From: Tenacibaculum mesophilum
Lineage (GTDB): Bacteria; Bacteroidota; Bacteroidia; Flavobacteriales; Flavobacteriaceae
Length of the DNA: 64,000 bases
Direction of reading: 5' to 3'
Assembly (NCBI RefSeq): GCF_003867075.1
Contig: NZ_CP032544.1
Location: 2,970,001 to 3,034,000, forward strand
A program made the position numbers and the translations under genes. This document shows, piece by piece, positions 1 to 64,000 of this stretch. The notes below the pieces were generated by a model. The model did not search any database. It was not told the origin of the DNA and saw only the letters and a program-made list of their open reading frames with translations. Each line of letters starts with the position of its first letter. Within the stretch, counting starts at the first letter, position 1.

Positions 1-35
1 TTTATAATGTGTTCAGCAACCTTAGGAGTATTCAT
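1..35 (-). CDS. nadE: 5' end of probable NAD(+) synthase, cut by window edge
   Basis: The first 35 bases hold, on the minus strand, an ATG (positions 33-35) followed by an open frame reading MNTPKVAEHII before the window ends. This resembles the start of flavobacterial NAD+ synthase, which I remember as lying head-to-head with gldB. Only 11 codons are visible, so the assignment rests mainly on gene context. Confidence 0.4.
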   Translation of the reverse strand, partial: MNTPKVAEHII

Positions 36-127
36 TTTTGTGATATTTTAAGAGTTTACAGTTAAGAGGTAAAAACTAATTTAGTAATTTCGACGTTGTA
101 ATTTAGAATGTAAATATACTAAAGTTC

Positions 128-1090
128 ATGAGAAAAATTTTAGCACTAGTTGCCTTAGTTTTTATAAGTTTTTCATGTAAAAACGAAGAAAGTAATAAGT
201 TAGATGTTGATGTATCTAATATTAGTGTAAATGTCAATTTAGAACGTTTTGATGTTGACTTTTATACAACTAAAACAAACGAGCTTACTAAGACAAAAGA
301 AAAGTACCCGATGCTTTTCCCTCCACAACCTGATAGTGTTTGGATAAATAAGATTAATAATAAAGATGAGCAAGAATTATTTACTGAAACTCAAAAGGTT
401 TTTTCTGATGTCGAAGAAGAAAAGGAGCAGTTAATATCATTATTTAAACATGTAAAATATTATAATCCAAGGTTTGTTAGTCCGAAAGTGATTACCATGC
501 TAACAAATATTGATTATAATAACAGAATTGTATATACAGATAGTTTGTTGTTGGTTTCTTTAGATGCTTATTTAGGTGAAAAACATGAGTTTTATAATGA
601 TTATCCAGCTTATGTAAAACAAAATAATACTAAAAAGCACATCGTAGTTGACGTTGCCAAGGCTATAGTAGGTAAACAAATGCTACCTAGTATGGCAAGG
701 AGTTTCATAGATAAAATGATTTATCGAGGAAAAAAAATGTATTTGCTAGATGCTTATTTACCTAACGTAGCCGATGCTGTAAAAATAGGGTATTCACAAA
801 AAAAACTAGAGTGGGCAGAGAGTAATGAAGAACAAATATGGATGTATTTTATAGAAAAAGATTTGTTGTACAGTACTAGTAAAGATGTAGATAAACGCTT
901 TTTAGATTTAGCTCCTTTTTCTAAGTTTTATATGGAAGAAGATAGTCAATCTCCAGGAAGAATAGGAGAGTGGATTGGTTGGCAAATCGTAAGTTCGTAC
1001 ATGCAAAAGAATGATGTATCTTTGCATCAATTATTACAAACGAGTGAAGAGGAGATTTTCAAAAACTCAAGATATAAACCAAAAAGATAA
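128..1090 (+). CDS. gldB: Gliding motility lipoprotein GldB
   Basis: A 320-residue protein with a lipoprotein signal peptide: a hydrophobic stretch ending in SFSC puts the lipidated Cys at residue 17. Length, lipobox and the following gldC match GldB, a lipoprotein needed for flavobacterial gliding and for a stable gliding/type IX secretion machinery. The mature protein is soluble and mostly helical, with no recognisable catalytic motif. Its stop codon shares one base with the gldC start, so the two are translationally coupled. The ATG at 128 is the only start that keeps the signal peptide. It is divergent from the probable nadE. Confidence 0.9.
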   Translation: MRKILALVALVFISFSCKNEESNKLDVDVSNISVNVNLERFDVDFYTTKTNELTKTKEKYPMLFPPQPDSVWINKINNKDEQELFTETQKVFSDVEEEKEQLISLFKHVKYYNPRFVSPKVITMLTNIDYNNRIVYTDSLLLVSLDAYLGEKHEFYNDYPAYVKQNNTKKHIVVDVAKAIVGKQMLPSMARSFIDKMIYRGKKMYLLDAYLPNVADAVKIGYSQKKLEWAESNEEQIWMYFIEKDLLYSTSKDVDKRFLDLAPFSKFYMEEDSQSPGRIGEWIGWQIVSSYMQKNDVSLHQLLQTSEEEIFKNSRYKPKR

Positions 1091-1428
1091 TGGCGATAGA
1101 ACATACATCAAAAATAACATTTAAAGTAGGGCTAGACGAAAATAGAATTCCAGAAGAAATTACTTGGAATGCAGAAGACGGAGGTATAAAAGATGAAGCT
1201 TCAAAAGCAATTATGCTATCTGTTTGGGATCATAAACAAAAAGATACGTTACGTATGGATTTATGGACTAAAGATATGCCTGTAGATGAAATGAAGCAGT
1301 TTTTTCATCAAACCTTAGTGTCTATGGCAAACTCTTTTGAAAGAGCTACAAATGATGAAAAAATGAGTGCTACCATGCGCGATTTTTGCGACTACTTTGC
1401 TGAAAAGCTTGAGTTAATTCAGAAATAA
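1090..1428 (+). CDS. gldC: Gliding motility protein GldC
   Basis: A 112-residue protein without signal peptide or membrane segment, so probably cytoplasmic. It opens with a KITFKVGLDENRIPEEITW-type beta strand region and ends in a helical MRDFCDYFAEKLELI tail, as in the GldC family. GldC is required for gliding in Flavobacterium johnsoniae; its biochemical role is unknown. It overlaps gldB by one base (TAATG) and is followed at once by a strong terminator, so gldBC is a two-gene unit. Confidence 0.88.
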   Translation: MAIEHTSKITFKVGLDENRIPEEITWNAEDGGIKDEASKAIMLSVWDHKQKDTLRMDLWTKDMPVDEMKQFFHQTLVSMANSFERATNDEKMSATMRDFCDYFAEKLELIQK

Positions 1429-1429
1429 A

Positions 1430-1459
1430 AAAAAGCAGCTTTAAAAGCTGCTTTTTTTT
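1430..1459. terminator. Bidirectional terminator between gldC and folK fusion
   Basis: A perfect AGCAGCTTTTAAAAGCTGCT palindrome flanked by an A-run and a T-run serves two convergent genes. The T-run runs into the stop codon of the minus-strand gene. Confidence 0.85.
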
Positions 1460-2588
1460 ATGCGTTGTAATTTTTTATCTTATTAATAATTGTTTCATAA
1501 TCATTAGAATTGTTTACAAAATCTAAATCAGAAACATCAACAATTAGGATGTTTAAATCAGGTTGTGTTTTAATGAAATTACTGTAACCATCATGGATTT
1601 TTTGTAAATAACTTGCTTCTATATTTTGTTCGTAATCGCGCCCGCGTTTTTTAATGTTTTCTAATAAACGCTCAGTATTTTGATATAAGTACACATATAA
1701 ATCAGGCTTTGTGATTTCTTTGTACATTAAATCAAACATTTTTCTGTACAATTTATACTCATCACTATGTAAAGTAATTTGAGCAAAAATAAGTGATTTA
1801 AAAATGTAGTAATCTGAAACAATAAAATTTTTAAATAAATCGAACTGTGCTAAATCATCAGAAAGCTGTTGGTAACGATCTGCTAAAAAACTCATTTCTA
1901 AAGGAAAAGCATAGCGTTCATTGTCGTTATAAAACTTTGGTAAAAACGGATTGTCCGCAAAACGTTCTAAGACAATTTTTGCATTAAATTCATCAGACAT
2001 CATATTGGCTAATGATGTTTTTCCGGCACCAATATTACCTTCAATAGCTATATAATTATACTTTTCGGTAATAGGAATTGGCCTTTCTAATTTTACATCT
2101 AACTTGATAATTTCAGAAGTGTCTGCGCAGTTTTCTAAACAAATGTATAAATGCTTTTTTTCAATTGGATGAATAACATTACGAGCAATTTGAACCAAAG
2201 GAACTAAAGCAAATTTACGATCTAACATTCGTGGATGTGGAACAATTAAGGTTTTTGAAAATATAATTTCATCATCAAATAATAAAATATCCAAATCAAT
2301 CAATCTGTCAGAATATTCTTCAGCATTTTTTCTAGTTCTTCCAAGCTCTTTCTCGATATAGAGTAACCTAAGTATTAATTGTTCAGGAGGTAAATATGTT
2401 GAAACTTTAATACAAGTGTTGTAAAAATTATTACTGTCAAATCCCCATGAAGCAGTTTCGTATACAGATGCTACTTTTAATACAGCACCTACTTTATCTG
2501 CAATTAAGTTAATTGCTTTCTGAATGTTAGCTAGCTTATCTCCTTGGTTGGTTCCTATAGAAATGTATGTGATTCGTTGTATTTTCAT
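1458..2588 (-). CDS. folK: HPPK (FolK) fused to a deoxynucleoside kinase domain
   Basis: A 376-residue two-domain protein. Residues ~1-165 are 6-hydroxymethyl-dihydropterin pyrophosphokinase of folate synthesis: SIGTNQGDKLANI near the start, then RKNAEEYSDRLIDLDILLFDD and PHPRMLDRKFALVPL. Residues ~178-376 form a dCK/dGK-type deoxynucleoside kinase with P-loop GNIGAGKTS, the FADNPFLPKFY region and the RGRDYEQNIEASYL lid. The fusion joins a folate enzyme to nucleoside salvage in one chain. A free-standing homologue of the kinase half lies at 12960-13574. Such fusions are, as far as I recall, common in Bacteroidetes, but whether both halves are active cannot be read from sequence. Confidence 0.88.
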   Translation of the reverse strand: MKIQRITYISIGTNQGDKLANIQKAINLIADKVGAVLKVASVYETASWGFDSNNFYNTCIKVSTYLPPEQLILRLLYIEKELGRTRKNAEEYSDRLIDLDILLFDDEIIFSKTLIVPHPRMLDRKFALVPLVQIARNVIHPIEKKHLYICLENCADTSEIIKLDVKLERPIPITEKYNYIAIEGNIGAGKTSLANMMSDEFNAKIVLERFADNPFLPKFYNDNERYAFPLEMSFLADRYQQLSDDLAQFDLFKNFIVSDYYIFKSLIFAQITLHSDEYKLYRKMFDLMYKEITKPDLYVYLYQNTERLLENIKKRGRDYEQNIEASYLQKIHDGYSNFIKTQPDLNILIVDVSDLDFVNNSNDYETIINKIKNYNA

Positions 2589-2770
2589 GAATGGGATGCA
2601 AAGAAAACTAAAACTAAAAAAAGAAAGGCTAAAAAAAGATTTTTATTTAAATAAATTTTTCAAAAAAAAAGTAGGGTATTTTATTTTTCAACTGTTGTAG
2701 TAATGGATTTCTTTATAGAGTAAGATTTTTATATGATTATTGGGGAATGATCTGAAATAACTCTAAAGTT

Positions 2771-2800
2771 AAAGGCTGCTAATTTTAGCAGCCTTTCTTT
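2771..2800. terminator. Orphan strong hairpin
   Basis: A 12-base perfect inverted repeat (AAAGGCTGCTAA and its complement, 2771-2782 and 2785-2796) is followed on the plus strand by CTTTATTT. It lies in a 277-base gap between two minus-strand genes, and pnp already has its own terminator next door, so what it terminates is unclear. It may end a short plus-strand transcript. No other gene is visible in the gap. Confidence 0.5.
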
Positions 2801-2822
2801 ATTTAAAGAGGTGTATAAAAAC

Positions 2823-2851
2823 AAAAAGCAACCTTATAAGGTTGCTTTTTT
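2823..2851 (-). terminator. pnp terminator
   Basis: On the minus strand an AAGCAACCTTATAAGGTTGCTT hairpin followed by a U-run lies about 15 bases beyond the pnp stop codon. Confidence 0.8.
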
Positions 2852-2865
2852 ATATCTAAAGAATT

Positions 2866-5094
2866 TTATGATTCTTTTTTATCCTGTCTAGGTTTTCTAT
2901 CGTCACGACGATTATCGCGATTACGATTATCTCTTCCTTTGTTGTTATCTCTAGGTGGTCTTGCTACATAACCTTCTGGTTTAGGTAATAAGGCTTTACG
3001 AGATACTTTTTCTTTACGTGTTTTTGGGTCAATTCCGAAGTATTTTACATCTAAAATATCCCCTAAATTAACAACGTCAGTTACGTTGTTTGTACGTTCC
3101 CAAGCCAATTCGCTAACGTGTAGTAAAACTTCATTTCCTGGAGCTTCAGTATATTCTACAACAGCACCAAAATCTAATAACTTCACTACTTTTACTTCAT
3201 ATACAGAACCTTTTTCAGGTTTAAACATCATTGAATCGATGCGAGCGATAACCTTATCAATTCCTTCTTGATTTGTTCCTAAAATCTCAACGATACCTTC
3301 TTCAGTAACAGGGTCTTCGTTAATAACAATCGTAGTTTCTGTTTCTTTTTGTAACTCTTGGATATGTTTTCCACCCGGACCAATGAATGCTCCAATTAAG
3401 TCGTTAGGAATTACTCTATTTACCATTTTAGGTGCATGAGATTTAACATCGTCATTTGGAGTAGCGATAGTATCCGTTAATTTTTCTAAGATATGTAAAC
3501 GACCATCACGAGCTTGTTTTAAAGCTTTTACTAAGATTTCATATGATAATCCTTTAATCTTAATATCCATTTGACAAGCTGTAATACCATCAGCAGTACC
3601 AGTTACTTTAAAGTCCATGTCTCCTAAGTGATCTTCATCTCCTAAAATATCAGATAAAACTGCATAACGATCACCATCAGAAATTAACCCCATTGCAATA
3701 CCAGAAACTGGTTTTTTCATTTGAACCCCTGCGTCCATCAGTGCCATTGTACCCGAACAAACAGTAGCCATTGAAGAAGAACCATTAGATTCTAATACTT
3801 CAGATACTATACGAACTGTATAAGGGCAATCTTCAGGAATCATTCCTTTTAAAGCTCTTTGAGCTAGGTTACCATGACCAATTTCACGGCGAGAAGTTCC
3901 TCTTAAAGGGCGTGCTTCTCCAGTTGAAAAAGGAGGGAAGTTATAGTGTAAGTAGAATTTCTCTTCTCCTTGCATTGTTGGAGAATCTACCATGTTTGCA
4001 TCTCTAGAAGTACCTAAAGTTACTGTAGCTAATGCTTGAGTTTCTCCACGTGTAAAGATTGATGAACCATGAGTTCTTGGTAAGTAATCTACCTCACACC
4101 AAATAGGTCTAATATCAGTAGTGGTACGTCCGTCTAAACGTAAACCTTCATTTAAAGTTAAATCTCTAACAGCAGCTTTGTGTGCTTTACTAAAATATTT
4201 TCCTACTAAATCACCGTATTCTTCTAATTCTTCTTCGGTGAACATTGCAATAACCTCTTCTTTAACTTCAGAAAAAGCTAATCCTCTTTCTTGTTTAGAA
4301 GTTCCTTTTTTAGCAATGTCATAACATTTTTGGTAAGCTGCATCATGAATTTTTTGTGCTAACTCTTCGTCTTCAGCTTCTCCTTCATACTCACGAGTTT
4401 CTTTTTTACCAAAAGCTTCTGCCAATGCTACCTGAGCATCACATTGTACTTTAATAGCTTCGTGTGCCACACGGATTGCTTCTGCCATTTCTTCTTCAGA
4501 AACTTCATCCATTTCTCCTTCAACCATTGCAACAAAGTCATTAGAAGCTCCAACCATTAAGTCGATATCCGCTTCAGCTAATTGAGTAGCACTAGGGTTG
4601 ATAATGAATTCACCATTAATACGCGCAACACGTACTTCCGAAATTGGTGCTTCAAAAGGGATGTCTGATAATTGAATTGCAGCAGAGGCGGCTAAACCAG
4701 CTAAGGCATCTGGCATTACCTCTTCGTCATGAGACATTAATTGAATCATTACCTGAGTTTCTGCGTGGTAATCTTTTGGGAATAGTGGACGCAATACACG
4801 GTCTACTAAACGCATTGTTAAAATTTCTTCGTTTGAAGGGCGTGCTTCACGCTTCATAAATCCACCAGGGTAACGACCTGCAGCTGCAAATTTTTCACGG
4901 TAATCTACCGTTAATGGTAAAAAGTCAATACCTGGATTTGCAGTTCTTGCTGATACAACTGTTGCTAATAACATTGTATCTCCCATTCTTACAACAACAG
5001 AACCATCTGCTTGTTTTGCTAATTTTCCTGTTTCTAATGTGATGGTTCTTCCATCTCCAAGTTCTATTACTTGGTTAAATACTTTTGGAATCAT
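2866..5094 (-). CDS. pnp: Polyribonucleotide nucleotidyltransferase (PNPase)
   Basis: A 742-residue protein of the usual PNPase length, a 3'-5' phosphorolytic exoribonuclease of RNA decay. Two RNase PH-like halves are visible, the first with [17 protein letters not shown] and the second with [20 protein letters not shown] and [16 protein letters not shown]. They are followed by a KH domain ([19 protein letters not shown]), an S1 domain ([20 protein letters not shown]) and a basic Arg/Asp/Asn-rich tail of about 30 residues. The tail probably binds RNA. rpsO lies upstream on the same strand, the classic rpsO-pnp order, but a terminator separates them. Confidence 0.97.
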
Positions 5095-5243
5095 AAATTA
5101 ATTCTTCTAAATTTTAATTCGTTTTTGTTTGTTGTTGTGTTGTTGTTGCTCCAATGGAAAATCAAAATTGTTGTTAGTAATTTTGAGCTTTTTATATATA
5201 AATTTCTGTTTGTTAGTCAGAAATAAACTTCATGTAAAAATAA

Positions 5244-5275
5244 AAAAGAGGCACGTTTATAGAGCCTCTTTTCTT
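5244..5275 (-). terminator. rpsO terminator
   Basis: AAGAGGC and GCCTCTT stems with T-rich flanks lie just beyond the rpsO stop. The rest of the 187-base rpsO-pnp gap holds a TTG-rich low-complexity stretch and no gene. Confidence 0.75.
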
Positions 5276-5281
5276 GTAGAA

Positions 5282-5551
5282 TTATTTTCTAATTCCTAAT
5301 TCTTTAATAATCGCACGATATCTATTAATCTCTTTTTTCTTTAGATAATCTAATAAGCTTCTACGCTTACCTACCATACGTACTAACGAGCGTTCTGTGT
5401 TAAAATCTTTACGATTTTTCTTTAAATGCTCAGTTAAGTGGTTAATTCTGTGCGTAAATAACGCGATTTGACCTTCTGCAGTACCAGTATCATTTGCTCC
5501 TTTACCGTGTTTTGCGAAGATTTGTTCTTTAACTTCTTTTGTTAAATACAT
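5282..5551 (-). CDS. rpsO: 30S ribosomal protein S15
   Basis: An 89-residue protein of exact S15 length with the family signature: GTAEGQIALFTHRINHLTEHLKKN in the first half, then RSLVRMVGKRRSLLDYLKKK. It binds 16S rRNA helices in the small-subunit platform. Its promoter is close upstream and a terminator follows, so it is probably mainly monocistronic, with pnp reached by read-through or its own promoter. Confidence 0.98.
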   Translation of the reverse strand: MYLTKEVKEQIFAKHGKGANDTGTAEGQIALFTHRINHLTEHLKKNRKDFNTERSLVRMVGKRRSLLDYLKKKEINRYRAIIKELGIRK

Positions 5552-5604
5552 GCCAATATTATTTAAATGATTATTATGTACTCAATGCATTTACATTGAA
5601 GATG

Positions 5605-5612
5605 CAAATGTA
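5605..5612 (-). promoter_or_regulatory. rpsO -7 element
   Basis: TACATTTG on the minus strand matches the flavobacterial TAnnTTTG element exactly. A clear TTG -33 element is not seen. The leader between it and rpsO contains a small CAATG/CATTG hairpin, which could be an S15 feedback site (inference). Confidence 0.6.
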
Positions 5613-5651
5613 CGATTATTTTTTTGAATGGTAACGAAAAAGTTAGAAAGC

Positions 5652-5679
5652 AAAAAAGCTAGCAATCGCTAGCTTTTTT
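5652..5679 (-). terminator. accD terminator
   Basis: GCTAGC-AATC-GCTAGC stem flanked by A-run and T-run, two bases past the accD stop. Confidence 0.85.
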
Positions 5680-5680
5680 G

Positions 5681-6538
5681 TTATGCTCTTACAGGTTGAT
5701 TTTGTATTAAATCTAAATACAAGTTTACCTGTTTTTTTAAGTCTTTTCGTTCGTAAATACCATCTAAGAAACCGTGTTCTAATAAAAATTCAGAACGTTG
5801 GAAGCCTTCTGGTAAATCTTTACCAGTAGTGTCTTTTACTACACGAGGTCCTGCAAATCCAATTAAAGCATTTGGTTCAGCAATGTTTATATCTCCTAAC
5901 ATGGCAAATGAAGCTGTGGTTCCTCCAGTAGTTGGATCGGTACATAAAGATATGTATGGAATTTTAGCCTCTGCTAATTGCGCTAGCTTTGCAGAAGTTT
6001 TAGCTAATTGCATTAAAGAAAGTAAAGCCTCTTGCATACGAGCTCCTCCTGATTTAGAAATCATTAAGAAAGGAATATTGTTTTTGATAGAATAATCAAT
6101 AGCTCTTGCTATTTTTTCACCAACAACACTTCCCATAGATCCACCAATAAAAGCAAAATCCATTGAAGCAATTACTAAATCTTTTCCCATTGATTTACCA
6201 ACAGCAGCACGAGCAGCATCTTTTAATCCTGTTTTCTTCTGAGCAGCTTTTAGTTTTTCAGGGTACTTTTTAGTATCCTCAAATTTTAATGGGTCTTTAG
6301 CAGATAATTTTGGATCAAGTTCTGTGAACTTATTATCGTCAAAAAATATTTCAAAATATTCTTTACTCCCTATACGTACATGATATCCATCTTCTGGACT
6401 TACGTATAAATTTTTTTTAAGTTCGTCTGTGTCAATTATCTTTCCGCTTGGGGTTTTATACCACAAGCCTTTTGGTGTGTCTTTCTTTTCTTCTGTTGGG
6501 GTTTGAATCCCTTTGTCTGTACGTTTAAACCAAGCCAT
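5681..6538 (-). CDS. accD: Acetyl-CoA carboxylase carboxyltransferase subunit beta, Cys-less zinc-ribbon variant
   Basis: A 285-residue AccD, which with AccA transfers CO2 from carboxybiotin to acetyl-CoA in fatty acid synthesis. The crotonase-like core is well conserved: [52 protein letters not shown] and GFAGPRVV. The N-terminal region that normally carries a four-Cys zinc ribbon keeps the fold-like sequence ([20 protein letters not shown], then [12 protein letters not shown]) but all four cysteines are replaced. It follows fbaA by 51 bases on the same strand and is probably co-transcribed with it. Confidence 0.95.
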
Positions 6539-6589
6539 AATTTAGTTTTTTAATCTTTAGTTGTTTGGTTTTTCTTTTTTCAAAGAATT

Positions 6590-7648
6590 TTATAATGTGT
6601 TTACATTATTTAGGTCTTCAAAAGCTTTCTTTAATCTAGCTTTAAAAGTTTGTTCTCCTTCACGTAACCATTTACGAGGGTCATAATGTTTTTTGTTAGG
6701 AATATCATCTCCTTCAGGGTTACCGATTTGAGATTGCAAATATGCAGATTTTTCTTTCATATAATCACGAACACCTTCGGTAAATGCATATTGCAAATCA
6801 GTATCGATATTCATTTTTATAACTCCGTAACTAATTGCTTCACGAATTTCTTCTAAAGTAGAACCAGATCCTCCGTGGAAAACAAAGTCGATTGTGTTAT
6901 GAGGAACGTTATATTTTTCTGAAATGTGTTCTTGTGAGTTCTTTAAAATTTTTGGAGTTAATTTTACGTTTCCTGGTTTATATACTCCGTGAACATTTCC
7001 GAAGGCAGCAGCAATAGTAAATTGTGGACTAACTTTCATTAATTCTTCATAAGCATAAGCCACTTCTTCTGGCTGTGTGTATAATTTAGAGCTATCAACA
7101 TCTGTATTATCAACACCGTCTTCTTCACCTCCAGTAATTCCTAATTCAATTTCTAAAGTCATTCCCATTTTACTCATACGAGCAAGGTATTCTTTACAAA
7201 TTTCAATATTTTCTTCTATTGGTTCTTCACTTAAGTCAATCATGTGAGAACTGTATAGAGGTTTTCCTGTTTCTTTATAAAATTGCTCACTAGCATCTAA
7301 TAAACCATCAATCCAAGGTAATAATTTTTTTGCAGCATGGTCGGTGTGTAAAATAACAGGAATACCATATGCTTCAGCTAATAAGTGTATATGCTTAGCG
7401 CCAGCTACTGCACCAGCAATAGCAGCTTTTTCATTATCGTTTGATAAGCCTTTACCTGCATTGAATTGAGCACCTCCATTAGAGAACTGGATTATTACAG
7501 GCGAGTTAAGTTCTTTAGCTGTTTCTAAAACCGTATTAATTGTGTTTGATCCTACAACATTAACAGCAGGTAAAGCAAAACCTTTTTGTTTTGCTAATTT
7601 AAAAATTGCTTGAACTTCTTTTCCGGTGGCAACTCCAGGTTTAATCAT
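6590..7648 (-). CDS. fbaA: Class II fructose-bisphosphate aldolase
   Basis: A 352-residue zinc-dependent aldolase that interconverts fructose-1,6-bisphosphate and the triose phosphates. Class II signatures are visible: VILHTDHAAKKLLPW with the zinc-ligand His, ELGITGGEEDGVDN, AAFGNVHGVYKPGNV and FHGGSGSTLEEI. The length fits the long class IIA form. It is first in a probable operon with accD. Confidence 0.97.
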   Translation of the reverse strand: MIKPGVATGKEVQAIFKLAKQKGFALPAVNVVGSNTINTVLETAKELNSPVIIQFSNGGAQFNAGKGLSNDNEKAAIAGAVAGAKHIHLLAEAYGIPVILHTDHAAKKLLPWIDGLLDASEQFYKETGKPLYSSHMIDLSEEPIEENIEICKEYLARMSKMGMTLEIELGITGGEEDGVDNTDVDSSKLYTQPEEVAYAYEELMKVSPQFTIAAAFGNVHGVYKPGNVKLTPKILKNSQEHISEKYNVPHNTIDFVFHGGSGSTLEEIREAISYGVIKMNIDTDLQYAFTEGVRDYMKEKSAYLQSQIGNPEGDDIPNKKHYDPRKWLREGEQTFKARLKKAFEDLNNVNTL

Positions 7649-7688
7649 TTTTTATTTTGTTTAGTAGTGTGTTACTTAGTTTAAGGAA

Positions 7689-7696
7689 CAAATCTA
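7689..7696 (-). promoter_or_regulatory. fbaA -7 element
   Basis: TAGATTTG on the minus strand, 41 bases before the fbaA ATG, matches TAnnTTTG. No well-placed TTG is evident. Confidence 0.5.
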
Positions 7697-7743
7697 CACT
7701 TTTTTATACAAGTTGCGATAAATTTTTATTAGAAAGTACTTTG

Positions 7744-10197
7744 TTAAAAGGGGTAATTAATACCTATATTTAGCACAGAGTTAGAGAAATTGAAGTTTTG
7801 GAACCACTTATTATTAGTTAAATATGGTTCATGTGCTTTGAATCCTAAATCCAATCTTGCAATTAAAAATTTAAAGTCGTAACGAAGCCCGAAACCAGCA
7901 CCAACAGCCATATCTTTTAACGATTTAAAACCATTAAATTTAGCTGGATCATCAACAAATTCTGTGTTGGTTATATCCCAAATGTTTCCTGCATCAATAA
8001 ATAAAGCAGACTTTAAAGAACCAAAAACGTTAAAACGGTATTCAAAGCTAGTTAAAAATTTTAAGCTACCAATGTTGTATTCAAGAAGAGGTGCTCTAGT
8101 ACCAGGACCCAAATCGTAGGTTCTCCATGCACGTATGTCGTTAGAACCTCCTGCAAAATAACTACGAGAAAAAGGAACGCCAGAATTATCATAAGTAAAA
8201 ATAGCTCCAAGAAAAGTTCTGTGCGCTAAAACATTGTTATCACCTAAATCCCAATATTTTTTATACTCAATATCTGTTTTAAAATATTGAGCAATAGGAA
8301 TTTTAAAAACAGTTTTTTGTCCAGAACTATTGCTCTTATTTGATAAAAGCCCCATAATATTTCCTGAGTTAGCAACTCTAAACTTAAAAAAAGAAAAGCT
8401 AGCATCTTTAATACTTTCTTGATTATTATAGGTATAACTATAGGCTATTTCTGGAATTAAAAAGTCGGATGTTACAATATTATATCTGTTAGCAAGGTTT
8501 AAGACGTTTTGAAACTCAATTGGGTTTGATGCTGCAAAATTAGCATCGGTAAGAACGCCTGAAATGAAATTAATTATTTCACCTGAGTTACTAGGGGTAT
8601 TGTCTGGAAACGTATATGAAGGATCATAAATTTCAGCGACTTCAGATAATTTTCGATATTCAGAATTATATATAGAAAAATAATTATCAACATTTAGATT
8701 TCTAATATATTGAGTATTTAATAGTTCTAATTGAATGGATTTTCTTTTGTTATAGTCCCATTTGTAATCTATACCAATAGATATATTTTGTTTATCCAAT
8801 CCTATGTTTTTTTGAATTCCTATTCCTGAGTAAAACTTAGTTCTAGGAAACATTCTTTTTGGAACCAATTTATGCAATCCGAAAGGAGCCATAAATCGAG
8901 GAACTTCTAGTGAAATATCCGAACCAATTTCCCAACCGGGTCCATTATTGGAGTTAAAATAAGAACCAAAAGTAGAGAGTTTAAAAAGCTCAGCACCTTT
9001 AAATGTATTTCTATTAGTTAATGAAAACTTTAAAGAAACATCAAAGTTACGAATGTTGGAACGTGATAATTCTGTTTCAAAACCTAAAGTGTATTTTTCT
9101 ATAGGGGTTAAATATACATTGGCTTCCAGTTCGTTTTCGCTTAATTCATTATATCGAATAGAGGTTGCTTTGAAGTTTTTTAATCCTCTTAAATGTGTGC
9201 GTGTTAAATTTCTTAGTGAGTCACTATAAACGGTATTTGGTTTTATGAATAAAGATTGAGATAAGTACTTAGGATTGTATTTTAGTTTTCGAAGTGCGTA
9301 AAAATTAATTCCATTATAACTTACACTGTCTTTATGCTTAGAGTTTCTAGTGCTATAATTATAGTCGGTATAAACGTTTACTTTTCTTAATTTCTGAATT
9401 TGAAAAGGAATAGTTTTATCAGAAATATTGATATCTACATCGGTTTTTTCATAATTTTTTAAAGTGTCATTTTCAAAGGAGATATAATTTTCATTAAATT
9501 GATATATTCCTTTATTCCTAAAAAGTTTTACAAGTCGATTCGCTTCCTTTATAAAGTTGTCATTCTTATAATGATCTCCAGGTTTTAGGTAGCTTTTCTT
9601 TTTTGTAAGTTGATATAAAGAATCAAGAACTGGAGATGTAATAAAAGTTTTAATACTATCTAAATAAGAAGGATTCCCTTTGGTAATATGGTAGCTAATT
9701 TCTCCTTTTTTCTTACCAATAGTATCTTTTTTAGAGAAAACTTTAGCTCTAAAATATCCTTCAGTTTGAAAGTAAGCTTTTAAGTTATCTACAGTTTTAT
9801 CTGTTTTTTTATCGTCAATAATAATTGGGGGTTCCCCACTAGTTAAAAACCAATTATTAAAACCAATAAGTGTTTTAGCTACAGCTATACTTTGCTTTTC
9901 TGAAAATACATCTTTGTAAAAATTATAGGTTTTTGGATTTTTTTTAGCCCATTCACTAGGTGTTTTTGGAGCTTCGGGATTTCCTAAATTATAAAAATGT
10001 AATGATAATGGTATACCCAAAGCCTTAGCGTTAGGGCGTTGTAATAATAATTCAGCAATATTATCACTAGAGTTTTTTACACTATCAATATATACTGTGT
10101 TTTTAGCTAGTAATAACTCATTTTTTTTAACATATTTAATTGTGCTACATGAGCTGAATAAGCCTACTAATAAAAAGAAGAAAGAAAGTTTTTTCAT
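7744..10197 (-). CDS. tamL: TamL, lipoprotein-type TamA/BamA-family outer-membrane assembly protein
   Basis: An 817-residue Omp85-family protein. The signal peptide ends in LFSSC (Cys 17), so it is a lipoprotein, the hallmark of the Bacteroidetes TamA variant TamL. POTRA-like repeats occupy the first half (for example GYFRAKVFSKKD and NKGIYQFNENYISF). The C-terminal beta-barrel has the typical FSRSYFAGGSNDIRAWRTYDLGPG motif, a FIDAGNIWD strand and a final strand ending in INYPF. It probably helps insert outer-membrane proteins. No TamB gene is next to it here. It is divergent from the TrmH-family methyltransferase, a neighbour I recall for tamL elsewhere. Confidence 0.88.
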   Translation of the reverse strand: MKKLSFFFLLVGLFSSCSTIKYVKKNELLLAKNTVYIDSVKNSSDNIAELLLQRPNAKALGIPLSLHFYNLGNPEAPKTPSEWAKKNPKTYNFYKDVFSEKQSIAVAKTLIGFNNWFLTSGEPPIIIDDKKTDKTVDNLKAYFQTEGYFRAKVFSKKDTIGKKKGEISYHITKGNPSYLDSIKTFITSPVLDSLYQLTKKKSYLKPGDHYKNDNFIKEANRLVKLFRNKGIYQFNENYISFENDTLKNYEKTDVDINISDKTIPFQIQKLRKVNVYTDYNYSTRNSKHKDSVSYNGINFYALRKLKYNPKYLSQSLFIKPNTVYSDSLRNLTRTHLRGLKNFKATSIRYNELSENELEANVYLTPIEKYTLGFETELSRSNIRNFDVSLKFSLTNRNTFKGAELFKLSTFGSYFNSNNGPGWEIGSDISLEVPRFMAPFGLHKLVPKRMFPRTKFYSGIGIQKNIGLDKQNISIGIDYKWDYNKRKSIQLELLNTQYIRNLNVDNYFSIYNSEYRKLSEVAEIYDPSYTFPDNTPSNSGEIINFISGVLTDANFAASNPIEFQNVLNLANRYNIVTSDFLIPEIAYSYTYNNQESIKDASFSFFKFRVANSGNIMGLLSNKSNSSGQKTVFKIPIAQYFKTDIEYKKYWDLGDNNVLAHRTFLGAIFTYDNSGVPFSRSYFAGGSNDIRAWRTYDLGPGTRAPLLEYNIGSLKFLTSFEYRFNVFGSLKSALFIDAGNIWDITNTEFVDDPAKFNGFKSLKDMAVGAGFGLRYDFKFLIARLDLGFKAHEPYLTNNKWFQNFNFSNSVLNIGINYPF

Positions 10198-10222
10198 TAA
10201 CTTTACGCCTCGTATTAAGAAT

Positions 10223-10230
10223 CAAAAATA
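10223..10230 (-). promoter_or_regulatory. tamL -7 element
   Basis: TATTTTTG on the minus strand, 25 bases before the tamL ATG, matches the flavobacterial TAnnTTTG consensus. Confidence 0.5.
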
Positions 10231-10268
10231 CTATTTTTTAGTGGTTTTAGAGTGTTAAAAATAATTTA

Positions 10269-11003
10269 ATGAATTTATCTAAAAACAACATAAAGTTAAT
10301 AACTAGTTTACAGCAAAAAAAGTATAGACAAAAGCATCAATTATTTGTAGCAGAAGGTGTAAAGGTGGTTAATGAATTACTAGCGTCTTCTTTGGTAGTA
10401 GAACAATTATATACTACAGAAGAGTCTTTTATTTCTTCAAAAAATGTAGAGGTTATTTTGATTTCTGAAAATGAGTTAAAAAAGATTAGTACTTTAAAAA
10501 CACCAAACAAAGTTTTAGGAATTTTTAAAATTCCAAACAAAAAAGAGGTTAATAAGGGCAATTTTATAGTTGCTTTAGATGGTATTAATGACCCAGGAAA
10601 TCTAGGAACAATTATTCGTTTATGTGATTGGTTTGGGATTTCTGAGTTGGTATGTTCTAAAAATACGGTTGATTGTTATAATCAAAAAGTGGTACAGTCT
10701 ACCATGGGGTCGTTAACTAGAGTTCAGGTTTCATATGTTGATTTGCCTAAGTTTTTAAAGAGTACTCCATTGCCTGTTTATACAGCAGATATGCATGGTG
10801 ATAATGTTTATACTACTCCATTACCCCAAAAAGCAGTTTTAGTAATGGGAAATGAGGCAAATGGAATTTCTCTTGAAGTTGCTGATATTGTAAAAAACAC
10901 TGTAACCATCCCAAGGTTTGGCGATTTACAAAAAACGGAGAGTTTAAATGTTGCCACTGCTACAGCTATATTATTAAGTGAGTTTAAAAGAAACTTGATT
11001 TAA
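10269..11003 (+). CDS. TrmH/SpoU-family RNA 2'-O-methyltransferase
   Basis: A 244-residue SPOUT methyltransferase. The N-terminal ~70 residues form a substrate-binding domain (QKKYRQKHQLFVAEGVKVV). The three family motifs follow: NDPGNLGTIIRLCDWFG, AVLVMGNEANGIS and PRFGDLQKTESLNVATATAIL. The SAM-binding trefoil knot lies in the last two. The RNA target (rRNA or tRNA) cannot be told from sequence. Its stop codon overlaps the stop of the convergent radical SAM gene by four bases, with no terminator between. Confidence 0.92.
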   Translation: MNLSKNNIKLITSLQQKKYRQKHQLFVAEGVKVVNELLASSLVVEQLYTTEESFISSKNVEVILISENELKKISTLKTPNKVLGIFKIPNKKEVNKGNFIVALDGINDPGNLGTIIRLCDWFGISELVCSKNTVDCYNQKVVQSTMGSLTRVQVSYVDLPKFLKSTPLPVYTADMHGDNVYTTPLPQKAVLVMGNEANGISLEVADIVKNTVTIPRFGDLQKTESLNVATATAILLSEFKRNLI

Positions 11004-12244
11004 TATGATTGATTAGCTAATGCTTTATTTTTCTTAGAGAAAGCTTCCAATTCTTTTTTGTAAGGAGTGTAAGTGCTTTGAGCAAAAGTTGAAAGGTAAT
11101 TTGTAATTTCTATAGGTTTTATTGGTTGGATGTTCTCTTTTTTATGTAGCTCTGGATAACATGATATAAAGAACTTTTGTATGTGAGCAATAAGCTTAAT
11201 TAAATCATTACAGTAAACAGAAGGGTTATTGAAACCATTTTTTTTGCTATAACGATGAACCAATCTACCACCTTTACAAATTTCATTTAATGGACATTCT
11301 AAGCATTGTGTACAAAGCTTTGTGTTAAAATCATTAAAATATAATTTACCTAAAGAGGTATGTTGTATGTCTTGAAAATTGTTCTTTTTAATATTAAGAC
11401 CTGTTTTAGTAAAACCATGACCGCAAGCTTTAAGAGAATCAATAGCCTCGATTTCTCCATTTGTTTCGATAACTAAAACGGTTGATTCATTTTTTGCTTT
11501 TTCGTTAACTCTCATTAGAGAATTTAACAAGCCTAAAAATAATGGGATTTTAAATCGCTTTGTATCTTTAATCCAAATATCAAATAAATTAATTAACCAA
11601 TCGGCCATTAAGGTTTTGTCTTTATCGAAGGGAAAATTGTCATGTGTGTAATCAGGAATTAAAAAGTTTACATAACTAACATTCATTTTTTTAAAACTAT
11701 CGTAAATTTCTTTTGGGCTTTCTTCAATATTAATAACACAAGCTATGTCAGCAAAATTCATTTCATTTTTTAATAACTTGACACTTTCAAAAACTGTGTC
11801 GTAGCTGCCATTTCCTTTATGGTCTACTCTATACATATCGTGTGCCTTTTTAGTTCCGTCAACGCTTACACTAGGGTAAATGTTCAAGCTTTTGAATAGC
11901 TGTATCCAACTTTTATCTAAAAGAACACCGTTTGTTTGCAAGTCAAAAGAAAAAGATACATCGGTTAGTTCTTGTTGTACTTTGTGCACTTTATTTATAA
12001 AATTAATATAAAAATCTTTAGAAGCGAGTAGAGGTTCGCCTCCATGGAAAATAAAGGAAAATTCTTTTTTATTATACTTTTTTATATAATTTTTAGTCTT
12101 TTCAATAATATTATCAACAACTTCTGAAGACATGAATTTAGGTTGGTTTTTATAGGTAGTGTCTCCAAGATTATACATAAAACAGTATGAACAATTAAGA
12201 TTACATCTACTAGCAATTTTTATAGCTAAAGAATTAAAATTCAT
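11000..12244 (-). CDS. Radical SAM/SPASM peptide maturase, FxsB-like
   Basis: A 414-residue enzyme. Cys14, Cys18 and Cys21 form the CX3CX2C cluster that cleaves SAM. HGGEPLLASKDFYINF is the SAM-binding GGEP region. The C-terminal third is a SPASM domain: KACGHGFTKTG, then CTQCLECPLNEICKGGRLVHRY and GFNNPSVYCNDL. The C-GG-HRY-GFxNPSVYC pattern is, from memory, characteristic of FxsB-type enzymes, several of which form three-residue cyclophane crosslinks (triceptides). The gene directly upstream, 76 bases away, encodes a GG-leader peptide that is the probable substrate. The exact reaction is inference. Confidence 0.88.
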   Translation of the reverse strand: MNFNSLAIKIASRCNLNCSYCFMYNLGDTTYKNQPKFMSSEVVDNIIEKTKNYIKKYNKKEFSFIFHGGEPLLASKDFYINFINKVHKVQQELTDVSFSFDLQTNGVLLDKSWIQLFKSLNIYPSVSVDGTKKAHDMYRVDHKGNGSYDTVFESVKLLKNEMNFADIACVINIEESPKEIYDSFKKMNVSYVNFLIPDYTHDNFPFDKDKTLMADWLINLFDIWIKDTKRFKIPLFLGLLNSLMRVNEKAKNESTVLVIETNGEIEAIDSLKACGHGFTKTGLNIKKNNFQDIQHTSLGKLYFNDFNTKLCTQCLECPLNEICKGGRLVHRYSKKNGFNNPSVYCNDLIKLIAHIQKFFISCYPELHKKENIQPIKPIEITNYLSTFAQSTYTPYKKELEAFSKKNKALANQSY

Positions 12245-12320
12245 AATTAGAAAAGGTGTTGGTTAAAACAAGGAAACTATACAGTGTACAATTTCCTTGA
12301 GAAGATTTTAAAATTCTGTG

Positions 12321-12548
12321 TTATAATCTGAAGTGCTCTTTTTCAGCTTCAACTTCTATTAATTTCACACATTTTTGTAGCTTGTTACTCCAAACTAATC
12401 CGTCAGGACATACTCTTCCTCCTCCACTAGTAGGGTAATAAATTTCTTCTTCCACATAAATAGCTCCTCCTTTAATAAGGTCTAGATTGTCAGCTTGTAA
12501 GTTTGTGAACTTTTCTAATCCCTTTGGTAAAAAAAATGTTTTCTTCAT
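12321..12548 (-). CDS. RiPP precursor peptide with double-glycine leader
   Basis: A 75-residue peptide immediately upstream of the radical SAM enzyme. The leader (residues 1-28) is amphipathic, contains LQADNLDLIKGG and ends in Gly27-Gly28, a typical double-glycine processing site. The predicted 47-residue core has two cysteines (47 and 60) that enclose the segment PDGLVWSNKLQK. Trp53-Ser54-Asn55 fits the aromatic-X-X motif used by cyclophane-forming maturases. No protease/ABC exporter gene lies in the window, so export would rely on a machine encoded elsewhere. Precursor status is inferred from size, leader and position. Confidence 0.8.
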   Translation of the reverse strand: MKKTFFLPKGLEKFTNLQADNLDLIKGGAIYVEEEIYYPTSGGGRVCPDGLVWSNKLQKCVKLIEVEAEKEHFRL

Positions 12549-12892
12549 AATTATTAATTTTAAGTTAATTGCTTACTCTATTTCTTTTTAAGTTTAAAAG
12601 ATTACATTTTCAGCTACCTGTAAATCATTAAACTAATAGAAGTTAATAGGCTTGTTTTTAAACAAGTTTCTTAAATGAATTGCAACAAATATTAATGATT
12701 TGAGATGAAAAAGTAAGGTGACTAGGTGACTATTTATAAAAAATGGATGCATAATTTAAAAATTATAACACCCTTTTAGAGGGGTAATTAACTTGTTTCT
12801 GAAGAGAAGAGATTTGAGAGTAAGATTTCTGTTTGAAGGTAGATTTTTATTTTTTAGGATAGCGAATACGCTATAAAGATATAGATTGATAA
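12549..12892. other. Intergenic region upstream of RiPP precursor
   Basis: About 340 bases of AT-rich sequence with no ORF I trust and no promoter matching the TTG/TAnnTTTG consensus. It must hold the RiPP promoter. Direct GGTGACTAGGTGACTA and ACACCCTTTTAGAGGGGT repeats are visible but unexplained. Confidence 0.4.
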
Positions 12893-12932
12893 AAGAAAAC
12901 CTCTTCGTTTTTACTAAAAAACAAAGAGGTTG
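12893..12932 (-). terminator. Terminator of the deoxynucleoside kinase gene
   Basis: On the minus strand AACCTCTT and AAGAGGTT pair across a T/A-rich loop and are followed by TTCTTTT, about 30 bases past the kinase stop. Confidence 0.65.
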
Positions 12933-12959
12933 TTATTGTAGGCTTAAATTCTTTAAAAC

Positions 12960-13574
12960 TTAAAATAATCCATTTATTTGAGCATCTATTCTATCGATAA
13001 TAAAACCTAAGTCTTCTTGGTTATCAACAAAATCTAAATTATCAACATCTATAATTAATAATTTACCTTTATTGTATTGACTAATCCAAGCTTCATAGCG
13101 TTCATTTAACCTACTTAAATAATCAATACTGATAGAGTTTTCATATTCTCTACCACGCTTATGAATTTGACCTACGAGTGTAGAAATATCTGCACGCAAA
13201 TAAATTAATAAATCAGGAGGGGTTACTAAGTTTTCCATTAATTCAAATAATGAAGAATAGTTACTATAATCTCTATTGGTCATAAGCCCCATTGCATGTA
13301 GGTTTGGAGCAAAAATATGAGCATCTTCATAAATAGTTCTATCTTGAATTATTTTTTTACCAGATTTACGAAGTTCTAAAACTTGACGAAAACGGCTATT
13401 TAAAAAGTATACTTGCAAATTAAAAGACCAACGCTCCATTTCTCCATAAAAATCATCTAAGTATGGATTTTCATCAACCGATTCAAAATGAGCTTCCCAA
13501 TCGTAGTGTTTTGCTAATAATTTAGTTAAAGTGGTTTTTCCCGCGCCTATGTTTCCGGCAATTGCTACGTGCAT
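12960..13574 (-). CDS. Deoxynucleoside kinase (dCK/dGK family)
   Basis: A 204-residue salvage kinase that phosphorylates deoxynucleosides with ATP. It has P-loop AGNIGAGKTTL (residues ~5-15), the ESVDENPYLDDFYGEMERW region, the base-binding QDRTIYEDAHIFAPNL (DRS/ERS-like) motif, and an RGREYENSISIDYL lid. It is a paralogue of the kinase half of the FolK fusion at 1458-2588. Substrate preference is not readable. It has its own terminator, and the larger protease gene lies upstream behind another. Confidence 0.92.
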   Translation of the reverse strand: MHVAIAGNIGAGKTTLTKLLAKHYDWEAHFESVDENPYLDDFYGEMERWSFNLQVYFLNSRFRQVLELRKSGKKIIQDRTIYEDAHIFAPNLHAMGLMTNRDYSNYSSLFELMENLVTPPDLLIYLRADISTLVGQIHKRGREYENSISIDYLSRLNERYEAWISQYNKGKLLIIDVDNLDFVDNQEDLGFIIDRIDAQINGLF

Positions 13575-13689
13575 AATTGTTTGTGTAAAAATGTTTTTAA
13601 TATTGCTGGCACAGCCAGATTAGGGGGTGGTAAAATTACATAAAAAAAGGAATTAAGAAACAAGTTTAATAAATGAATATTAGATAAAA

Positions 13690-13722
13690 ATAAAAAGCAA
13701 GCCAATTAGCTTGCTTTTTACT
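13690..13722 (-). terminator. Metalloprotease terminator
   Basis: AAGCAAGC-CAATTA-GCTTGCTT hairpin with T-run on the minus strand, about 20 bases beyond the protease stop codon. Confidence 0.8.
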
Positions 13723-13742
13723 TTTCAGACATAGTTTATAAC

Positions 13743-16700
13743 CTACTTAACAACTATTTTTCTTGTCACTTGTTTACCCGCATTTTCAACTTGTAATAAA
13801 TAAAGTCCGCTTGCAGCTTTGGTTAATTGTATTTCTTCATTAAACTGACTAGAAATAGTTGAAAATTTTTGTGTTTCAAGTAATCTTCCCCTAAAATCAA
13901 AAAGTCTAATAATTGTTGATTTTTTATCTTTTACAGTGAATTTAAATTTTTCAAAAGCTTTTCCAGAATCTATTGGGATTGGACCTATCTCTAAGTCATC
14001 AAATAAAGTGTTATCGGTAGCAAAACTCTCTTCAACGGTAATAGTATAGTCTTCTACCTCACCATTAAAATTTAATCCACAAGAATTAGGGTTACTATTT
14101 ACTTTTGTAGAAATTCTCATAGTTGTAGAACCTAATAAAGCATCTTCAGGAACGATAATAGAAAGAGTATTAGAAGTTAAGTCATAAGTTTCATTAGCAT
14201 CAAATGCACAGTTTTGGTTCCAGTCTATCCAAGCAAATGTGTTTGTATTACTGTTTCCTGCTGTATTGATAGTGGTTGTTAAATCATAAGTTTCTCCTCT
14301 AACTACTTGGGTTGTTACTGATTTAAAATCAGAGTACCCATTTGCTTTATCAGAATTATTGTTGATACCATTAAAAGTAACATTAGTAATACTTAATTGA
14401 GACTCAGTGTTACCTGAAGAATTACAAAGGCTGTTGTTTACGTTTAAAAGGATATTTACTGATTTAGCCATTGAACCTGATGCTGCAGTAACAGTAATTG
14501 TGTAATCTCCTGTATCTACTACTACTACTTCTTCTTCTTCGGCGGTTAAATTACTTATTGTTAAGGTAAATTTTCCACTAGCATTCATACTAGTAGGGGT
14601 TAATGTTATAGTAGAATTAGTTGGAGCTCCTGAATAAGAAAGGTTAACAGTTTCATTAAACCCATACAAAGCTGTATAATCAAAATCAAAGGTTACTTCA
14701 TTTGTAGCTTGTTTACATACAGATAGGTCTCCTGTACTATTAGAAATAGAAAAAGTAGGTTCTAAAACTGTAATAGTATAATCTTCAACTTCACCATTAA
14801 AGCCCAAGTTACAAGAATTTGGGTCAGCGTCTGACCTTGTAGAAACTCTCATAATAGTTTCTCCTGTTGGGATGCCTTCAGGAACCGTGATTAAAATAGC
14901 GCTAGTAGAGGTTAAGTCGTAAGTTTCATTAGTATCAAAAACACAATTTTGGTTCCAGTCAATCCAAGCAAATGTTTTTACATTATCATTTCCAGCTGTA
15001 TTAATAGTAGTTGTTAAATTATAGTTGTTACCCCTAACTACCTCAGTGTTTTGACTGGTGAAGTTAGAATAACCAGTTGTTTTAGTAGAGTTATTGTTAA
15101 TACTATTAAAGGTAACATTCGTAATGCTCAATTGCGATGCAATATTTCCAGAAGAATTACAAAGATTGTCATTTACGTTTAAAAGTATATCAACAGATTT
15201 AGTTATTGAACCTGACGTAGCTGTAACAGTAATTGTATAATCTCCTTTTGAAATATTTGTAAGGTTAGTTACGGTTAAGGTAAACTTACCGCTACTACTT
15301 ATTGAAGAATTACTTAACGTAACAGTAGAGTTAGCAGGAGCTCCTGAGTAAGACAAATTTACTGTTTCATTAAATCCGTATAAAGCATTGTAGTCAAAAT
15401 CAAAAACAAGCTCATTTGTAGCTATATTACATACAGATAAATCTCCTGTATTATTAGCTATTGAATACGTTGGAGCTGTAGGGAAAATGGTTAAATTGCT
15501 ATTGTTTATGTTATAAAAAATATTATCTGAAGCTTCTACTAATATTCGTGCATTTGTAGTAGGGGTATCAGGTATAATAATATCTTCTGAACCGTCATTC
15601 GGTGTATTGTTTTTTAGAATGATAGGGTAAGTAAGGCCTCCATCTGTTGAAAGTTTTATGTTTACATTAGCACAGTTAATAGGTGATTGGTCTGTAGTTC
15701 CTTTATTCCATATAATGGTTTGGGTAGAACCAACTCCCCAAGATACGGCAGAATTAGGACTTGTTACAATAAAAGCCTCTGCATCTGTTACAGTTACTTT
15801 TATATCATCTCTAGCTGAGCTACCTCCACCTGCGTGATTATCTCTTACAGTTAAAGCAAAATCTAATTCTCTAGCCACAGAAGGAAGAACTTCCCATGTG
15901 GTAGAAGTATTACCACTTAATACGGTAGATAGTGCAGGCATGTATCTATCAGCTGATGAAGAAGGAAGTAATGATCTGAACATAGGACCTCCTGTATTTG
16001 TAGATAATGGAGACATGGTTGCTACTTCATTATCAATTTGTTCCCAGGTATAAGATAAAGATTCTGTTCCATCAACATCTGTAGCGGTTCCTTTTAAAAC
16101 AAATGGTGTCGATTTAGGAATACTAACATTATTTCCCGCATTAGCTGTAGGAGCAGTATTACCTGTGTTTGAAGTGCTGGCACAATTCCCTGAACCTCGA
16201 ATATGATTCCACATTTGAGCAATGCTAACCGCATGAAAATAGTCATCACTTACATTTTGTACATTTGGACCGCAAATACCAGCATATCCCATAATTGTTG
16301 AACCACTACCTGGTTCAACAGCAGTACTAGAGCTTCTATTCCCCTCACATGAATTATTAAATGTATGAGTAGCTCCGAATTGGTGTCCAATTTCATGAGC
16401 AACATAATCTATATCGTAAGTATCTCCTATAGGTCGGCTTCTTCCTGTAACTCCTTGAGCCTTATAGTTTGTAGCACAAACAGAGTTTAGCTGAGCTAGT
16501 CCTCCTGCTCCAGTACTAAACGTATGTCCAATATCATAATTAGCATCACCAATAATTTCATCACATTTTTCTTGACTTTCATCAATCAAGGTTCTGGCAC
16601 TATCATTTGTTAAGCCATCTGTATCAGCATCTAAAAAGATTAAAGCATCATTATTGTCCACGATAACCATTCTTACAGCTAAATCTCTTTCATAAACCTC

Positions 16701-17444
16701 ATTAACACGAGTAATTGTAGTATTCATAGCAGATAGTACAGCTGCTTTTTTTTCTGCATCACTAGCTGTAGATGGTACTCTTTGGTTGTTTATGTGAAAC
16801 TGAGCATATTCACCTGTACAAGCAATGGCCATTCTATAGGTTCTTAAATTGCCATCATCAGCATTTCTTCGTTGATGTGGTGATATGTTATTTTTTTGTA
16901 CAGTGTCTTCTACCTTACACGAAAATTCATCTTTGCTTGGAGGTAGACTACTTTTTTTATAAACAATATATTCTTTATAGTCTTTGGTGTATGGATTTAT
17001 GTAGGAAGTACCTTCATTTGCTGAAGAAATAATTACGTGAACTCCATCTTTTCCAATACTTATCTTAGCCGAAGAAGAAGGATTGTCAATTCCTTGAGCT
17101 GAAAAAGATTTAATCATAGGATATTTTTCAGCTAGGGAAGGAGCTAAATAAGAAGTTTCTTTTATAGAAAATCTTTCTAGTTGTCCGTTAGCATTAGGAA
17201 GCTGGATAATTTTTGAATTAGGTGTATTTTTAGATAATGAGTTAGGCAATGTATTTTTAAAGCCTTCTAAGTTTAAACTCATTAAAATGTATTCTTTAGG
17301 TAAAGTATTATTTGTATTAAAAATTTCTTTCTTTTGTTGAGTAATGGCGTCTTTATGACTCCTTGTCCATAGTTGTTGTGAAAACAAGCTAGCTATTGAT
17401 AAATAGAAAGCAAATAAAAAAGGAAGGGTACTTTTTTTAAACAT
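13743..17444 (-). CDS. Secreted reprolysin-like zinc metalloprotease with T9SS sorting domain
   Basis: A 1233-residue multidomain exoprotease. A signal peptide (residues 1-23) is followed by a propeptide to ~195, and then by a catalytic domain starting near RTYRMAIACTGEYAQF. The zinc motif HEIGHQFGATH is at residues 350-360, with the Met-turn-like GSTIMGYAGICG downstream, as in Reprolysin-type metzincins. Next come a cadherin/PKD-like region (NAGNNVSIPKSTPFVLKG) and two ~240-residue repeats, each ending in GEVEDYTITV (GEVED domain). The last ~85 residues form a type A T9SS sorting domain ending GKQVTRKIVVK. It is probably exported by the type IX system and released or held at the surface. Confidence 0.93.
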   Translation of the reverse strand: MFKKSTLPFLFAFYLSIASLFSQQLWTRSHKDAITQQKKEIFNTNNTLPKEYILMSLNLEGFKNTLPNSLSKNTPNSKIIQLPNANGQLERFSIKETSYLAPSLAEKYPMIKSFSAQGIDNPSSSAKISIGKDGVHVIISSANEGTSYINPYTKDYKEYIVYKKSSLPPSKDEFSCKVEDTVQKNNISPHQRRNADDGNLRTYRMAIACTGEYAQFHINNQRVPSTASDAEKKAAVLSAMNTTITRVNEVYERDLAVRMVIVDNNDALIFLDADTDGLTNDSARTLIDESQEKCDEIIGDANYDIGHTFSTGAGGLAQLNSVCATNYKAQGVTGRSRPIGDTYDIDYVAHEIGHQFGATHTFNNSCEGNRSSSTAVEPGSGSTIMGYAGICGPNVQNVSDDYFHAVSIAQMWNHIRGSGNCASTSNTGNTAPTANAGNNVSIPKSTPFVLKGTATDVDGTESLSYTWEQIDNEVATMSPLSTNTGGPMFRSLLPSSSADRYMPALSTVLSGNTSTTWEVLPSVARELDFALTVRDNHAGGGSSARDDIKVTVTDAEAFIVTSPNSAVSWGVGSTQTIIWNKGTTDQSPINCANVNIKLSTDGGLTYPIILKNNTPNDGSEDIIIPDTPTTNARILVEASDNIFYNINNSNLTIFPTAPTYSIANNTGDLSVCNIATNELVFDFDYNALYGFNETVNLSYSGAPANSTVTLSNSSISSSGKFTLTVTNLTNISKGDYTITVTATSGSITKSVDILLNVNDNLCNSSGNIASQLSITNVTFNSINNNSTKTTGYSNFTSQNTEVVRGNNYNLTTTINTAGNDNVKTFAWIDWNQNCVFDTNETYDLTSTSAILITVPEGIPTGETIMRVSTRSDADPNSCNLGFNGEVEDYTITVLEPTFSISNSTGDLSVCKQATNEVTFDFDYTALYGFNETVNLSYSGAPTNSTITLTPTSMNASGKFTLTISNLTAEEEEVVVVDTGDYTITVTAASGSMAKSVNILLNVNNSLCNSSGNTESQLSITNVTFNGINNNSDKANGYSDFKSVTTQVVRGETYDLTTTINTAGNSNTNTFAWIDWNQNCAFDANETYDLTSNTLSIIVPEDALLGSTTMRISTKVNSNPNSCGLNFNGEVEDYTITVEESFATDNTLFDDLEIGPIPIDSGKAFEKFKFTVKDKKSTIIRLFDFRGRLLETQKFSTISSQFNEEIQLTKAASGLYLLQVENAGKQVTRKIVVK
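14030..14759 (-). repeat. Second copy of the protease's ~240-residue internal repeat
   Basis: It encodes a TFSISNSTGDLSVC to GEVEDYTITV unit that is highly similar to the preceding copy, including the shared FAWIDWNQNC and NETYDLTS. It carries an extra AEEEEVVVVD stretch made of GAA and GTA triplets that the first copy lacks. Confidence 0.85.
14760..15471 (-). repeat. First copy of the protease's ~240-residue internal repeat
   Basis: It encodes a TYSIANNTGDLSVC to GEVEDYTITV unit. The half with an Ig-like LYGFNETVNLSYSGAP segment is followed by the GEVED half. The close match to the second copy points to a recent tandem duplication. Confidence 0.85.
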
Positions 17445-17498
17445 GATTTTTGTTATTGATATACGTTTAGTTTATAACAGTAAAACTCTAAATTTCCC

Positions 17499-17506
17499 TA
17501 CCTTTG
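17499..17506 (+). promoter_or_regulatory. lipB -7 element
   Basis: TACCTTTG matches TAnnTTTG and lies 24 bases before the lipB ATG. Confidence 0.5.
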
Positions 17507-17530
17507 TAGGGTAGTTTAGCGCCACAATTT

Positions 17531-18235
17531 ATGAATAAAAAAATAAGAATTAGTGATCTAGGAAGAAAAGATTACAAGGAAACATGGGATTATCAAACGA
17601 ATCTTTTAGATGAAATAGTATCATTAAAAAGAGAAAGAAGAAATGGAGATAGTGAAATAGAAACTCCTAATTACTTTTTGTTTGTAGAGCACCCGCATGT
17701 GTACACCTTAGGAAAATCAGGAGATATAAAAAATCTTTTGTTGAATGAAGAAAAATTAAAAGAGAAAGAAGCAACTTTTTATAAGATTAATAGAGGAGGG
17801 GATATAACTTATCATGGACCAGGACAAATTGTTGGTTATCCAATTTTAGATTTAGAAAATTTTTTTACAGACATCCATAAATATTTACGTTTGTTGGAGG
17901 AGTCAATCATTTTAACAATAGCAGAGTATGGGTTGGAAGGAGAAAGAAGTGAAGGAGAAACAGGTGTATGGCTTGGAGTAGGTACGCCGTTTGCTAGAAA
18001 AATTTGTGCCATGGGAATTAGAGCCAGTAGATGGGTAACTATGCACGGTTTTGCTTTAAATGTGAATGCTAACTTAGGCTATTTTGATAATATTATTCCT
18101 TGTGGAATACGTGGAAAAGCTGTTACTTCAATGGAAGTTGAATTAGGTAGAAAGGTCTCGGAAGAAGAGGTAAAAGAGAAAATTATAAAACATTTTAAAG
18201 AACTGTTTGAAGTGGAAGAGTTTATAAAAGCATAA
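17531..18235 (+). CDS. lipB: Octanoyltransferase LipB
   Basis: A 234-residue enzyme that moves octanoyl groups from acyl carrier protein to lipoate-dependent apoenzymes, the first step of lipoate synthesis. Signatures: NRGGDITYHGPGQIVGYPIL, KICAMGIRASRWVTMHGFAL with the active-site Lys, and PCGIRGKAVTSM with the catalytic Cys. Full length and single. It is convergent with yceI across a symmetrical terminator. Confidence 0.97.
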   Translation: MNKKIRISDLGRKDYKETWDYQTNLLDEIVSLKRERRNGDSEIETPNYFLFVEHPHVYTLGKSGDIKNLLLNEEKLKEKEATFYKINRGGDITYHGPGQIVGYPILDLENFFTDIHKYLRLLEESIILTIAEYGLEGERSEGETGVWLGVGTPFARKICAMGIRASRWVTMHGFALNVNANLGYFDNIIPCGIRGKAVTSMEVELGRKVSEEEVKEKIIKHFKELFEVEEFIKA

Positions 18236-18266
18236 AAAAAGGTTGACAATTGTCAACCTTTTTTTA
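18234..18266. terminator. Bidirectional terminator lipB/yceI
   Basis: A perfect palindrome AGGTTGACAATTGTCAACCT between an A-run and a T-run. Confidence 0.9.
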
Positions 18267-18283
18267 TGCTTTAGAACTAAAAA

Positions 18284-18928
18284 TTATTTTTTAGCTTTGA
18301 TTTCAAAAGAAATTTCCATTAAATCATTGATGAATTTGTCTTTTAAAGCAGCGTCAATTTTTTTAGACTTGTAAGTAACACCAAAGTCAGTTCTATCAAT
18401 ACTAAAAGTATCACTTTTAAAAGTTACCATATCATCAGCTTCTGTAATAGTAGCAGGTATAGTAATACTTTTAGTAACGTCTTTAAGAGTTAAGTTCCCT
18501 GTAACGTGTACTTTTCCACCTTTTACTTCAGAGCTAGCTACTTGAAATTTAGCAGTAGGGAATTTTTCAACATCAAAGAAATCAGCATTTTTTAAGTGTC
18601 CCTCTAAATCTTCTTTACCGTCTCCAGCTTTTAAATCTTCACAAGAAATAGTAGTCATGTCAATAATGAACTCACCAGATTTTACGTTTCCGTTTTCGAT
18701 TTCTAACGTTCCTTTACTTAAACTTACGACACCATTATGAGAACCAGTAGGTTTGCTACCTTTCCAAGCAACAGAAGATTCAGCGATGTTAGCCTTATAA
18801 GTATTAATAACATTCTCTGTTTTTGCAACTTCTTTAATTTCGTCACTAACAGTAGTCTTGTTTTTATCTGTTTTACAAGAAACAGCTCCAATTGCAACAA
18901 ATGCAATAGCTAAAATTGTTTTTTTCAT
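18284..18928 (-). CDS. YceI-family lipoprotein
   Basis: A 214-residue protein with a short signal and lipobox (AFVAIGAVSC, Cys ~18). From ~45 onward it is a YceI domain: SSVAWKGSKPTGSHNGVVSL, GEFIIDMTTISCEDL, HLKNADFFDVEKFPTAKF and FSIDRTDFGVTY. YceI domains are lipocalin-like barrels that bind polyisoprenoids or other lipids. Here it would be anchored in the periplasm or outer membrane. The ligand is unknown. Confidence 0.92.
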   Translation of the reverse strand: MKKTILAIAFVAIGAVSCKTDKNKTTVSDEIKEVAKTENVINTYKANIAESSVAWKGSKPTGSHNGVVSLSKGTLEIENGNVKSGEFIIDMTTISCEDLKAGDGKEDLEGHLKNADFFDVEKFPTAKFQVASSEVKGGKVHVTGNLTLKDVTKSITIPATITEADDMVTFKSDTFSIDRTDFGVTYKSKKIDAALKDKFINDLMEISFEIKAKK

Positions 18929-18962
18929 TTTTGTGTTTTTAATAATGATACTTAATCAGATA

Positions 18963-18970
18963 CAAATATA
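18963..18970 (-). promoter_or_regulatory. yceI -7 element
   Basis: TATATTTG on the minus strand, 34 bases before the yceI ATG, matches TAnnTTTG. Confidence 0.5.
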
Positions 18971-18993
18971 ATTAAAAATAATTCCCATGGAAA

Positions 18994-19446
18994 TTATTTT
19001 TTATCTTTGGAATCAATAATGATAGTTATAGGTCCATCATTTAGCAACTCTACCTTCATATCCGCACCAAACTGACCTGTTTGTACTTTTTTACCTAAAT
19101 CAACCTCAATTTGTTGAACAAACTTTTCATATAAAGGAATAGCAACATCAGGTTTGGCAGCTTTAATATAACTAGGACGATTTCCTTTTTTGGTAGAAGC
19201 GTGTAAAGTAAATTGACTTACTATAATAGCATCTCCATTTATATCTTTAATCGATTTATTCATAACACCTTCTTCGTCATTAAAAATACGAAGGTTTGTT
19301 ATTTTGTTTGAGAGCCATTTAATATCATCAGGTGTATCTTCAGTAACAATTCCAAGTAAAATTAAAAGCCCCTGTTGTATTTTAGCTACTCTTTCACCTT
19401 CAATAGTAACGCTAGCTTTTGAAACACGTTGAATGACAATTTTCAT
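18994..19446 (-). CDS. dtd: D-aminoacyl-tRNA deacylase
   Basis: A 150-residue DTD that hydrolyses D-amino acids (and glycine) mischarged on tRNA. It has the MKIVIQRVSKASVTIEGE start, the SQFTLHAS active-site segment and the cross-subunit RPSYIKAAKP segment, which corresponds to the GxP motif region in which family members carry Gly-cisPro. Length is standard. It follows rsgA by 73 bases on the same strand, so co-transcription is likely. Confidence 0.95.
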   Translation of the reverse strand: MKIVIQRVSKASVTIEGERVAKIQQGLLILLGIVTEDTPDDIKWLSNKITNLRIFNDEEGVMNKSIKDINGDAIIVSQFTLHASTKKGNRPSYIKAAKPDVAIPLYEKFVQQIEVDLGKKVQTGQFGADMKVELLNDGPITIIIDSKDKK

Positions 19447-19519
19447 TTTATATAAATTGTTGAATTTTTAAATATTTGAATGTTTTGAACCTTAGTGGAG
19501 ATTAGACTAAAAAATTATA

Positions 19520-20461
19520 TTACTCCCAAATGTCGGTTCTGTAGTGTTCTTCTTCGCCTTCTAAAATTTGTAGATAACTTTTATAACGAGACCAAGCTAT
19601 TTCTTCATTTTCTAGGGCTTCTTTAACTGCGCACTGTGGTTCGTTAATATGAATGCAATTGTTGAATTTGCAGTTTTGTTTTAAAGCAAAAAACTCAGGA
19701 AAGTAATCGCCTAATTCATCTTTGTCCATATCAACTACACCAAAACCTTTAATTCCGGGAGTGTCAATAATACGAGCATTAAAACTTAAATCGAACATTT
19801 CAGCAAACGTAGTAGTGTGTTGTCCTTGTTTGTGTTGTTCAGAAATTTCTTTCGTTTTTAAGTCTAAAGATGGTTCAATAGCGTTAACTAAGGTTGTTTT
19901 TCCAACTCCTGAATGACCTGCAAACATACTTACTTTGTCTGTCATCATCTCTTTTATTTTATCAATATTGATGTTTTTAGTCGCGGAAACTTCAATGCAT
20001 TCGTAACCGATGGCTTCATAAATATCTTTTAAATACAAAATTTCGGCACGCTGCTCAATTTCGTAAGAATCAATTTTATTGAAAACTAATATAGTTTTAA
20101 TTGAATAGGCTTCGGAAGTAACTAAAAAGCGATCAATGAAAGTCGTAAATGTAGGAGGGTTGTCAATAGTAATTAATAAAAACACCTGATCAATATTAGA
20201 AGCAATAACATGAGTTTGTTTTGAAAGATTAACAGACTTGCGAACGATATAGTTTTCTCGTTCATGAATATTAGTAATCAATCCTGTTTCTTCATCATTT
20301 TTAGTTTCTAACGAAAAATCAACAATATCACCTACAGAGATGGGATTGGTACTTTTAATTCCTTTGATACGAAACTTTCCTTTAATACGACACTTATATA
20401 GCTCGCCTTCAGATTTTACCCAATACCAACTTCCTGTAGATTTGTAAACTGTTCCTATCAT
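19520..20461 (-). CDS. rsgA: Ribosome small-subunit GTPase RsgA
   Basis: A circularly permuted GTPase that checks late 30S assembly. It has an N-terminal OB fold, then G4 NKID, G5-like SATK, G1 AGHSGVGKTTLVN, G3 DTPGIKGFG and a C-terminal zinc-binding region (CKFNNCIHINEPQCAVKEA). I start it at the ATG at 20461 (MIGTVYKSTGSWYW), giving 313 residues. An upstream in-frame start at 20494 would add an unconserved extension next to the preceding terminator. Confidence 0.95.
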   Translation of the reverse strand: MIGTVYKSTGSWYWVKSEGELYKCRIKGKFRIKGIKSTNPISVGDIVDFSLETKNDEETGLITNIHERENYIVRKSVNLSKQTHVIASNIDQVFLLITIDNPPTFTTFIDRFLVTSEAYSIKTILVFNKIDSYEIEQRAEILYLKDIYEAIGYECIEVSATKNINIDKIKEMMTDKVSMFAGHSGVGKTTLVNAIEPSLDLKTKEISEQHKQGQHTTTFAEMFDLSFNARIIDTPGIKGFGVVDMDKDELGDYFPEFFALKQNCKFNNCIHINEPQCAVKEALENEEIAWSRYKSYLQILEGEEEHYRTDIWE

Positions 20462-20497
20462 AAAACAAAGATGAGAATAAATTAGAAAACTCAATGT

Positions 20498-20522
20498 AAA
20501 AATCCCGCTTTTGCGGGATTTA
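20498..20522 (-). terminator. Terminator of the aromatic amino acid operon
   Basis: AATCCCGC-AAAA-GCGGGATTTTT on the minus strand immediately follows the DAHP synthase/chorismate mutase gene. Confidence 0.88.
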
Positions 20523-20526
20523 ATAT

Positions 20527-21609
20527 TTAGTTGTTGATAATTTTTTCTTGATGATTGATACTTTCTTGATGTATTGCTTTGAACATTTTAAGTACAAACT
20601 CTTCACTTAAACCACGTTCATCACCTTCTAAAATCATTTTACCTAGTATTTCGTTCCATCGTTTGGTTTGTAAAATAGCAACGTTTTTCTCTTTTTTCAA
20701 TTTACCAATTGAATCTGCTATTTTCATACGTTTACCTAACATTTCAATTAATTGATGATCTACTACGTCAATTTGAGTACGTAAGGTGTTCAATGCGTTT
20801 CTATATTCAGTTTCTGTATCTGTGGCTTTTCTAACTTTTAAATCAATCATCATTTGAATTAATGATTTAGGAGTAATTTGTTGAGCTGCATCGCTCCATG
20901 CATTATCTGGATCGTAATGAGTTTCAACCATTAAACCATCAAAGTTTAAATCTAAGGCAGTTTGGCAAACATCAAAAATAATATCACGACGACCAGCGAT
21001 GTGTGACGGATCACAAATCAGTGGTAAATCAGGGAAACGGTTTTGTAATTCAATAGGAATTTGCCATTCAGGATTGTTACGGTATCTTGTTTTTTCGTAA
21101 GTAGAGAATCCTCTATGAATAACCCCTAGTTTTTTAATGTTTTTAGCGTACAAGCGTTCTATGGCACCTAACCACAATGGTAAATCGGGGTTTACAGGGT
21201 TTTTTACTAAAACAATTTTATCTGTACCCTCTAAAGCATCTGCTATTTCTTGAACAATAAAAGGACTTACGGTAGTGCGAGCACCAATCCATAAGATGTC
21301 TACGTCGTGCTCAATTGCAAGTTTTACGTGATCTTTGTTGGCTACTTCAGTAGCAATTAACATTCCTGTTTCTTGCTTTGCTTTTTGTAACCATTTTAGC
21401 CCTAAAGCACCCACACCTTCAAAATTACCTGGTCTTGTACGAGGTTTCCAAATTCCAGCTCTTAAAACAGTAGCATCTGTATCTTTTAATTCGTGTGCAA
21501 TTTGTAGTACTTGTTCTTCTGTTTCGGCGCTACAAGGTCCTGCAATTACTAGTGGATGCCCTAACCCGAAAGCATCTAACCATTTTTTTAACTCTTTTGT
21601 ATTCTCCAT
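20527..21609 (-). CDS. Bifunctional DAHP synthase / chorismate mutase type II
   Basis: A 360-residue fusion. Residues ~1-265 are a KDO8P synthase-like (type I beta) DAHP synthase with VIAGPCSAETEEQ, RAGIWKPRTRPGNFEGVG, HRGFSTYEKTRYRN and ICDPSHIAGRRD. Residues ~275-360 are an AroQ chorismate mutase (LRTQIDVVDHQLIEMLGKRM). It therefore supplies both the first step of the shikimate pathway and the step from chorismate to prephenate. It is last in the pheA operon, 11 bases after tyrA. The mutase domain may act as the allosteric sensor, as known for such fusions. Confidence 0.95.
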   Translation of the reverse strand: MENTKELKKWLDAFGLGHPLVIAGPCSAETEEQVLQIAHELKDTDATVLRAGIWKPRTRPGNFEGVGALGLKWLQKAKQETGMLIATEVANKDHVKLAIEHDVDILWIGARTTVSPFIVQEIADALEGTDKIVLVKNPVNPDLPLWLGAIERLYAKNIKKLGVIHRGFSTYEKTRYRNNPEWQIPIELQNRFPDLPLICDPSHIAGRRDIIFDVCQTALDLNFDGLMVETHYDPDNAWSDAAQQITPKSLIQMMIDLKVRKATDTETEYRNALNTLRTQIDVVDHQLIEMLGKRMKIADSIGKLKKEKNVAILQTKRWNEILGKMILEGDERGLSEEFVLKMFKAIHQESINHQEKIINN

Positions 21610-21620
21610 TTTTGATATTC

Positions 21621-22487
21621 TTATTGTTGAGGTATTCCCTCTAAAATTCCATTTAATATTTGTTTTATATGATTGGTGTTTTCCATTTCTATATAGATTT
21701 CTGGAAAATCGTTGTTTTCTAATAAAGTTTTGAATTGTTGTAAGTTATGAATATATTCATTCAGAGACTCAATAACATTTTCTTTATTTTGCTCAAAAAT
21801 AGGTGTCCACATTGCTGGTGAGCTTTTTGCTAAACGCACAGTAGAAGCAAATCCACTACCAGCCATATCAAAAATATCACGCTCGTTTTTCTCTTTTTCA
21901 ATAACTGTTTTACCTAACATGAAAGAGCTGATATGTGATAAATGTGATACATAGGCTATATGCTTATCGTGCGATTTTGGATCCATGTATCGAATACGCA
22001 TTCCTAATTTTGAAAATATATCTAATGCTTTTTCCTGTAATTTGAAAGCTGTTTTTTCTACCTCACAAATAATATTAGTTTTATTTCTAAATAAATTTGT
22101 CAATGCTGCATTGGGTCCTGAAAACTCAGTTCCAGCAATAGGGTGTGTTGCTAAAAAATTTCTTCTTTTCGGATGGTTTTTAACAGCATCACAAATTAGT
22201 TCTTTAGTCGAACCTACATCGAAAACCAAACAGGTATCAGAGATATTATCCAATGTTTTCAAAATAACCTCTCGTGAAACATCAACAGGAATAGCAATAA
22301 TGACTATATCTGCATTTTTTAACTCTGAAAGAGTCGCTTTTTGATGGATGATTCCTCTTTCTAAAGCAAGGTCTCCATGCTCTTCGTTGGAATCTATTCC
22401 GTAGATAGTAGCATTTTTAAATCCTAGCTGAATATCTAAGGCAAAACTTCCGCCGATTAATCCTAGTCCTATGATAAATACGTTCAT
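21621..22487 (-). CDS. tyrA: Prephenate dehydrogenase
   Basis: A 288-residue NAD(P)-dependent enzyme that oxidatively decarboxylates prephenate to 4-hydroxyphenylpyruvate for tyrosine. It has a Rossmann GLGLIGGSFALD at the very start, VFDVGSTKELI, HPIAGTEFSGP, and the helical domain segment AYVSHLSHISSFML. There is no mutase or ACT domain, since the mutase sits on the downstream DAHP synthase. Its start overlaps the aminotransferase stop by one base. Confidence 0.95.
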   Translation of the reverse strand: MNVFIIGLGLIGGSFALDIQLGFKNATIYGIDSNEEHGDLALERGIIHQKATLSELKNADIVIIAIPVDVSREVILKTLDNISDTCLVFDVGSTKELICDAVKNHPKRRNFLATHPIAGTEFSGPNAALTNLFRNKTNIICEVEKTAFKLQEKALDIFSKLGMRIRYMDPKSHDKHIAYVSHLSHISSFMLGKTVIEKEKNERDIFDMAGSGFASTVRLAKSSPAMWTPIFEQNKENVIESLNEYIHNLQQFKTLLENNDFPEIYIEMENTNHIKQILNGILEGIPQQ

Positions 22488-23629
22488 TATATTCTGTTGA
22501 TTGCTTCGTTAATCTTTTCTTCTGGAACGCACAATGAAAAACGAATGTAACCTTCGCCTTGACTGCCAAAAATAGTTCCTGGGGCAGCGAAAATATGTTT
22601 ATTATATAATAAATCATCAATCATTTCTTCAGATGTTTTTCCATCAGGAAGTTTGCACCAAACAAACATTCCAGATGCGTTTTTATCGTAGGTACATCCT
22701 AATTTTTCTGCTAACTCAAACACTAGTTTTTGCCTTTTTTTATAGGTGTTGTTTAGTTGAGTAAACCAATCCTTATCTAGTTCTAATGCTTTGGTAGCTC
22801 CTTTCTGAATTCCATAAAACATACCTGAATCCATTTGAGTTTTTACTTTTAAAATTTCAGTTAAGAATTCAGGTTTGCCTAATAACATTCCAACACGCCA
22901 TCCAGCCATGTTAAAAGATTTACTTACTGAGTTTAATTCTAAAGCAACATCTTTTGAGCCTTCAATTTGTAAAATACTTTGAGGGTGTTCATTCAATATA
23001 AAGCTATACGGATTGTCATTTACAATAACTATGTTATGTTTTTTTCCAAAGTCAATCAACTTTTGAAAAGTTTCTTTGGTAGCATCAGCACCTGTTGGCA
23101 TGTGTGGATAATTTACCCACATCAACTTTATTTTTGAAGTATCGAGTTTTTCCAAAGCTTCAAAGTTAGGTTGCCAGTTAGTTGTTTCTTCTAACTCGTA
23201 AAAAATAGGTTCTCCTCCTAATAAATTGGTCACAGAACTATAGGTCGGGTATCCTGGATTAGGAATTAATACCTGATCTCCTTCGTTTAAAAAAGCCAAT
23301 GAAATATGCATAATTCCCTCTTTACTTCCCATTAAGGGAAGTACTTCGTTAGCAGGATTAATACTAACTTGATAGTTTTTATGATAAAAACTTGAAACAG
23401 CTTGTCTAAATTCAGGTAAGCCTTGATAACTCTGATAACTATGTGCTCCAGTATCTTGTAAACTATCTTGAATAGCTTTCAATACTGATGTTGGAGGTTG
23501 TAAATCAGGGCTCCCAATTCCAATATTTATAATTGGTTTACCTTCTGAAATTAATTGACGTACTTCTTGTAATTTTTTAGAGAAGTAGTATTCTTGCACG
23601 GTTTGTAATCGATTGGCAAACTGTATCAT
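22487..23629 (-). CDS. PLP-dependent class I/II aminotransferase of the aromatic operon
   Basis: A 380-residue fold-type I aminotransferase. The PLP lysine lies in LNSVSKSFNMAGWRVGM, with NPGYPTYSS and NDNPYSFIL upstream. Its position between pheA and tyrA suggests it makes phenylalanine and tyrosine from phenylpyruvate and 4-hydroxyphenylpyruvate, though it may also use other substrates. It overlaps pheA by four bases and tyrA by one. Confidence 0.92.
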   Translation of the reverse strand: MIQFANRLQTVQEYYFSKKLQEVRQLISEGKPIINIGIGSPDLQPPTSVLKAIQDSLQDTGAHSYQSYQGLPEFRQAVSSFYHKNYQVSINPANEVLPLMGSKEGIMHISLAFLNEGDQVLIPNPGYPTYSSVTNLLGGEPIFYELEETTNWQPNFEALEKLDTSKIKLMWVNYPHMPTGADATKETFQKLIDFGKKHNIVIVNDNPYSFILNEHPQSILQIEGSKDVALELNSVSKSFNMAGWRVGMLLGKPEFLTEILKVKTQMDSGMFYGIQKGATKALELDKDWFTQLNNTYKKRQKLVFELAEKLGCTYDKNASGMFVWCKLPDGKTSEEMIDDLLYNKHIFAAPGTIFGSQGEGYIRFSLCVPEEKINEAINRI

Positions 23630-24450
23630 AATCTTCCGTTTTTGTATTCGCCTAATATTTTAAATTCTTCTGCCATAATTTGTATGATGGCTTTTGCTTT
23701 TTCGTAATCTTCATATTTTTCAAAAGTTACATCTACGAAAAAAGAGTACTTCCAAGGCGTCTCGATTTTGGGGAGCGATTGTATTTTAGTAAGGTTTAAT
23801 TTACAGTCGCTCATTACATTTAGCACTGTAGCTAAACTTCCTCTTTTGTGATCTAGTTCAAATTTTAATGAAGCTTTATTGATTTCACTTTTACCATTTT
23901 TTGGAAGACTTGTTTGAAGAAATACAAATCGAGTTGCGTTATTTTTAATCGTTTGAATTTCATCTTCAATAACTGATAATTTAAAAATATCAGCAGCCAT
24001 TTTAGGTGCAATTGCTGCAACTCCTTTTAATTTTTGGTCTGCGATTCTTTTTGCAACAGCAGAGGTATCAACATCTTCAACTAACTTAATGTGTTTATGT
24101 TGTTTGAAAAATTCTTTACATTGTAGTAATGCCATCGGATGCGAACAAACCTCAGTAATGTCTTCAATTCGTTGGTCAGGTAACGCCATTAAATGATGAT
24201 GTATAGACAAGTAATACTCACCAGAAATATGCAAATTGTACTTGTCAATTAGGGCATAGTTGGGTATGATTGAGCCTGCTATGGTGTTTTCTAAAGCCAT
24301 AATTGCTTGCTCACTTCTTGAATTAATAAGGCTATCAACCAATACGTCAAAAGATAAGCACTTGTGTAAGTCGATGTTTTCTCCGTAGTAGTTGTTTGCA
24401 ACAATATGGTGGTTGCTTCCTTGTATTCCTTGAATGGCTATTTTTTTCAT
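23626..24450 (-). CDS. pheA: Prephenate dehydratase
   Basis: A 274-residue enzyme that turns prephenate into phenylpyruvate. The periplasmic-binding-like catalytic domain holds QGIQGSNHHIVANNYYG, ALENTIAGSI and NNATRFVFLQ (the TRF motif). The C-terminal ACT domain (GSLATVLNVMSDCKLNLTKI, PWKYSFFVDV) normally binds phenylalanine for feedback inhibition. The usual GALV and ESRP motifs are altered here (GSLA; IQSLP), so effector binding may differ. It is first in the operon and its start lies 8 bases past a leader terminator. Confidence 0.95.
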   Translation of the reverse strand: MKKIAIQGIQGSNHHIVANNYYGENIDLHKCLSFDVLVDSLINSRSEQAIMALENTIAGSIIPNYALIDKYNLHISGEYYLSIHHHLMALPDQRIEDITEVCSHPMALLQCKEFFKQHKHIKLVEDVDTSAVAKRIADQKLKGVAAIAPKMAADIFKLSVIEDEIQTIKNNATRFVFLQTSLPKNGKSEINKASLKFELDHKRGSLATVLNVMSDCKLNLTKIQSLPKIETPWKYSFFVDVTFEKYEDYEKAKAIIQIMAEEFKILGEYKNGRL

Positions 24451-24457
24451 TTTACAT

Positions 24458-24490
24458 CAAAAAAAAAGCCTCGATAAATTCGAGACTTTG
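24458..24490 (-). terminator. Attenuator terminator before pheA
   Basis: On the minus strand AAAGUCUCGA (24489-24480) pairs with UCGAGGCUUU around an AUUUA loop, giving a 10-bp stem with one U-G pair. It is followed by a run of nine U. It ends only about 8 bases before the pheA ATG, so it can only work by stopping leader transcription. Confidence 0.88.
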
Positions 24491-24538
24491 ATTGGGTATA
24501 TATTTTTTGTTAGGTTAACAATATGATACAAAGTCTCG
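24481..24538 (-). promoter_or_regulatory. Antiterminator hairpin of the pheA leader
   Basis: CGAGACTTTG (24538-24529, inside the leader-peptide codons) is a perfect 10-base complement of CAAAGTCTCG (24490-24481). The second strand is also the 5' arm of the terminator, so the two hairpins exclude each other. Stalling of a ribosome upstream would favour this form. Confidence 0.85.
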
Positions 24539-24598
24539 TCTCTTACTAAAAAAGTAAAAGTAAAAATAGAAACCTTGCCATACGTTTTGTAACATCAT
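24515..24598 (-). CDS. pheL: Phe/Tyr-rich leader peptide of the pheA operon
   Basis: A 27-codon ORF (ATG-ATG start, TAA stop) whose residues 10-17 read FYFYFYFF, preceded by VWQG and followed by SKRRDFV. In all it has 6 Phe, 4 Tyr and 1 Trp. The aromatic run ends about 10 bases before the antiterminator's first strand. A ribosome that reaches the stop codon would cover that strand and let the terminator form. The design parallels enterobacterial pheL but the peptide is unrelated in sequence; the symbol is by analogy. It controls the four-gene aromatic operon. Confidence 0.85.
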   Translation of the reverse strand: MMLQNVWQGFYFYFYFFSKRRDFVSYC

Positions 24599-24622
24599 TG
24601 TATTTGTGTTTTTTGTACGGAA

Positions 24623-24653
24623 CAAATCTTAGAAATAAATTTAACTAAACCAA
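24623..24653 (-). promoter_or_regulatory. Probable promoter of the pheA leader
   Basis: TTG (24653-24651), then 19 bases, then TAAGATTTG. This is close to TTG/TAnnTTTG with one extra base in the -7 element, and is placed to start the leader near 24615. Confidence 0.5.
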
Positions 24654-24679
24654 ATTTTTTTTTAAAAAAGTGTAAAAAA

Positions 24680-24711
24680 GAAAAAAGCTTCTCAAAATGA
24701 GAAGCTTTTTG
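24680..24711 (-). terminator. tRNA-Asp terminator
   Basis: AAGCTTCTC-AAAAT-GAGAAGCTT stem flanked by A and T runs, immediately past the 3' end of the downstream tRNA. Confidence 0.85.
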
Positions 24712-24785
24712 CGGTCTGGACGGGACTCGAACCCGCGACCCCATGCGTGACAGGCATGTATTCTAACCAGCTGAACTACCAGACC
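24712..24785 (-). tRNA. tRNA-Asp (GTC)
   Basis: A 74-base cloverleaf: acceptor GGTCTGG/CCAGACC with discriminator G, anticodon loop CTGTCAC giving GTC, and T arm GGGTTCGAGTCCC. CCA is not encoded. It is identical to the copy 35 bases upstream. Confidence 0.96.
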
Positions 24786-24820
24786 GTTGCTTTAAGCAAT
24801 ATGTTTTAGAGAAACTTTAG

Positions 24821-24894
24821 CGGTCTGGACGGGACTCGAACCCGCGACCCCATGCGTGACAGGCATGTATTCTAACCAGCTGAACTACCAGACC
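24821..24894 (-). tRNA. tRNA-Asp (GTC), second identical copy
   Basis: Same 74-base sequence as the neighbouring gene. It is transcribed first, with a 35-base spacer, so the two are probably processed from one precursor. Confidence 0.96.
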
Positions 24895-24948
24895 GTTGCT
24901 CTAAGCGGATGCAAATATATAACCTTTTTTTAAATAAAAAAGAGTTAT

Positions 24949-25869
24949 TTATAAAAAATTCTGTCTAGTGATAAGATAAGCTATAAGCACTTTATCATAA
25001 CCTTCACTAATATCTACAGGAATGTAATCTATTTTATATTGTAAGCATTTGTTTTTTAGGTTTTTGAAAAAAAAGGAGCTCAATTCTTGATATTTTTGCT
25101 GTACATTTTCTGCGTATAAATTTATTTCTTCTCCAGTTTCAACATCCACAAATTTTTTTGGTGAGTTATCAAAATCAAACAAAAATTCTGTTTTTTTATC
25201 ATATGTATGAAACAATACTACTTCATGTTTATTAAATTTTAGATGTCTTAAAGCATTAAAAAGTTCTTCTTCATTCTTTGAAGTTTGAAACATATCGGTA
25301 AATAAGAAAATTAAAGACCTTCTATGAATCTTCTCTGCTATTTCATGTAAGTATTGATAGGTTTTTGTATTTGAAGTAGAATTAGATGATAATAAATGCT
25401 CTAATTGATGTAATAACATTTTACGATGACGTTCACTACCTTTTTCTGGAGCATAGTATTCATAAGTGTCAGAGTAAATACTTAAACCAACAGCATCACG
25501 TTGTCGCTTTAAGATATCCATTAAAGAGGCAGCTGCTACTGCAGAGAAACCAATCTTATTTAAATCATTTATTGATTCATTATTGCTTGGAGGATAATGC
25601 ATCGACGCAGAATTATCAATGATTATATGACACCTAAGATTCGTTTCTTCTTCGTACTTTTTAGTGTACAATTTTTCAGTTTTGGCAAATAGCTTCCAAT
25701 CTATATGTCGAGTACTTTCTCCTTTGTTGTAGAGTTTGTGTTCAGAAAATTCAACTGAAAATCCGTGAAATGGACTTTTATGCATTCCTGTAATAAAGCC
25801 TTCTACCACTTGTTTAGCAAGTAGCTCAAGGTTGTTAATTTTTGAAGCAGTACTGTTTAAATCAATCAT
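24949..25869 (-). CDS. DUF58 domain protein
   Basis: A 306-residue protein of the DUF58 family, usually partnered with MoxR-type AAA ATPases. The family motif is KGESTRHIDWKLFAKTEKLYTKKYEEET (split here by position ~50-80). It is followed by a von Willebrand A-like fold with a DNSASM metal-site start, HIIIDNSASMHYP. There is no signal peptide or membrane segment. No MoxR gene lies beside it, so the partner is elsewhere. Its role is probably in cell-envelope protein complex assembly, as inferred for the family. Confidence 0.88.
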   Translation of the reverse strand: MIDLNSTASKINNLELLAKQVVEGFITGMHKSPFHGFSVEFSEHKLYNKGESTRHIDWKLFAKTEKLYTKKYEEETNLRCHIIIDNSASMHYPPSNNESINDLNKIGFSAVAAASLMDILKRQRDAVGLSIYSDTYEYYAPEKGSERHRKMLLHQLEHLLSSNSTSNTKTYQYLHEIAEKIHRRSLIFLFTDMFQTSKNEEELFNALRHLKFNKHEVVLFHTYDKKTEFLFDFDNSPKKFVDVETGEEINLYAENVQQKYQELSSFFFKNLKNKCLQYKIDYIPVDISEGYDKVLIAYLITRQNFL

Positions 25870-25885
25870 AGATTACCGAAAATAA

Positions 25886-25919
25886 CAAAAGGTTTGGCGA
25901 TAGCCAAACCTTTTTTATA
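25886..25919 (-). terminator. trxA terminator
   Basis: AAGGTTTGGC-TATC-GCCAAACCTT followed by a short T-run on the minus strand, between trxA and the DUF58 gene. Confidence 0.75.
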
Positions 25920-25939
25920 ATATCAAATAATATCTTTAC

Positions 25940-26257
25940 TTATAAAGCAGCATCAATTTTATCTGTATATGCTTTTTTTGGAGCAGCACCAACTTGTTTG
26001 TCTACAACTTCTCCGTTTTTGAAGATTAATACAGTTGGTATGTTTCTTACACCATACTTAGCGGCAAATTCTTGGTTTGCATCTACATCTACTTTTCCAA
26101 CTACAGCCTTACCATCGTATTCATTACTAATTTCATCAACGATAGGAGATACCATTCTACAAGGTCCACACCAAGCTGCCCAAAAATCTACTAATACTGG
26201 TTTGTCAGATTTTAATACTACTTCTTCGAAAGAAGCATCTGTAATTTCTAATGCCAT
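25940..26257 (-). CDS. trxA: Thioredoxin
   Basis: A 105-residue classical thioredoxin with the WAAWCGPCRMVSP active site (dithiol CGPC), FWAAWC beta strand and cis-Pro in NIPTVLIFKNGE. It is a general cytosolic disulfide reductant. It stands alone between its own promoter and terminator. Confidence 0.97.
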   Translation of the reverse strand: MALEITDASFEEVVLKSDKPVLVDFWAAWCGPCRMVSPIVDEISNEYDGKAVVGKVDVDANQEFAAKYGVRNIPTVLIFKNGEVVDKQVGAAPKKAYTDKIDAAL

Positions 26258-26302
26258 TTTATTTATGTTTTATCTAAAGTTATTTTCTTATTTATTTACG
26301 TA

Positions 26303-26332
26303 CAAATGTAAACAAATATTTTACCAATACAA
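26303..26332 (-). promoter_or_regulatory. trxA promoter
   Basis: TTG (26332-26330), 19 bases, TACATTTG (26310-26303): an exact match to the flavobacterial TTG/TAnnTTTG pattern. Confidence 0.75.
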
Positions 26333-26400
26333 TTTTACAAAAATTACTTTTTATTATCATAATATCAATACTTTCTATTTATTTACGTGTAAGTTTGTTT

Positions 26401-26429
26401 TTGTGTATGTAAAATAATCTATAACTTTG
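26401..26429 (+). promoter_or_regulatory. metK promoter
   Basis: TTG (26401-26403), 18 bases, TAACTTTG (26422-26429). Transcription would start around 26435, just before the riboswitch. Confidence 0.75.
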
Positions 26430-26439
26430 TCAAATATAT

Positions 26440-26503
26440 TTTGAGGAAAAATTTGACTGATTGCAACCTCATTGAACAATGATTCAAAATAAAAATGCTA
26501 AAG
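26440..26503 (+). ncRNA. SAM-II riboswitch upstream of metK
   Basis: GAGG (26443-26446) pairs with CCTC (26467-26470) around a loop ATTTGACTGATTGCAA, and the downstream AAAATGCTAAAG can fold back into that loop. This is the compact pseudoknot layout and conserved sequence of SAM-II (SAM-alpha): AUUU, AUUGCAA and AAAUG-GCUAAA blocks. It lies in the leader of the SAM synthetase gene and would lower metK expression when SAM is high. TGCTAA can also pair with TTAGCA at 26530-26535, a possible alternative fold. Confidence 0.8.
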
Positions 26504-26578
26504 CAGTAATTTCTACTCCTTTTAGCGACTTAGCAATTCAGATTTTTTCTTTTAGTTAAATTTAAAAAAAAAGTATTT

Positions 26579-27832
26579 ATGTCATATTTTTTTACTTCAG
26601 AAAGTGTTTCTGAAGGACATCCAGATAAAGTAGCAGATCAAATATCTGATGCTCTAATAGATAATTTTTTAGCTTTTGATTCAAATTCAAAAGTAGCATG
26701 TGAAACATTAGTAACAACTGGTCAAGTAGTATTAGCAGGAGAAGTTAAGTCTTCTACTTACTTAGATGTTCAAAAAATTGCTCGTGAGGTAATTAATAAA
26801 ATTGGATATACCAAAGGTGAGTATATGTTTGACGGTAATTCTTGTGGAGTGTTATCAGCAATTCATGAACAGTCAGATGATATTAACCGTGGAGTAGATA
26901 GAGCTTCAAAAGAAGAGCAAGGAGCAGGTGATCAAGGAATGATGTTTGGTTATGCGACAAACGAAACTGAGCATTATATGCCGTTAGCGTTAGATTTATC
27001 ACATATAATTTTAAAGGAATTAGCAGCAATCCGTAGAGAGAATAAGGAAATTACTTATTTACGTCCAGATGCTAAAAGTCAGGTAACTATTGAGTATTCT
27101 GACGATAACGTACCGCAACGCATTGAGGCAATTGTAGTTTCTACTCAACATGATGATTTTGCTGATGATAAAACAATGTTAGCTAAAATTAGAAAAGATA
27201 TTGTTGAGATTTTAATTCCTAGAGTAAAAGCACAATTAACTCCAGAAATTCAAGCGTTATTTAATGATGATATTAAATATCATATTAATCCAACAGGAAA
27301 GTTTGTAATTGGTGGACCTCATGGAGATACAGGGTTAACAGGCCGTAAGATTATTGTTGATACTTATGGAGGAAAAGGAGCACATGGTGGCGGAGCATTT
27401 TCTGGAAAAGATCCAAGTAAAGTAGATCGCTCTGCAGCGTATGCAACACGTCATATAGCTAAGAATTTAGTAGCTGCTGGAGTGGCTGATGAGGTTTTAG
27501 TACAAGTATCGTATGCTATTGGAGTAGTAGAACCGATGGGTATTTTTGTAGATACTTACGGAACTTCAAGAGTGGATTTAACTGATGGAGAAATTGCTCA
27601 AAAAGTTTCTGAAATTTTTGACATGCGTCCACACGCTATTGAAGATCGTTTAAAGTTACGTAATCCAATGTATAGTGAAACAGCAGCTTACGGGCATATG
27701 GGAAGAAAAAATGAAGTAGTTTCTAAAACATTTACACAACCTAATGGAGAAAGTAAAACAATGGAAGTTGAATTGTTTACTTGGGAAAAATTAGATTATG
27801 TGTCTAAAGTAAAAGAGAGTTTCAGTTTGTAA
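26579..27832 (+). CDS. metK: S-adenosylmethionine synthetase
   Basis: A 417-residue enzyme that makes SAM from methionine and ATP. Signatures: [20 protein letters not shown] at the start, [39 protein letters not shown] and [19 protein letters not shown]. All are intact. It sits alone under a SAM-II riboswitch, so the product appears to regulate its own synthesis. Confidence 0.98.
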
Positions 27833-27854
27833 TAAACGAAATAAAAACATAGTG

Positions 27855-27890
27855 AAAAATACCTGTAATTTTATTGCAGGTATTTTTTTA
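27855..27890 (+). terminator. metK terminator
   Basis: AATACCTG-TAATTTTATT-CAGGTATT followed by a T-run, 22 bases after the metK stop. Confidence 0.85.
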
Positions 27891-28079
27891 TACAGCTATT
27901 TTTGTATGAAATTTAAAAACAATATAAACCGAACTTGTTTTTTATATTTTTCAAATTGCTAAAAATTGCTGTTCTCTTCTTTTACTCATTTCTATTAATT
28001 GTCTTAAAGATTTTATGTAGGGGGAAATACTTAGTTTTTGCTTGAACAATAAAAATAAGTTCATTAAAAATCACAAAAA

Positions 28080-28844
28080 ATGAAAAAATTAAAGTATGTT
28101 TTTGCTATTGGATTAGGAGTAGTATTATTAACCTCATGTAGTAGCTCTGCTTCAGACGATTTTGATGAGGTTAACGGAGAAGCTAAAAAGAAAAGATTAA
28201 AAACTGTTGCAGCGACAAATCAAGAAAATGAAACAATTACTACACAGTTTATGTATAATGCTGAAAAAGAATTGGTAAGTGTTTCTGGAACAAATGGAAC
28301 AGACGCTACTTTAATAAACTATAGCAATGACGGGAGTACTATTAAGGTGACAGAAGACAGCGATCTTTCAGAAAGCCTTTCAATAGAAGAGTTGTATCAA
28401 TCACCATATAATATTTATGAAACAGGAATGGCATTAGAATATGATTCTAACAAAAATCCTAGTAAAGTTTTATTTCAAGTTGAGGTTTATGATTGGGAAA
28501 CTGAAATGAATGTTGTTGAAAATTATACAGCAGAAATATTTTATGACAATAAGCCAAATATGTATTTTTCTACTTTAGAATCTGCTGGGCTTATTGAAAT
28601 TTTAGATGGAGTTGATGTTAGTTTTGGTGTAAGTCCTCAAGCATCAGAAGTAATTAAAGCTAGAAGATTATTACCATTAAATAACGTAACGAAGATTATC
28701 TATAAAGACGGAGGTGATAACGTTATAGGTACTTTAACTGTAGATTATACTTATGATTCGGATGGGTACCCTTTAATAGGAAAAGGAGTAGCTGTTGCTG
28801 GTGAAGAATCAATTGCTATAAATACTACTTATAGTTACGAATAA
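28080..28844 (+). CDS. Lipoprotein of unknown function
   Basis: A 254-residue protein with a clear lipoprotein signal (GVVLLTSCSSS). The mature part has short repeating beta-strand phrases such as TTQFMYNAEKELVSVSGTNG, YDSNKNPSKVLF and VDYTYDSDGYPLIG. These resemble the YD/RHS-like or DUF4595-type repeats found in many Bacteroidetes surface lipoproteins. I do not recognise a specific family. It is monocistronic, with a terminator following. Confidence 0.75.
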   Translation: MKKLKYVFAIGLGVVLLTSCSSSASDDFDEVNGEAKKKRLKTVAATNQENETITTQFMYNAEKELVSVSGTNGTDATLINYSNDGSTIKVTEDSDLSESLSIEELYQSPYNIYETGMALEYDSNKNPSKVLFQVEVYDWETEMNVVENYTAEIFYDNKPNMYFSTLESAGLIEILDGVDVSFGVSPQASEVIKARRLLPLNNVTKIIYKDGGDNVIGTLTVDYTYDSDGYPLIGKGVAVAGEESIAINTTYSYE

Positions 28845-28858
28845 ACTAGATTATAATA

Positions 28859-28890
28859 AAAAAAGCCTCGACATTGTCGAGGCTTTTCTT
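28859..28890. terminator. Bidirectional terminator between lipoprotein gene and sppA
   Basis: AAAAGCCTCGACATTGTCGAGGCTTTT palindrome (arms of 13 bases) flanked by A and T runs. Confidence 0.9.
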
Positions 28891-28892
28891 TT

Positions 28893-30638
28893 TTACTTCA
28901 CTTGAAATACAAAGGGTATTCTAGCTTGAATTCCTTTTAGGTTTTTCATTTTGTGAATATTATGGTATAATTGGTAATTTTCATCACCTAAAGTTTCTTT
29001 AAGTATTTCTTCTTTTGAAGCTTTCATGAATGGAGAGAATTTTAGAGCCTCTTTTAAGTCAGTTTTGTAATTAGGGTAATTACGAACTCTAAAATTTTGA
29101 ACTTCTGCTAATTCAGCGGCAACTTTAATAGCGTCATTTAATCCTCCTAATTGATCTATTAAGCCATTTTCAATAGCTTCTTTACCAGTCCAAACTCTAC
29201 CTTGTGCAATTTCGTTTACTTGCTCAAAAGTCATGTTACGCCCTGCAGAAACACGGTTAACAAAAGTAGTGTAGATTTGTTCAACACCTTCTTTAGTTAC
29301 ATCGTAGAATTTCTGGTTCATTGGCTCAAAAACACTATAAGAAGCGCTGTTGTTAGTAGATACTTGTTCTGCATTGATACCAATATTATCGGTAAATTGA
29401 CTAAAGTTAGGAATGGCTCCAAAAACTCCAATAGATCCTGTAATTGTAGTAGGTTCTGCAATAATTTTGTTAGCATTACAAGCAATATAGTAACCTCCAG
29501 AAGCTGCATAGTTACCCATAGAAACTACTAAAGGTTTTTCTTTTTTTGTTAATTCTAGTTCACGCCAAATTAATTCAGAGGCTAAAGCACTACCTCCAGG
29601 TGAATTTACGCGAAGTACGATAGCTTTTACATTATCATCTTTTCGGGCTTTTCTGATAGCTTTGTTTATAATTCCTTGTCCTATATAGTCTTCGCTTCCT
29701 TCTCCATACACAATATCACCTTGTGCATAAATCACGGCGATTTTATCTTTAGCAGTAGAAGAAATTCTTCCTTTTCCAGAGTTTATGTAGTCTTCAATAG
29801 AAATAGTATTTACTTTCTTATCAGAACCCATAGCTAACTTCTTTTCGTATTCATCTTCATAAATAGAAGCATCTATTAAATTATTTTCTTTTGCTACAGT
29901 AATATTTCTTCCATTAGAATTATCAGCAATAAGGTTTAGTTTTTCAATAGAAATGTTTCTACTCTTACTAATATCATCTGTGATTTCTGACCAAATTGAT
30001 TTTAAAAATGAAGTGGTTTGTTCGCGGTTAGCTTCGCTCATTTCATTTTCCAAGAAAGGTTCAACTGCACTTTTATATTTTCCGTGACGAATAACCTCCA
30101 TTTTAATACCATATTTGTCTTCAAAGTCTTTGAAATATAAAATTTCGGTAGATAAACCTCTAAAGTCAATAGCTCCAACTGGGTTTAAGAATAAACTGTC
30201 AGCAACAGAGCTTAGGTAGTAATTTTTTTGAGTATAAATGTCATTATATGCATATACAAACTTACCACTTTCTTTAAACTCTTCAATTTTGTTTCGTATG
30301 GCTTGTGTTTGGGCAATACCAGCATTAACAAAAGGTGTTTTAATACTTATTCCTTTTATTTTATCATCAGTTTTTGCATTTTCAATAGCGTTGATAATTT
30401 TGTTTAAAGCCAATTTTTCATCTGTTAGTTCTAGAGCTTCAGCAATAGGATTGTCTTCTTTTGGAGCATAATCTTTAATAGGAGTTGATAAATCTAATTC
30501 TAAAACCGAGTTTGATTTTACAACAATTTCCTCTTCAGCTCCAATAAAAGAAGCAATAATAAAAAAGAAAACAAACAGTAAAAATAGGGCAATAAAAAAA
30601 CCTAGAATAGAGGCGAGTAAATTTCTTAAAAACTTCAT
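28893..30638 (-). CDS. sppA: Signal peptide peptidase SppA, long (67K) type
   Basis: A 581-residue membrane-anchored serine protease with a Ser/Lys dyad that degrades cleaved signal peptides. One N-terminal transmembrane helix (residues ~8-32) is followed by two tandem S49 domains. The general base Lys lies in RHGKYKSAVEPF of the first and the nucleophile Ser in SMGNYAASGGYYIAC of the second; VLRVNSPGGSALASE is the family motif. It stands alone between terminator and promoter. Confidence 0.95.
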   Translation of the reverse strand: MKFLRNLLASILGFFIALFLLFVFFFIIASFIGAEEEIVVKSNSVLELDLSTPIKDYAPKEDNPIAEALELTDEKLALNKIINAIENAKTDDKIKGISIKTPFVNAGIAQTQAIRNKIEEFKESGKFVYAYNDIYTQKNYYLSSVADSLFLNPVGAIDFRGLSTEILYFKDFEDKYGIKMEVIRHGKYKSAVEPFLENEMSEANREQTTSFLKSIWSEITDDISKSRNISIEKLNLIADNSNGRNITVAKENNLIDASIYEDEYEKKLAMGSDKKVNTISIEDYINSGKGRISSTAKDKIAVIYAQGDIVYGEGSEDYIGQGIINKAIRKARKDDNVKAIVLRVNSPGGSALASELIWRELELTKKEKPLVVSMGNYAASGGYYIACNANKIIAEPTTITGSIGVFGAIPNFSQFTDNIGINAEQVSTNNSASYSVFEPMNQKFYDVTKEGVEQIYTTFVNRVSAGRNMTFEQVNEIAQGRVWTGKEAIENGLIDQLGGLNDAIKVAAELAEVQNFRVRNYPNYKTDLKEALKFSPFMKASKEEILKETLGDENYQLYHNIHKMKNLKGIQARIPFVFQVK

Positions 30639-30661
30639 GTTGTATGGTTAATTTTTTTGAG

Positions 30662-30669
30662 CAAATATA
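30662..30669 (-). promoter_or_regulatory. sppA -7 element
   Basis: TATATTTG on the minus strand, 23 bases before the sppA ATG, matches TAnnTTTG. Confidence 0.5.
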
Positions 30670-30710
30670 CAGTTTTTCGAAAGACGTCTTTTACTAAGGT
30701 TTTACTAGTT

Positions 30711-31136
30711 CTAACGATTTATTCCTACACCCAAATTCATGCGGTATTTTCGTTGGGCGAACTCAAAATAATTAAAAAGTTTATAGTTTACTTCATAGCC
30801 ATAATCAACGTGTGGACTATAATCAATTACGTTTTCATAAACGTTTGAATTAAATTGTAAAGGATTTCTAGCTCGGTAATTCCATGTATTTACATACAAA
30901 CGGTTTTTATTTTCGAGGTATTGTTGTGAGTAAAAGCCTTCTGGTTTGGCTATACTGTTTAAATAAGTAGTAAAACCAGGGTCAATAATTATAATTTCAT
31001 ATTCTAAACTATCATTAGCAATTACAACTGGTTCCTCTTTAGGAGTGTTAGAAGTATTTTTTATAGGCGAGGAACTGCAAGCCCATATCATAATTCCAAT
31101 AATACTAAGAAAAAGAATATGTTGTAAGGTTTTCAT
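30711..31136 (-). CDS. Small conserved lipoprotein (DUF6146-like)
   Basis: A 141-residue lipoprotein: hydrophobic signal, then GIMIWACSSS. The mature part has YEIIIIDPGFTTYLNS, GFYSQQYLENKNRLYVNTWN and NVIDYSPHVDYGYEVNYKLFNYF, a pattern I associate with the flavobacterial DUF6146 family. Function is unknown. It is divergent from tag. Confidence 0.75.
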   Translation of the reverse strand: MKTLQHILFLSIIGIMIWACSSSPIKNTSNTPKEEPVVIANDSLEYEIIIIDPGFTTYLNSIAKPEGFYSQQYLENKNRLYVNTWNYRARNPLQFNSNVYENVIDYSPHVDYGYEVNYKLFNYFEFAQRKYRMNLGVGINR

Positions 31137-31235
31137 AATCAGTGTGGTTTGTAATTATAAAGTTGCAAAAATTATTCCATTTTTCATTGATTTTTAATTT
31201 GTTTAACAGTAATTTTCAGCATTAAATAATAGAAA

Positions 31236-31796
31236 ATGAAGAAAAGATGTTTTTGGGTTAGTGATGACCCACTATATATTGAGTATCACGATAATGAATG
31301 GGGAGTGCCTGTATATGATGACGATAAGCTGTTTGAGTTTTTAATATTAGAAACTTTCCAAGCAGGTTTGAGTTGGATTACAGTTTTGAAGAAAAGAGAA
31401 AACTTTAGAAAGGCATTTGATAATTTCGACTATAAAAAAATAGCAAAATACTCTGAAGACAAATATGAAGAATTGCTTCAAGATGCTGGAATTATAAGAA
31501 ATAAATTAAAGATAAAAGCGACTATAACCAATGCTCAGGCTTTTATGAAAGTACAAGAAGAGTTTGGTACGTTTTCAAAATATATTTGGGCTTTTACTAA
31601 TGGACAACCGATAGTGAATAGGTTTGAAAAGAGAGAAGAAGTACCGGCAACAACAGAGCTTTCTGACGCGATTTCAAAAGATTTAAAAAAACGAGGATTT
31701 AAGTTTGTAGGTTCAACAGTAATTTATGCACATATGCAGGCGACAGGAATGGTAAACGACCATACAACCGACTGTTTCCGATATCATGAAGTTTAA
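31236..31796 (+). CDS. tag: DNA-3-methyladenine glycosylase I
   Basis: A 186-residue base-excision repair enzyme that removes 3-methyladenine. It is closely similar to E. coli Tag: CFWVSDDPLYIEYHDNEWG, then QAGLSWITVLKKRENFR. The zinc snap residues are present at both ends (Cys and His near the N terminus; HTTDCFRY at the C terminus). Complete and single. Confidence 0.96.
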   Translation: MKKRCFWVSDDPLYIEYHDNEWGVPVYDDDKLFEFLILETFQAGLSWITVLKKRENFRKAFDNFDYKKIAKYSEDKYEELLQDAGIIRNKLKIKATITNAQAFMKVQEEFGTFSKYIWAFTNGQPIVNRFEKREEVPATTELSDAISKDLKKRGFKFVGSTVIYAHMQATGMVNDHTTDCFRYHEV

Positions 31797-31841
31797 ATTT
31801 CGTAATTTTAGCGTTCAAAAAATAAATTTAAAAATATATAA

Positions 31842-33875
31842 ATGAAACTAAAACAAATGCTTTTTGTGTTTGCAGCAGCAGGAGTATTAACTTCTTGTGG
31901 TGTAGACGCAAAAAAAGAGCCTAAAGTAGTAGAAAAAAAGGCAAAAGAATTTGAATATGTTGTTGAGCAATTTGCTGATATAAAAGTGTTACGTTATCAA
32001 ATTCCAGGGTTTGATGAGTTAACACTAAAAGAAAAAAAATTAGTGTACTATTTAACACAAGCTGGTTTATCTGGACGTGATATTATGTGGGATCAAAACT
32101 ACCGTCACAATCTTGAAATTAGAGCAGCTTTAGAAAATATTAACAATAGCTTCAAAGGAGATAAAGAAAGTGAAGATTTTAAAGCATTCACTACCTATTT
32201 GAAAAGAGTGTGGTTTTCTAACGGAATCCATCATCATTACTCTAACGATAAGTTAAAACCTACATTTTCTAAAGAGTATTTAGAAACGTTGTTAAAAGAA
32301 ACTAATACTGAGTTATCTACGGAAGCATTAGAAGTTATTTTTAATGATAAAGATGCTAAAAAAGTAAACAAGAAAGCTGGAGTGGATAATGTATTAGCAT
32401 CAGCAGTAAATTTTTACGGAGCAGATATTACAAGTAAAGATGTAGAAGACTTTTATGCGAAAGCTGATAAAGGACCAGAAGGGCAACCAATTGAGGCAGG
32501 ATTAAACTCGAAGCTAGTTCGTGAGAATGGAAAACTAGTGGAGAAAGTTTGGAAGTCTGGTGGAATGTACGGACAAGCAATCGATAAAATTATTTATTGG
32601 TTAGAAAAAGCTAAAGAAGTAGCAGAAAATGAAAAGCAAGCAAAAACCTTAGAGTTATTAATCGAATACTATAAAACAGGAGATTTACATACTTGGGATG
32701 AATATGCAATTGCTTGGGTTGAATCTACAGAAGGAAATATTGATTGGATTAATGGTTTTATTGAAGTTTATAATGATCCTAAAGGGTATAGAGGTTCGTA
32801 CGAAACAATTGTACAAATCAAAGACTTTGATATGTCTAAAAAGATGAAAGTATTATCAGACAAAGCACAATGGTTTGAAGATAATTCTCCGTTAGATCCA
32901 AGTCACAAAAAGAAAGATGTTGTAGGGGTTTCGTATAAAACAGTAAATGTCGCTGGTGAAGCAGGAGATGCATCTCCAAGTACTCCAATTGGAGTGAATT
33001 TGCCAAACAATAACTGGATTCGTCAACAACACGGTTCTAAATCGGTATCGTTAGGAAATATCATAGGATCTTATAATAATGCTGGAGGAACTGGACGTTT
33101 AACAGAGTTTGCTAACGATCAAGAAGAAATTGATTTAGAGATTAAATATGGGAAGTTAGCAGATAAATTACACACGGCATTACACGAGGTAATTGGGCAT
33201 GCTTCAGGTGTAATTAACGACGGAGTTGGTCAACCAAAAGAAACTTTGAAAAACTACGCTTCTACAATGGAAGAGGGTAGAGCAGATTTAGTTGGACTTT
33301 ATTACTTAATGGATCCTAAATTACAAGAATTAGGATTAGTTGATGATTGGCAAAAAGTAGGAAAAGCTGCTTATGACGGGTATATCAGAAATGGATTAAT
33401 GACACAGTTAATTAGAATTAATTTAGGAGACGATATTGAAGAAGATCACATGGTAAACCGTCAATGGGTTTCAGCTTGGGCTTTTGAGCAAGGAGCGAAA
33501 GATAATGTAATTGAAAAAGTTACCAGAGATGGAAAAACTTTTTATAATATTAATGATTATAAAAAACTTCGTGAAATTTTCGGGCGTTTATTAAAAGAAA
33601 CACAAAGAATTAAATCTGAAGGAGATTTTGAAGCGGCAAAAGCATTAGTGGAAGGTTATGGAGTAAAAGTAGATCAAGATATTCATAAAGAAGTTTTAGA
33701 TCGTAATGCTCAATTTACATCAGCTCCTTATAGCGGATTTGTAAATCCAGTATTAGAGCCAGTAACTGATACTGAAGGAAATATTACTGATATTAAGATT
33801 AAGCAACCAGAAACGTTTGAAGAGCAAATGAAGTTCTACGCTAAAAACTATAACTTCTTACCAATAAAAAATTAA
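31842..33875 (+). CDS. Dipeptidyl peptidase III-like lipoprotein (M49)
   Basis: A 677-residue zinc peptidase that removes dipeptides from peptide N termini. The signature HEVIGH motif (HExxGH, with the extra residue typical of M49) is followed ~45 residues later by EEGRADLVGLYYLMDP, which supplies the third zinc ligand. A lipoprotein signal (AAAGVLTSCG) puts it in the periplasm or outer membrane, unlike the cytosolic eukaryotic enzyme. Followed by a strong terminator. Confidence 0.93.
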   Translation: MKLKQMLFVFAAAGVLTSCGVDAKKEPKVVEKKAKEFEYVVEQFADIKVLRYQIPGFDELTLKEKKLVYYLTQAGLSGRDIMWDQNYRHNLEIRAALENINNSFKGDKESEDFKAFTTYLKRVWFSNGIHHHYSNDKLKPTFSKEYLETLLKETNTELSTEALEVIFNDKDAKKVNKKAGVDNVLASAVNFYGADITSKDVEDFYAKADKGPEGQPIEAGLNSKLVRENGKLVEKVWKSGGMYGQAIDKIIYWLEKAKEVAENEKQAKTLELLIEYYKTGDLHTWDEYAIAWVESTEGNIDWINGFIEVYNDPKGYRGSYETIVQIKDFDMSKKMKVLSDKAQWFEDNSPLDPSHKKKDVVGVSYKTVNVAGEAGDASPSTPIGVNLPNNNWIRQQHGSKSVSLGNIIGSYNNAGGTGRLTEFANDQEEIDLEIKYGKLADKLHTALHEVIGHASGVINDGVGQPKETLKNYASTMEEGRADLVGLYYLMDPKLQELGLVDDWQKVGKAAYDGYIRNGLMTQLIRINLGDDIEEDHMVNRQWVSAWAFEQGAKDNVIEKVTRDGKTFYNINDYKKLREIFGRLLKETQRIKSEGDFEAAKALVEGYGVKVDQDIHKEVLDRNAQFTSAPYSGFVNPVLEPVTDTEGNITDIKIKQPETFEEQMKFYAKNYNFLPIKN

Positions 33876-33892
33876 AAAGTTATAAACTTGAA

Positions 33893-33927
33893 TAAAAAAA
33901 ACCGATTCTGAAAAGAATCGGTTTTTT
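33893..33927. terminator. Bidirectional terminator after DPP III gene
   Basis: AAACCGATTCT-GAAA-AGAATCGGTTT with A and T runs, between convergent genes. Confidence 0.88.
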
Positions 33928-33956
33928 GCTTTTATAAGAAACTCTTAAGAGTTTTA

Positions 33957-34169
33957 TTATTTAGTTAATAATTTTGATAAAAACAATAACGCAATTACTA
34001 CCGCTATTGCTATGGCAACGTATAAAGCTCCATTTTGATAATGCTTTTTATTGTTTTTAGCATCTTTTTTATAACTAAAATACATTAAAAGAATAAAAGC
34101 TATAACAAATAAACTCGCAAAAATAATTCTACCTGTAGTAAACATTTTTGCAGCAATAAGTATAAACAT
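33957..34169 (-). CDS. Small membrane protein, two predicted helices
   Basis: A 70-residue protein with hydrophobic helices at ~12-30 and ~48-67 joined by a basic loop (YKKDAKNNKKHYQNG). No family assigned with certainty. It looks real because it fills the gap between a terminator and the divergent SDR gene and has typical membrane-protein composition. Confidence 0.65.
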   Translation of the reverse strand: MFILIAAKMFTTGRIIFASLFVIAFILLMYFSYKKDAKNNKKHYQNGALYVAIAIAVVIALLFLSKLLTK

Positions 34170-34208
34170 AAAATTGTATTTTTAGCAAAGTTAAAGAATG
34201 ATTTTAGA

Positions 34209-34940
34209 ATGAAAAAAACTAAAACAGCAATTATTTTTGGAGGCACTTCTGGTATTGGAAAAGGACTTGTAGAAAAACTAATACAAGAAAATTATATCGT
34301 AGCGGTAACCGGGAGAAGGCTTGAAAAATTGGAAGAGTTAAAGAAGAGGTATTCTAATCAAATACTTATTAAGCAAAATGATATCCAACAAGTAGATGAG
34401 GTAGAAAAAGTGTTTAATGAGTTAGTAAATGAATTAGGAGAAGTTCATTTGGTGATACAATCTTCAGGAGTTGGATTTGTAAACCCAAAGTTAGACTGGG
34501 ATAAACAAGAGCAAACTATAAACACGAATGTTTTAGGTGTAACAAAACTATATGCATTAGCTTATAAATTGTTTAAAAAACAAGGTTTTGGTCATTTAGT
34601 TGGTATTTCTTCTATCGCTTCACTACGTGGAAATAGAGCAGCACCAGATTATTTCTCTTCTAAAGCATATCAAAAAGCGTATTTAGAGAGTTTGTATATC
34701 AAAACAAAATCTATTAAAACAAAAAAAGTTTTTATTACAGATATCCGTCCGGGGTTTGTTGATACAGCAATGGTTTTAGGTGATGGTATTTTTTGGATGG
34801 TTCCTCTAGAAAAAGCAGTTAATCAAATTTATGTAGCAATAAAACGAAAAAAACGAGTAGCTTATATCTCAAAAAGATGGAGGTTAATAGCTTGGGTACT
34901 AAAAATAGTACCAGCAAGAATTTTAAAAATGGCAACATAA
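34209..34940 (+). CDS. Short-chain dehydrogenase/reductase
   Basis: A 243-residue SDR. TAIIFGGTSGIGKGL is the glycine-rich cofactor motif, GRRLEKL suggests NADP preference, and the catalytic set is Ser (GISSIASLRG) and YxxxK (YFSSKAYQKAY, shifted spacing: Y-FSS-K). The C-terminal part has a hydrophobic, basic segment (RWRLIAWVLKIVPARI) like membrane-associated SDRs. Substrate unknown. Confidence 0.9.
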   Translation: MKKTKTAIIFGGTSGIGKGLVEKLIQENYIVAVTGRRLEKLEELKKRYSNQILIKQNDIQQVDEVEKVFNELVNELGEVHLVIQSSGVGFVNPKLDWDKQEQTINTNVLGVTKLYALAYKLFKKQGFGHLVGISSIASLRGNRAAPDYFSSKAYQKAYLESLYIKTKSIKTKKVFITDIRPGFVDTAMVLGDGIFWMVPLEKAVNQIYVAIKRKKRVAYISKRWRLIAWVLKIVPARILKMAT

Positions 34941-34966
34941 TACTTTAGATAAGTTAAAGTGTAAAC

Positions 34967-34995
34967 AAAAAAGCGAAACAAGTCCGCTTTTCTAT
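34967..34995. terminator. Terminator between SDR gene and GG-leader peptide gene
   Basis: AAAAGCG and CGCTTTT stems around a 9-base loop, usable on both strands. Confidence 0.6.
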
Positions 34996-35000
34996 TAATT

Positions 35001-35168
35001 CTAACAGTAACTAGAGCCTATCTCGTATTGTTCACCACATAAGTAACAATATCCATTGTAATAAGTTGGGGCAGAGCTACAGGGTAAAGGTCGACCTGTA
35101 CCACCGTTTATTAATTTTTGTTCAGTTTTATTTAGGGTTGAACCTAATTTAGAAATCTCTTTTAACAT
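35001..35168 (-). CDS. Double-glycine leader peptide, four-Cys bacteriocin-like
   Basis: A 55-residue ORF with an ATG at 35168. The leader (residues 1-23) contains EISKLGSTLNKTEQKLINGG and is a textbook double-glycine leader ending Gly22-Gly23. The 32-residue core has four cysteines (30, 41, 44, 55) and is rich in Tyr and Gly (TYYNGYCYLCGEQY). This is the pattern of class II bacteriocin-like or RiPP precursors common in Flavobacteriaceae. No modification or transport gene is adjacent. It is too short for many gene callers and lies alone in a 386-base gap. Confidence 0.75.
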   Translation of the reverse strand: MLKEISKLGSTLNKTEQKLINGGTGRPLPCSSAPTYYNGYCYLCGEQYEIGSSYC

Positions 35169-35326
35169 AATTTATTTTTTTTGAGTTTCTTAAAGTTAAA
35201 TAACTTAAAATATATAAAGGAATAAAAAAACTAAAAAAAGTATGGTAAAACCATAAAATGTGTCAAATGATGATATAAATAAAAACATTATTGACTAATA
35301 ACTATTGAATTAAAATCATAACTATA

Positions 35327-35713
35327 ATGAAAAAAAGAATAGCAGCAGTACACGAATTTCATTCAGCTTTCGGGTTAGGAATAAAAAATGAACCAACAGC
35401 AAACATTGGAGAAGAACGAAACTTACTTCGCTATAATTTAATGAAAGAAGAAAATGAAGAGTATTTAGAAGCAGCACAAAATAACGATTTGGTTGAGGTA
35501 GCAGACGCTTTAGGCGATATATTGTATATTTTATGTGGAACTATAATAGAACACGGTATGCAACATAAAATAGAAGAAGTATTCAATGAAATACAACGAA
35601 GTAACATGAGTAAGTTAGGAGAAGACGGTAAACCTATTTATCGTGAAGATGGTAAAGTACTGAAAGGACCAAATTACTTTAAACCAAACATTAAAGAAAT
35701 TTTAGATAAATAA
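35327..35713 (+). CDS. MazG/PRA-PH-family pyrophosphohydrolase
   Basis: A 128-residue all-alpha NTP pyrophosphohydrolase. The acidic metal-binding set is in MKEENEEYLEA and EVADALGDILYIL (ExxE...D). The VHEFHSAFGLG start and the C-terminal GPNYFKPNI fit the phosphoribosyl-ATP pyrophosphohydrolase-like subgroup. Likely substrate is a nucleotide triphosphate or similar; unknown. The 158 bases upstream hold no gene. Confidence 0.85.
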   Translation: MKKRIAAVHEFHSAFGLGIKNEPTANIGEERNLLRYNLMKEENEEYLEAAQNNDLVEVADALGDILYILCGTIIEHGMQHKIEEVFNEIQRSNMSKLGEDGKPIYREDGKVLKGPNYFKPNIKEILDK

Positions 35714-35741
35714 AAAAGCTCCTTATTAAGGAGCTTTTTTA
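35712..35741. terminator. Bidirectional terminator
   Basis: AAAAGCTCCTTATTAAGGAGCTTTT palindrome between convergent genes. Confidence 0.88.
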
Positions 35742-35757
35742 CATTTTGTTTTTCTAT

Positions 35758-36639
35758 TTATTTACCCATAATTCTTTCTAATTCTGATGTTAATGTTTTT
35801 ACATTATTAACCATTTTAATAATAATACCATTAGCATCTACAATTAAATGTGTAGGATATTGTTTAACCTTTAGTTTCTTAGCCATATAATCCTTTTGTT
35901 CAGGAATAGTAGGGTATTTAAATTCTTTAGTTTCTAAAAATTTAATCAATTCATCTTTTTTATCAAAAGCCAAACTAACAAATTCTATTTTATCATCCTT
36001 GTATTTATCAACCAGTTCATTTAATTCAGGAAACTCTTCTACACATACCTTACATGTAATAAACCAGCACTTTAGCACTAATAATTTTCCTTTTGTATCC
36101 GCTTTATTGTGAGCGTTACCATTTAAATCAACAAAATTGTAATCAGGAAGTTTTTTGCCTTCCATCTTAAAATATTGATGTGCTATTGAAGCCTTACTAA
36201 CGATTGATTTTTTTATTTTTTCATCAGAAGAAGCATCAATACCAGTAAGCTGGTATTGTACTTTACCTTTTTTTTCCGATTTAATCGGAATATAAGCGCC
36301 TGTGCGTAGTAAGGTTAAAAAGATACCTTTTTCCATAGCTGCACCTTCATCATCTAGAGGAATAAAGGTAGACATTAAATCAATGTTTTCCTTTGCATAA
36401 GCTTCCCAGTTATCAAAGTTCTTTTGAATGTCTTCGATGTCAACGGAAAAAGAACCTGTTGAGGAATTATCAACAGATAAGGGCTCTTCAGGAGTGTCTT
36501 CTTTAGAAGAAGTAATTTTATTACTTTGGGCTATGATATTATTTTCATTTTCTAATGAATTAGAATAGAAATCCAATCCAAAAAATGAAATAACAAAACC
36601 AACTCCTATTGATAATAAAGCAGGTATAATATTTCTCAT
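35758..36639 (-). CDS. TlpA-like thioredoxin-fold protein, membrane-anchored
   Basis: A 293-residue protein with an N-terminal transmembrane anchor (residues ~4-24) and a periplasmic AhpC/TSA-TlpA-like domain from ~165. The active site reads KCWFITCKVCVEEFPEL, with Cys pair CKVC in place of the usual CxxC spacing residues, and cis-Pro in KQYPTHLIVDANG. It is probably a thiol-disulfide reductase of the periplasm. The middle region is not recognised. Confidence 0.88.
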   Translation of the reverse strand: MRNIIPALLSIGVGFVISFFGLDFYSNSLENENNIIAQSNKITSSKEDTPEEPLSVDNSSTGSFSVDIEDIQKNFDNWEAYAKENIDLMSTFIPLDDEGAAMEKGIFLTLLRTGAYIPIKSEKKGKVQYQLTGIDASSDEKIKKSIVSKASIAHQYFKMEGKKLPDYNFVDLNGNAHNKADTKGKLLVLKCWFITCKVCVEEFPELNELVDKYKDDKIEFVSLAFDKKDELIKFLETKEFKYPTIPEQKDYMAKKLKVKQYPTHLIVDANGIIIKMVNNVKTLTSELERIMGK

Positions 36640-36706
36640 TTCTTTAGAATTTTTTATTAAAATAACTTAATTCCGTTTACTAATATAGCTTTTTTAAATG
36701 AAATGA

Positions 36707-37756
36707 TTAAATTTTAACTCTCCAGTTGTGCTTGTCTTCTAATTTGTTATACTGAATGTTGAGTAGTTTTTCTTTAAAGAAAGAAGCATAAGAATCATTT
36801 GTTTCAGGTAATTCAAAAGTTTCGTTTTGGTGTTTAAATCCTTTTATAGGATTTATAACAGCAGCAGTACCAGAACCAAAAATTTCCAACAGTTCACCTT
36901 GTCTAGCAGCTTCTTTAATTTCAGCAACTGAAACTCTTTTAACTTCAATATCTATATTATAATCTTTTGCAAGTTGAATAATTGATTTACGAGTAACACC
37001 ATCTAAAATTCTATCATTAGTAGGAGCAGTTATAAGTTTATTACCTATTCTAAAAAAGATATTCATTGTACCTGCTTCTTCAAGGTATTCGTGGGTGTTT
37101 GCATCAGTCCAAATAATTTGTTGATACCCTTCCTTATGTGCTAAACTAGTAGGGTAAAATTGAGCAGCATAGTTACCAGCGGCTTTGGCAAAACCAACAC
37201 CACCGTCAGCAGAACGACTATATTCTTCAGCAAATAGTACTCTAACTTCACCAGCATAATATGATTGAGCAGGTGAGCAAATAATTATGAATTTATATTC
37301 TTCAGCAGGTGAAGCAGCAATAGCTCCTTCTGAAGCAATAATAAACGGACGAATATATAACGAGTTTCCTATTCCTTTCTTAATCCATGCATCATCTATC
37401 TCAAGAAGTTTTTTTAACCCTTCAAAAAATACATTTTCAGGAACTGGAGGCATTGCTAAACGAGCCCCAGATTTATTAATTCTATGAAAATTTTCATCTG
37501 GACGGAATAAAAAGACATCATTGTTTTCATCTTTATAAGCCTTCATTCCTTCAAAAACAGCTTGCCCGTAATGAAAAACCCTAGCAGAAGGCTCAAAAGT
37601 TAAAGGTCCATAAGGTAAAATTTTAGGTGTTTTCCATTCTCCATTAGCAAAGTCACAAACTAGCATATGGTCAGTAAAAGTGCGACCGAACACTAAGTTG
37701 TTAAAATCTACCGTATTTATTTTAGACTCTTGTATAAGCTCAATATCAATATTCAT
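36707..37756 (-). CDS. ilvE: Branched-chain amino acid aminotransferase
   Basis: A 349-residue fold-type IV PLP aminotransferase for leucine, isoleucine and valine. Signatures: FHYGQAVFEGMKAYKDENN, RPDENFHRINKSGARL, the AKAAGNYAAQFYPTSLAHKEGY region with the PLP lysine, and EEAGTMNIFF, then GSGTAAVINPI. It stands alone; the other ilv genes are not in the window. No Leu/Ile/Val-rich leader peptide is seen upstream. Confidence 0.96.
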   Translation of the reverse strand: MNIDIELIQESKINTVDFNNLVFGRTFTDHMLVCDFANGEWKTPKILPYGPLTFEPSARVFHYGQAVFEGMKAYKDENNDVFLFRPDENFHRINKSGARLAMPPVPENVFFEGLKKLLEIDDAWIKKGIGNSLYIRPFIIASEGAIAASPAEEYKFIIICSPAQSYYAGEVRVLFAEEYSRSADGGVGFAKAAGNYAAQFYPTSLAHKEGYQQIIWTDANTHEYLEEAGTMNIFFRIGNKLITAPTNDRILDGVTRKSIIQLAKDYNIDIEVKRVSVAEIKEAARQGELLEIFGSGTAAVINPIKGFKHQNETFELPETNDSYASFFKEKLLNIQYNKLEDKHNWRVKI

Positions 37757-37876
37757 TATGTGATTGTTTTAGAAGTGCTACGAAGATACGAAATCTAGTG
37801 GTATGTTTTGAGGTTAACTACCAGCTTGAAGAAATATGAGTATATTTGTTGATATGTTAATTTTAATTTTTTGAAA

Positions 37877-38389
37877 ATGAAAAGACTACTAGTTTTTGCT
37901 ACGCTTTTAAGCGTAATGTTTAGTGCTTGTAAAACTGAAAAGAAAGATGCAGCTCCTGCTGCGAATGGTATTAAAGAACAAAAGATTGCCTATGCGTCTT
38001 TTGGAGATGAGATTACAGATAGCAATGCTATTTCTGCTGAAGAAATGCGAATAAAATTCAAAAACTTAAAAAAAGGGGATACTCTAAACATAAAATTTAC
38101 TTCAACGATAAATGAAGTGTGTAAGAAAAAAGGGTGTTGGATGAAGTTAGATTTAGGGGAAGAACAAGAGTCAATGGTGCGTTTTAAAGATTATGGTTTT
38201 TTCATGCCTTTAAATGCAGATAATAAAGAAGTGGTAGTAAACGGTAAAGCTTTTGTTACTGAGATTTCTGTTGATGAATTACAACATTATGCTAAAGATG
38301 CAGGAAAATCAGAAGAAGAAATAGCAAAAATTATAGAACCAAAATACACCTATGCTTTTGAAGCAGATGGAGTGTTAATGAAAAAATAA
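37877..38389 (+). CDS. DUF4920 lipoprotein
   Basis: A 170-residue lipoprotein with a clear signal (LLSVMFSACK). I choose the ATG at 37877; the TTG six bases earlier is also in frame. The mature domain GDTLNIKFTSTINEVCKKKGCWMKLDLG and FKDYGFFMPLNADNKEVVVNGKAF fits DUF4920. The conserved CxxxGCWM cysteines suggest metal or redox chemistry. It overlaps the next gene by one base. Confidence 0.85.
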   Translation: MKRLLVFATLLSVMFSACKTEKKDAAPAANGIKEQKIAYASFGDEITDSNAISAEEMRIKFKNLKKGDTLNIKFTSTINEVCKKKGCWMKLDLGEEQESMVRFKDYGFFMPLNADNKEVVVNGKAFVTEISVDELQHYAKDAGKSEEEIAKIIEPKYTYAFEADGVLMKK

Positions 38390-38811
38390 TGAAACAATTA
38401 ATTATTGTTTTATTGATGTCTTTGGTGCTTTTTTCTTGCAAAAAAGAGGAAAAGAAACAACCAAAAGAGGAACTTATAATGTATCAGTCTTCTGAAATGG
38501 CAGCTTTAATGAATGCTATGTACGAAGGGAATATGACCGTTAAAAATAAGATTTTAGAAGGAGAGCCAATAGGTGACTTTCCTGAAACTTACTTGAATAT
38601 TCATAGTGCTGTTTTAACAGACCCAGCAGATAGAAATGCAAGTTTTGAAGCTTTTTCAAAATTATATATTCAAAATATACAGCAAGTATATTTGGGTTCA
38701 AAAGATTCTATAAAGCAAAATTTCAACAAAGCTGTAAATAGTTGTATTGCCTGCCATAAAACAACTTGCACTGGACCAATACCTAGGATTAAAAAATTAC
38801 TAATTAAATAG
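38389..38811 (+). CDS. Lipoprotein with single CxxCH haem motif
   Basis: A 140-residue lipoprotein (SLVLFSCKK signal). Near the C terminus CIACHKTTC contains one CxxCH haem c attachment motif, and a helical domain precedes it, so it resembles a small cytochrome c-like protein. It starts on the stop codon of the DUF4920 gene (AATGA overlap), so the two are coupled. Substrate and partner unknown. Confidence 0.75.
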   Translation: MKQLIIVLLMSLVLFSCKKEEKKQPKEELIMYQSSEMAALMNAMYEGNMTVKNKILEGEPIGDFPETYLNIHSAVLTDPADRNASFEAFSKLYIQNIQQVYLGSKDSIKQNFNKAVNSCIACHKTTCTGPIPRIKKLLIK

Positions 38812-38818
38812 TTTAGTT

Positions 38819-39478
38819 ATAAAACGAGAAATTATCATAACGTCAGATGGTTCTACAACCATTCATTTACCAGAATGGAATGAACAATATCATTCTAAAC
38901 ACGGAGCAATACAAGAAGCATATCATGTATTCATTAGAAATGGACTGAAGTATGTAGACACTAAAAGTGTTTCTATTCTAGAAATAGGCTTTGGTACAGG
39001 ACTTAATTCTTTTATCACGTTATTGGAAGCTAAAAAGGAGATTGATTATGTTGGAGTAGAGGCATATCCTGTAGCTAAAGAAGAAGTAGCAAAATTAAAT
39101 TATGTTGCGGAGTTGGACGCCGATGATAAAAGAGAATTTTTTGAAAAAATTCACGAAGTTTCTTGGGAAGAAAAACACAACATTACTCCCAATTTTTCAT
39201 TAACTAAACGCAAACAATTTTTTGCTGAAATTACCGATGAGAATAGTTTTGATTTGATTTATTTTGATGCTTTTGGAGCAAGAGTACAACCCGATTTGTG
39301 GACTGAGGATATTTTTAGAATTATGTTTGCTGCGTTAAAACCAGAGGGTGTTTTAGTAACTTATTCAGCAAAGGGAAGTGTACGACGAGCAATGCAAGCA
39401 GTAGGTTTTGATGTTGAGCGTTTACCCGGGCCTCCAGGTAAAAGAGAAATGTTACGAGGAACAAAAATTATAACGTGA
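38819..39478 (+). CDS. mnmD: MnmD-like tRNA (5-methylaminomethyl-2-thiouridine)-methyltransferase, apparent ATA start
   Basis: A Rossmann methyltransferase (DUF752) homologous to the C-terminal half of MnmC, which finishes the wobble uridine modification mnm5s2U. Motifs: LEIGFGTGLNSFI (SAM), DLIYFDAFGARVQPDLWT and TYSAKGSVRRAMQAVGF, then PGPPGKREMLRGTKI. Conserved protein similarity begins at IKREIIITSDGSTTIHLPEW, whose first codon is ATA at 38819; the in-frame stop is at 38801. The first ordinary alternative, TTG at 39023, would remove the SAM motif. The start is eight bases after the upstream stop codon, so coupling may help. Confidence 0.82.
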   Translation: MKREIIITSDGSTTIHLPEWNEQYHSKHGAIQEAYHVFIRNGLKYVDTKSVSILEIGFGTGLNSFITLLEAKKEIDYVGVEAYPVAKEEVAKLNYVAELDADDKREFFEKIHEVSWEEKHNITPNFSLTKRKQFFAEITDENSFDLIYFDAFGARVQPDLWTEDIFRIMFAALKPEGVLVTYSAKGSVRRAMQAVGFDVERLPGPPGKREMLRGTKIIT

Positions 39479-39517
39479 TATTTTACGTGATTAATGTAGA
39501 AATTAGAAAATAAAGAA

Positions 39518-39649
39518 ATGGAGTTTAAAAGACGTTTCGGTAATCGAAAAAGAGGGAATCCTAAAAGAGGGTTGTTTTTAGTAGTTTTATTAATTGTTGT
39601 GTTGTACTTATTTTTCAACGCAGAAAAAATTCTTGGAAAATTTTTATAA
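39518..39649 (+). CDS. Small membrane protein, 43 residues
   Basis: A short ORF with a very basic N terminus (KRRFGNRKRGNPKRG) and one hydrophobic helix (LFLVVLLIVVLYLFF). Its stop codon abuts the trmN6 start (TAAATG). It is probably translated as part of the mnmD-trmN6 unit. I know no function. Confidence 0.6.
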   Translation: MEFKRRFGNRKRGNPKRGLFLVVLLIVVLYLFFNAEKILGKFL

Positions 39650-40369
39650 ATGAAACCATTTAAATTTAAAGAGTTTACAGTGCATCAAGACAAAACAGCG
39701 ATGAAAGTTGGTACCGATGCAGTATTATTAGGAGCGTGGTGTAATTTAGGAGAGTTTCCAGACACAATATTAGATGTTGGCTCTGGTACAGGAATCATTT
39801 CGTTAATGTTAGCACAACGAAGTGATGCGATGACTATTGATGCAGTTGAGATTGATACAAACGCTTATGAGCAAACGGTTGAGAATTTTGAGCAGTCTGA
39901 TTGGGGAGATAGACTCTTTTGTTACAATGCTTCTTTTGTGGAATTTGCAGAAGAAATGTCTGAAGATGAAGAAGAGTATAATATAATTGTATCCAATCCA
40001 CCATTTTATACTGATAACTACGAAACAGAAGATGTATCGCGAAACAAAGCGCGCTTTACGAGTTCATTATCTTTTGAAGAGTTATTGAAAGGAGTGAGTG
40101 AAATATTGTCGGAGTATGGAAAGTTTTCAACTATTATACCGTTTAAAGAAGAAGAAAATTTTATAGAACTAGCTAAAAATCATAATTTATACCTACACAG
40201 AGTTTGTCGAGTAAAAGGAACTCCTACTACTGAAATCAAACGTAGTTTATTAGAAATGTCCTTTGTAGAGACTACAATCCAAGAAGAAGAGTTGATAATA
40301 GAAACAAAAAGGCACCAGTACACTGATGCCTATATTAACCTTACGAAAGATTTTTATTTGAAGATGTAA
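39650..40369 (+). CDS. trmN6: tRNA1(Val) (adenine(37)-N6)-methyltransferase
   Basis: A 239-residue SAM methyltransferase similar to E. coli YfiC/TrmN6. It begins KPFKFKEFTVHQDKTAMKVGTDAVLLGAW (in parts), has the SAM motif DVGSGTGIISLMLAQ, and the catalytic NPPF in VSNPPFYTDNY. It methylates adenine N6, here most likely A37 of tRNA-Val. It is last of the run from the DUF4920 gene. Confidence 0.9.
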   Translation: MKPFKFKEFTVHQDKTAMKVGTDAVLLGAWCNLGEFPDTILDVGSGTGIISLMLAQRSDAMTIDAVEIDTNAYEQTVENFEQSDWGDRLFCYNASFVEFAEEMSEDEEEYNIIVSNPPFYTDNYETEDVSRNKARFTSSLSFEELLKGVSEILSEYGKFSTIIPFKEEENFIELAKNHNLYLHRVCRVKGTPTTEIKRSLLEMSFVETTIQEEELIIETKRHQYTDAYINLTKDFYLKM

Positions 40370-40408
40370 TCTCTTATGAGGGTATACTTTCAAAATTTCT
40401 ATTTAGTT

Positions 40409-40834
40409 TTAACTATGTTCTTGTGAGTAATGTAGTTCTTCAGTGCCAGTTTTTATGACAGCAATAGGGGTTTTATTTTCATCAATAGCAACAAAGGTGA
40501 ATTCACCTTCAATGGCTTTTTCTCTATGTTGAGAGTACATCTGTTCAGTAAAAATTTTAACAGTAACTTTTAAACTTTTGTTACCTATATAACTTACTTT
40601 TCCTACTAATTCAATAATAGTTCCAGCAGGGATAGGCTTTTTAAAATCAATTTTATCACTACTTACGGTTACAACTTTTTGCCTGCAGAATCGTGTTGCT
40701 GTAATAAAAGCAACTTCGTCCATTAGTTGCATAGCGGTTCCTCCAAAAAGGGTGTCATAATGATTGGTTGTATTTGGAAATACGGCTTTGAAAATACGTG
40801 TTTCCGACTTTGTTATTTTTTCTTCTGTGGTCAT
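40409..40834 (-). CDS. Acyl-CoA thioesterase, hotdog fold
   Basis: A 141-residue hotdog thioesterase: NHYDTLFGGTAMQLMDEVAFI (the active-site Asp/Glu helix) and DKIDFKKPIPAGTIIELVG. I start it at ATG 40834 (MTTEEKITKSETR). A longer frame from a GTG at 40882 would begin inside the preceding hairpin. It follows metE on the same strand, perhaps by read-through. Confidence 0.9.
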   Translation of the reverse strand: MTTEEKITKSETRIFKAVFPNTTNHYDTLFGGTAMQLMDEVAFITATRFCRQKVVTVSSDKIDFKKPIPAGTIIELVGKVSYIGNKSLKVTVKIFTEQMYSQHREKAIEGEFTFVAIDENKTPIAVIKTGTEELHYSQEHS

Positions 40835-40855
40835 TTTATATATGTTAGTATAATT

Positions 40856-40883
40856 AGTGCCTGAAATATTCTTTTCAGGCACT
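40856..40883 (-). terminator. Hairpin after metE
   Basis: GTGCCTGAAA-AGAATA-TTTCAGGCAC follows metE by a few bases. A good U-run is lacking, so termination may be leaky and allow expression of the thioesterase. Confidence 0.5.
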
Positions 40884-40889
40884 TTATTA

Positions 40890-43214
40890 TTAATTTACAG
40901 TTTCTAAGGTGTTAGCATTATAGCTTAAAGAGGCTTCTTTTGAAGCTGAAACCATAGCTATTAAAGCTTTTTCAGTTTCATCCCAATGTCTAGTTTTAAG
41001 ACCACAATCAGGATTTACCCAAAGACGAGAAGCTGGAATAACTTTTTGTGCTTTTTGTAGTAATTCAACCATTTCTTCTTTTGAAGGAACTCTTGGTGAG
41101 TGGATGTCATAAACCCCAGGTCCAATTTCATTCGGATATTTGAAATCTGCAAAAGCGTTTAACAACTCCATTTGAGAGCGAGAACATTCAATAGTAATTA
41201 CATCGGCATCCATCTCAGCAATGCTTTGAATAATGTCGTTAAACTCTGAATAACACATATGTGTATGTATTTGTGTAGCGTCATTTACACCACAAGAAGA
41301 AATTTTAAAAGCTTCAATAGCCCATTTTAGATAATCATTCCACCCTGATTTTCGTAATGGTAAACCTTCTCTTATAGCAGGCTCATCAATTTGAATAATT
41401 CTAATACCAGCATTTTCTAGGTCTCTAACTTCATCACGTATAGCCAGTGCAATTTGTTGGCAAGTAATGCTACGAGGTTGATCGTCACGCACAAACGACC
41501 ATTGTAAAATAGTAACAGGGCCTGTAAGCATTCCTTTAACCCATTTGTCAGTTAAAGATTGTGCATATTGTGACCAATAAACAGTCATTGGGTGTGGTCT
41601 GTGTACATCCCCATAAATAATAGGAGGTTTTACACAACGACTACCATAACTTTGAACCCAACCTTTTTTAGTAAATGTAACTCCGGCAAGTTGTTCACCA
41701 AAATACTCTACCATATCGTTTCGCTCATACTCACCATGAACTAATACATCTAACCCTATTTTTTCTTGCCATTGAATGGTTTTTTGAGTTTCTTCTTTTA
41801 GCAAATACTTGTAATCTTCACTACTTAAGATACCTTTTTTAAATTGAGCTCTCCAGCTTCTTACTTCTTTAGTTTGAGGGAAGGAGCCAATGGTTGTAGT
41901 AGGGAATAGCGGTAAATTCAATACTTTTTCTTGTGCTTCTTTACGAATTAAAAAACTATTTTTTCTTCTAGAATCTGTTTCGTTAATGGAATCAACACGT
42001 AGTTTTACATCGTTATGATGGATTAATGCTGAAGATTTTCTATTGGCAATAGCTTTTTTATTTTCTTCATAAGCATTTAAAATATTTTCATCACTAGTGT
42101 TTTCAGATAACTCTTTTAATAAGCTTACTTCGGTAAGTTTTTGTTTAGCAAAAGAAAGCCATTGTTTAATGTCAGTGTCAAGAGAGATCTCTAAATCTAA
42201 ATCACAAGGAGAATGCAACAAAGAACAAGAAGAAGCAATAAAGGTTTTTTCAGAACCTAACTTATCAGTGACTTTTTTTATTAGCTGTAATGACTTTTCA
42301 AAGTCATTTTTCCAAATGTTTCTTCCATCTACAACACCTAACGATAAGATTCTATTTTTAGGAAGAGTATTCAATACATCATCTAGCTGTTCTTCGCAGC
42401 GAACTAAGTCGATATGCAATGCGTCTAAAGGAAGTATGTTAGCTAATGAAAGATTGTCTTTTAAACCTTCAAAATAAGTAGTAACTATAAACTTTAGTTT
42501 AGGAAACTTTTTTCTAATCTCATTATAGATAAATTGATAGGTTTCTTTGGCTTTTTCACTCAAATCTAATGCTAAAAAAGGTTCGTCAAATTGAATCCAT
42601 TCTGCACCTTGTGTTTGAAGTTCTTGTAGAATTTCAATATATACAGGGAGTAGTTTTGGGGCTAAATCTAATTTATCAAAACCTTCTTCTTTTTCTTTAC
42701 CTAAAAGAAGGTAGCTAACCAAACCAATAATTACAGGCTTAGCATTAATCCCTGCTTGTTTAGCTCCGACAAACTCATTAACAATTTTGCTAGAAAATAG
42801 TTTGAATTCCTGATTTTTATAAAATTCAGGAACGATATAATGGTAATTGGTGTCAAACCATTTAGTCATTTCCATAGCAGTGATATCAAGATCATCTTTT
42901 TGATATCCTCTTGCCATAGCAAAGTAAAGGTCAAGTTCAGAATTTGAAGTTTTTAACATTACTTCATTGTAACGTTTAGGAATAGCTCCAACAGTAAGCG
43001 TCATGTCTAACACCTGATCGTAATAAGAAAAATCATTACAAGGAATAAGGTCTATGCCTGCTTCTTGTTGTGTTTTCCAATTTTGTTGACAGATATTTCT
43101 TCCTGTTTCAAGAAGTTCCTGTAAACTAGTTTTGCCTGACCAATATTGCTCGCAGGCTTTTTTGAGTTCTCTGTTGCTACCAATACGCGGATAGCCAAGA
43201 ATGTGCGTTTGCAT
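40890..43214 (-). CDS. metE: Cobalamin-independent methionine synthase
   Basis: A 774-residue enzyme that methylates homocysteine from 5-methyltetrahydropteroyl-triglutamate. N-terminal half: LGYPRIGSNRELKKACEQYW. Catalytic C-terminal half: TTTIGSFPQTKEVR, then the zinc ligands in IHTHMCYSEF (His, Cys), ECSRSQME (Glu) and WVNPDCGLKTRHW (Cys). Full length. A cobalamin riboswitch precedes it, so it should be off when B12 is plentiful. That implies B12 uptake and a MetH elsewhere. Confidence 0.97.
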   Translation of the reverse strand: MQTHILGYPRIGSNRELKKACEQYWSGKTSLQELLETGRNICQQNWKTQQEAGIDLIPCNDFSYYDQVLDMTLTVGAIPKRYNEVMLKTSNSELDLYFAMARGYQKDDLDITAMEMTKWFDTNYHYIVPEFYKNQEFKLFSSKIVNEFVGAKQAGINAKPVIIGLVSYLLLGKEKEEGFDKLDLAPKLLPVYIEILQELQTQGAEWIQFDEPFLALDLSEKAKETYQFIYNEIRKKFPKLKFIVTTYFEGLKDNLSLANILPLDALHIDLVRCEEQLDDVLNTLPKNRILSLGVVDGRNIWKNDFEKSLQLIKKVTDKLGSEKTFIASSCSLLHSPCDLDLEISLDTDIKQWLSFAKQKLTEVSLLKELSENTSDENILNAYEENKKAIANRKSSALIHHNDVKLRVDSINETDSRRKNSFLIRKEAQEKVLNLPLFPTTTIGSFPQTKEVRSWRAQFKKGILSSEDYKYLLKEETQKTIQWQEKIGLDVLVHGEYERNDMVEYFGEQLAGVTFTKKGWVQSYGSRCVKPPIIYGDVHRPHPMTVYWSQYAQSLTDKWVKGMLTGPVTILQWSFVRDDQPRSITCQQIALAIRDEVRDLENAGIRIIQIDEPAIREGLPLRKSGWNDYLKWAIEAFKISSCGVNDATQIHTHMCYSEFNDIIQSIAEMDADVITIECSRSQMELLNAFADFKYPNEIGPGVYDIHSPRVPSKEEMVELLQKAQKVIPASRLWVNPDCGLKTRHWDETEKALIAMVSASKEASLSYNANTLETVN

Positions 43215-43317
43215 TTTCTTTTAAACTTTTATAATTAAACATTAATTTTAAAAGCTCTTTTAGATGCTTCGCAATGCTAAAAACGATAAGATGTTTGAGG
43301 AAAAATAATGACATACC

Positions 43318-43350
43318 AAAAAAGCACAGCATTTCATAAAGAAAGTGTGC
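43318..43350 (-). terminator. Expression-platform terminator of the cobalamin riboswitch
   Basis: On the minus strand GCACA and TGTGC plus TTTC and GAAA pair around a TTTAT loop (43350-43324), followed by TTTTTT. It lies about 65 bases past the B12 box and 100 bases before the metE start codon. Transcription-termination control is the likely mechanism. Confidence 0.7.
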
Positions 43351-43404
43351 GTTAAAAATATATCATCGGTATGACCCAAAAGCTTCAAATCGCGAAAGCA
43401 TTGT

Positions 43405-43600
43405 CAATATCCGAATAGGCAGGTCTCCTGACTTATAACAGCTTTTATCATCCTTCCCGCTTTTGGCAGTGGATATACTAGGATAAAAACTTTTGGTGTG
43501 TTACTTACAGTTGCGCGACAGTTCGTGATTTGCACACGATTCCCTATTAATCTACAGTTAAGTAAAACCTTTTCGGTTGATGAAGTATGTAAAGAACTTA
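43405..43600 (-). ncRNA. Cobalamin riboswitch upstream of metE
   Basis: On the minus strand the hallmark blocks appear in order: GGGAATCGTGTGCAAATCAC, CTGTCGCGCAACTGTAA, CCACTG, GCGGGAAGG and the B12 box AGTCAGGAGACCTGCC (43433-43418). This is a complete aptamer. Binding of adenosyl- or other cobalamin would favour the downstream terminator and switch metE off. Confidence 0.96.
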
Positions 43601-43639
43601 TCGGGGTAAATGTATGTATTATTTTTTTAGAACTGGTAA

Positions 43640-43672
43640 TAAAAAAAAGCACCAATAAATTGATGCTTATGT
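43640..43672 (-). terminator. Terminator of the DJ-1-like lipoprotein gene
   Basis: On the minus strand AAGCATCAA-TTTA-TTGGTGCTT (one U-G pair) followed by a run of T. It insulates the riboswitch from the upstream gene. Confidence 0.8.
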
Positions 43673-43699
43673 TTGAAAAAGAAAATTTATAATTAATGT

Positions 43700-44455
43700 T
43701 TATTTTTTCCAGTTTTTAAGTTGATCCAAGTATAAATAGCTTTCAACAAATTTTCTATGTTCAGTATTTGTCATAATTTCGAGAAGTTCTAACGCTGAAA
43801 TATAACTTGCTAAATTTCCGTTTGAAGATAAAAACTTACCGTCTTTAACAAAAGTTACCAAGCTGTCGTTTTGCACTTTTAAATTTGGGTAGTCTTTTTG
43901 TAGTTGCTCACCGCCGCCAATCCATGTTACAATTTTATGACCATCTGCTATACCAGATTTACCAATTAAATTAGCTCCAGCACAATTACTAACAGTGTAT
44001 TGGGTTTCTTGATTTTTTGTTTTTATAAAATCTACAACTTTATTATTATGTACTTGTGCATACATGTCGTAAGCACTTGGTACAAACAAAGCCGTTAGTT
44101 TAGGACAGTTTTCAAAAGTATAGTCGGGAACAAAATGCATTCCTTCTTCAGTAGTAATGGGTTTAGCTGTTTCAGCAATAGCTACTACATTAAAAAGTTG
44201 TTTGCCATCTTTATCTGCTTTTCCAAATACATCTGACGTTGCTATAACTTCTCCTTGTAAAACCCCATTAAACATTAAAAGTCCAATAGTTGGTAAATTA
44301 GGATTAAATGGTTTTAGGTGTTTAGTTAGTGTGTCAGATGGAGATACAACTTGTTCAACTCCTTCTGTTTTTTTATTGGTTTTCGATTTTTCTGAATTAC
44401 AACCAACAGTAATAATTGTAAAAAGTAGTATTACTACAATGCTTAAATTTTTCAT
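43700..44455 (-). CDS. DJ-1/PfpI-family lipoprotein
   Basis: A 251-residue protein with a lipoprotein signal (LLFTIITVGCNS) and a class I glutamine amidotransferase-like domain. The nucleophile elbow is VSNCAGANLIGKSG, with the conserved Cys. PTIGLLMFNGVLQGEV is the first strand. DJ-1/PfpI proteins include peptidases, glyoxalase-like enzymes and sensors; the specific role is not readable. It follows the NDH-2 gene by seven bases, so probably the same operon. Confidence 0.87.
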   Translation of the reverse strand: MKNLSIVVILLFTIITVGCNSEKSKTNKKTEGVEQVVSPSDTLTKHLKPFNPNLPTIGLLMFNGVLQGEVIATSDVFGKADKDGKQLFNVVAIAETAKPITTEEGMHFVPDYTFENCPKLTALFVPSAYDMYAQVHNNKVVDFIKTKNQETQYTVSNCAGANLIGKSGIADGHKIVTWIGGGEQLQKDYPNLKVQNDSLVTFVKDGKFLSSNGNLASYISALELLEIMTNTEHRKFVESYLYLDQLKNWKK

Positions 44456-44462
44456 GCGTATT

Positions 44463-45737
44463 TTATTTAGTATCTCTTTGAGTAGGTTTAATAATCATTC
44501 TAAAATATTGGTCTTTGTATATGTAATAGCCTAACCAGTTGTATAGAGTTCTTACTTTATTTTTGAAGTTTACAAGCCCCATAATATGTACAAAAATCCA
44601 AATTAACCATGCAACAAAACCTTTTAATGATTGTTTTTGTCCTGGGAAATCTAATACAGCCTTATTTCTTCCAATAATAGCTAATGAACCTTTATCATTA
44701 TATTGAAAAGTTTTCCAGTTTGTATCTTTTCTAGAAAGGTTTTTAGCTAAGTTTCTAGCTTGTTGTAATGCAGGTTGTGCTAATTGAGGATGCCCTTTAG
44801 GATAGCTTTCGTCTCCTAAAATCAAAGCACAGTCACCCAAAGCATAAATGTTATCATATGAGTGTACTAGATTGAACTGATTTGTTTTTAACCTTCTACC
44901 AGCACCAAAGTTTTCTTTTGAAAAACCATCAAATGTTTTAGCAGATACACCGGCAGCCCATATAAGGTTTTTAGTATGTATTTCTTCTCCGTTTGATAAA
45001 TATACAGTTTCACCATCAAAATCATTAACCATGGTGTTCATCGTTAATGTTACTCCGAGTTCACTTAACTTTTTAGAGGTATATTCTTGTGCTCTTTCAG
45101 ACATAGGAGCTAATACAGAGCTTTGACCATCAATAAGATGAATTTCTCCAAAATCATTTTTATCTAACTCTGGATAATCTTTTATGATAATTGAAGTTTT
45201 AATTTCAGATAAAATACCAGAAAGTTCAACCCCAGTAGGACCCGCTCCAGCGATTACAAAAGTTAAACACTTCTTTCTTTCTTCAGGATTGTGAATTCTA
45301 GTAGCACGGTCAAATCGAGTTAAAATAACATTTCTAAGTGACAAGGCGTCACTAATAGTTTTCATTGGTAAACTGTACTTTTCAATGTTTTTGTTTCCGA
45401 AAAAATTACTTTCTGTACCAGTAGCCATTACTAAGATATCATATGCTATTTCTCCATTACTTACCACTATTTTATTTTCTTCTGGAACAACTTTTTCAAG
45501 TGTACCCAGACGAAAACGAGCATTTTTAAATTTTCTTAAAATTTTTCTGAATGGATAACTAATTGCAGAAGGTTCCATAAAACCTGTGGATACTTGGTAG
45601 ATTAAAGGAGGAAAGAAATTATAGTTATTACTATCTACTAAAATAATTTGATAATTTTCAGAATTTCCTAACCCTTTTATAAGTTCTAACCCAGCAAAAC
45701 CGCCGCCAACAACGACAATTTTTTTCATGTTTTTCAT
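44463..45737 (-). CDS. ndh: Type II NADH dehydrogenase (NDH-2)
   Basis: A 424-residue flavoprotein that passes electrons from NADH to quinone without pumping protons. It has the FAD motif VVVGGGFAGLELIKG at the start, the NADH motif VIAGAGPTGVELSG mid-protein, and YALGDCALI. The C-terminal ~60 residues are hydrophobic and basic (GFVAWLIWIFVHIMGLVNF) and would anchor it in the membrane. ATG at 45737 or 45728. Confidence 0.93.
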   Translation of the reverse strand: MKNMKKIVVVGGGFAGLELIKGLGNSENYQIILVDSNNYNFFPPLIYQVSTGFMEPSAISYPFRKILRKFKNARFRLGTLEKVVPEENKIVVSNGEIAYDILVMATGTESNFFGNKNIEKYSLPMKTISDALSLRNVILTRFDRATRIHNPEERKKCLTFVIAGAGPTGVELSGILSEIKTSIIIKDYPELDKNDFGEIHLIDGQSSVLAPMSERAQEYTSKKLSELGVTLTMNTMVNDFDGETVYLSNGEEIHTKNLIWAAGVSAKTFDGFSKENFGAGRRLKTNQFNLVHSYDNIYALGDCALILGDESYPKGHPQLAQPALQQARNLAKNLSRKDTNWKTFQYNDKGSLAIIGRNKAVLDFPGQKQSLKGFVAWLIWIFVHIMGLVNFKNKVRTLYNWLGYYIYKDQYFRMIIKPTQRDTK

Positions 45738-45769
45738 AATGCTATTATGCCCTTAAATTAATATAAATG

Positions 45770-45777
45770 CAAAGGTA
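45770..45777 (-). promoter_or_regulatory. ndh -7 element
   Basis: TACCTTTG on the minus strand, 32 bases before the ndh ATG, matches TAnnTTTG. Confidence 0.5.
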
Positions 45778-45819
45778 GTTAAGTATGTTTTAGTAAAAAA
45801 TAAACTAACTTAAGAATAG

Positions 45820-46389
45820 CTATTTTCTTTTAATTTCACTTAAATATTCAGGAGTTAATCCTAAAAAACTAGCTAATAAATATTGGGGTACTCGTTGTAC
45901 AAAATCAGGGAAGTCTTTTCTAAATCTAAAAAAGATATCTTCTTTAGAGTAACTGTTAATGTATTTTAAACGCATTAAAGCAGCTCCGTATGCGGTTTCA
46001 TATATACTTCTAAAATATTTTTCTAATAAGGGAAACTTATTTAATAACTCGTTATATTTTGAAAAGGAGATTGACAAAATTTCAGAGTTTTCAACTGTTT
46101 CTATGGTAAAGTTAGCATGTTTTTGGTTCCGAAAAGCTAAAAAGTCAGTTAACCACCAATTTTCTAGAGCAAACTGTGTAGTTTTTTTGTAGCCCAAACT
46201 ATCAATAAAATATAAATGTAAGCAACCTTTGGTAACAAAAAATAGTTTATTACAACGTTTATTTGTGAGTAATAAAATTTCTTTTTTTTTGTAGGATTGA
46301 CAATCAAAAAAAGAAAGTATTTCCGTTAATTTTTCTTCAGAAAGATTTGTGTAATTTTTAATATGATTTTTTAAAATGCTTTTACCCAT
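45820..46389 (-). CDS. Crp/Fnr-family transcriptional regulator
   Basis: A 189-residue regulator. Residues ~20-125 are a cyclic-nucleotide-binding-type beta barrel (KKEILLLTNKRCNKLFFVTKG). The C-terminal part is a compact helix-turn-helix (QRVPQYLLASFLGLTPEYLSEIKRK, in parts). No Fnr-type iron-sulfur cysteine cluster. Regulon unknown; ndh next to it on the same strand is a possible target. Confidence 0.9.
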   Translation of the reverse strand: MGKSILKNHIKNYTNLSEEKLTEILSFFDCQSYKKKEILLLTNKRCNKLFFVTKGCLHLYFIDSLGYKKTTQFALENWWLTDFLAFRNQKHANFTIETVENSEILSISFSKYNELLNKFPLLEKYFRSIYETAYGAALMRLKYINSYSKEDIFFRFRKDFPDFVQRVPQYLLASFLGLTPEYLSEIKRK

Positions 46390-46445
46390 ATCTTAGTTTA
46401 GTATTTAAAGGTAAAAATACCAACTTTATAGAGATTCCTTTTATT

Positions 46446-46492
46446 TTTAAAAGAAAAAGGCACCAAATAAATTGATGCCTTTTGTGTTCGTT
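46446..46492 (-). terminator. Terminator of the saccharopine dehydrogenase-like gene
   Basis: AAGGCATCAA-TTTAT-TTGGTGCCTTTTTCTTTT on the minus strand, about 25 bases past the stop codon. Confidence 0.75.
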
Positions 46493-46502
46493 TTGGAAGA
46501 CT

Positions 46503-47873
46503 TTATCCTTTTATACTCTCAGGGTTATAGCCTAAATACGGAACTTCTTTTTCAACAAAAGTAATTCCGTAATCTTCTAATTCTTTTAAAATTGGTTCGT
46601 ACACCTCTTCGTTAATCGGTAATTGAACTCCAGGAGTTGTGATGTCACCGTTTAAAATACGTACCGTAGCCATAGCTACAGGTAAGCCAACAGTTTTTGC
46701 CATAGCAGTATAGGTTTGATCATCACCTTTAATAACCATACTACTTTCTATTTGATGATTTTCCTCCTTGTATTGATACCCAAAAATATGATGCATTACA
46801 ATCATATCTTTATCCTCAGCTTCAAGAGTCCAAGAATCCATCAATATTTTTTGTAAAATTTCAGCAGGGGTAGCGTTTTTTAAGCCTACTTTTTTGTTCG
46901 GATTGAAGATGTCTAACTCTACAAATTTATCCCACATTAAATCATCTTGATCAATCTTTGCATACGAACGGAATTTTAATTCAACAGAATCTGAAGGAGA
47001 ATAGGCTAAGAAAAGGTTAGTGAAATCACGATAGCTCATGTTTTCAGAATCTTCAATAGTGTAAGTGTCATCAGTCATTCCTAACTGGACAAAAACATTC
47101 CAAGCACGAGAAAAACCAACTTTACGAATAGTTCCACGATACATGGTTTTAATATCTTCTAAACCATAAATACTTCTATACTTTAAAGAATCACGGTTTG
47201 CATACGCTTCAAATCTTCCACTGCCATTAATAGTTAAAAATTCAGTTCTTCTAAATAATTTTTGATATGGAATATACTTATAGGTTCCTTCTTGAATAAA
47301 CATTGAAGCTCCACCTTGACCAGCTAATACTACATTTCTTGGGTTCCAAGTAAATTTATAATTCCATAAGTTGGTATCGCTTTCAGGAGCTACTAATCCA
47401 CCACAAAAAGATTCAAATAATAGCATTTTTCCTCCTTGTTCTTTTATACGATCAATAACTTGCATAGCACTCATGTGGTCAATTCCTGGATCCAGACCAA
47501 TTTCGTTCATAAATACTAAACCTTTAGCTTTAGCTTCTTCATCTAAAGCTTTCATTTCATCAGAAATATAAGACGCAGTAACCATGTGTTTTCCATAAGT
47601 AATACAATCTTTAGCTACTTCAATATGAAAACGAGCAGGTAACATTGAAATAACAATGTCAGCTTTTTGAATTGCATTTGAGCGCTCCTCAGCATTAAAA
47701 ACATCTAGCTGTATTGCTGTAGCACTTGAATGATTGTGAATTTTAGATTGAGCGCTTTCTAACGAAACATCACCAATAGTTATATGTAGGTTTTCTTGTG
47801 AAGATTTATCCAATAAATATTTTATAAGTGAAGAGCTCGATCTACCAGCACCAATAATCAATATATTTCTCAT
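46503..47873 (-). CDS. Saccharopine dehydrogenase-family protein
   Basis: A 456-residue oxidoreductase with an N-terminal Rossmann fold (ILIIGAGRSSSSLIKYL), then KGLVFMNEIGLDPGIDHMSAMQ and SFCGGLVAPESDTNLWNYKF, as in saccharopine reductases/dehydrogenases. It may act in lysine degradation to alpha-aminoadipate semialdehyde. Neighbours do not support or refute that. The 80-base gap upstream separates it from the divergent DUF423 gene. Confidence 0.88.
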   Translation of the reverse strand: MRNILIIGAGRSSSSLIKYLLDKSSQENLHITIGDVSLESAQSKIHNHSSATAIQLDVFNAEERSNAIQKADIVISMLPARFHIEVAKDCITYGKHMVTASYISDEMKALDEEAKAKGLVFMNEIGLDPGIDHMSAMQVIDRIKEQGGKMLLFESFCGGLVAPESDTNLWNYKFTWNPRNVVLAGQGGASMFIQEGTYKYIPYQKLFRRTEFLTINGSGRFEAYANRDSLKYRSIYGLEDIKTMYRGTIRKVGFSRAWNVFVQLGMTDDTYTIEDSENMSYRDFTNLFLAYSPSDSVELKFRSYAKIDQDDLMWDKFVELDIFNPNKKVGLKNATPAEILQKILMDSWTLEAEDKDMIVMHHIFGYQYKEENHQIESSMVIKGDDQTYTAMAKTVGLPVAMATVRILNGDITTPGVQLPINEEVYEPILKELEDYGITFVEKEVPYLGYNPESIKG

Positions 47874-47953
47874 TTATAATTATTTTTGTTGTGTATAAAA
47901 TTTGAGGCGACAATATCGCTAAAAAAGTTTAAATTTAAACAAAAATTAAAATA

Positions 47954-48334
47954 ATGTATAAAAATTTAACAATAGCTGCAGTCTTGGGAATGATTGCTGT
48001 GATTTTAGGTGCCTTCGGAGCTCATGCTTTAAAAACAAGATTAACACCAGAAGCTTTAGAGAGTTTTGAAACCGCTGTACGCTATCAGTTTTTTCATGTG
48101 TTTTTATTACTTTTTGTAAATATGTTTACTGAGCTTACTAACAAAGAAAAAAACAGAATTAGTTATTTTTTAATAGCTGGGATTTTATTGTTTTCTGGGT
48201 CTATATATTTAATTTACTTAGCGAATGTTCCTGCAAAAGCAATTTGGTTTGTAACGCCGTTAGGAGGAGTGTTATTAATCGTTGGTTGGAGCCTTTTAGC
48301 ATATAGCTTTTTTAAAAAAGTTATTAAAGGTTAA
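47954..48334 (+). CDS. DUF423 membrane protein
   Basis: A 126-residue protein with four predicted transmembrane helices. AVLGMIAVILGAFGAHALK at the start and FETAVRYQFFHVFLLLF are the DUF423 signature. Function unknown. Confidence 0.9.
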   Translation: MYKNLTIAAVLGMIAVILGAFGAHALKTRLTPEALESFETAVRYQFFHVFLLLFVNMFTELTNKEKNRISYFLIAGILLFSGSIYLIYLANVPAKAIWFVTPLGGVLLIVGWSLLAYSFFKKVIKG

Positions 48335-48380
48335 AGTTGATAAAATCATTTAATGATATAGCTGTTTAATCAAAAAGAAC

Positions 48381-48388
48381 TATTTTTG
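48381..48388 (+). promoter_or_regulatory. pckA -7 element
   Basis: TATTTTTG, 32 bases before the pckA ATG, matches TAnnTTTG. Confidence 0.55.
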
Positions 48389-48420
48389 TCCAAAATTAAA
48401 CACAACTAAAATCTTTTAAG

Positions 48421-50013
48421 ATGACAAATCTTGATACGAAAACGATATCGTTAGATAACTTAGGCATAAAAGACGCTACGGTTCGTTATCAATTAACTTC
48501 AGACGAGTTACACGACATCACTATTGAAAAAGAACAAGGAGTAGAAACCAGTTTTGGAGCATTAGCTGTTAAAACAGGTGAGTTCACAGGACGTTCTCCA
48601 ATGGATCGTTTTATTGTTAAAGACGATATAACTAAAGACCAAGTTTGGTGGGGAGATATTAATATTCCTTTCGATTCAGAAAAATTTGACAAGCTATACG
48701 ATAAAGTAACTAATTATTTATCTAACAAAGAAGTATTTGTACGTGATAGTTATGCATGTGCAGACGAAGATTATAAATTAAATATTCGTGTTGTAAATGA
48801 ATACCCTTGGAGTAACATGTTTGCGCACAATATGTTTTTACGTCCTACCGCAGAGGAGTTAAAAAACTTTTCTCCAGAGTGGACAGTAGTAAACGCTCCA
48901 GGTTTTATGGCAGATCCTGAAGTGGATGGAACACGCCAACACAACTTTGCTATTTTAAACTTTACTAGAAAAGTAGCGTTAATTGGTGGTACAGGATACA
49001 CAGGGGAAATTAAAAAAGGAATTTTCTCTGCATTAAACTTTATTTTACCTGTATTCAAAAACACGTTACCAATGCATTGTTCTGCAAACGTTGGTAAAGA
49101 TGGTGATACAGCTATTTTCTTTGGATTATCAGGAACAGGTAAAACGACCTTATCTACCGATCCAAACCGTAGTTTAATTGGTGATGACGAGCATGGTTGG
49201 ACTGCTGAAAACACAATCTTTAACTTTGAAGGAGGATGTTATGCAAAAGTAATTGACTTATCTCAAGAGAAAGAGCCAGAAATTTACGGAGCAATTAAAA
49301 GAGGAGCGATCCTTGAAAACATTGTGATGGATGATAAAGGAAATGTAGATTTTCATGATACATCAATTACACAAAATACTCGTGTAAGTTATCCTATTTA
49401 TCACATTGAAAATATTCAAAAACCATCTAAAGGTGCAAACCCAAAGAATATTTTCTTCTTAACAGCAGATGCTTTTGGAGTACTGCCTCCAATCTCTAAA
49501 TTAACACCAGGGCAGGCAGCATATCACTTTATTTCTGGGTACACAGCAAAAGTAGCAGGTACAGAGGCTGGAATTAACGAACCATTACCAAGTTTCTCAG
49601 CTTGTTTTGGAGCTCCATTTATGCCATTACACCCAACGCGTTACGCTGAAATGTTAAGTAAGAAAATGCAAGAAGCAGGTGTAAACGTTTGGTTAATTAA
49701 TACTGGATGGACAGGTGGTGCTTACGGTACTGGTAGCAGAATGAAATTAAAGTATACTCGTGCTATGATTACAGAAGCTTTAGAAGGTAATTTAGAAAAT
49801 GTTGAATTTGTACAACACCCAATTTTTGGATTATCAATGCCAACTACTTGTGAAAATGTTCCTGATGAAGTATTAAATCCAAAGCAAACATGGGCAGACA
49901 AAGATGCTTATGATGCAAAAGCTATGGAATTAGCGAATTCATTTAGAAAGAACTTTGCTCAGTTTGAAGAAATGGCAAGCGAGGAAATTATTAAAGGAGG
50001 ACCAATAGCGTAA
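48421..50013 (+). CDS. pckA: Phosphoenolpyruvate carboxykinase (ATP)
   Basis: A 530-residue gluconeogenic enzyme converting oxaloacetate and ATP to phosphoenolpyruvate, CO2 and ADP. Motifs: P-loop FFGLSGTGKTTLSTDPNR, metal site IGDDEHGW, and the substrate-binding TGRSPMDRFI and NTGWTGGAYGTGSRMKL. Standard length for the ATP-type enzyme. Monocistronic, with a terminator following. Confidence 0.98.
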   Translation: MTNLDTKTISLDNLGIKDATVRYQLTSDELHDITIEKEQGVETSFGALAVKTGEFTGRSPMDRFIVKDDITKDQVWWGDINIPFDSEKFDKLYDKVTNYLSNKEVFVRDSYACADEDYKLNIRVVNEYPWSNMFAHNMFLRPTAEELKNFSPEWTVVNAPGFMADPEVDGTRQHNFAILNFTRKVALIGGTGYTGEIKKGIFSALNFILPVFKNTLPMHCSANVGKDGDTAIFFGLSGTGKTTLSTDPNRSLIGDDEHGWTAENTIFNFEGGCYAKVIDLSQEKEPEIYGAIKRGAILENIVMDDKGNVDFHDTSITQNTRVSYPIYHIENIQKPSKGANPKNIFFLTADAFGVLPPISKLTPGQAAYHFISGYTAKVAGTEAGINEPLPSFSACFGAPFMPLHPTRYAEMLSKKMQEAGVNVWLINTGWTGGAYGTGSRMKLKYTRAMITEALEGNLENVEFVQHPIFGLSMPTTCENVPDEVLNPKQTWADKDAYDAKAMELANSFRKNFAQFEEMASEEIIKGGPIA

Positions 50014-50035
50014 CCTTAAAAAAAATATACTTATC

Positions 50036-50068
50036 AAAAAAGCATCCGTTACGGGTGCTTTTTTTGTG
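50036..50068 (+). terminator. pckA terminator
   Basis: AAGCATCCG-TTA-CGGGTGCTT followed by a T-run. Confidence 0.85.
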
Positions 50069-50106
50069 AAAAATACTCAGTACTTTAGCAATAAATAAAT
50101 TTTAGC

Positions 50107-51729
50107 ATGATTGTACAGGGAAATATAGTCGATATTCAAAACAAACGAATATTTAAAGGAGAAGTTGAGGTTAAAGAAGGAAAGATTACACAAATTAGAG
50201 CAGTAGAACATACTGTAGAAAACTATATTTTACCTGGATTTGTAGACGCACATATTCATATTGAAAGTTCAATGTTAGTGCCTTCAGAATTTGCTAAAAT
50301 AGCCGTAACACACGGTACGGTAGCAACGGTGTCTGATCCGCATGAAATAGCCAATGTGCTAGGGGTAAAAGGGGTTGATTTTATGATTGAAAGCGGAAAG
50401 AAAGTCCCGTTGAAATTCAATTTTGGAGCACCATCATGCGTGCCAGCGACTTCTTTTGAAAGTGCAGGAGCAGTAATTGATTCAGAAGACATAAAAAAAA
50501 TGATGGAGAATCCTGATATCAAATATTTAGCAGAAATGATGAATTATCCGGGGGTTATTTATCAAGATGAAGAAGTGTTGCAAAAAATAGCTTGGGCAAA
50601 ACATTACAACAAACCTGTAGATGGTCATGCACCTGGACTACGTGGAGAAGATTTAGATAAATACATAGCGGCAGGAATTTATACCGACCACGAATGCTTT
50701 ACCTATGAAGAAGGATTGGAGAAGTTAGAAAAAGGGATGAAAGTCATTATCCGTGAAGGTAGTGCTGCAAAAAACTTTGAAGCATTAATTGATTTACTAC
50801 CTGAGCATTATGAGAACATGATGTTCTGTTCCGATGATAAACATCCCGATGATTTGTTATTAGGACATATTAACCAATTATGTGAGCGCGCAGTAGCGAA
50901 AGAAATAGATGTTTTTAAAGTATTGCAAGCAGCCTGTATAAACCCAGTAGAGCATTACAATTTGGATGTTGGGATTTTAAACGAAGGAGATGATGCTGAT
51001 TTTATTGTGGTGAAAGACTTACAAAAGTTTGAAATACTACAAACGTATATTAATGGTGAGTTAGTGGCTGAAAACGGAAAATCATTTGTAGAGCATGTAG
51101 ATTTTGAAGTGTTGAATAATTTTGACACTGATGCAAAAAACGTTTCCGATTTTGAATTCCATTCAGCATCTGAAAAGATTCGAGTTATAGAAGCTCTAGA
51201 TGGAGAATTAGTGACAAATGAAATAGAAGCAGATTCGTTGATAAAAGAAGGAAATTTAGTTTCTGATGTAGAGAACGATGTGCTAAAAATGACGGTAGTA
51301 AATCGTTATCAAAATGCAGAGCCTTCGATTGCGTTTATCAAAAACTTCGGATTAAAAGAAGGGGCGATAGCAAGTTCTGTAGGACATGATTCTCATAATA
51401 TTATTGCTGTAGGAGTATCGGATGAATTGATTTGTAAGGCGGTAAATTTATTGATTGAAAATAAAGGAGGGGTTTGTGCTGTAACATCTTCTGAAGAAAA
51501 AGTTGTTCCACTTCCTGTGGCTGGAATCATGTCAGATAAACCAGCAGTTGAAATAGGAAAAGCCTATGCAGAATTAGATGTGATGGCAAAACAACTAGGT
51601 AGCAAATTACGAGCTCCGTACATGACCTTATCTTTTATGGCGTTGTTGGTAATTCCATCCTTAAAACTATCAGACAAAGGCTTGTTTGATGGGAACACAT
51701 TTAAATTTACTTCTTTAGAAGTTAAATAA
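50107..51729 (+). CDS. ade: Adenine deaminase
   Basis: A 540-residue amidohydrolase that deaminates adenine to hypoxanthine in purine salvage. The metal-binding HxH is in [15 protein letters not shown], with [10 protein letters not shown] and [10 protein letters not shown] further on. The C-terminal domain has [14 protein letters not shown]. Complete. It may be co-transcribed with ruvC, which follows 9 bases later. Confidence 0.95.
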
Positions 51730-51737
51730 ACGAGAGT

Positions 51738-52289
51738 TTGAAGACAGAAAAAATTATATTAGGGATTGACCCAGGAACTTCCATTATGGGATTTGGAATT
51801 ATAAAGGTAGTAGGGAAAAAGATGGAATTTGTTCAAATGAATGAATTGCTCTTAAAAAAATATGACGATCATTATTTAAAACTCAAAATTATTTTTGAAC
51901 GTACCATTGAATTGATTGATACTTATCATCCAGATGAGATAGCGTTGGAAGCTCCTTTTTATGGGAAGAATGTACAATCCATGTTGAAATTAGGGCGTGC
52001 ACAAGGAGTAGCCATGGCAGCAGGATTGTCAAGACAAATACCAGTAACCGAGTATGCGCCCAAGAAAATAAAAATGGCCATTACAGGAAAAGGAACTTCA
52101 AGTAAAGAACAGGTAGCCTTAATGTTAAAATCGTTATTGAATTTAAAAGTGCTACCTAAAAACTTAGATGCAACGGATGGTTTAGCAGCTGCGGTATGTC
52201 ATTTTTATAATTCAGGAACAAAAGTAGGAGGTAAGAACTATACAGGTTGGGCAGCGTTTGTAAAACAGAACCCTGGAAAAGTGAAATAA
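51738..52289 (+). CDS. ruvC: Holliday junction endonuclease RuvC
   Basis: A 183-residue resolvase. The catalytic acids lie in LGIDPGTSIMGFGI, IALEAPFYGKNVQSMLKLGRAQG and NLDATDGLAAAVCH. It starts with TTG (51738), as no ATG lies upstream of the conserved GIDPG strand. It sits between ade and hemW with only short gaps. Confidence 0.95.
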   Translation: MKTEKIILGIDPGTSIMGFGIIKVVGKKMEFVQMNELLLKKYDDHYLKLKIIFERTIELIDTYHPDEIALEAPFYGKNVQSMLKLGRAQGVAMAAGLSRQIPVTEYAPKKIKMAITGKGTSSKEQVALMLKSLLNLKVLPKNLDATDGLAAAVCHFYNSGTKVGGKNYTGWAAFVKQNPGKVK

Positions 52290-52290
52290 T

Positions 52291-53415
52291 TTGGCAGGAA
52301 TTTATCTACATATCCCATTTTGTAAGCAAGCATGTTATTATTGCGATTTTCACTTTTCTACTTCATTAAAAAAGAAAGAGGAGTTAGTTTCTTGCTTGGT
52401 GAAAGAGCTAGAATTGCGAAAGGAAGAGTTACAAAATGAAGAAATAGAAACGATTTATTTTGGAGGAGGAACCCCAAGTTTGTTGTCATATGAAGAATTG
52501 AGGTTGTTAATAGATACTATTTATCAAAACTATGTAGTAATAGCCAACCCAGAAATCACCTTAGAAGCGAACCCAGATGATTTATCAGAAGAAAAAATAA
52601 TTGAATTATCTAAAACCCCTGTTAATCGCTTAAGCATAGGAATACAATCTTTTTTTGAAGAAGATTTACAATTGATGAATCGAGTTCATAATGCACAAGA
52701 AGCAAAAAACTGCTTGTCTGTCGCGACACGCTACTTTGATAATATTACTATTGATTTGATTTACGGAGTTCCGAATATGAATAATGAACGTTGGAGAGAA
52801 AATTTGCAAATAGCTTTTGATTTCGAGATCAATCATATTTCATCATATGCGTTAACGGTAGAACCTAAAACAGCATTAGATTCATTTATCAAGCAAGGAA
52901 AATATCCTGATGTTGACGAAACAGTAGCCAAAGAACATTTTGATGTTTTGGTAGCAGAAACCACTAAAAACGGATTTGTACATTACGAAATTTCCAATTT
53001 TGGAAAACCTAATTATTTTTCAAAGCACAATACTAGTTATTGGTTAGGAAAAAAATATATAGGAATTGGTCCTTCTGCACACTCGTTTAATAAAACACAC
53101 CGTAGTTGGAATGTAGCTAACAATGCAAAATATATAAAAGCAATTCAAGAAGGAAAACTCCCTTTAGAAGAAGAAAAACTCACTAAGAAAGATCAGTTTA
53201 ATGAATATTTGATGACAGGATTAAGAACCATTTGGGGAGTGTCGTTAGAGAAAATAGAGGAAGATTTCGGGGAAGAATTTAGAAAAAATCTCCTTAAAAA
53301 TGCTGAGAAGTTTATCCAGCAAGAGCTACTAGTCATTACAAATGAAGTTTTGAAGACTACAGAAAAGGGAAAGTTCTTAGCAGATGGATTGGCTTCCGAA
53401 TTATTTATTATTTAA
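52291..53415 (+). CDS. hemW: Radical SAM haem chaperone HemW
   Basis: A 374-residue radical SAM protein: GIYLHIPFCKQACYYCDFHF holds CX3CX2C, then FGGGTPSLLS. The HemN-type HRSWN and a C-terminal HemW domain (YLMTGLRTIWGVSLEKIEEDFG) are present. HemW delivers haem rather than oxidising coproporphyrinogen. Like ruvC it starts with TTG, one base after the ruvC stop. Confidence 0.93.
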   Translation: MAGIYLHIPFCKQACYYCDFHFSTSLKKKEELVSCLVKELELRKEELQNEEIETIYFGGGTPSLLSYEELRLLIDTIYQNYVVIANPEITLEANPDDLSEEKIIELSKTPVNRLSIGIQSFFEEDLQLMNRVHNAQEAKNCLSVATRYFDNITIDLIYGVPNMNNERWRENLQIAFDFEINHISSYALTVEPKTALDSFIKQGKYPDVDETVAKEHFDVLVAETTKNGFVHYEISNFGKPNYFSKHNTSYWLGKKYIGIGPSAHSFNKTHRSWNVANNAKYIKAIQEGKLPLEEEKLTKKDQFNEYLMTGLRTIWGVSLEKIEEDFGEEFRKNLLKNAEKFIQQELLVITNEVLKTTEKGKFLADGLASELFII

Positions 53416-53427
53416 GTATATTTGAGT

Positions 53428-54177
53428 ATGATTGCAACAATTGAATACAACTCAAGAAAATACAAAATAGATTTATCAAAACCACTAGACATTTCAATAG
53501 CAATTGATACCTCAAAAGAAAATATAAATGCATGGTATCTTGATGATCCTAAAATTTTTCCTGTTTCAGATGGGAATTGGATTGGAAGTGTACAACAAGG
53601 AGCTGATGTAAATTTTAATAACATACAGTTTAATCCGCACTCACATATTACACATACCGAATGTGTGGGGCATATAACAGAAGAAGTTTATTCAGTAAAC
53701 AAAGAACTATCAAAATTTTTCTTCTTAGCAGAAGTAGTGACTATTGCTCCTGAGCAGTTAAAAAATAAGGACTTTGTAATTTCAAAAAAACAATTACAAA
53801 ATGTTTTAGGGAACAAAAAGCGTGATGCAATTGTAATCAGAACCTTACCAAACCTTTCAGACAAAAAATCGATGCGGTATTCAAACACAAATCCAACCTA
53901 TTTGTTAGAAGAAGGTGCTATATACTTAAAAGAAAAAGGAATAGAACATTTATTAATTGACTTACCATCTGTAGATAAAGAAAAAGACGAAGGAAAATTG
54001 TTAGCACATAATGCTTTTTGGGATACACAAGGAGAAATTAGAATGCAGGCAACAATAACAGAATTTATATATGTACCTAATAGAATAGAGGATGGAACTT
54101 ACTTTTTGAACCTTATGATAGCACCATTTGAAAATGATGCTACTCCAAGTAAGCCAATTCTTTATAAATTGTGTTAA
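53428..54177 (+). CDS. Cyclase-family (kynurenine formamidase-like) metal hydrolase
   Basis: A 249-residue protein beginning at ATG 53428 (an in-frame TTG at 53422 is less likely). The metal motif NPHSHITHTECVGHI corresponds to the family's HxGTHxDxPxH with changes. DIPSVDKEKDEGKLLAHNAFW-like downstream sequence (here LIDLPSVDKEKDEGKLLAHN) is typical of this family in Bacteroidetes. Substrate unknown. Confidence 0.85.
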   Translation: MIATIEYNSRKYKIDLSKPLDISIAIDTSKENINAWYLDDPKIFPVSDGNWIGSVQQGADVNFNNIQFNPHSHITHTECVGHITEEVYSVNKELSKFFFLAEVVTIAPEQLKNKDFVISKKQLQNVLGNKKRDAIVIRTLPNLSDKKSMRYSNTNPTYLLEEGAIYLKEKGIEHLLIDLPSVDKEKDEGKLLAHNAFWDTQGEIRMQATITEFIYVPNRIEDGTYFLNLMIAPFENDATPSKPILYKLC

Positions 54178-54458
54178 TTGTTATGATAAAAACAAACTAC
54201 TGAAAAGTTTTAGATAAGCATGCTTTTCTGAATATTTAAAATAGAATAGTTTATTGATGTTACTTAGTAAATGTTTCTTTTTAGGGATCTCTATCTGTTC
54301 GGCGAGATTTACTTTATGTTTCACTTACACTTCAAAGATAATGTAGATATTAAAGTGAAAATAAAAAATAAGATTAAAAGAGTGTTACTGTAGACGAATG
54401 GTTAAAAGTAAACTTTTAAGTGTGTAAAAACTATTAAAAAAAATAAAAAATAAAATTT
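54178..54458. other. Intergenic region, no gene seen
   Basis: About 280 AT-rich bases between the cyclase gene and the candidate small RNA promoter. I find no convincing ORF, hairpin or repeat. Confidence 0.4.
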
Positions 54459-54490
54459 TTGTAGAAACAATTTGTTTTTTTATAAATTTA
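54459..54490 (+). promoter_or_regulatory. Promoter of the candidate small RNA
   Basis: TTG (54459-54461), 21 bases, TAAATTTA (54483-54490), a one-base variant of TAnnTTTG. Predicted start near 54496. Confidence 0.55.
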
Positions 54491-54495
54491 CAGCC

Positions 54496-54654
54496 GTAGA
54501 ATTAAAGTAATGACAATTTTTAATACATATAAGCAATGTAAATCGACTGTGGTAAGACACAAAGACGATCGGGCAATGTATGTATTATAATTATGTTCAC
54601 ATAAAATATAACGATAATAAAAAGTCCGACTTCATAGTCGGACTTTTTATTTTT
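54496..54654 (+). ncRNA. Candidate structured small RNA, 6S-like rod
   Basis: No protein is plausible here. AATACATA (~54521) pairs with TATGTATT (~54583), enclosing a wide internal loop. Then ATCG pairs with CGAT, and TGTG with CACA around a GTAAGA loop. A long stem with a central bubble is the general form of 6S RNA, and a flavobacterial 6S class is known. It ends at a strong terminator. It could also be a leader of the transporter gene 30 bases downstream. Confidence 0.5.
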
Positions 54655-54656
54655 AT
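54615..54656 (+). terminator. Terminator after the candidate small RNA
   Basis: AAAAAGTCCGAC-TTCATA-GTCGGACTTTTT followed by ATTTTT. It lies upstream of, not after, a coding gene, so it ends the small transcript or acts as an attenuator. Confidence 0.85.
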
Positions 54657-54684
54657 ATCAACATCAACACTAAAACCAAACCAC

Positions 54685-55902
54685 ATGAAAAAACTCTATT
54701 TTAATTATTTAGATACCTTTAAAGGTTTATCAATCGAAGTATGGTGGCTCGCTTTAATAACTCTAATAAACAGGGCAGGTACAATGGTAATTCCGTTTAT
54801 GTCTTTGTATTTAAGAGAAAGTTTACAGTTTACTTTAAAAGATGTAGGTTGGATTATGACTTGCTTTGGATTAGGTTCTGTTGTAGGCTCTTGGTTGGGA
54901 GGAAAATTAGCAGATAAAATAGGTTTTTACAAGGTAATGAAAACCAGTTTGTTTTTAACAGGATTACTCTTTGTATCCTTACAATTTGTAGAAACTTTCT
55001 GGGGGTTTTGTATTGGTATCTTTTTGGTGATGCTAGTAGCAGATACTTTTAGACCCGCTATGTTTGTAGCCTTAAATACTTATAGTAAACCAGAAAATAA
55101 AACACGTTCAGTAACCTTAATCCGTCTGGCAATTAACTTGGGGTTTTCTGCAGGTCCAGCAGTTGGAGGATTAATAATTACCTCAATGGGGTATAGCGGG
55201 CTGTTTTGGGTAGATGGAGTTACTTGTGTTTTAGCAACTTTATTATTGATAAATGTATTACATCCTAAAAAAGCAAGAGTGTTAGATGAAGTAAAGGTAG
55301 AAAATCCAAAGTCGATTTTTTCAGATAAGGCTTTTTGGATATTTTTTGTAGGAATGTTTGTGTTCGGGTTTATTTTTTTACAATATTTCTCTACCATGCC
55401 ATTATATTATAAAGATATACATCATTTAACAGAGTTAGAAATAGGACTGTTAATGGGCATGAACGGTTTTTTCATTTTCCTATTAGAAATGCCGCTGATT
55501 ACTTGGTTAGAAAAAAGTAAGTATACTAAAGAATTCTTAATGTTTTTTGGCTTATCACTTACAGGATTAAGTTTTGTAGTAATCAATTTAACAGGTTGGG
55601 CTGGAATTTTAATTGTAGGAATGTTGTTAATGACTATTGGAGAAATGATAGCTTTCCCTTTTTCAAACGCCTTTGTAATGGAACGAGCCAAAAGAGGAAA
55701 TCAAGGAGAATATATGGCGTATTATAGTATTGCATTTTCTATGTCGCATATTTTCGGACACAATTCTGGAATGCAATTAATTGATAATATTGGATTTGAT
55801 AATACATGGAATTTTATGATTGTATTATCGGGAATAGGAGTATTATTTTTATTAATGTTAATACGAATTGTAAAAAGAGAGAAAGTAATCGCATGGACTT
55901 AA
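54685..55902 (+). CDS. MFS transporter
   Basis: A 405-residue major facilitator protein with about twelve transmembrane segments. Motif A-like GSVVGSWLGGKLADKIGFYK lies between helices 2 and 3, and VMLVADTFRPAMFVALN in helix 4-5. I start at ATG 54685 (MKKLYFNYLDTFKG). A longer frame from 54580 would run through the terminator and is rejected. Substrate unknown; proton-driven export of drugs or sugars is usual for the family. Confidence 0.9.
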   Translation: MKKLYFNYLDTFKGLSIEVWWLALITLINRAGTMVIPFMSLYLRESLQFTLKDVGWIMTCFGLGSVVGSWLGGKLADKIGFYKVMKTSLFLTGLLFVSLQFVETFWGFCIGIFLVMLVADTFRPAMFVALNTYSKPENKTRSVTLIRLAINLGFSAGPAVGGLIITSMGYSGLFWVDGVTCVLATLLLINVLHPKKARVLDEVKVENPKSIFSDKAFWIFFVGMFVFGFIFLQYFSTMPLYYKDIHHLTELEIGLLMGMNGFFIFLLEMPLITWLEKSKYTKEFLMFFGLSLTGLSFVVINLTGWAGILIVGMLLMTIGEMIAFPFSNAFVMERAKRGNQGEYMAYYSIAFSMSHIFGHNSGMQLIDNIGFDNTWNFMIVLSGIGVLFLLMLIRIVKREKVIAWT

Positions 55903-56270
55903 ATCAAGTAACAATTCCGTCTATAGATGTAAATGAATCTGTAATATTTTATAAAAAACTAGGCTTGCTTCTCATTGTAGATGCAAGCCCTAGATATGTC
56001 CGATTTGAAGTGCCAGATGGTAATACAACTTTCTCAATTCATCAAGTAGAGAAGCTGCCTAAAGGAGAGGGTGTTACATTGTATTTTGAAGATGAAAATT
56101 TAGATGAATTAGTAGAGAAACTACAAGAAAAGGGAGTTCAATTCACCCAATTACCCAAAGATCAAACATGGTTATGGAGAGAAGCCCACTTGTTAGATCC
56201 AGATGGTAATAAATTAATTCTGTTTAAAGCAGGAGAACACAGAAAAAATCCGCCTTGGCGAATCGATTAA
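55893..56270 (+). CDS. VOC (glyoxalase/bleomycin resistance) family protein
   Basis: A 125-residue protein starting at ATG 55893, which overlaps the transporter's last codons by 10 bases. It has two beta-alpha-beta-beta-beta units: DVNESVIFYKKLGLLLIV and LYFEDENLDELVEKLQEKG with REAHLLDPDGNKLILF. A metal-binding dioxygenase or resistance role is possible. Overlap suggests a shared transcript with the transporter. Confidence 0.9.
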   Translation: MDLNQVTIPSIDVNESVIFYKKLGLLLIVDASPRYVRFEVPDGNTTFSIHQVEKLPKGEGVTLYFEDENLDELVEKLQEKGVQFTQLPKDQTWLWREAHLLDPDGNKLILFKAGEHRKNPPWRID

Positions 56271-56284
56271 GAAATAGAAGTTTT

Positions 56285-56292
56285 TATCTTTG
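56285..56292 (+). promoter_or_regulatory. -7 element of the MazG-like gene
   Basis: TATCTTTG matches TAnnTTTG. It predicts a start near 56298, which argues for translation from the ATG at 56318, not 56294. Confidence 0.55.
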
Positions 56293-56317
56293 AATGTTTA
56301 ATAAGAAAGCAGAAAAT

Positions 56318-56644
56318 ATGAATATACAAGACGCACAAAAACAGGTAGATGATTGGATTAAAAATCACGGAGTACGTTACTTTAACGAGTTAACAAATAT
56401 GGCGCAACTAACAGAAGAAGTTGGAGAGGTTGCTCGAATTATTGCGCGTCGTTATGGAGAGCAAAGTGAAAAAGAAAGTGATAAAAACAAAGATTTAGGA
56501 GAAGAATTGGCCGATGTAATGTTTGTAGTGTTGTGTTTAGCAAATCAAACAGGCGTAAATTTGCAAGAAGCCTTTGATAAGAAGTTGGATATTAAAACTA
56601 AAAGAGATCACGATCGTCATCACAATAACAAAAAACTACAATAA
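56318..56644 (+). CDS. MazG-like nucleotide pyrophosphohydrolase
   Basis: A 108-residue protein starting MNIQDAQKQVDDWI. The metal-binding acids are in QLTEEVGEVARIIARRYGEQ and DLGEELADVMFVVLCLANQ. It probably hydrolyses unwanted nucleoside triphosphates. It leads a tight run with the next small gene and aroA. Confidence 0.9.
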   Translation: MNIQDAQKQVDDWIKNHGVRYFNELTNMAQLTEEVGEVARIIARRYGEQSEKESDKNKDLGEELADVMFVVLCLANQTGVNLQEAFDKKLDIKTKRDHDRHHNNKKLQ

Positions 56645-56893
56645 ATGAGTCTCATTAATAATATACAAAAAGGAAGTTTTTGGATTAATGTTTTAAAAGT
56701 AGGAACTCCTTTTTTAATAATCGTAGCGGTATTTTCTTTATTATTTAAAACAGGAGGGGCTATTTTTTCAGGAGACTTTGAAACTGTGTACAATGTACAT
56801 TTCGCAAATAAACAGTGGATTCGTTTTTGGTTGAGCAAAATAGTAATCGCACTTATTTATAGTGTATACATTGTAAATAAAAAAACGAAATAG
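56645..56893 (+). CDS. Small conserved membrane protein
   Basis: An 82-residue protein with two hydrophobic helices (VGTPFLIIVAVFSLLF and FWLSKIVIALIYSVYIV). It starts directly after the MazG-like stop (TAAATG) and ends six bases before aroA. I recall such a gene at this place in other flavobacteria but know no function. Confidence 0.75.
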   Translation: MSLINNIQKGSFWINVLKVGTPFLIIVAVFSLLFKTGGAIFSGDFETVYNVHFANKQWIRFWLSKIVIALIYSVYIVNKKTK

Positions 56894-56899
56894 TTTTTT

Positions 56900-58129
56900 A
56901 TGGATTTAAGATTAAAAACTGAAGAATTTAATTCAGGTACTCACATAACCATTTCAGGTTCAAAAAGTGAATCGAATAGATTGTTGATTTTACAGCAATT
57001 ATATTCAGGTTTACGGATAGAAAATTTATCAGATTCTGACGATACACACCATTTACAAGGAGCGTTAACCTCTGATGATATAGTTGCAGATATTGGACAT
57101 GCAGGAACTGCGATGCGCTTTTTAACTGCTTTTTTTGCAACACAAGAAGGCGTTACAAAAATATTGCAAGGATCAGACCGCATGCATAATCGACCGATTG
57201 AAATTTTGGTTAATGCGCTCCGTGATTTAGGAGCAACTATAGAGTACGTTGAAAAAGAAGGATACCCGCCACTTAAAATATCAGGGAAAAAACTAGCAAA
57301 GGATAAGGTTTCGATTAATGGAAATGTAAGTAGTCAATATATTTCAGCATTAATGTTAATTGCTCCAGGTTTACAAAACGGATTAGAGATTGAGTTAATA
57401 GGTGAAATAACGTCTGTCCCTTACATCAATATGACCTTACAGCTATTACATCAATTGAAGGTTGAAGCTGAGTTTAAAGGACAGGTTATTAAAATAAAAC
57501 CTAAATTAACTTTAGAGAAACAAACAGTTGTAGTTGAGTCTGATTGGAGTTCAGCGTCTTATTTTTATTCGATTATAGCGTTGAGTAAAGTAGGTTCCTT
57601 TGTGAAATTATCAGCGTATAAAAAAGATAGTCTGCAAGGAGATAGTTGCTTGGAAAAAATTTATAAACACTTTGGAGTAACGACTACTTTTAAAGACAAC
57701 TCAATTCTTTTAACCAAAGAAAAAGAACATAGTTCAGCTGTATTGAAAGAAAATTTAAAAAATGCACCAGATATAGCCCAAACTATTGCAGTTACATGTT
57801 TCGGATTAGGTGTTACTTGTGATTTAACAGGGCTACATACCTTAAAAATTAAAGAGACTGATCGTTTAGAAGCATTACGTGAAGAGTTAACAAAATTAGG
57901 AGCAGATATTTCTGTTACTAATGAAAGTTTACACTTAAAATCATCTATAAAAATTAAAGAGAATATTCAAATAGCCACTTATAATGATCACCGTATGGCA
58001 ATGGCATTTGCTCCGTTAGCATTAAAAGTTTCCATAGAAATTTTAGAAGCAGAAGTAGTAACTAAATCGTATAGAAGTTTTTGGAAAGATATGCTGAGTG
58101 TAGGAATTCAGAATGTTACCATAAAATAA
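56900..58129 (+). CDS. aroA: 3-phosphoshikimate 1-carboxyvinyltransferase (EPSP synthase)
   Basis: A 409-residue shikimate-pathway enzyme joining shikimate-3-phosphate and phosphoenolpyruvate. Motifs: SGSKSESNRLLILQ at the start, GHAGTAMRFLTAFFA, NGNVSSQYISALMLIAPG, IKETDRLEALREELTKLGA and NDHRMAMAFAPLAL. It is separate from the aromatic operon at 20.5-24.6 kb and lacks that operon's leader. Confidence 0.96.
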   Translation: MDLRLKTEEFNSGTHITISGSKSESNRLLILQQLYSGLRIENLSDSDDTHHLQGALTSDDIVADIGHAGTAMRFLTAFFATQEGVTKILQGSDRMHNRPIEILVNALRDLGATIEYVEKEGYPPLKISGKKLAKDKVSINGNVSSQYISALMLIAPGLQNGLEIELIGEITSVPYINMTLQLLHQLKVEAEFKGQVIKIKPKLTLEKQTVVVESDWSSASYFYSIIALSKVGSFVKLSAYKKDSLQGDSCLEKIYKHFGVTTTFKDNSILLTKEKEHSSAVLKENLKNAPDIAQTIAVTCFGLGVTCDLTGLHTLKIKETDRLEALREELTKLGADISVTNESLHLKSSIKIKENIQIATYNDHRMAMAFAPLALKVSIEILEAEVVTKSYRSFWKDMLSVGIQNVTIK

Positions 58130-58141
58130 TAGGGCAATAGC

Positions 58142-58173
58142 TTGACAACCCCTATGTTGAAATTGTATATTTG
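58142..58173 (+). promoter_or_regulatory. queA promoter
   Basis: TTG (58142-58144), 21 bases, TATATTTG (58166-58173): an exact flavobacterial promoter, 23 bases before the queA ATG. Confidence 0.8.
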
Positions 58174-58196
58174 CCACCGTTAAGAAAATTTTACAA

Positions 58197-59246
58197 ATGA
58201 AATTATCAAATTTTAATTTTGAATTGCCAAAAGAATTATTGGCAGAATATCCTTCAGAGCATAGAGATGAAGCACGATTAATGGTATTGCACCGTGACAC
58301 ACAAAAAATCGAGCATAAACTATTTAAAGATTTAATCGATTATTTTGATGAAGGAGATGTAATGATGTTGAACAATACGAAAGTTTTTCCAGCTCGTATG
58401 TACGGGAACAAGGAAAAAACAGGAGCCCGTATTGAAGTATTTTTATTACGTGAATTAAATGCTGAAAATCGTTTGTGGGATGTATTAGTAGATCCAGCAA
58501 GAAAAATAAGAATAGGTAATAAATTATTCTTTGGAGACGATGAAAGTTTAGTAGCTGAAGTTATTGACAATACTACTTCACGAGGTAGAACATTACGTTT
58601 CTTATTTGATGGACCTTACGATGAATTTAGAAAAAAATTAATTGAGTTAGGAGAAACTCCATTACCAAAATACATAAAACGTGAGGTAGAGCCAGAAGAT
58701 GAAGATCGTTACCAAACTATTTTTGCTAAGCACGAAGGAGCAGTAGCAGCACCAACAGCAGGATTACACTTCTCTAAGCACTTAATGAAACGATTAGAAA
58801 TTAAAGGAGTAGATTTTGCTGAAACAACATTGCATGTAGGTTTAGGTACATTTAATCCAGTTGAGGTTGAAGATTTATCTAAGCACAAAATGGATTCTGA
58901 GCAAATTATTATCCCACAAGCTAGTGCAGATATTGTAAATAATGCTATAGCCAACAAAAAAAGAGTATGTGCAATTGGAACTACTGTAATGAGAACTATA
59001 GAATCATCTGTTTCTTCAAGCAATCAATTAAACGCTTTTGAAGGATGGACGAATAAGTTTATTTTTCCTCCTTATGATTTTAGTATAGCTAACTCTATGG
59101 TAACGAATTTTCATACGCCTAAATCTACATTGTTAATGATGGTTTCTGCATTTGCAGGGCACGATTTTATTATGGAAGCATACCATGAAGCAATTAAAGA
59201 AAAATATAAATTTTACTCGTACGGAGATGCGATGTTAATTTTATAA
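58197..59246 (+). CDS. queA: S-adenosylmethionine:tRNA ribosyltransferase-isomerase
   Basis: A 349-residue enzyme that transfers ribose from SAM to preQ1 in tRNA to make epoxyqueuosine. Signatures: [48 protein letters not shown] and [18 protein letters not shown]. Full length. Followed by a terminator. Confidence 0.97.
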
Positions 59247-59264
59247 AACAGTTTTTAAACCATT

Positions 59265-59297
59265 TACAAAACCTCACAAGTTACTTGTGAGGTTTTG
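59265..59297 (+). terminator. queA terminator
   Basis: AAACCTCACAAG-TTA-CTTGTGAGGTTT hairpin with a short T-rich tail that also overlaps the rlmN -7 element. Confidence 0.75.
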
Positions 59298-59299
59298 TG

Positions 59300-59307
59300 T
59301 ATTTTTG
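59300..59307 (+). promoter_or_regulatory. rlmN -7 element
   Basis: TATTTTTG lies only 7 bases before the ATG at 59314. If it is used, the transcript would have almost no leader. Confidence 0.5.
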
Positions 59308-59313
59308 TACCTG

Positions 59314-60357
59314 ATGATGATAGTAAAGAAAAAAGACATACGTGCATTAACCAAAGAACAACTCCGTGACTTTTTTGTTGAAAACGGAGATAAAGCCTTT
59401 CGAGGTAACCAAGTATATGAATGGTTATGGCATAAAGCAGCACATTCGTTTGATGATATGACAAGTTTATCTAAAGTAACAAGAAAAATGCTTGATGAGA
59501 ACTTTGTAATCAATCATATTGAAGTTGATACAATGCAGCGTAGTAATGATGGTACTATAAAAAATGCAATTAAACTTCATGACGGATTAATTGTAGAGTC
59601 AGTTTTAATTCCTACAGAAAAACGTACTACAGCTTGTGTATCTAGTCAAGTAGGATGTAGTTTAGATTGTAAATTTTGTGCAACAGCTCGTTTAAAACGT
59701 ATGCGTAATTTAAATGCGGATGAAATCTACGATCAAGTTGTAGCAATTGATAAACAAAGTAGGTTATACCATAATCATAAATTGTCAAATATTGTTTTTA
59801 TGGGAATGGGAGAACCTTTAATGAATTACAACAACGTAATTAAAGCTATTGATAAAATAACTTCAGAAGAAGGCTTGGGAATGGCAGCTCGAAGAATTAC
59901 CGTATCAACTTCTGGTGTGCCTAAAATGATTAAAAAAATGGCAGATGATGAAGTACGTTTTAATTTAGCAGTTTCATTACACTCCGCTATTGATGAGGTT
60001 CGAACATCTATTATGCCATTTAATGCTACTTTTCCATTAAAAGATCTAAGGGAATCTTTGGAGTATTGGTATGAAAAGACTAAACGAAAAATAACGTATG
60101 AGTACGTTGTTTGGAATGGAATTAACGATCGAAAAGAAGATATTGATGCCTTGGTGCAATTCTGCAAATATGTTCCGTGTAAGGTTAATTTAATTGAGTA
60201 CAACCCAATAGATGACGGAGAGTTTCAACAAGCATCAGATAGAGCTTTAAACAATTATATTTCTAATCTTGAAATGAACGATATTGTGGTAAATGTGCGT
60301 CGTTCTAGAGGAAAAGATATTGATGCTGCTTGTGGGCAATTAGCTAATAAATCTTAG
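59314..60357 (+). CDS. rlmN: Dual-specificity 23S rRNA/tRNA adenine C2-methyltransferase RlmN
   Basis: A 347-residue radical SAM methyltransferase acting on A2503 of 23S rRNA and A37 of some tRNAs. It has CVSSQVGCSLDCKFCATARL with the CX3CX2C cluster, FMGMGEPLMNYNNV, and the C-terminal catalytic Cys in DIDAACGQLA. Start placed at the ATG-ATG at 59314; a longer frame from 59287 lies in the terminator hairpin. Confidence 0.96.
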   Translation: MMIVKKKDIRALTKEQLRDFFVENGDKAFRGNQVYEWLWHKAAHSFDDMTSLSKVTRKMLDENFVINHIEVDTMQRSNDGTIKNAIKLHDGLIVESVLIPTEKRTTACVSSQVGCSLDCKFCATARLKRMRNLNADEIYDQVVAIDKQSRLYHNHKLSNIVFMGMGEPLMNYNNVIKAIDKITSEEGLGMAARRITVSTSGVPKMIKKMADDEVRFNLAVSLHSAIDEVRTSIMPFNATFPLKDLRESLEYWYEKTKRKITYEYVVWNGINDRKEDIDALVQFCKYVPCKVNLIEYNPIDDGEFQQASDRALNNYISNLEMNDIVVNVRRSRGKDIDAACGQLANKS

Positions 60358-60632
60358 TACTCTATAAATAGAAAAGCAATGAGAAAAGAAACTAGAATTA
60401 AACTTAAGTTAATAATAATTTTATAAAGTCTTAGTTTCTTTAAAAAAGTTAAAACGATAATATCCAGTATACCTAACAAAAATACAAAAGGGAGACCTAA
60501 AAAAATGTATGGTAAAATAACTGGATTACCTAAACAAGAGCGTTGATTACCGTCAGAAATGTAGCTTCCTAATAATATTAAACAGGTGCAGATTATAAGA
60601 AAAACAATCGCTCTTGTCTTTAAGTGTTTCAT
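60354..60632 (-). CDS. Small membrane protein of unknown function
   Basis: A 92-residue protein with about three hydrophobic helices (AIVFLIICTCLILLGSYI, PYIFLGLPFVFLLGILDIIV, IIINLSLILVSFLIAFLFI). Its stop overlaps the rlmN stop by four bases. It fills the gap between rlmN and the polyprenyl synthase, and its composition suits a real gene. No family recognised. Confidence 0.6.
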   Translation of the reverse strand: MKHLKTRAIVFLIICTCLILLGSYISDGNQRSCLGNPVILPYIFLGLPFVFLLGILDIIVLTFLKKLRLYKIIINLSLILVSFLIAFLFIEY

Positions 60633-60669
60633 ATTTTGTTTTTAATCAAAAGTAAACATTTTTTATTCT

Positions 60670-60677
60670 TATTTTTG
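60670..60677 (+). promoter_or_regulatory. -7 element of the polyprenyl synthase gene
   Basis: TATTTTTG only 8 bases before the ATG at 60686, again suggesting a very short leader. Confidence 0.5.
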
Positions 60678-60685
60678 TTCACTAT

Positions 60686-61663
60686 ATGAAGCCAGTTGAG
60701 CAAATAAAACTTCCGATTGCTAAAGAAATGGAACTCTTTGAAACAAAGTTCAAAGATTCGATGTTGTCTAAAGTTCCATTATTAAACAGAATTACCTATT
60801 ATATCGTCCGCAGAAAAGGAAAGCAAATGCGACCAATGTTTGTGTTTTTGGTAGCAAAAATGGTTTCTAATGGTGGTTTTGATGAACGTACATATCGAGG
60901 AGCTTCAGTAGTAGAATTAATCCACACAGCAACATTAGTACATGATGATGTAGTTGACGATAGTAATAGACGTAGAGGTTTTTTCTCAATTAATGCACTT
61001 TGGAAGAATAAAATAGCTGTTTTAGTAGGTGATTATTTACTATCCAAAGGATTATTACTCTCTATAGATAATGAAGATTTTGATTTGTTAAAACTGATTT
61101 CTATTGCGGTTAGAGAAATGAGTGAAGGGGAGTTATTACAAATTGAAAAAGCTCGCAAACTAGATATTACTGAAGAAGTTTATTTTGAAATTATCCGTCA
61201 AAAGACAGCTACGCTAATAGCAGCTTGTTGTGGTATTGGTGCTGCTTCGGTAGGAGCAAATAATAAAACAGTGCAACAGATGCGTAAGTTTGGAGAGTAT
61301 ATTGGTATTGCTTTTCAAATTAAAGATGATTTATTTGATTACACTGAAGACAAAATAGGTAAACCAACAGGAATAGATATCAAAGAACAAAAGATGACAC
61401 TTCCGTTAATTTATACCTTGAATACTTGTTCTCCAAAAGAAAAATCGTGGTTAATAAATTCCGTTAAGAAGCATAACAAAAACAAAAAACGGGTAAAAGA
61501 AGTTATTGCTTTTGTCAAAGAAAATGGGGGATTGGAGTATACTACTGCTAAAATGCACGACTATAAAAATAAGGCATTAGCCATTTTAGACAATTATCCA
61601 GACTCAGATTATAAAAATTCCCTACTGCAAATGATTGATTATGTAGTAGAGCGAAAGATTTAA
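60686..61663 (+). CDS. Polyprenyl diphosphate synthase
   Basis: A 325-residue trans-isoprenyl diphosphate synthase. First Asp-rich motif LVHDDVVDDSNRRRG, second FQIKDDLFDYTED, with GKQMRPMFVFLVAK upstream. It builds the long chain of the respiratory quinone (menaquinone in this group) or a similar carrier. The chain length cannot be read reliably. Confidence 0.95.
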   Translation: MKPVEQIKLPIAKEMELFETKFKDSMLSKVPLLNRITYYIVRRKGKQMRPMFVFLVAKMVSNGGFDERTYRGASVVELIHTATLVHDDVVDDSNRRRGFFSINALWKNKIAVLVGDYLLSKGLLLSIDNEDFDLLKLISIAVREMSEGELLQIEKARKLDITEEVYFEIIRQKTATLIAACCGIGAASVGANNKTVQQMRKFGEYIGIAFQIKDDLFDYTEDKIGKPTGIDIKEQKMTLPLIYTLNTCSPKEKSWLINSVKKHNKNKKRVKEVIAFVKENGGLEYTTAKMHDYKNKALAILDNYPDSDYKNSLLQMIDYVVERKI

Positions 61664-61672
61664 AAAAAGTAC

Positions 61673-61710
61673 TAGAAATAAAAAACCTCGAGAATTTCTC
61701 GAGATTTTTG
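61673..61710. terminator. Bidirectional terminator
   Basis: AACCTCGAGAATTTCTCGAGATT hairpin with A-run and T-run between convergent genes. Confidence 0.8.
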
Positions 61711-64000
61711 TTACGGATTAGTTTTTTTTGAAATAATATATTTTTTAGATATTAGTTTTCCAGACTCAGAAACCCCTTCAATATAAACAATGACTTTTTC
61801 TTGTAAATTCTGTGGGATTTTAAAATCAAATTTAGAGTTTGCTTTTATTTCTATATTTGGTTCCCAAAAGATATCACCATAATATTTATAAGTATTGTCT
61901 ACGTAAGAGTTATATTCAGGAGTGTAATATTCTTTTTCGATAGAGAATCCTTTTTCTACTTTATACTCACTAAAGAAAGAAGTATTATTCTTGCTATATT
62001 CTCTTGGAGATAAGGTGTAAATATAAATATGTTCATTAGACCTAACATCATGAACTCTACCATAATAAATCTCTTTTACTGTATTAAGATAAATACTCTC
62101 AAGCATCCATAAGTCATAACTTATTTCGTTTTCATCCAAAAAAACTCGTACGTCTAATTTAAGACGATCTCTAGAATTTACTGGACTAATGGAAGTATCA
62201 CCTCCTTCAGTGTTTTTTCTTAATTGTGATAGGTTAGAAGTAGATTTTCCTAACCCCCTAGATCTTATATATAGGTAGCCATCTTTTGTTGTTGTTTTGT
62301 AGTTTTTGCTTTTTAAATAATCTAAAATTGTTTCACCTGAAGCTATAGTTGTATTATCGATGACTTTTCTAGTTAGCATTGTAGCTGCACCATAGGGGTT
62401 ATTTTCAGACTTAATATCTTTCTTTTTGTTGATTATAACTTCATCTAAAGTTTCAAATTTCTTTAATTGAAACATAGAGTTAGGTAATTCAGTGCTTGAA
62501 TTTTCAAAGCTATTAGAAAGCAAATTATTTTTATTGATTGAATCAATTAAAATAGTATTGGAAAACTGTAGATAAGGAGATACTTTTTGAATATTATTTT
62601 TAGTCTTTATCCCAAAATTTATGTAAGTGTTTTTTTTAATAGATGTGTTTTTTAATATGAATTGATTTTTTTCTTTAATCTCCCTAATAATATTATTATT
62701 AGAAGAATATATTAAAAGTGACTGTTTCTGATTTAAAGAACTAGAAAGAGTTCCAACAATATTGATACCATTTTCAAATGAATAATTAGTTTTAGGAGGA
62801 TTATTAAATATATCAAACCAATTATATTTACTCCAGCCTTGTGTTATCAACAATAGGTCAAGTTCTCTAAGTTTTTTATTGTTAATGTTATTGAAGTAAT
62901 AACTAGGGTTCTCTATGTTTCCCTTAATATAGGGTTTTAATAAAAAAGATGTATTTGTGTTGTTTTCAGGGGAATAGCTTTTTGTTTTTATAGGAAGAAA
63001 AGAAGAACTTAAGAAAACCTTTTCATTTGTGTTGTTTTTTAAGTGAATAGAGGTGGAATCACTTAAGTTATCAGGAGTGTTTTTTATATTTATATCAGTA
63101 AAAAGGGAAGGAGAATTAATAAAAATAAGTCGCTCTAAGATAGGAGTATTTTTATAATCAAAAACTGTGATTATATTAACTCCTTTATCAATATCATTTT
63201 TGTTAATAAACAAAGAGTATTTAGTGTCTTTAGAGTTAAAATTAAAATTATAAGATATAAATTTCCTTGTGTTGTGAATTAGAACTTTAAAAGAGCGGTT
63301 TTTTAGTTGATTTAAAGAGTTTTTATTAGTAAGTATATTAATTAAGAAAAAATTTGGATTTGAATTAATAACTCTGAGAGTTACTCCTTTATTTTTAGGT
63401 AACGGGGTTGATGATTTTATAGTTTGTCCATTCTCTAATACAGCTTCAAATTCGTAAGTTTCACCTCCTCTAATTAATAAATTTGTATTACCCAACCCAA
63501 AAGAGTTAGTAGAGAAGTTTTTGACTATTTCGTTTAAGTTATTCTTTATTACTCCTTTGTTAATTTTAATTCCTTCTCCGTTTTTATTTTTTATTAGAAT
63601 ACCAAAGTTGTTAATTGTATTGGAAAGAATATGGCCTCCTTCTGGAAACAGTTTAAATTCATATGAAGCACTCTCTTTTATTATTTTACTATCATTATTA
63701 TTATTATTATTATTATTACTGTTTATGATGGAAATTTTTTGAATAAAAGAATTGTCTTCTTTGAAGTTTTTCATCCAATTTGTAGAGGCTTTTATGTAAT
63801 AAGAATTATCTACAAAAGTAGAGTCTAATAAAATATTACCTGTACCAAGCCCGTTTTTAATATGTATTAATTTTTGAGTTTTTAACTTTCCTTCTAAATC
63901 AAAAATAGATACGTATAGGTTCGATGTTGTTGGGTGTAGCTTTTGTGAATTTTGCTCAAGTATATAAGCTTTAAACCAAAGCTCTTGTCCTGTTAAAAAT
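61711..64000 (-). CDS. Large TonB-plug/MG2-like outer-membrane protein, 5' end outside window
   Basis: The frame stays open past the ATG at 63774 to the window edge, reading LTGQELWFKAYILEQNSQKL and NLYVSIFDLEGKL, so the gene is truncated here. The visible part has macroglobulin-like beta domains, an LLITQGWSKYNWFDIF motif, and a C-terminal TonB plug-like segment (LDEVIINKKKD, ATMLTRKVID, YLYIRSRGLGKS). It resembles the Bacteroidetes family of MG2/TonB-plug proteins found at the outer membrane. An Asn8 run is coded by repeated AAT/AAC near 63700. Confidence 0.8.
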   Translation of the reverse strand, partial: FLTGQELWFKAYILEQNSQKLHPTTSNLYVSIFDLEGKLKTQKLIHIKNGLGTGNILLDSTFVDNSYYIKASTNWMKNFKEDNSFIQKISIINSNNNNNNNNDSKIIKESASYEFKLFPEGGHILSNTINNFGILIKNKNGEGIKINKGVIKNNLNEIVKNFSTNSFGLGNTNLLIRGGETYEFEAVLENGQTIKSSTPLPKNKGVTLRVINSNPNFFLINILTNKNSLNQLKNRSFKVLIHNTRKFISYNFNFNSKDTKYSLFINKNDIDKGVNIITVFDYKNTPILERLIFINSPSLFTDINIKNTPDNLSDSTSIHLKNNTNEKVFLSSSFLPIKTKSYSPENNTNTSFLLKPYIKGNIENPSYYFNNINNKKLRELDLLLITQGWSKYNWFDIFNNPPKTNYSFENGINIVGTLSSSLNQKQSLLIYSSNNNIIREIKEKNQFILKNTSIKKNTYINFGIKTKNNIQKVSPYLQFSNTILIDSINKNNLLSNSFENSSTELPNSMFQLKKFETLDEVIINKKKDIKSENNPYGAATMLTRKVIDNTTIASGETILDYLKSKNYKTTTKDGYLYIRSRGLGKSTSNLSQLRKNTEGGDTSISPVNSRDRLKLDVRVFLDENEISYDLWMLESIYLNTVKEIYYGRVHDVRSNEHIYIYTLSPREYSKNNTSFFSEYKVEKGFSIEKEYYTPEYNSYVDNTYKYYGDIFWEPNIEIKANSKFDFKIPQNLQEKVIVYIEGVSESGKLISKKYIISKKTNP

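Follow-up and report, generated by a model that had tools for sequence, protein, structure and literature searches.

A candidate leader-peptide attenuator with alternative hairpins upstream of the pheA operon in Tenacibaculum mesophilum and other Flavobacteriaceae

Upstream of pheA in Tenacibaculum mesophilum lies a short open reading frame (ORF) rich in phenylalanine and tyrosine codons, whose tail can pair with the 5' arm of an intrinsic terminator placed just before the gene. We propose that this leader is a ribosome-mediated transcription attenuator with mutually exclusive hairpins, a reading to which we assign a probability of about 0.9. The leader was recognised in a stretch of 64,000 nucleotides, the whole of which is referred to here as the window, and a sequence-only reading had already likened it to the attenuation seen in pheL and trpL. 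That likeness is supported by the conservation of the leader, by pairing between the antiterminator strands and by their covariation. The sequence elements, the pairing and the covariation can be observed directly in the window and its relatives, and the geometry of the switch in a model.

The leader, its alternative hairpins and the operon

The leader ORF has 27 codons, running from ATG to TAA, and residues 10-17 of its product read FYFYFYFF (Table 1). The length of the ORF and the residues of its aromatic run agree with the first description of the leader. A second ATG is found within the ORF at 24595 (minus strand). The first ATG has A at positions -3 and -6, which have been described as positive determinants in Flavobacterium johnsoniae (PMC6847099). 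Among close relatives, pairwise comparison of the control codons gives 21 synonymous and 31 nonsynonymous differences, mostly Phe-Tyr swaps, and these alone do not prove translation of the leader.

The tail of the ORF holds CGAGACUUUG, and its pairing partner, CAAAGUCUCG, is also the 5' arm of a terminator with nine U. The two are denoted strand A and strand B, A being the exact reverse complement of B over 10 bases. Strand B can alternatively pair with strand C to form the terminator hairpin, which has 10 pairs; the nine U occupy positions 24460-24468, and a further 8 nt lead to the pheA ATG (24450). Both the exact 10-base complement and the 10-bp terminator sharing its strand, about 8 bases before the pheA ATG, had been noticed from the sequence, and both are confirmed. 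In the window the energies of the two helices are nearly equal, at -12.3 kcal/mol for A:B and -11.9 kcal/mol for B:C, and the A:B helix was matched by none of 100 shuffled spacers (p 0.01).

Table 1. Features of the leader and of the operon behind it, in window coordinates
Feature	Position	Strand	Basis
Candidate Bacteroidota-type promoter: TTTG (24651-24654) and TAAGATTTG (24623-24631)	24623..24654	-	By eye; one base off TAnnTTTG
Leader ORF, MMLQNVWQGFYFYFYFFSKRRDFVSYC	24515..24598	-	ORF list and comparative scan
Trp codon, three codons 5' of the first Phe in the run (W Q G F)	24578..24580	-	Trp enrichment in family leaders
Strand 1, CAAGGTTTC (= CAAGGUUUC), 1:2-like candidate protector with A	24569..24577	-	In the minimum-energy fold of the full leader
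Control codons FYFYFYFF	24548..24571	-	At least 5/8 Phe/Tyr in 86/88 other family genera
Strand A (5' strand of the antiterminator), CGAGACTTTG	24529..24538	-	Sequence, shuffles, covariation, folding
Strand B (shared), CAAAGTCTCG	24481..24490	-	Sequence, shuffles, covariation, folding
Intrinsic terminator: hairpin 24465-24489 and nine U	24460..24489	-	Hairpin search; folding energies
pheA, prephenate dehydratase; weak ACT match at the C-terminus	23626..24450	-	PF00800 (E 1.8e-50); PF01842 below cut-off
Class I/II aminotransferase, substrate unsettled	22487..23629	-	PF00155; best NCBIfam matches below cut-offs
Prephenate dehydrogenase (tyrA)	21621..22487	-	PF02153, PF20463
DAHP synthase I-chorismate mutase fusion	20527..21609	-	PF00793, PF01817; NCBIfam DAHP synthase models below cut-offs
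Hairpin with U-containing tail after the last gene	20500..20521	-	Inverted repeat listed on the plus strand; minus reading by eye, five U in the end of the 3' arm and the tail

The order pheA, aminotransferase, tyrA, DAHP synthase was kept in all 71 close-relative loci of at least 6.8 kb. Together with the domain matches, this bears out the earlier proposal of a four-gene operon which makes both phenylalanine and tyrosine and includes DAHP synthase. Only one other PF00793 match was found in the genome, corresponding to KDO8P synthase, and PF01474 had no match in the genome. With a single DAHP-type PF00793 match and no PF01474 match, this genome appears to have its one detected DAHP synthase in the operon.

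The candidate promoter upstream of the leader combines TTTG, which we take to be the -33 element, with a sequence resembling TAnnTTTG. The latter is the -7 consensus (PMC9723704), and a -33-type element has been found to be weak in F. johnsoniae (PMC6847099). The window has no exact TAnnTTTG match, and matches with one mismatch are common by chance. Counted over 201 of the 202 loci compared below, the relaxed motif TAnnTT[A/T]G gave 153 matches in the interval 10-29 nt upstream of the leader start codon, where shuffles gave about 8, and exact TAnnTTTG was present in 42 of the 201 upstreams, with 16 expected. Just 5' of the leader are two tRNA-Asp (GTC) genes side by side (24711-24894, minus strand), and after them comes a separate terminator-like hairpin with its own U tract, which suggests that the leader has its own promoter.

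Conservation of the leader and covariation of its strands

Leaders were defined as ORFs of 12-45 codons with at least five Phe or Tyr in eight consecutive codons, lying no more than 650 nt upstream of pheA. The nearest relatives of the window are from Tenacibaculum, and a leader preceded pheA in all 80 close loci. The family sample comprised 100 genomes, one per genus, of which 89 had a pheA match and the 11 without a match were left out; here the leader was present in 86 of the 88 other genera, the exceptions being L216 and L246. By comparison, dinucleotide shuffling of the upstreams gave 119 leaders in 2670 sequences and reverse strands gave 13 in 267, in controls whose pooled groups had seven loci in common.

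In wider samples the leader was found in 36 of the 60 loci of the order sample, which took in 60 of 86 non-own matches and left out 22 genomes of family f76 and four of family f2, and in 25 of the 39 loci of the class sample (39 of 41 non-own matches), three of these 25 being from the same family as the window. The exceptions within the order sample fall mainly in families f2 and f76: the leader was absent from 19 of 20 f2 loci and from all three f76 loci, and the remaining f2 locus (L152) carries a Phe/Tyr ORF but has no terminator. Of the phylum sample, with its 102 matches, the scan covered 20 stretches and 12 loci from the search, three of these 12 belonging to genomes that had been sampled before. 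Outside the class, where 77 genomes have a pheA match, a leader was present in two of the 27 loci examined, L318 and L322. The pheA of these two loci is nearer to the query than other outside-class pheA matches, and gene transfer is a possible origin of their leaders. In five Kordia loci the terminator stands 176-433 nt before pheA, the distance being about 390-430 nt in L024 and L031. The sequence-only reading had named the absence of the leader ORF or of both hairpins in related species as evidence against attenuation; in the relatives checked the leader, the terminator and the A:B pairing are mostly kept.

For the analysis of pairing, leaders had to exceed five of eight Phe/Tyr codons or to contain a run of three aromatic codons. 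The 261 upstreams yielded 221 leaders, of which 213 had a terminator in a strict search, and 202 of these 213 were non-identical. In the eight leaders that did not pass this search, inspection by eye shows bulged, imperfect or short-U hairpins in six (L098, L100, L101, L109, L140 and L254) and no terminator hairpin in L137 or L152. The A:B helix was better than with a shuffled spacer at p<=0.05 in 153 of the 202 loci and at p<=0.01 in 83, and was no better than shuffles at 0.05 in the other 49. Its mean score was 18.2 with the B strand belonging to the locus and 13.9 when B was swapped between loci. An exact 6-base complement of the B core was found in the A region, after the aromatic codons, in 65/202 loci (0.9 expected), rising to 119/202 when one G-U pair was allowed (6.3 expected), and the rate of exact complements was 0.32 for the own core compared to 0.016 for the cores of other loci.

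Where the core of B differs, that of A can be seen to differ with it. The B core GTCTCG pairs with CGAGAC in A (34 of 79 exact), GTCCCG with CGGGAC (14 of 27), GTTCCG with CGGAAC (4 of 10) and CCCGGC with GCCGGG (2 of 3). Other B cores are poorly matched, with exact complements in 0/13 for TCTCGA, 0/8 for CTCGAT, 1/7 for GCCTCG, 2/10 for ATCCTG and 2/9 for ATCCCG. The A core is seen in each of the three reading frames, and so is kept as RNA and not as peptide. The antiterminator and terminator strands covary across these loci, and the antiterminator appears to be kept by compensatory change. Because the frame of the A core varies and the MAFFT alignment is out of register, covariation was counted by search against shuffles. 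The alignment of family leaders, which starts at the control codons and ends with the terminator, used 82 of 89 upstreams, L195, L201, L216, L246, L250 and L254 having been removed by hand and L235 by the Phe/Tyr-run rule. Its best conserved columns are the U-rich codons and strands A, B and C, and the aromatic run sits at a near-fixed distance from A.

The hairpin before pheA might alternatively be a fixed partial terminator which lowers basal expression, the aromatic ORF being a chance by-product of a U-rich region in which UUU and UAU codons are cheap; indeed, 16 of 2670 shuffles reach six Phe/Tyr in eight codons. However, 77 of the 88 other family genera reach this stricter level, Trp codons (UGG) are enriched about nine-fold, which argues against a chance ORF, and a plain terminator has no need of a covarying A:B pairing. 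We consider this explanation very improbable. A ligand- or protein-sensing RNA (a riboswitch, a T-box or an attenuator acting through an RNA-binding protein), in which the ORF is a decoy, would suit a structured leader with alternative hairpins that belongs to no Rfam family at gathering score, yet the conserved columns are those of the U-rich codons and of A, B and C, the conserved upstream part being a coded aromatic run whose spacing from A hardly changes. T-box and riboswitch Rfam models gave no match at the leader, and this second alternative strikes us as exceedingly improbable. A plain terminator, a chance ORF and a riboswitch or T-box were set aside on the basis of the conservation, covariation and Rfam results.

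Modelled switching and the amino acids sensed

What follows for the start site, for leader translation, for the tRNA signal and for the effect on transcription is inferred. Transcription would begin just before the leader ORF, with a ribosome trailing RNA polymerase. Under scarcity of charged tRNA-Phe or tRNA-Tyr, and probably tRNA-Trp, the ribosome would pause on the Trp/aromatic run, leaving A uncovered and able to pair with newly made B, which would block the B:C terminator and allow the four genes to be transcribed. When the aromatic tRNAs are charged, the ribosome would pass the run and cover A, B:C would form and transcription would stop at the U tract, which lies 8 nt upstream of pheA. 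An additional strand 5' of A may hold A when the leader is untranslated.

The ribosomal footprint extends 13 nt from the A site, and the ribosome was accordingly modelled as protecting 13 nt from the A-site codon. In the window, an A site anywhere as far as the last Phe codon of the run leaves 9-10 nt of A exposed; one codon on, this shrinks to 6 nt, and after a second codon to 3 nt. For the 202 loci together, the model gives pairing of B with exposed upstream RNA a probability of 0.97 when the A site is at the last aromatic codon, falling to 0.85 one codon further on, 0.56 at two, 0.14 at five and 0.12 at the stop codon. The model thus places the switch point 1-3 codons past the last aromatic codon, and predicts that a ribosome on the control codons exposes A and that one beyond them covers it. 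At the last aromatic codon the value of 0.97 for the own spacer compares with 0.57 for a shuffled spacer (n=201), and with the shuffled baseline already at this level the modelled drop in pairing along the leader partly reflects less RNA being exposed.

Folding also points to structure 5' of A. The region of strand 1 is more stable than synonymous-codon resamples, with z of -2.87 in the window and a mean z of -1.12 over the 202 loci, of which 57% fall below -1 and 0.5% above +1; strand 1 and A taken directly as a duplex give a weaker signal, with a mean z of -0.49. In a ribosome-free equilibrium model, B was paired upstream at 0.78 on average and at 0.96 in the window. Since this model favours upstream pairing of B, strong termination of an untranslated leader is not predicted. 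From these folds, a protector (1:2-like) hairpin holding A should be regarded as possible, not as established.

Trp codons are a further feature of the family leaders. They occur at or before the end of the eight-codon control window in 62 of 87, where position-wise shuffles give 7.0, and their position varies between genera, with -3/-2 and +3/+4, counted from the control window, the most frequent. On this codon evidence the leader probably senses tryptophan as well as phenylalanine and tyrosine, and, as the operon also carries the one DAHP synthase detected, sensing of all three amino acids would be a natural reading. The joint sensing of Phe and Tyr first suggested for the window may need to be widened to three amino acids given the enrichment of Trp. 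The same architecture could instead respond to Phe and Tyr only, or to translation being slow for any reason, in which case the Trp codon would be there for pairing in the RNA. This we take seriously, although at somewhat short of even odds: the UGG of the window adjoins strand 1, Trp is absent from 25 of the 87 family leaders and trpE has a Trp-run leader of its own, whereas Trp positions that shift across genera suit codon sensing better than one fixed helix.

Known attenuators and significance

The enterobacterial pheL attenuator has a leader ORF of aromatic codons, overlapping hairpins and a terminator before pheA, and in all of these the leader described here resembles it. The two differ in that the window leader mixes Phe/Tyr with Trp codons, and in that its operon contains DAHP synthase and tyrA and has Bacteroidota-type promoter signals. 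Positions 24459-24582 of the window align over the whole of the corresponding Rfam model (RF01859, Phe_leader) on the correct strand, with a score of 24.9 bits (E 0.03), below the gathering score of 55. In the trpL and hisL leaders of Proteobacteria, a stall on regulatory codons frees the strand that blocks the terminator, by a logic of 1:2, 2:3 and 3:4 pairings. The leader before pheA would likewise depend on a codon stall that frees a terminator-blocking strand; trpL and hisL differ from it in responding to one amino acid each and in using Shine-Dalgarno initiation.

No published flavobacterial example had been known to the sequence-only reading, but a partial hint exists. In Flavobacterium psychrophilum, a 5' element of pheA without an Rfam match, present in other Flavobacteriaceae, was described in 2021, alongside strong clues for leader-peptide attenuation before amino-acid operons (PMC9723704). 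This element concerns the same gene and family as the leader studied here; in the relevant section of that paper pheA is not itself called an attenuator, and the section gives no sequence, codon or pairing detail (PMC9723704). According to a 2010 survey, the Firmicutes case that it presents was, ermC aside, the first leader-peptide system to be demonstrated beyond Proteobacteria and Actinobacteria (PMC2965389), and leader-like small ORFs have been noted in Bacteroides (PMC7366714). An earlier prediction for Bacteroidota is possible, e.g. in the comparative attenuation survey of Lopatovskaya et al. (2010), cited in PMC4833913. The regulator is of a known kind and partly foreshadowed; what is added here is its wide spread, the covariation of its strands with A in three frames, the Trp codon and the link to the sole detected DAHP synthase.

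Similar leaders are seen before other biosynthetic genes. In the genome of the window, MNFIQLHHHHFHTCTQAS precedes hisG (L270) and MIKQQLNNWWWKTHNLR precedes trpE (L283). At least three His in eight codons were found before hisG in 16/16 loci, WWW before trpE in 12/14 and Ile/Val runs before ilvD in 7/14, all of the last in relatives (L302, L306-L310 and L314), these being counts without a shuffle control. The ilvD of the window genome itself has no leader within 1.5 kb. Terminator-like hairpins were present in all 14 his, trp and ilv leader examples folded. As before pheA, these leaders of the genus combine runs of cognate codons with a terminator-like hairpin, for other amino acids and with strand pairing judged by eye and without a shuffle control. 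Tenacibaculum apparently possesses a set of amino-acid attenuators.

The window also carries RNA elements of other kinds. A SAM-II riboswitch (Rfam gathering match; 26437-26511, plus strand) lies upstream of an ORF at 26579 which by eye resembles S-adenosylmethionine synthetase, and there is a cobalamin riboswitch at 43401-43587 (minus strand, 95.8 bits) and an S15-Flavobacteria ribosomal protein leader at 5549-5612 (minus strand, 76.5 bits).

The pheA leader, which has no Rfam match at gathering score, is a candidate for a new Rfam family, and it provides a testable case of ribosome-mediated attenuation in Bacteroidota. As attenuation needs a ribosome close behind RNA polymerase, coupling in this phylum could be tested in F. 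johnsoniae. E. coli has separate DAHP synthases and leaders. If tryptophan is also read in the present case, the signals from all three end products of a branched pathway would come together in a single leader and act on the first enzyme of that pathway, unlike in E. coli. We would give even odds to the broader proposal that a class-wide attenuator of Bacteroidota reads the charging of Phe, Tyr and Trp tRNAs jointly, and so sets the sole DAHP synthase, the entry of carbon to the aromatic pathway. If true, this, together with the His, Trp and Ile/Val leaders of the genus, would imply tight coupling of transcription and translation in a phylum which initiates translation largely without Shine-Dalgarno pairing.
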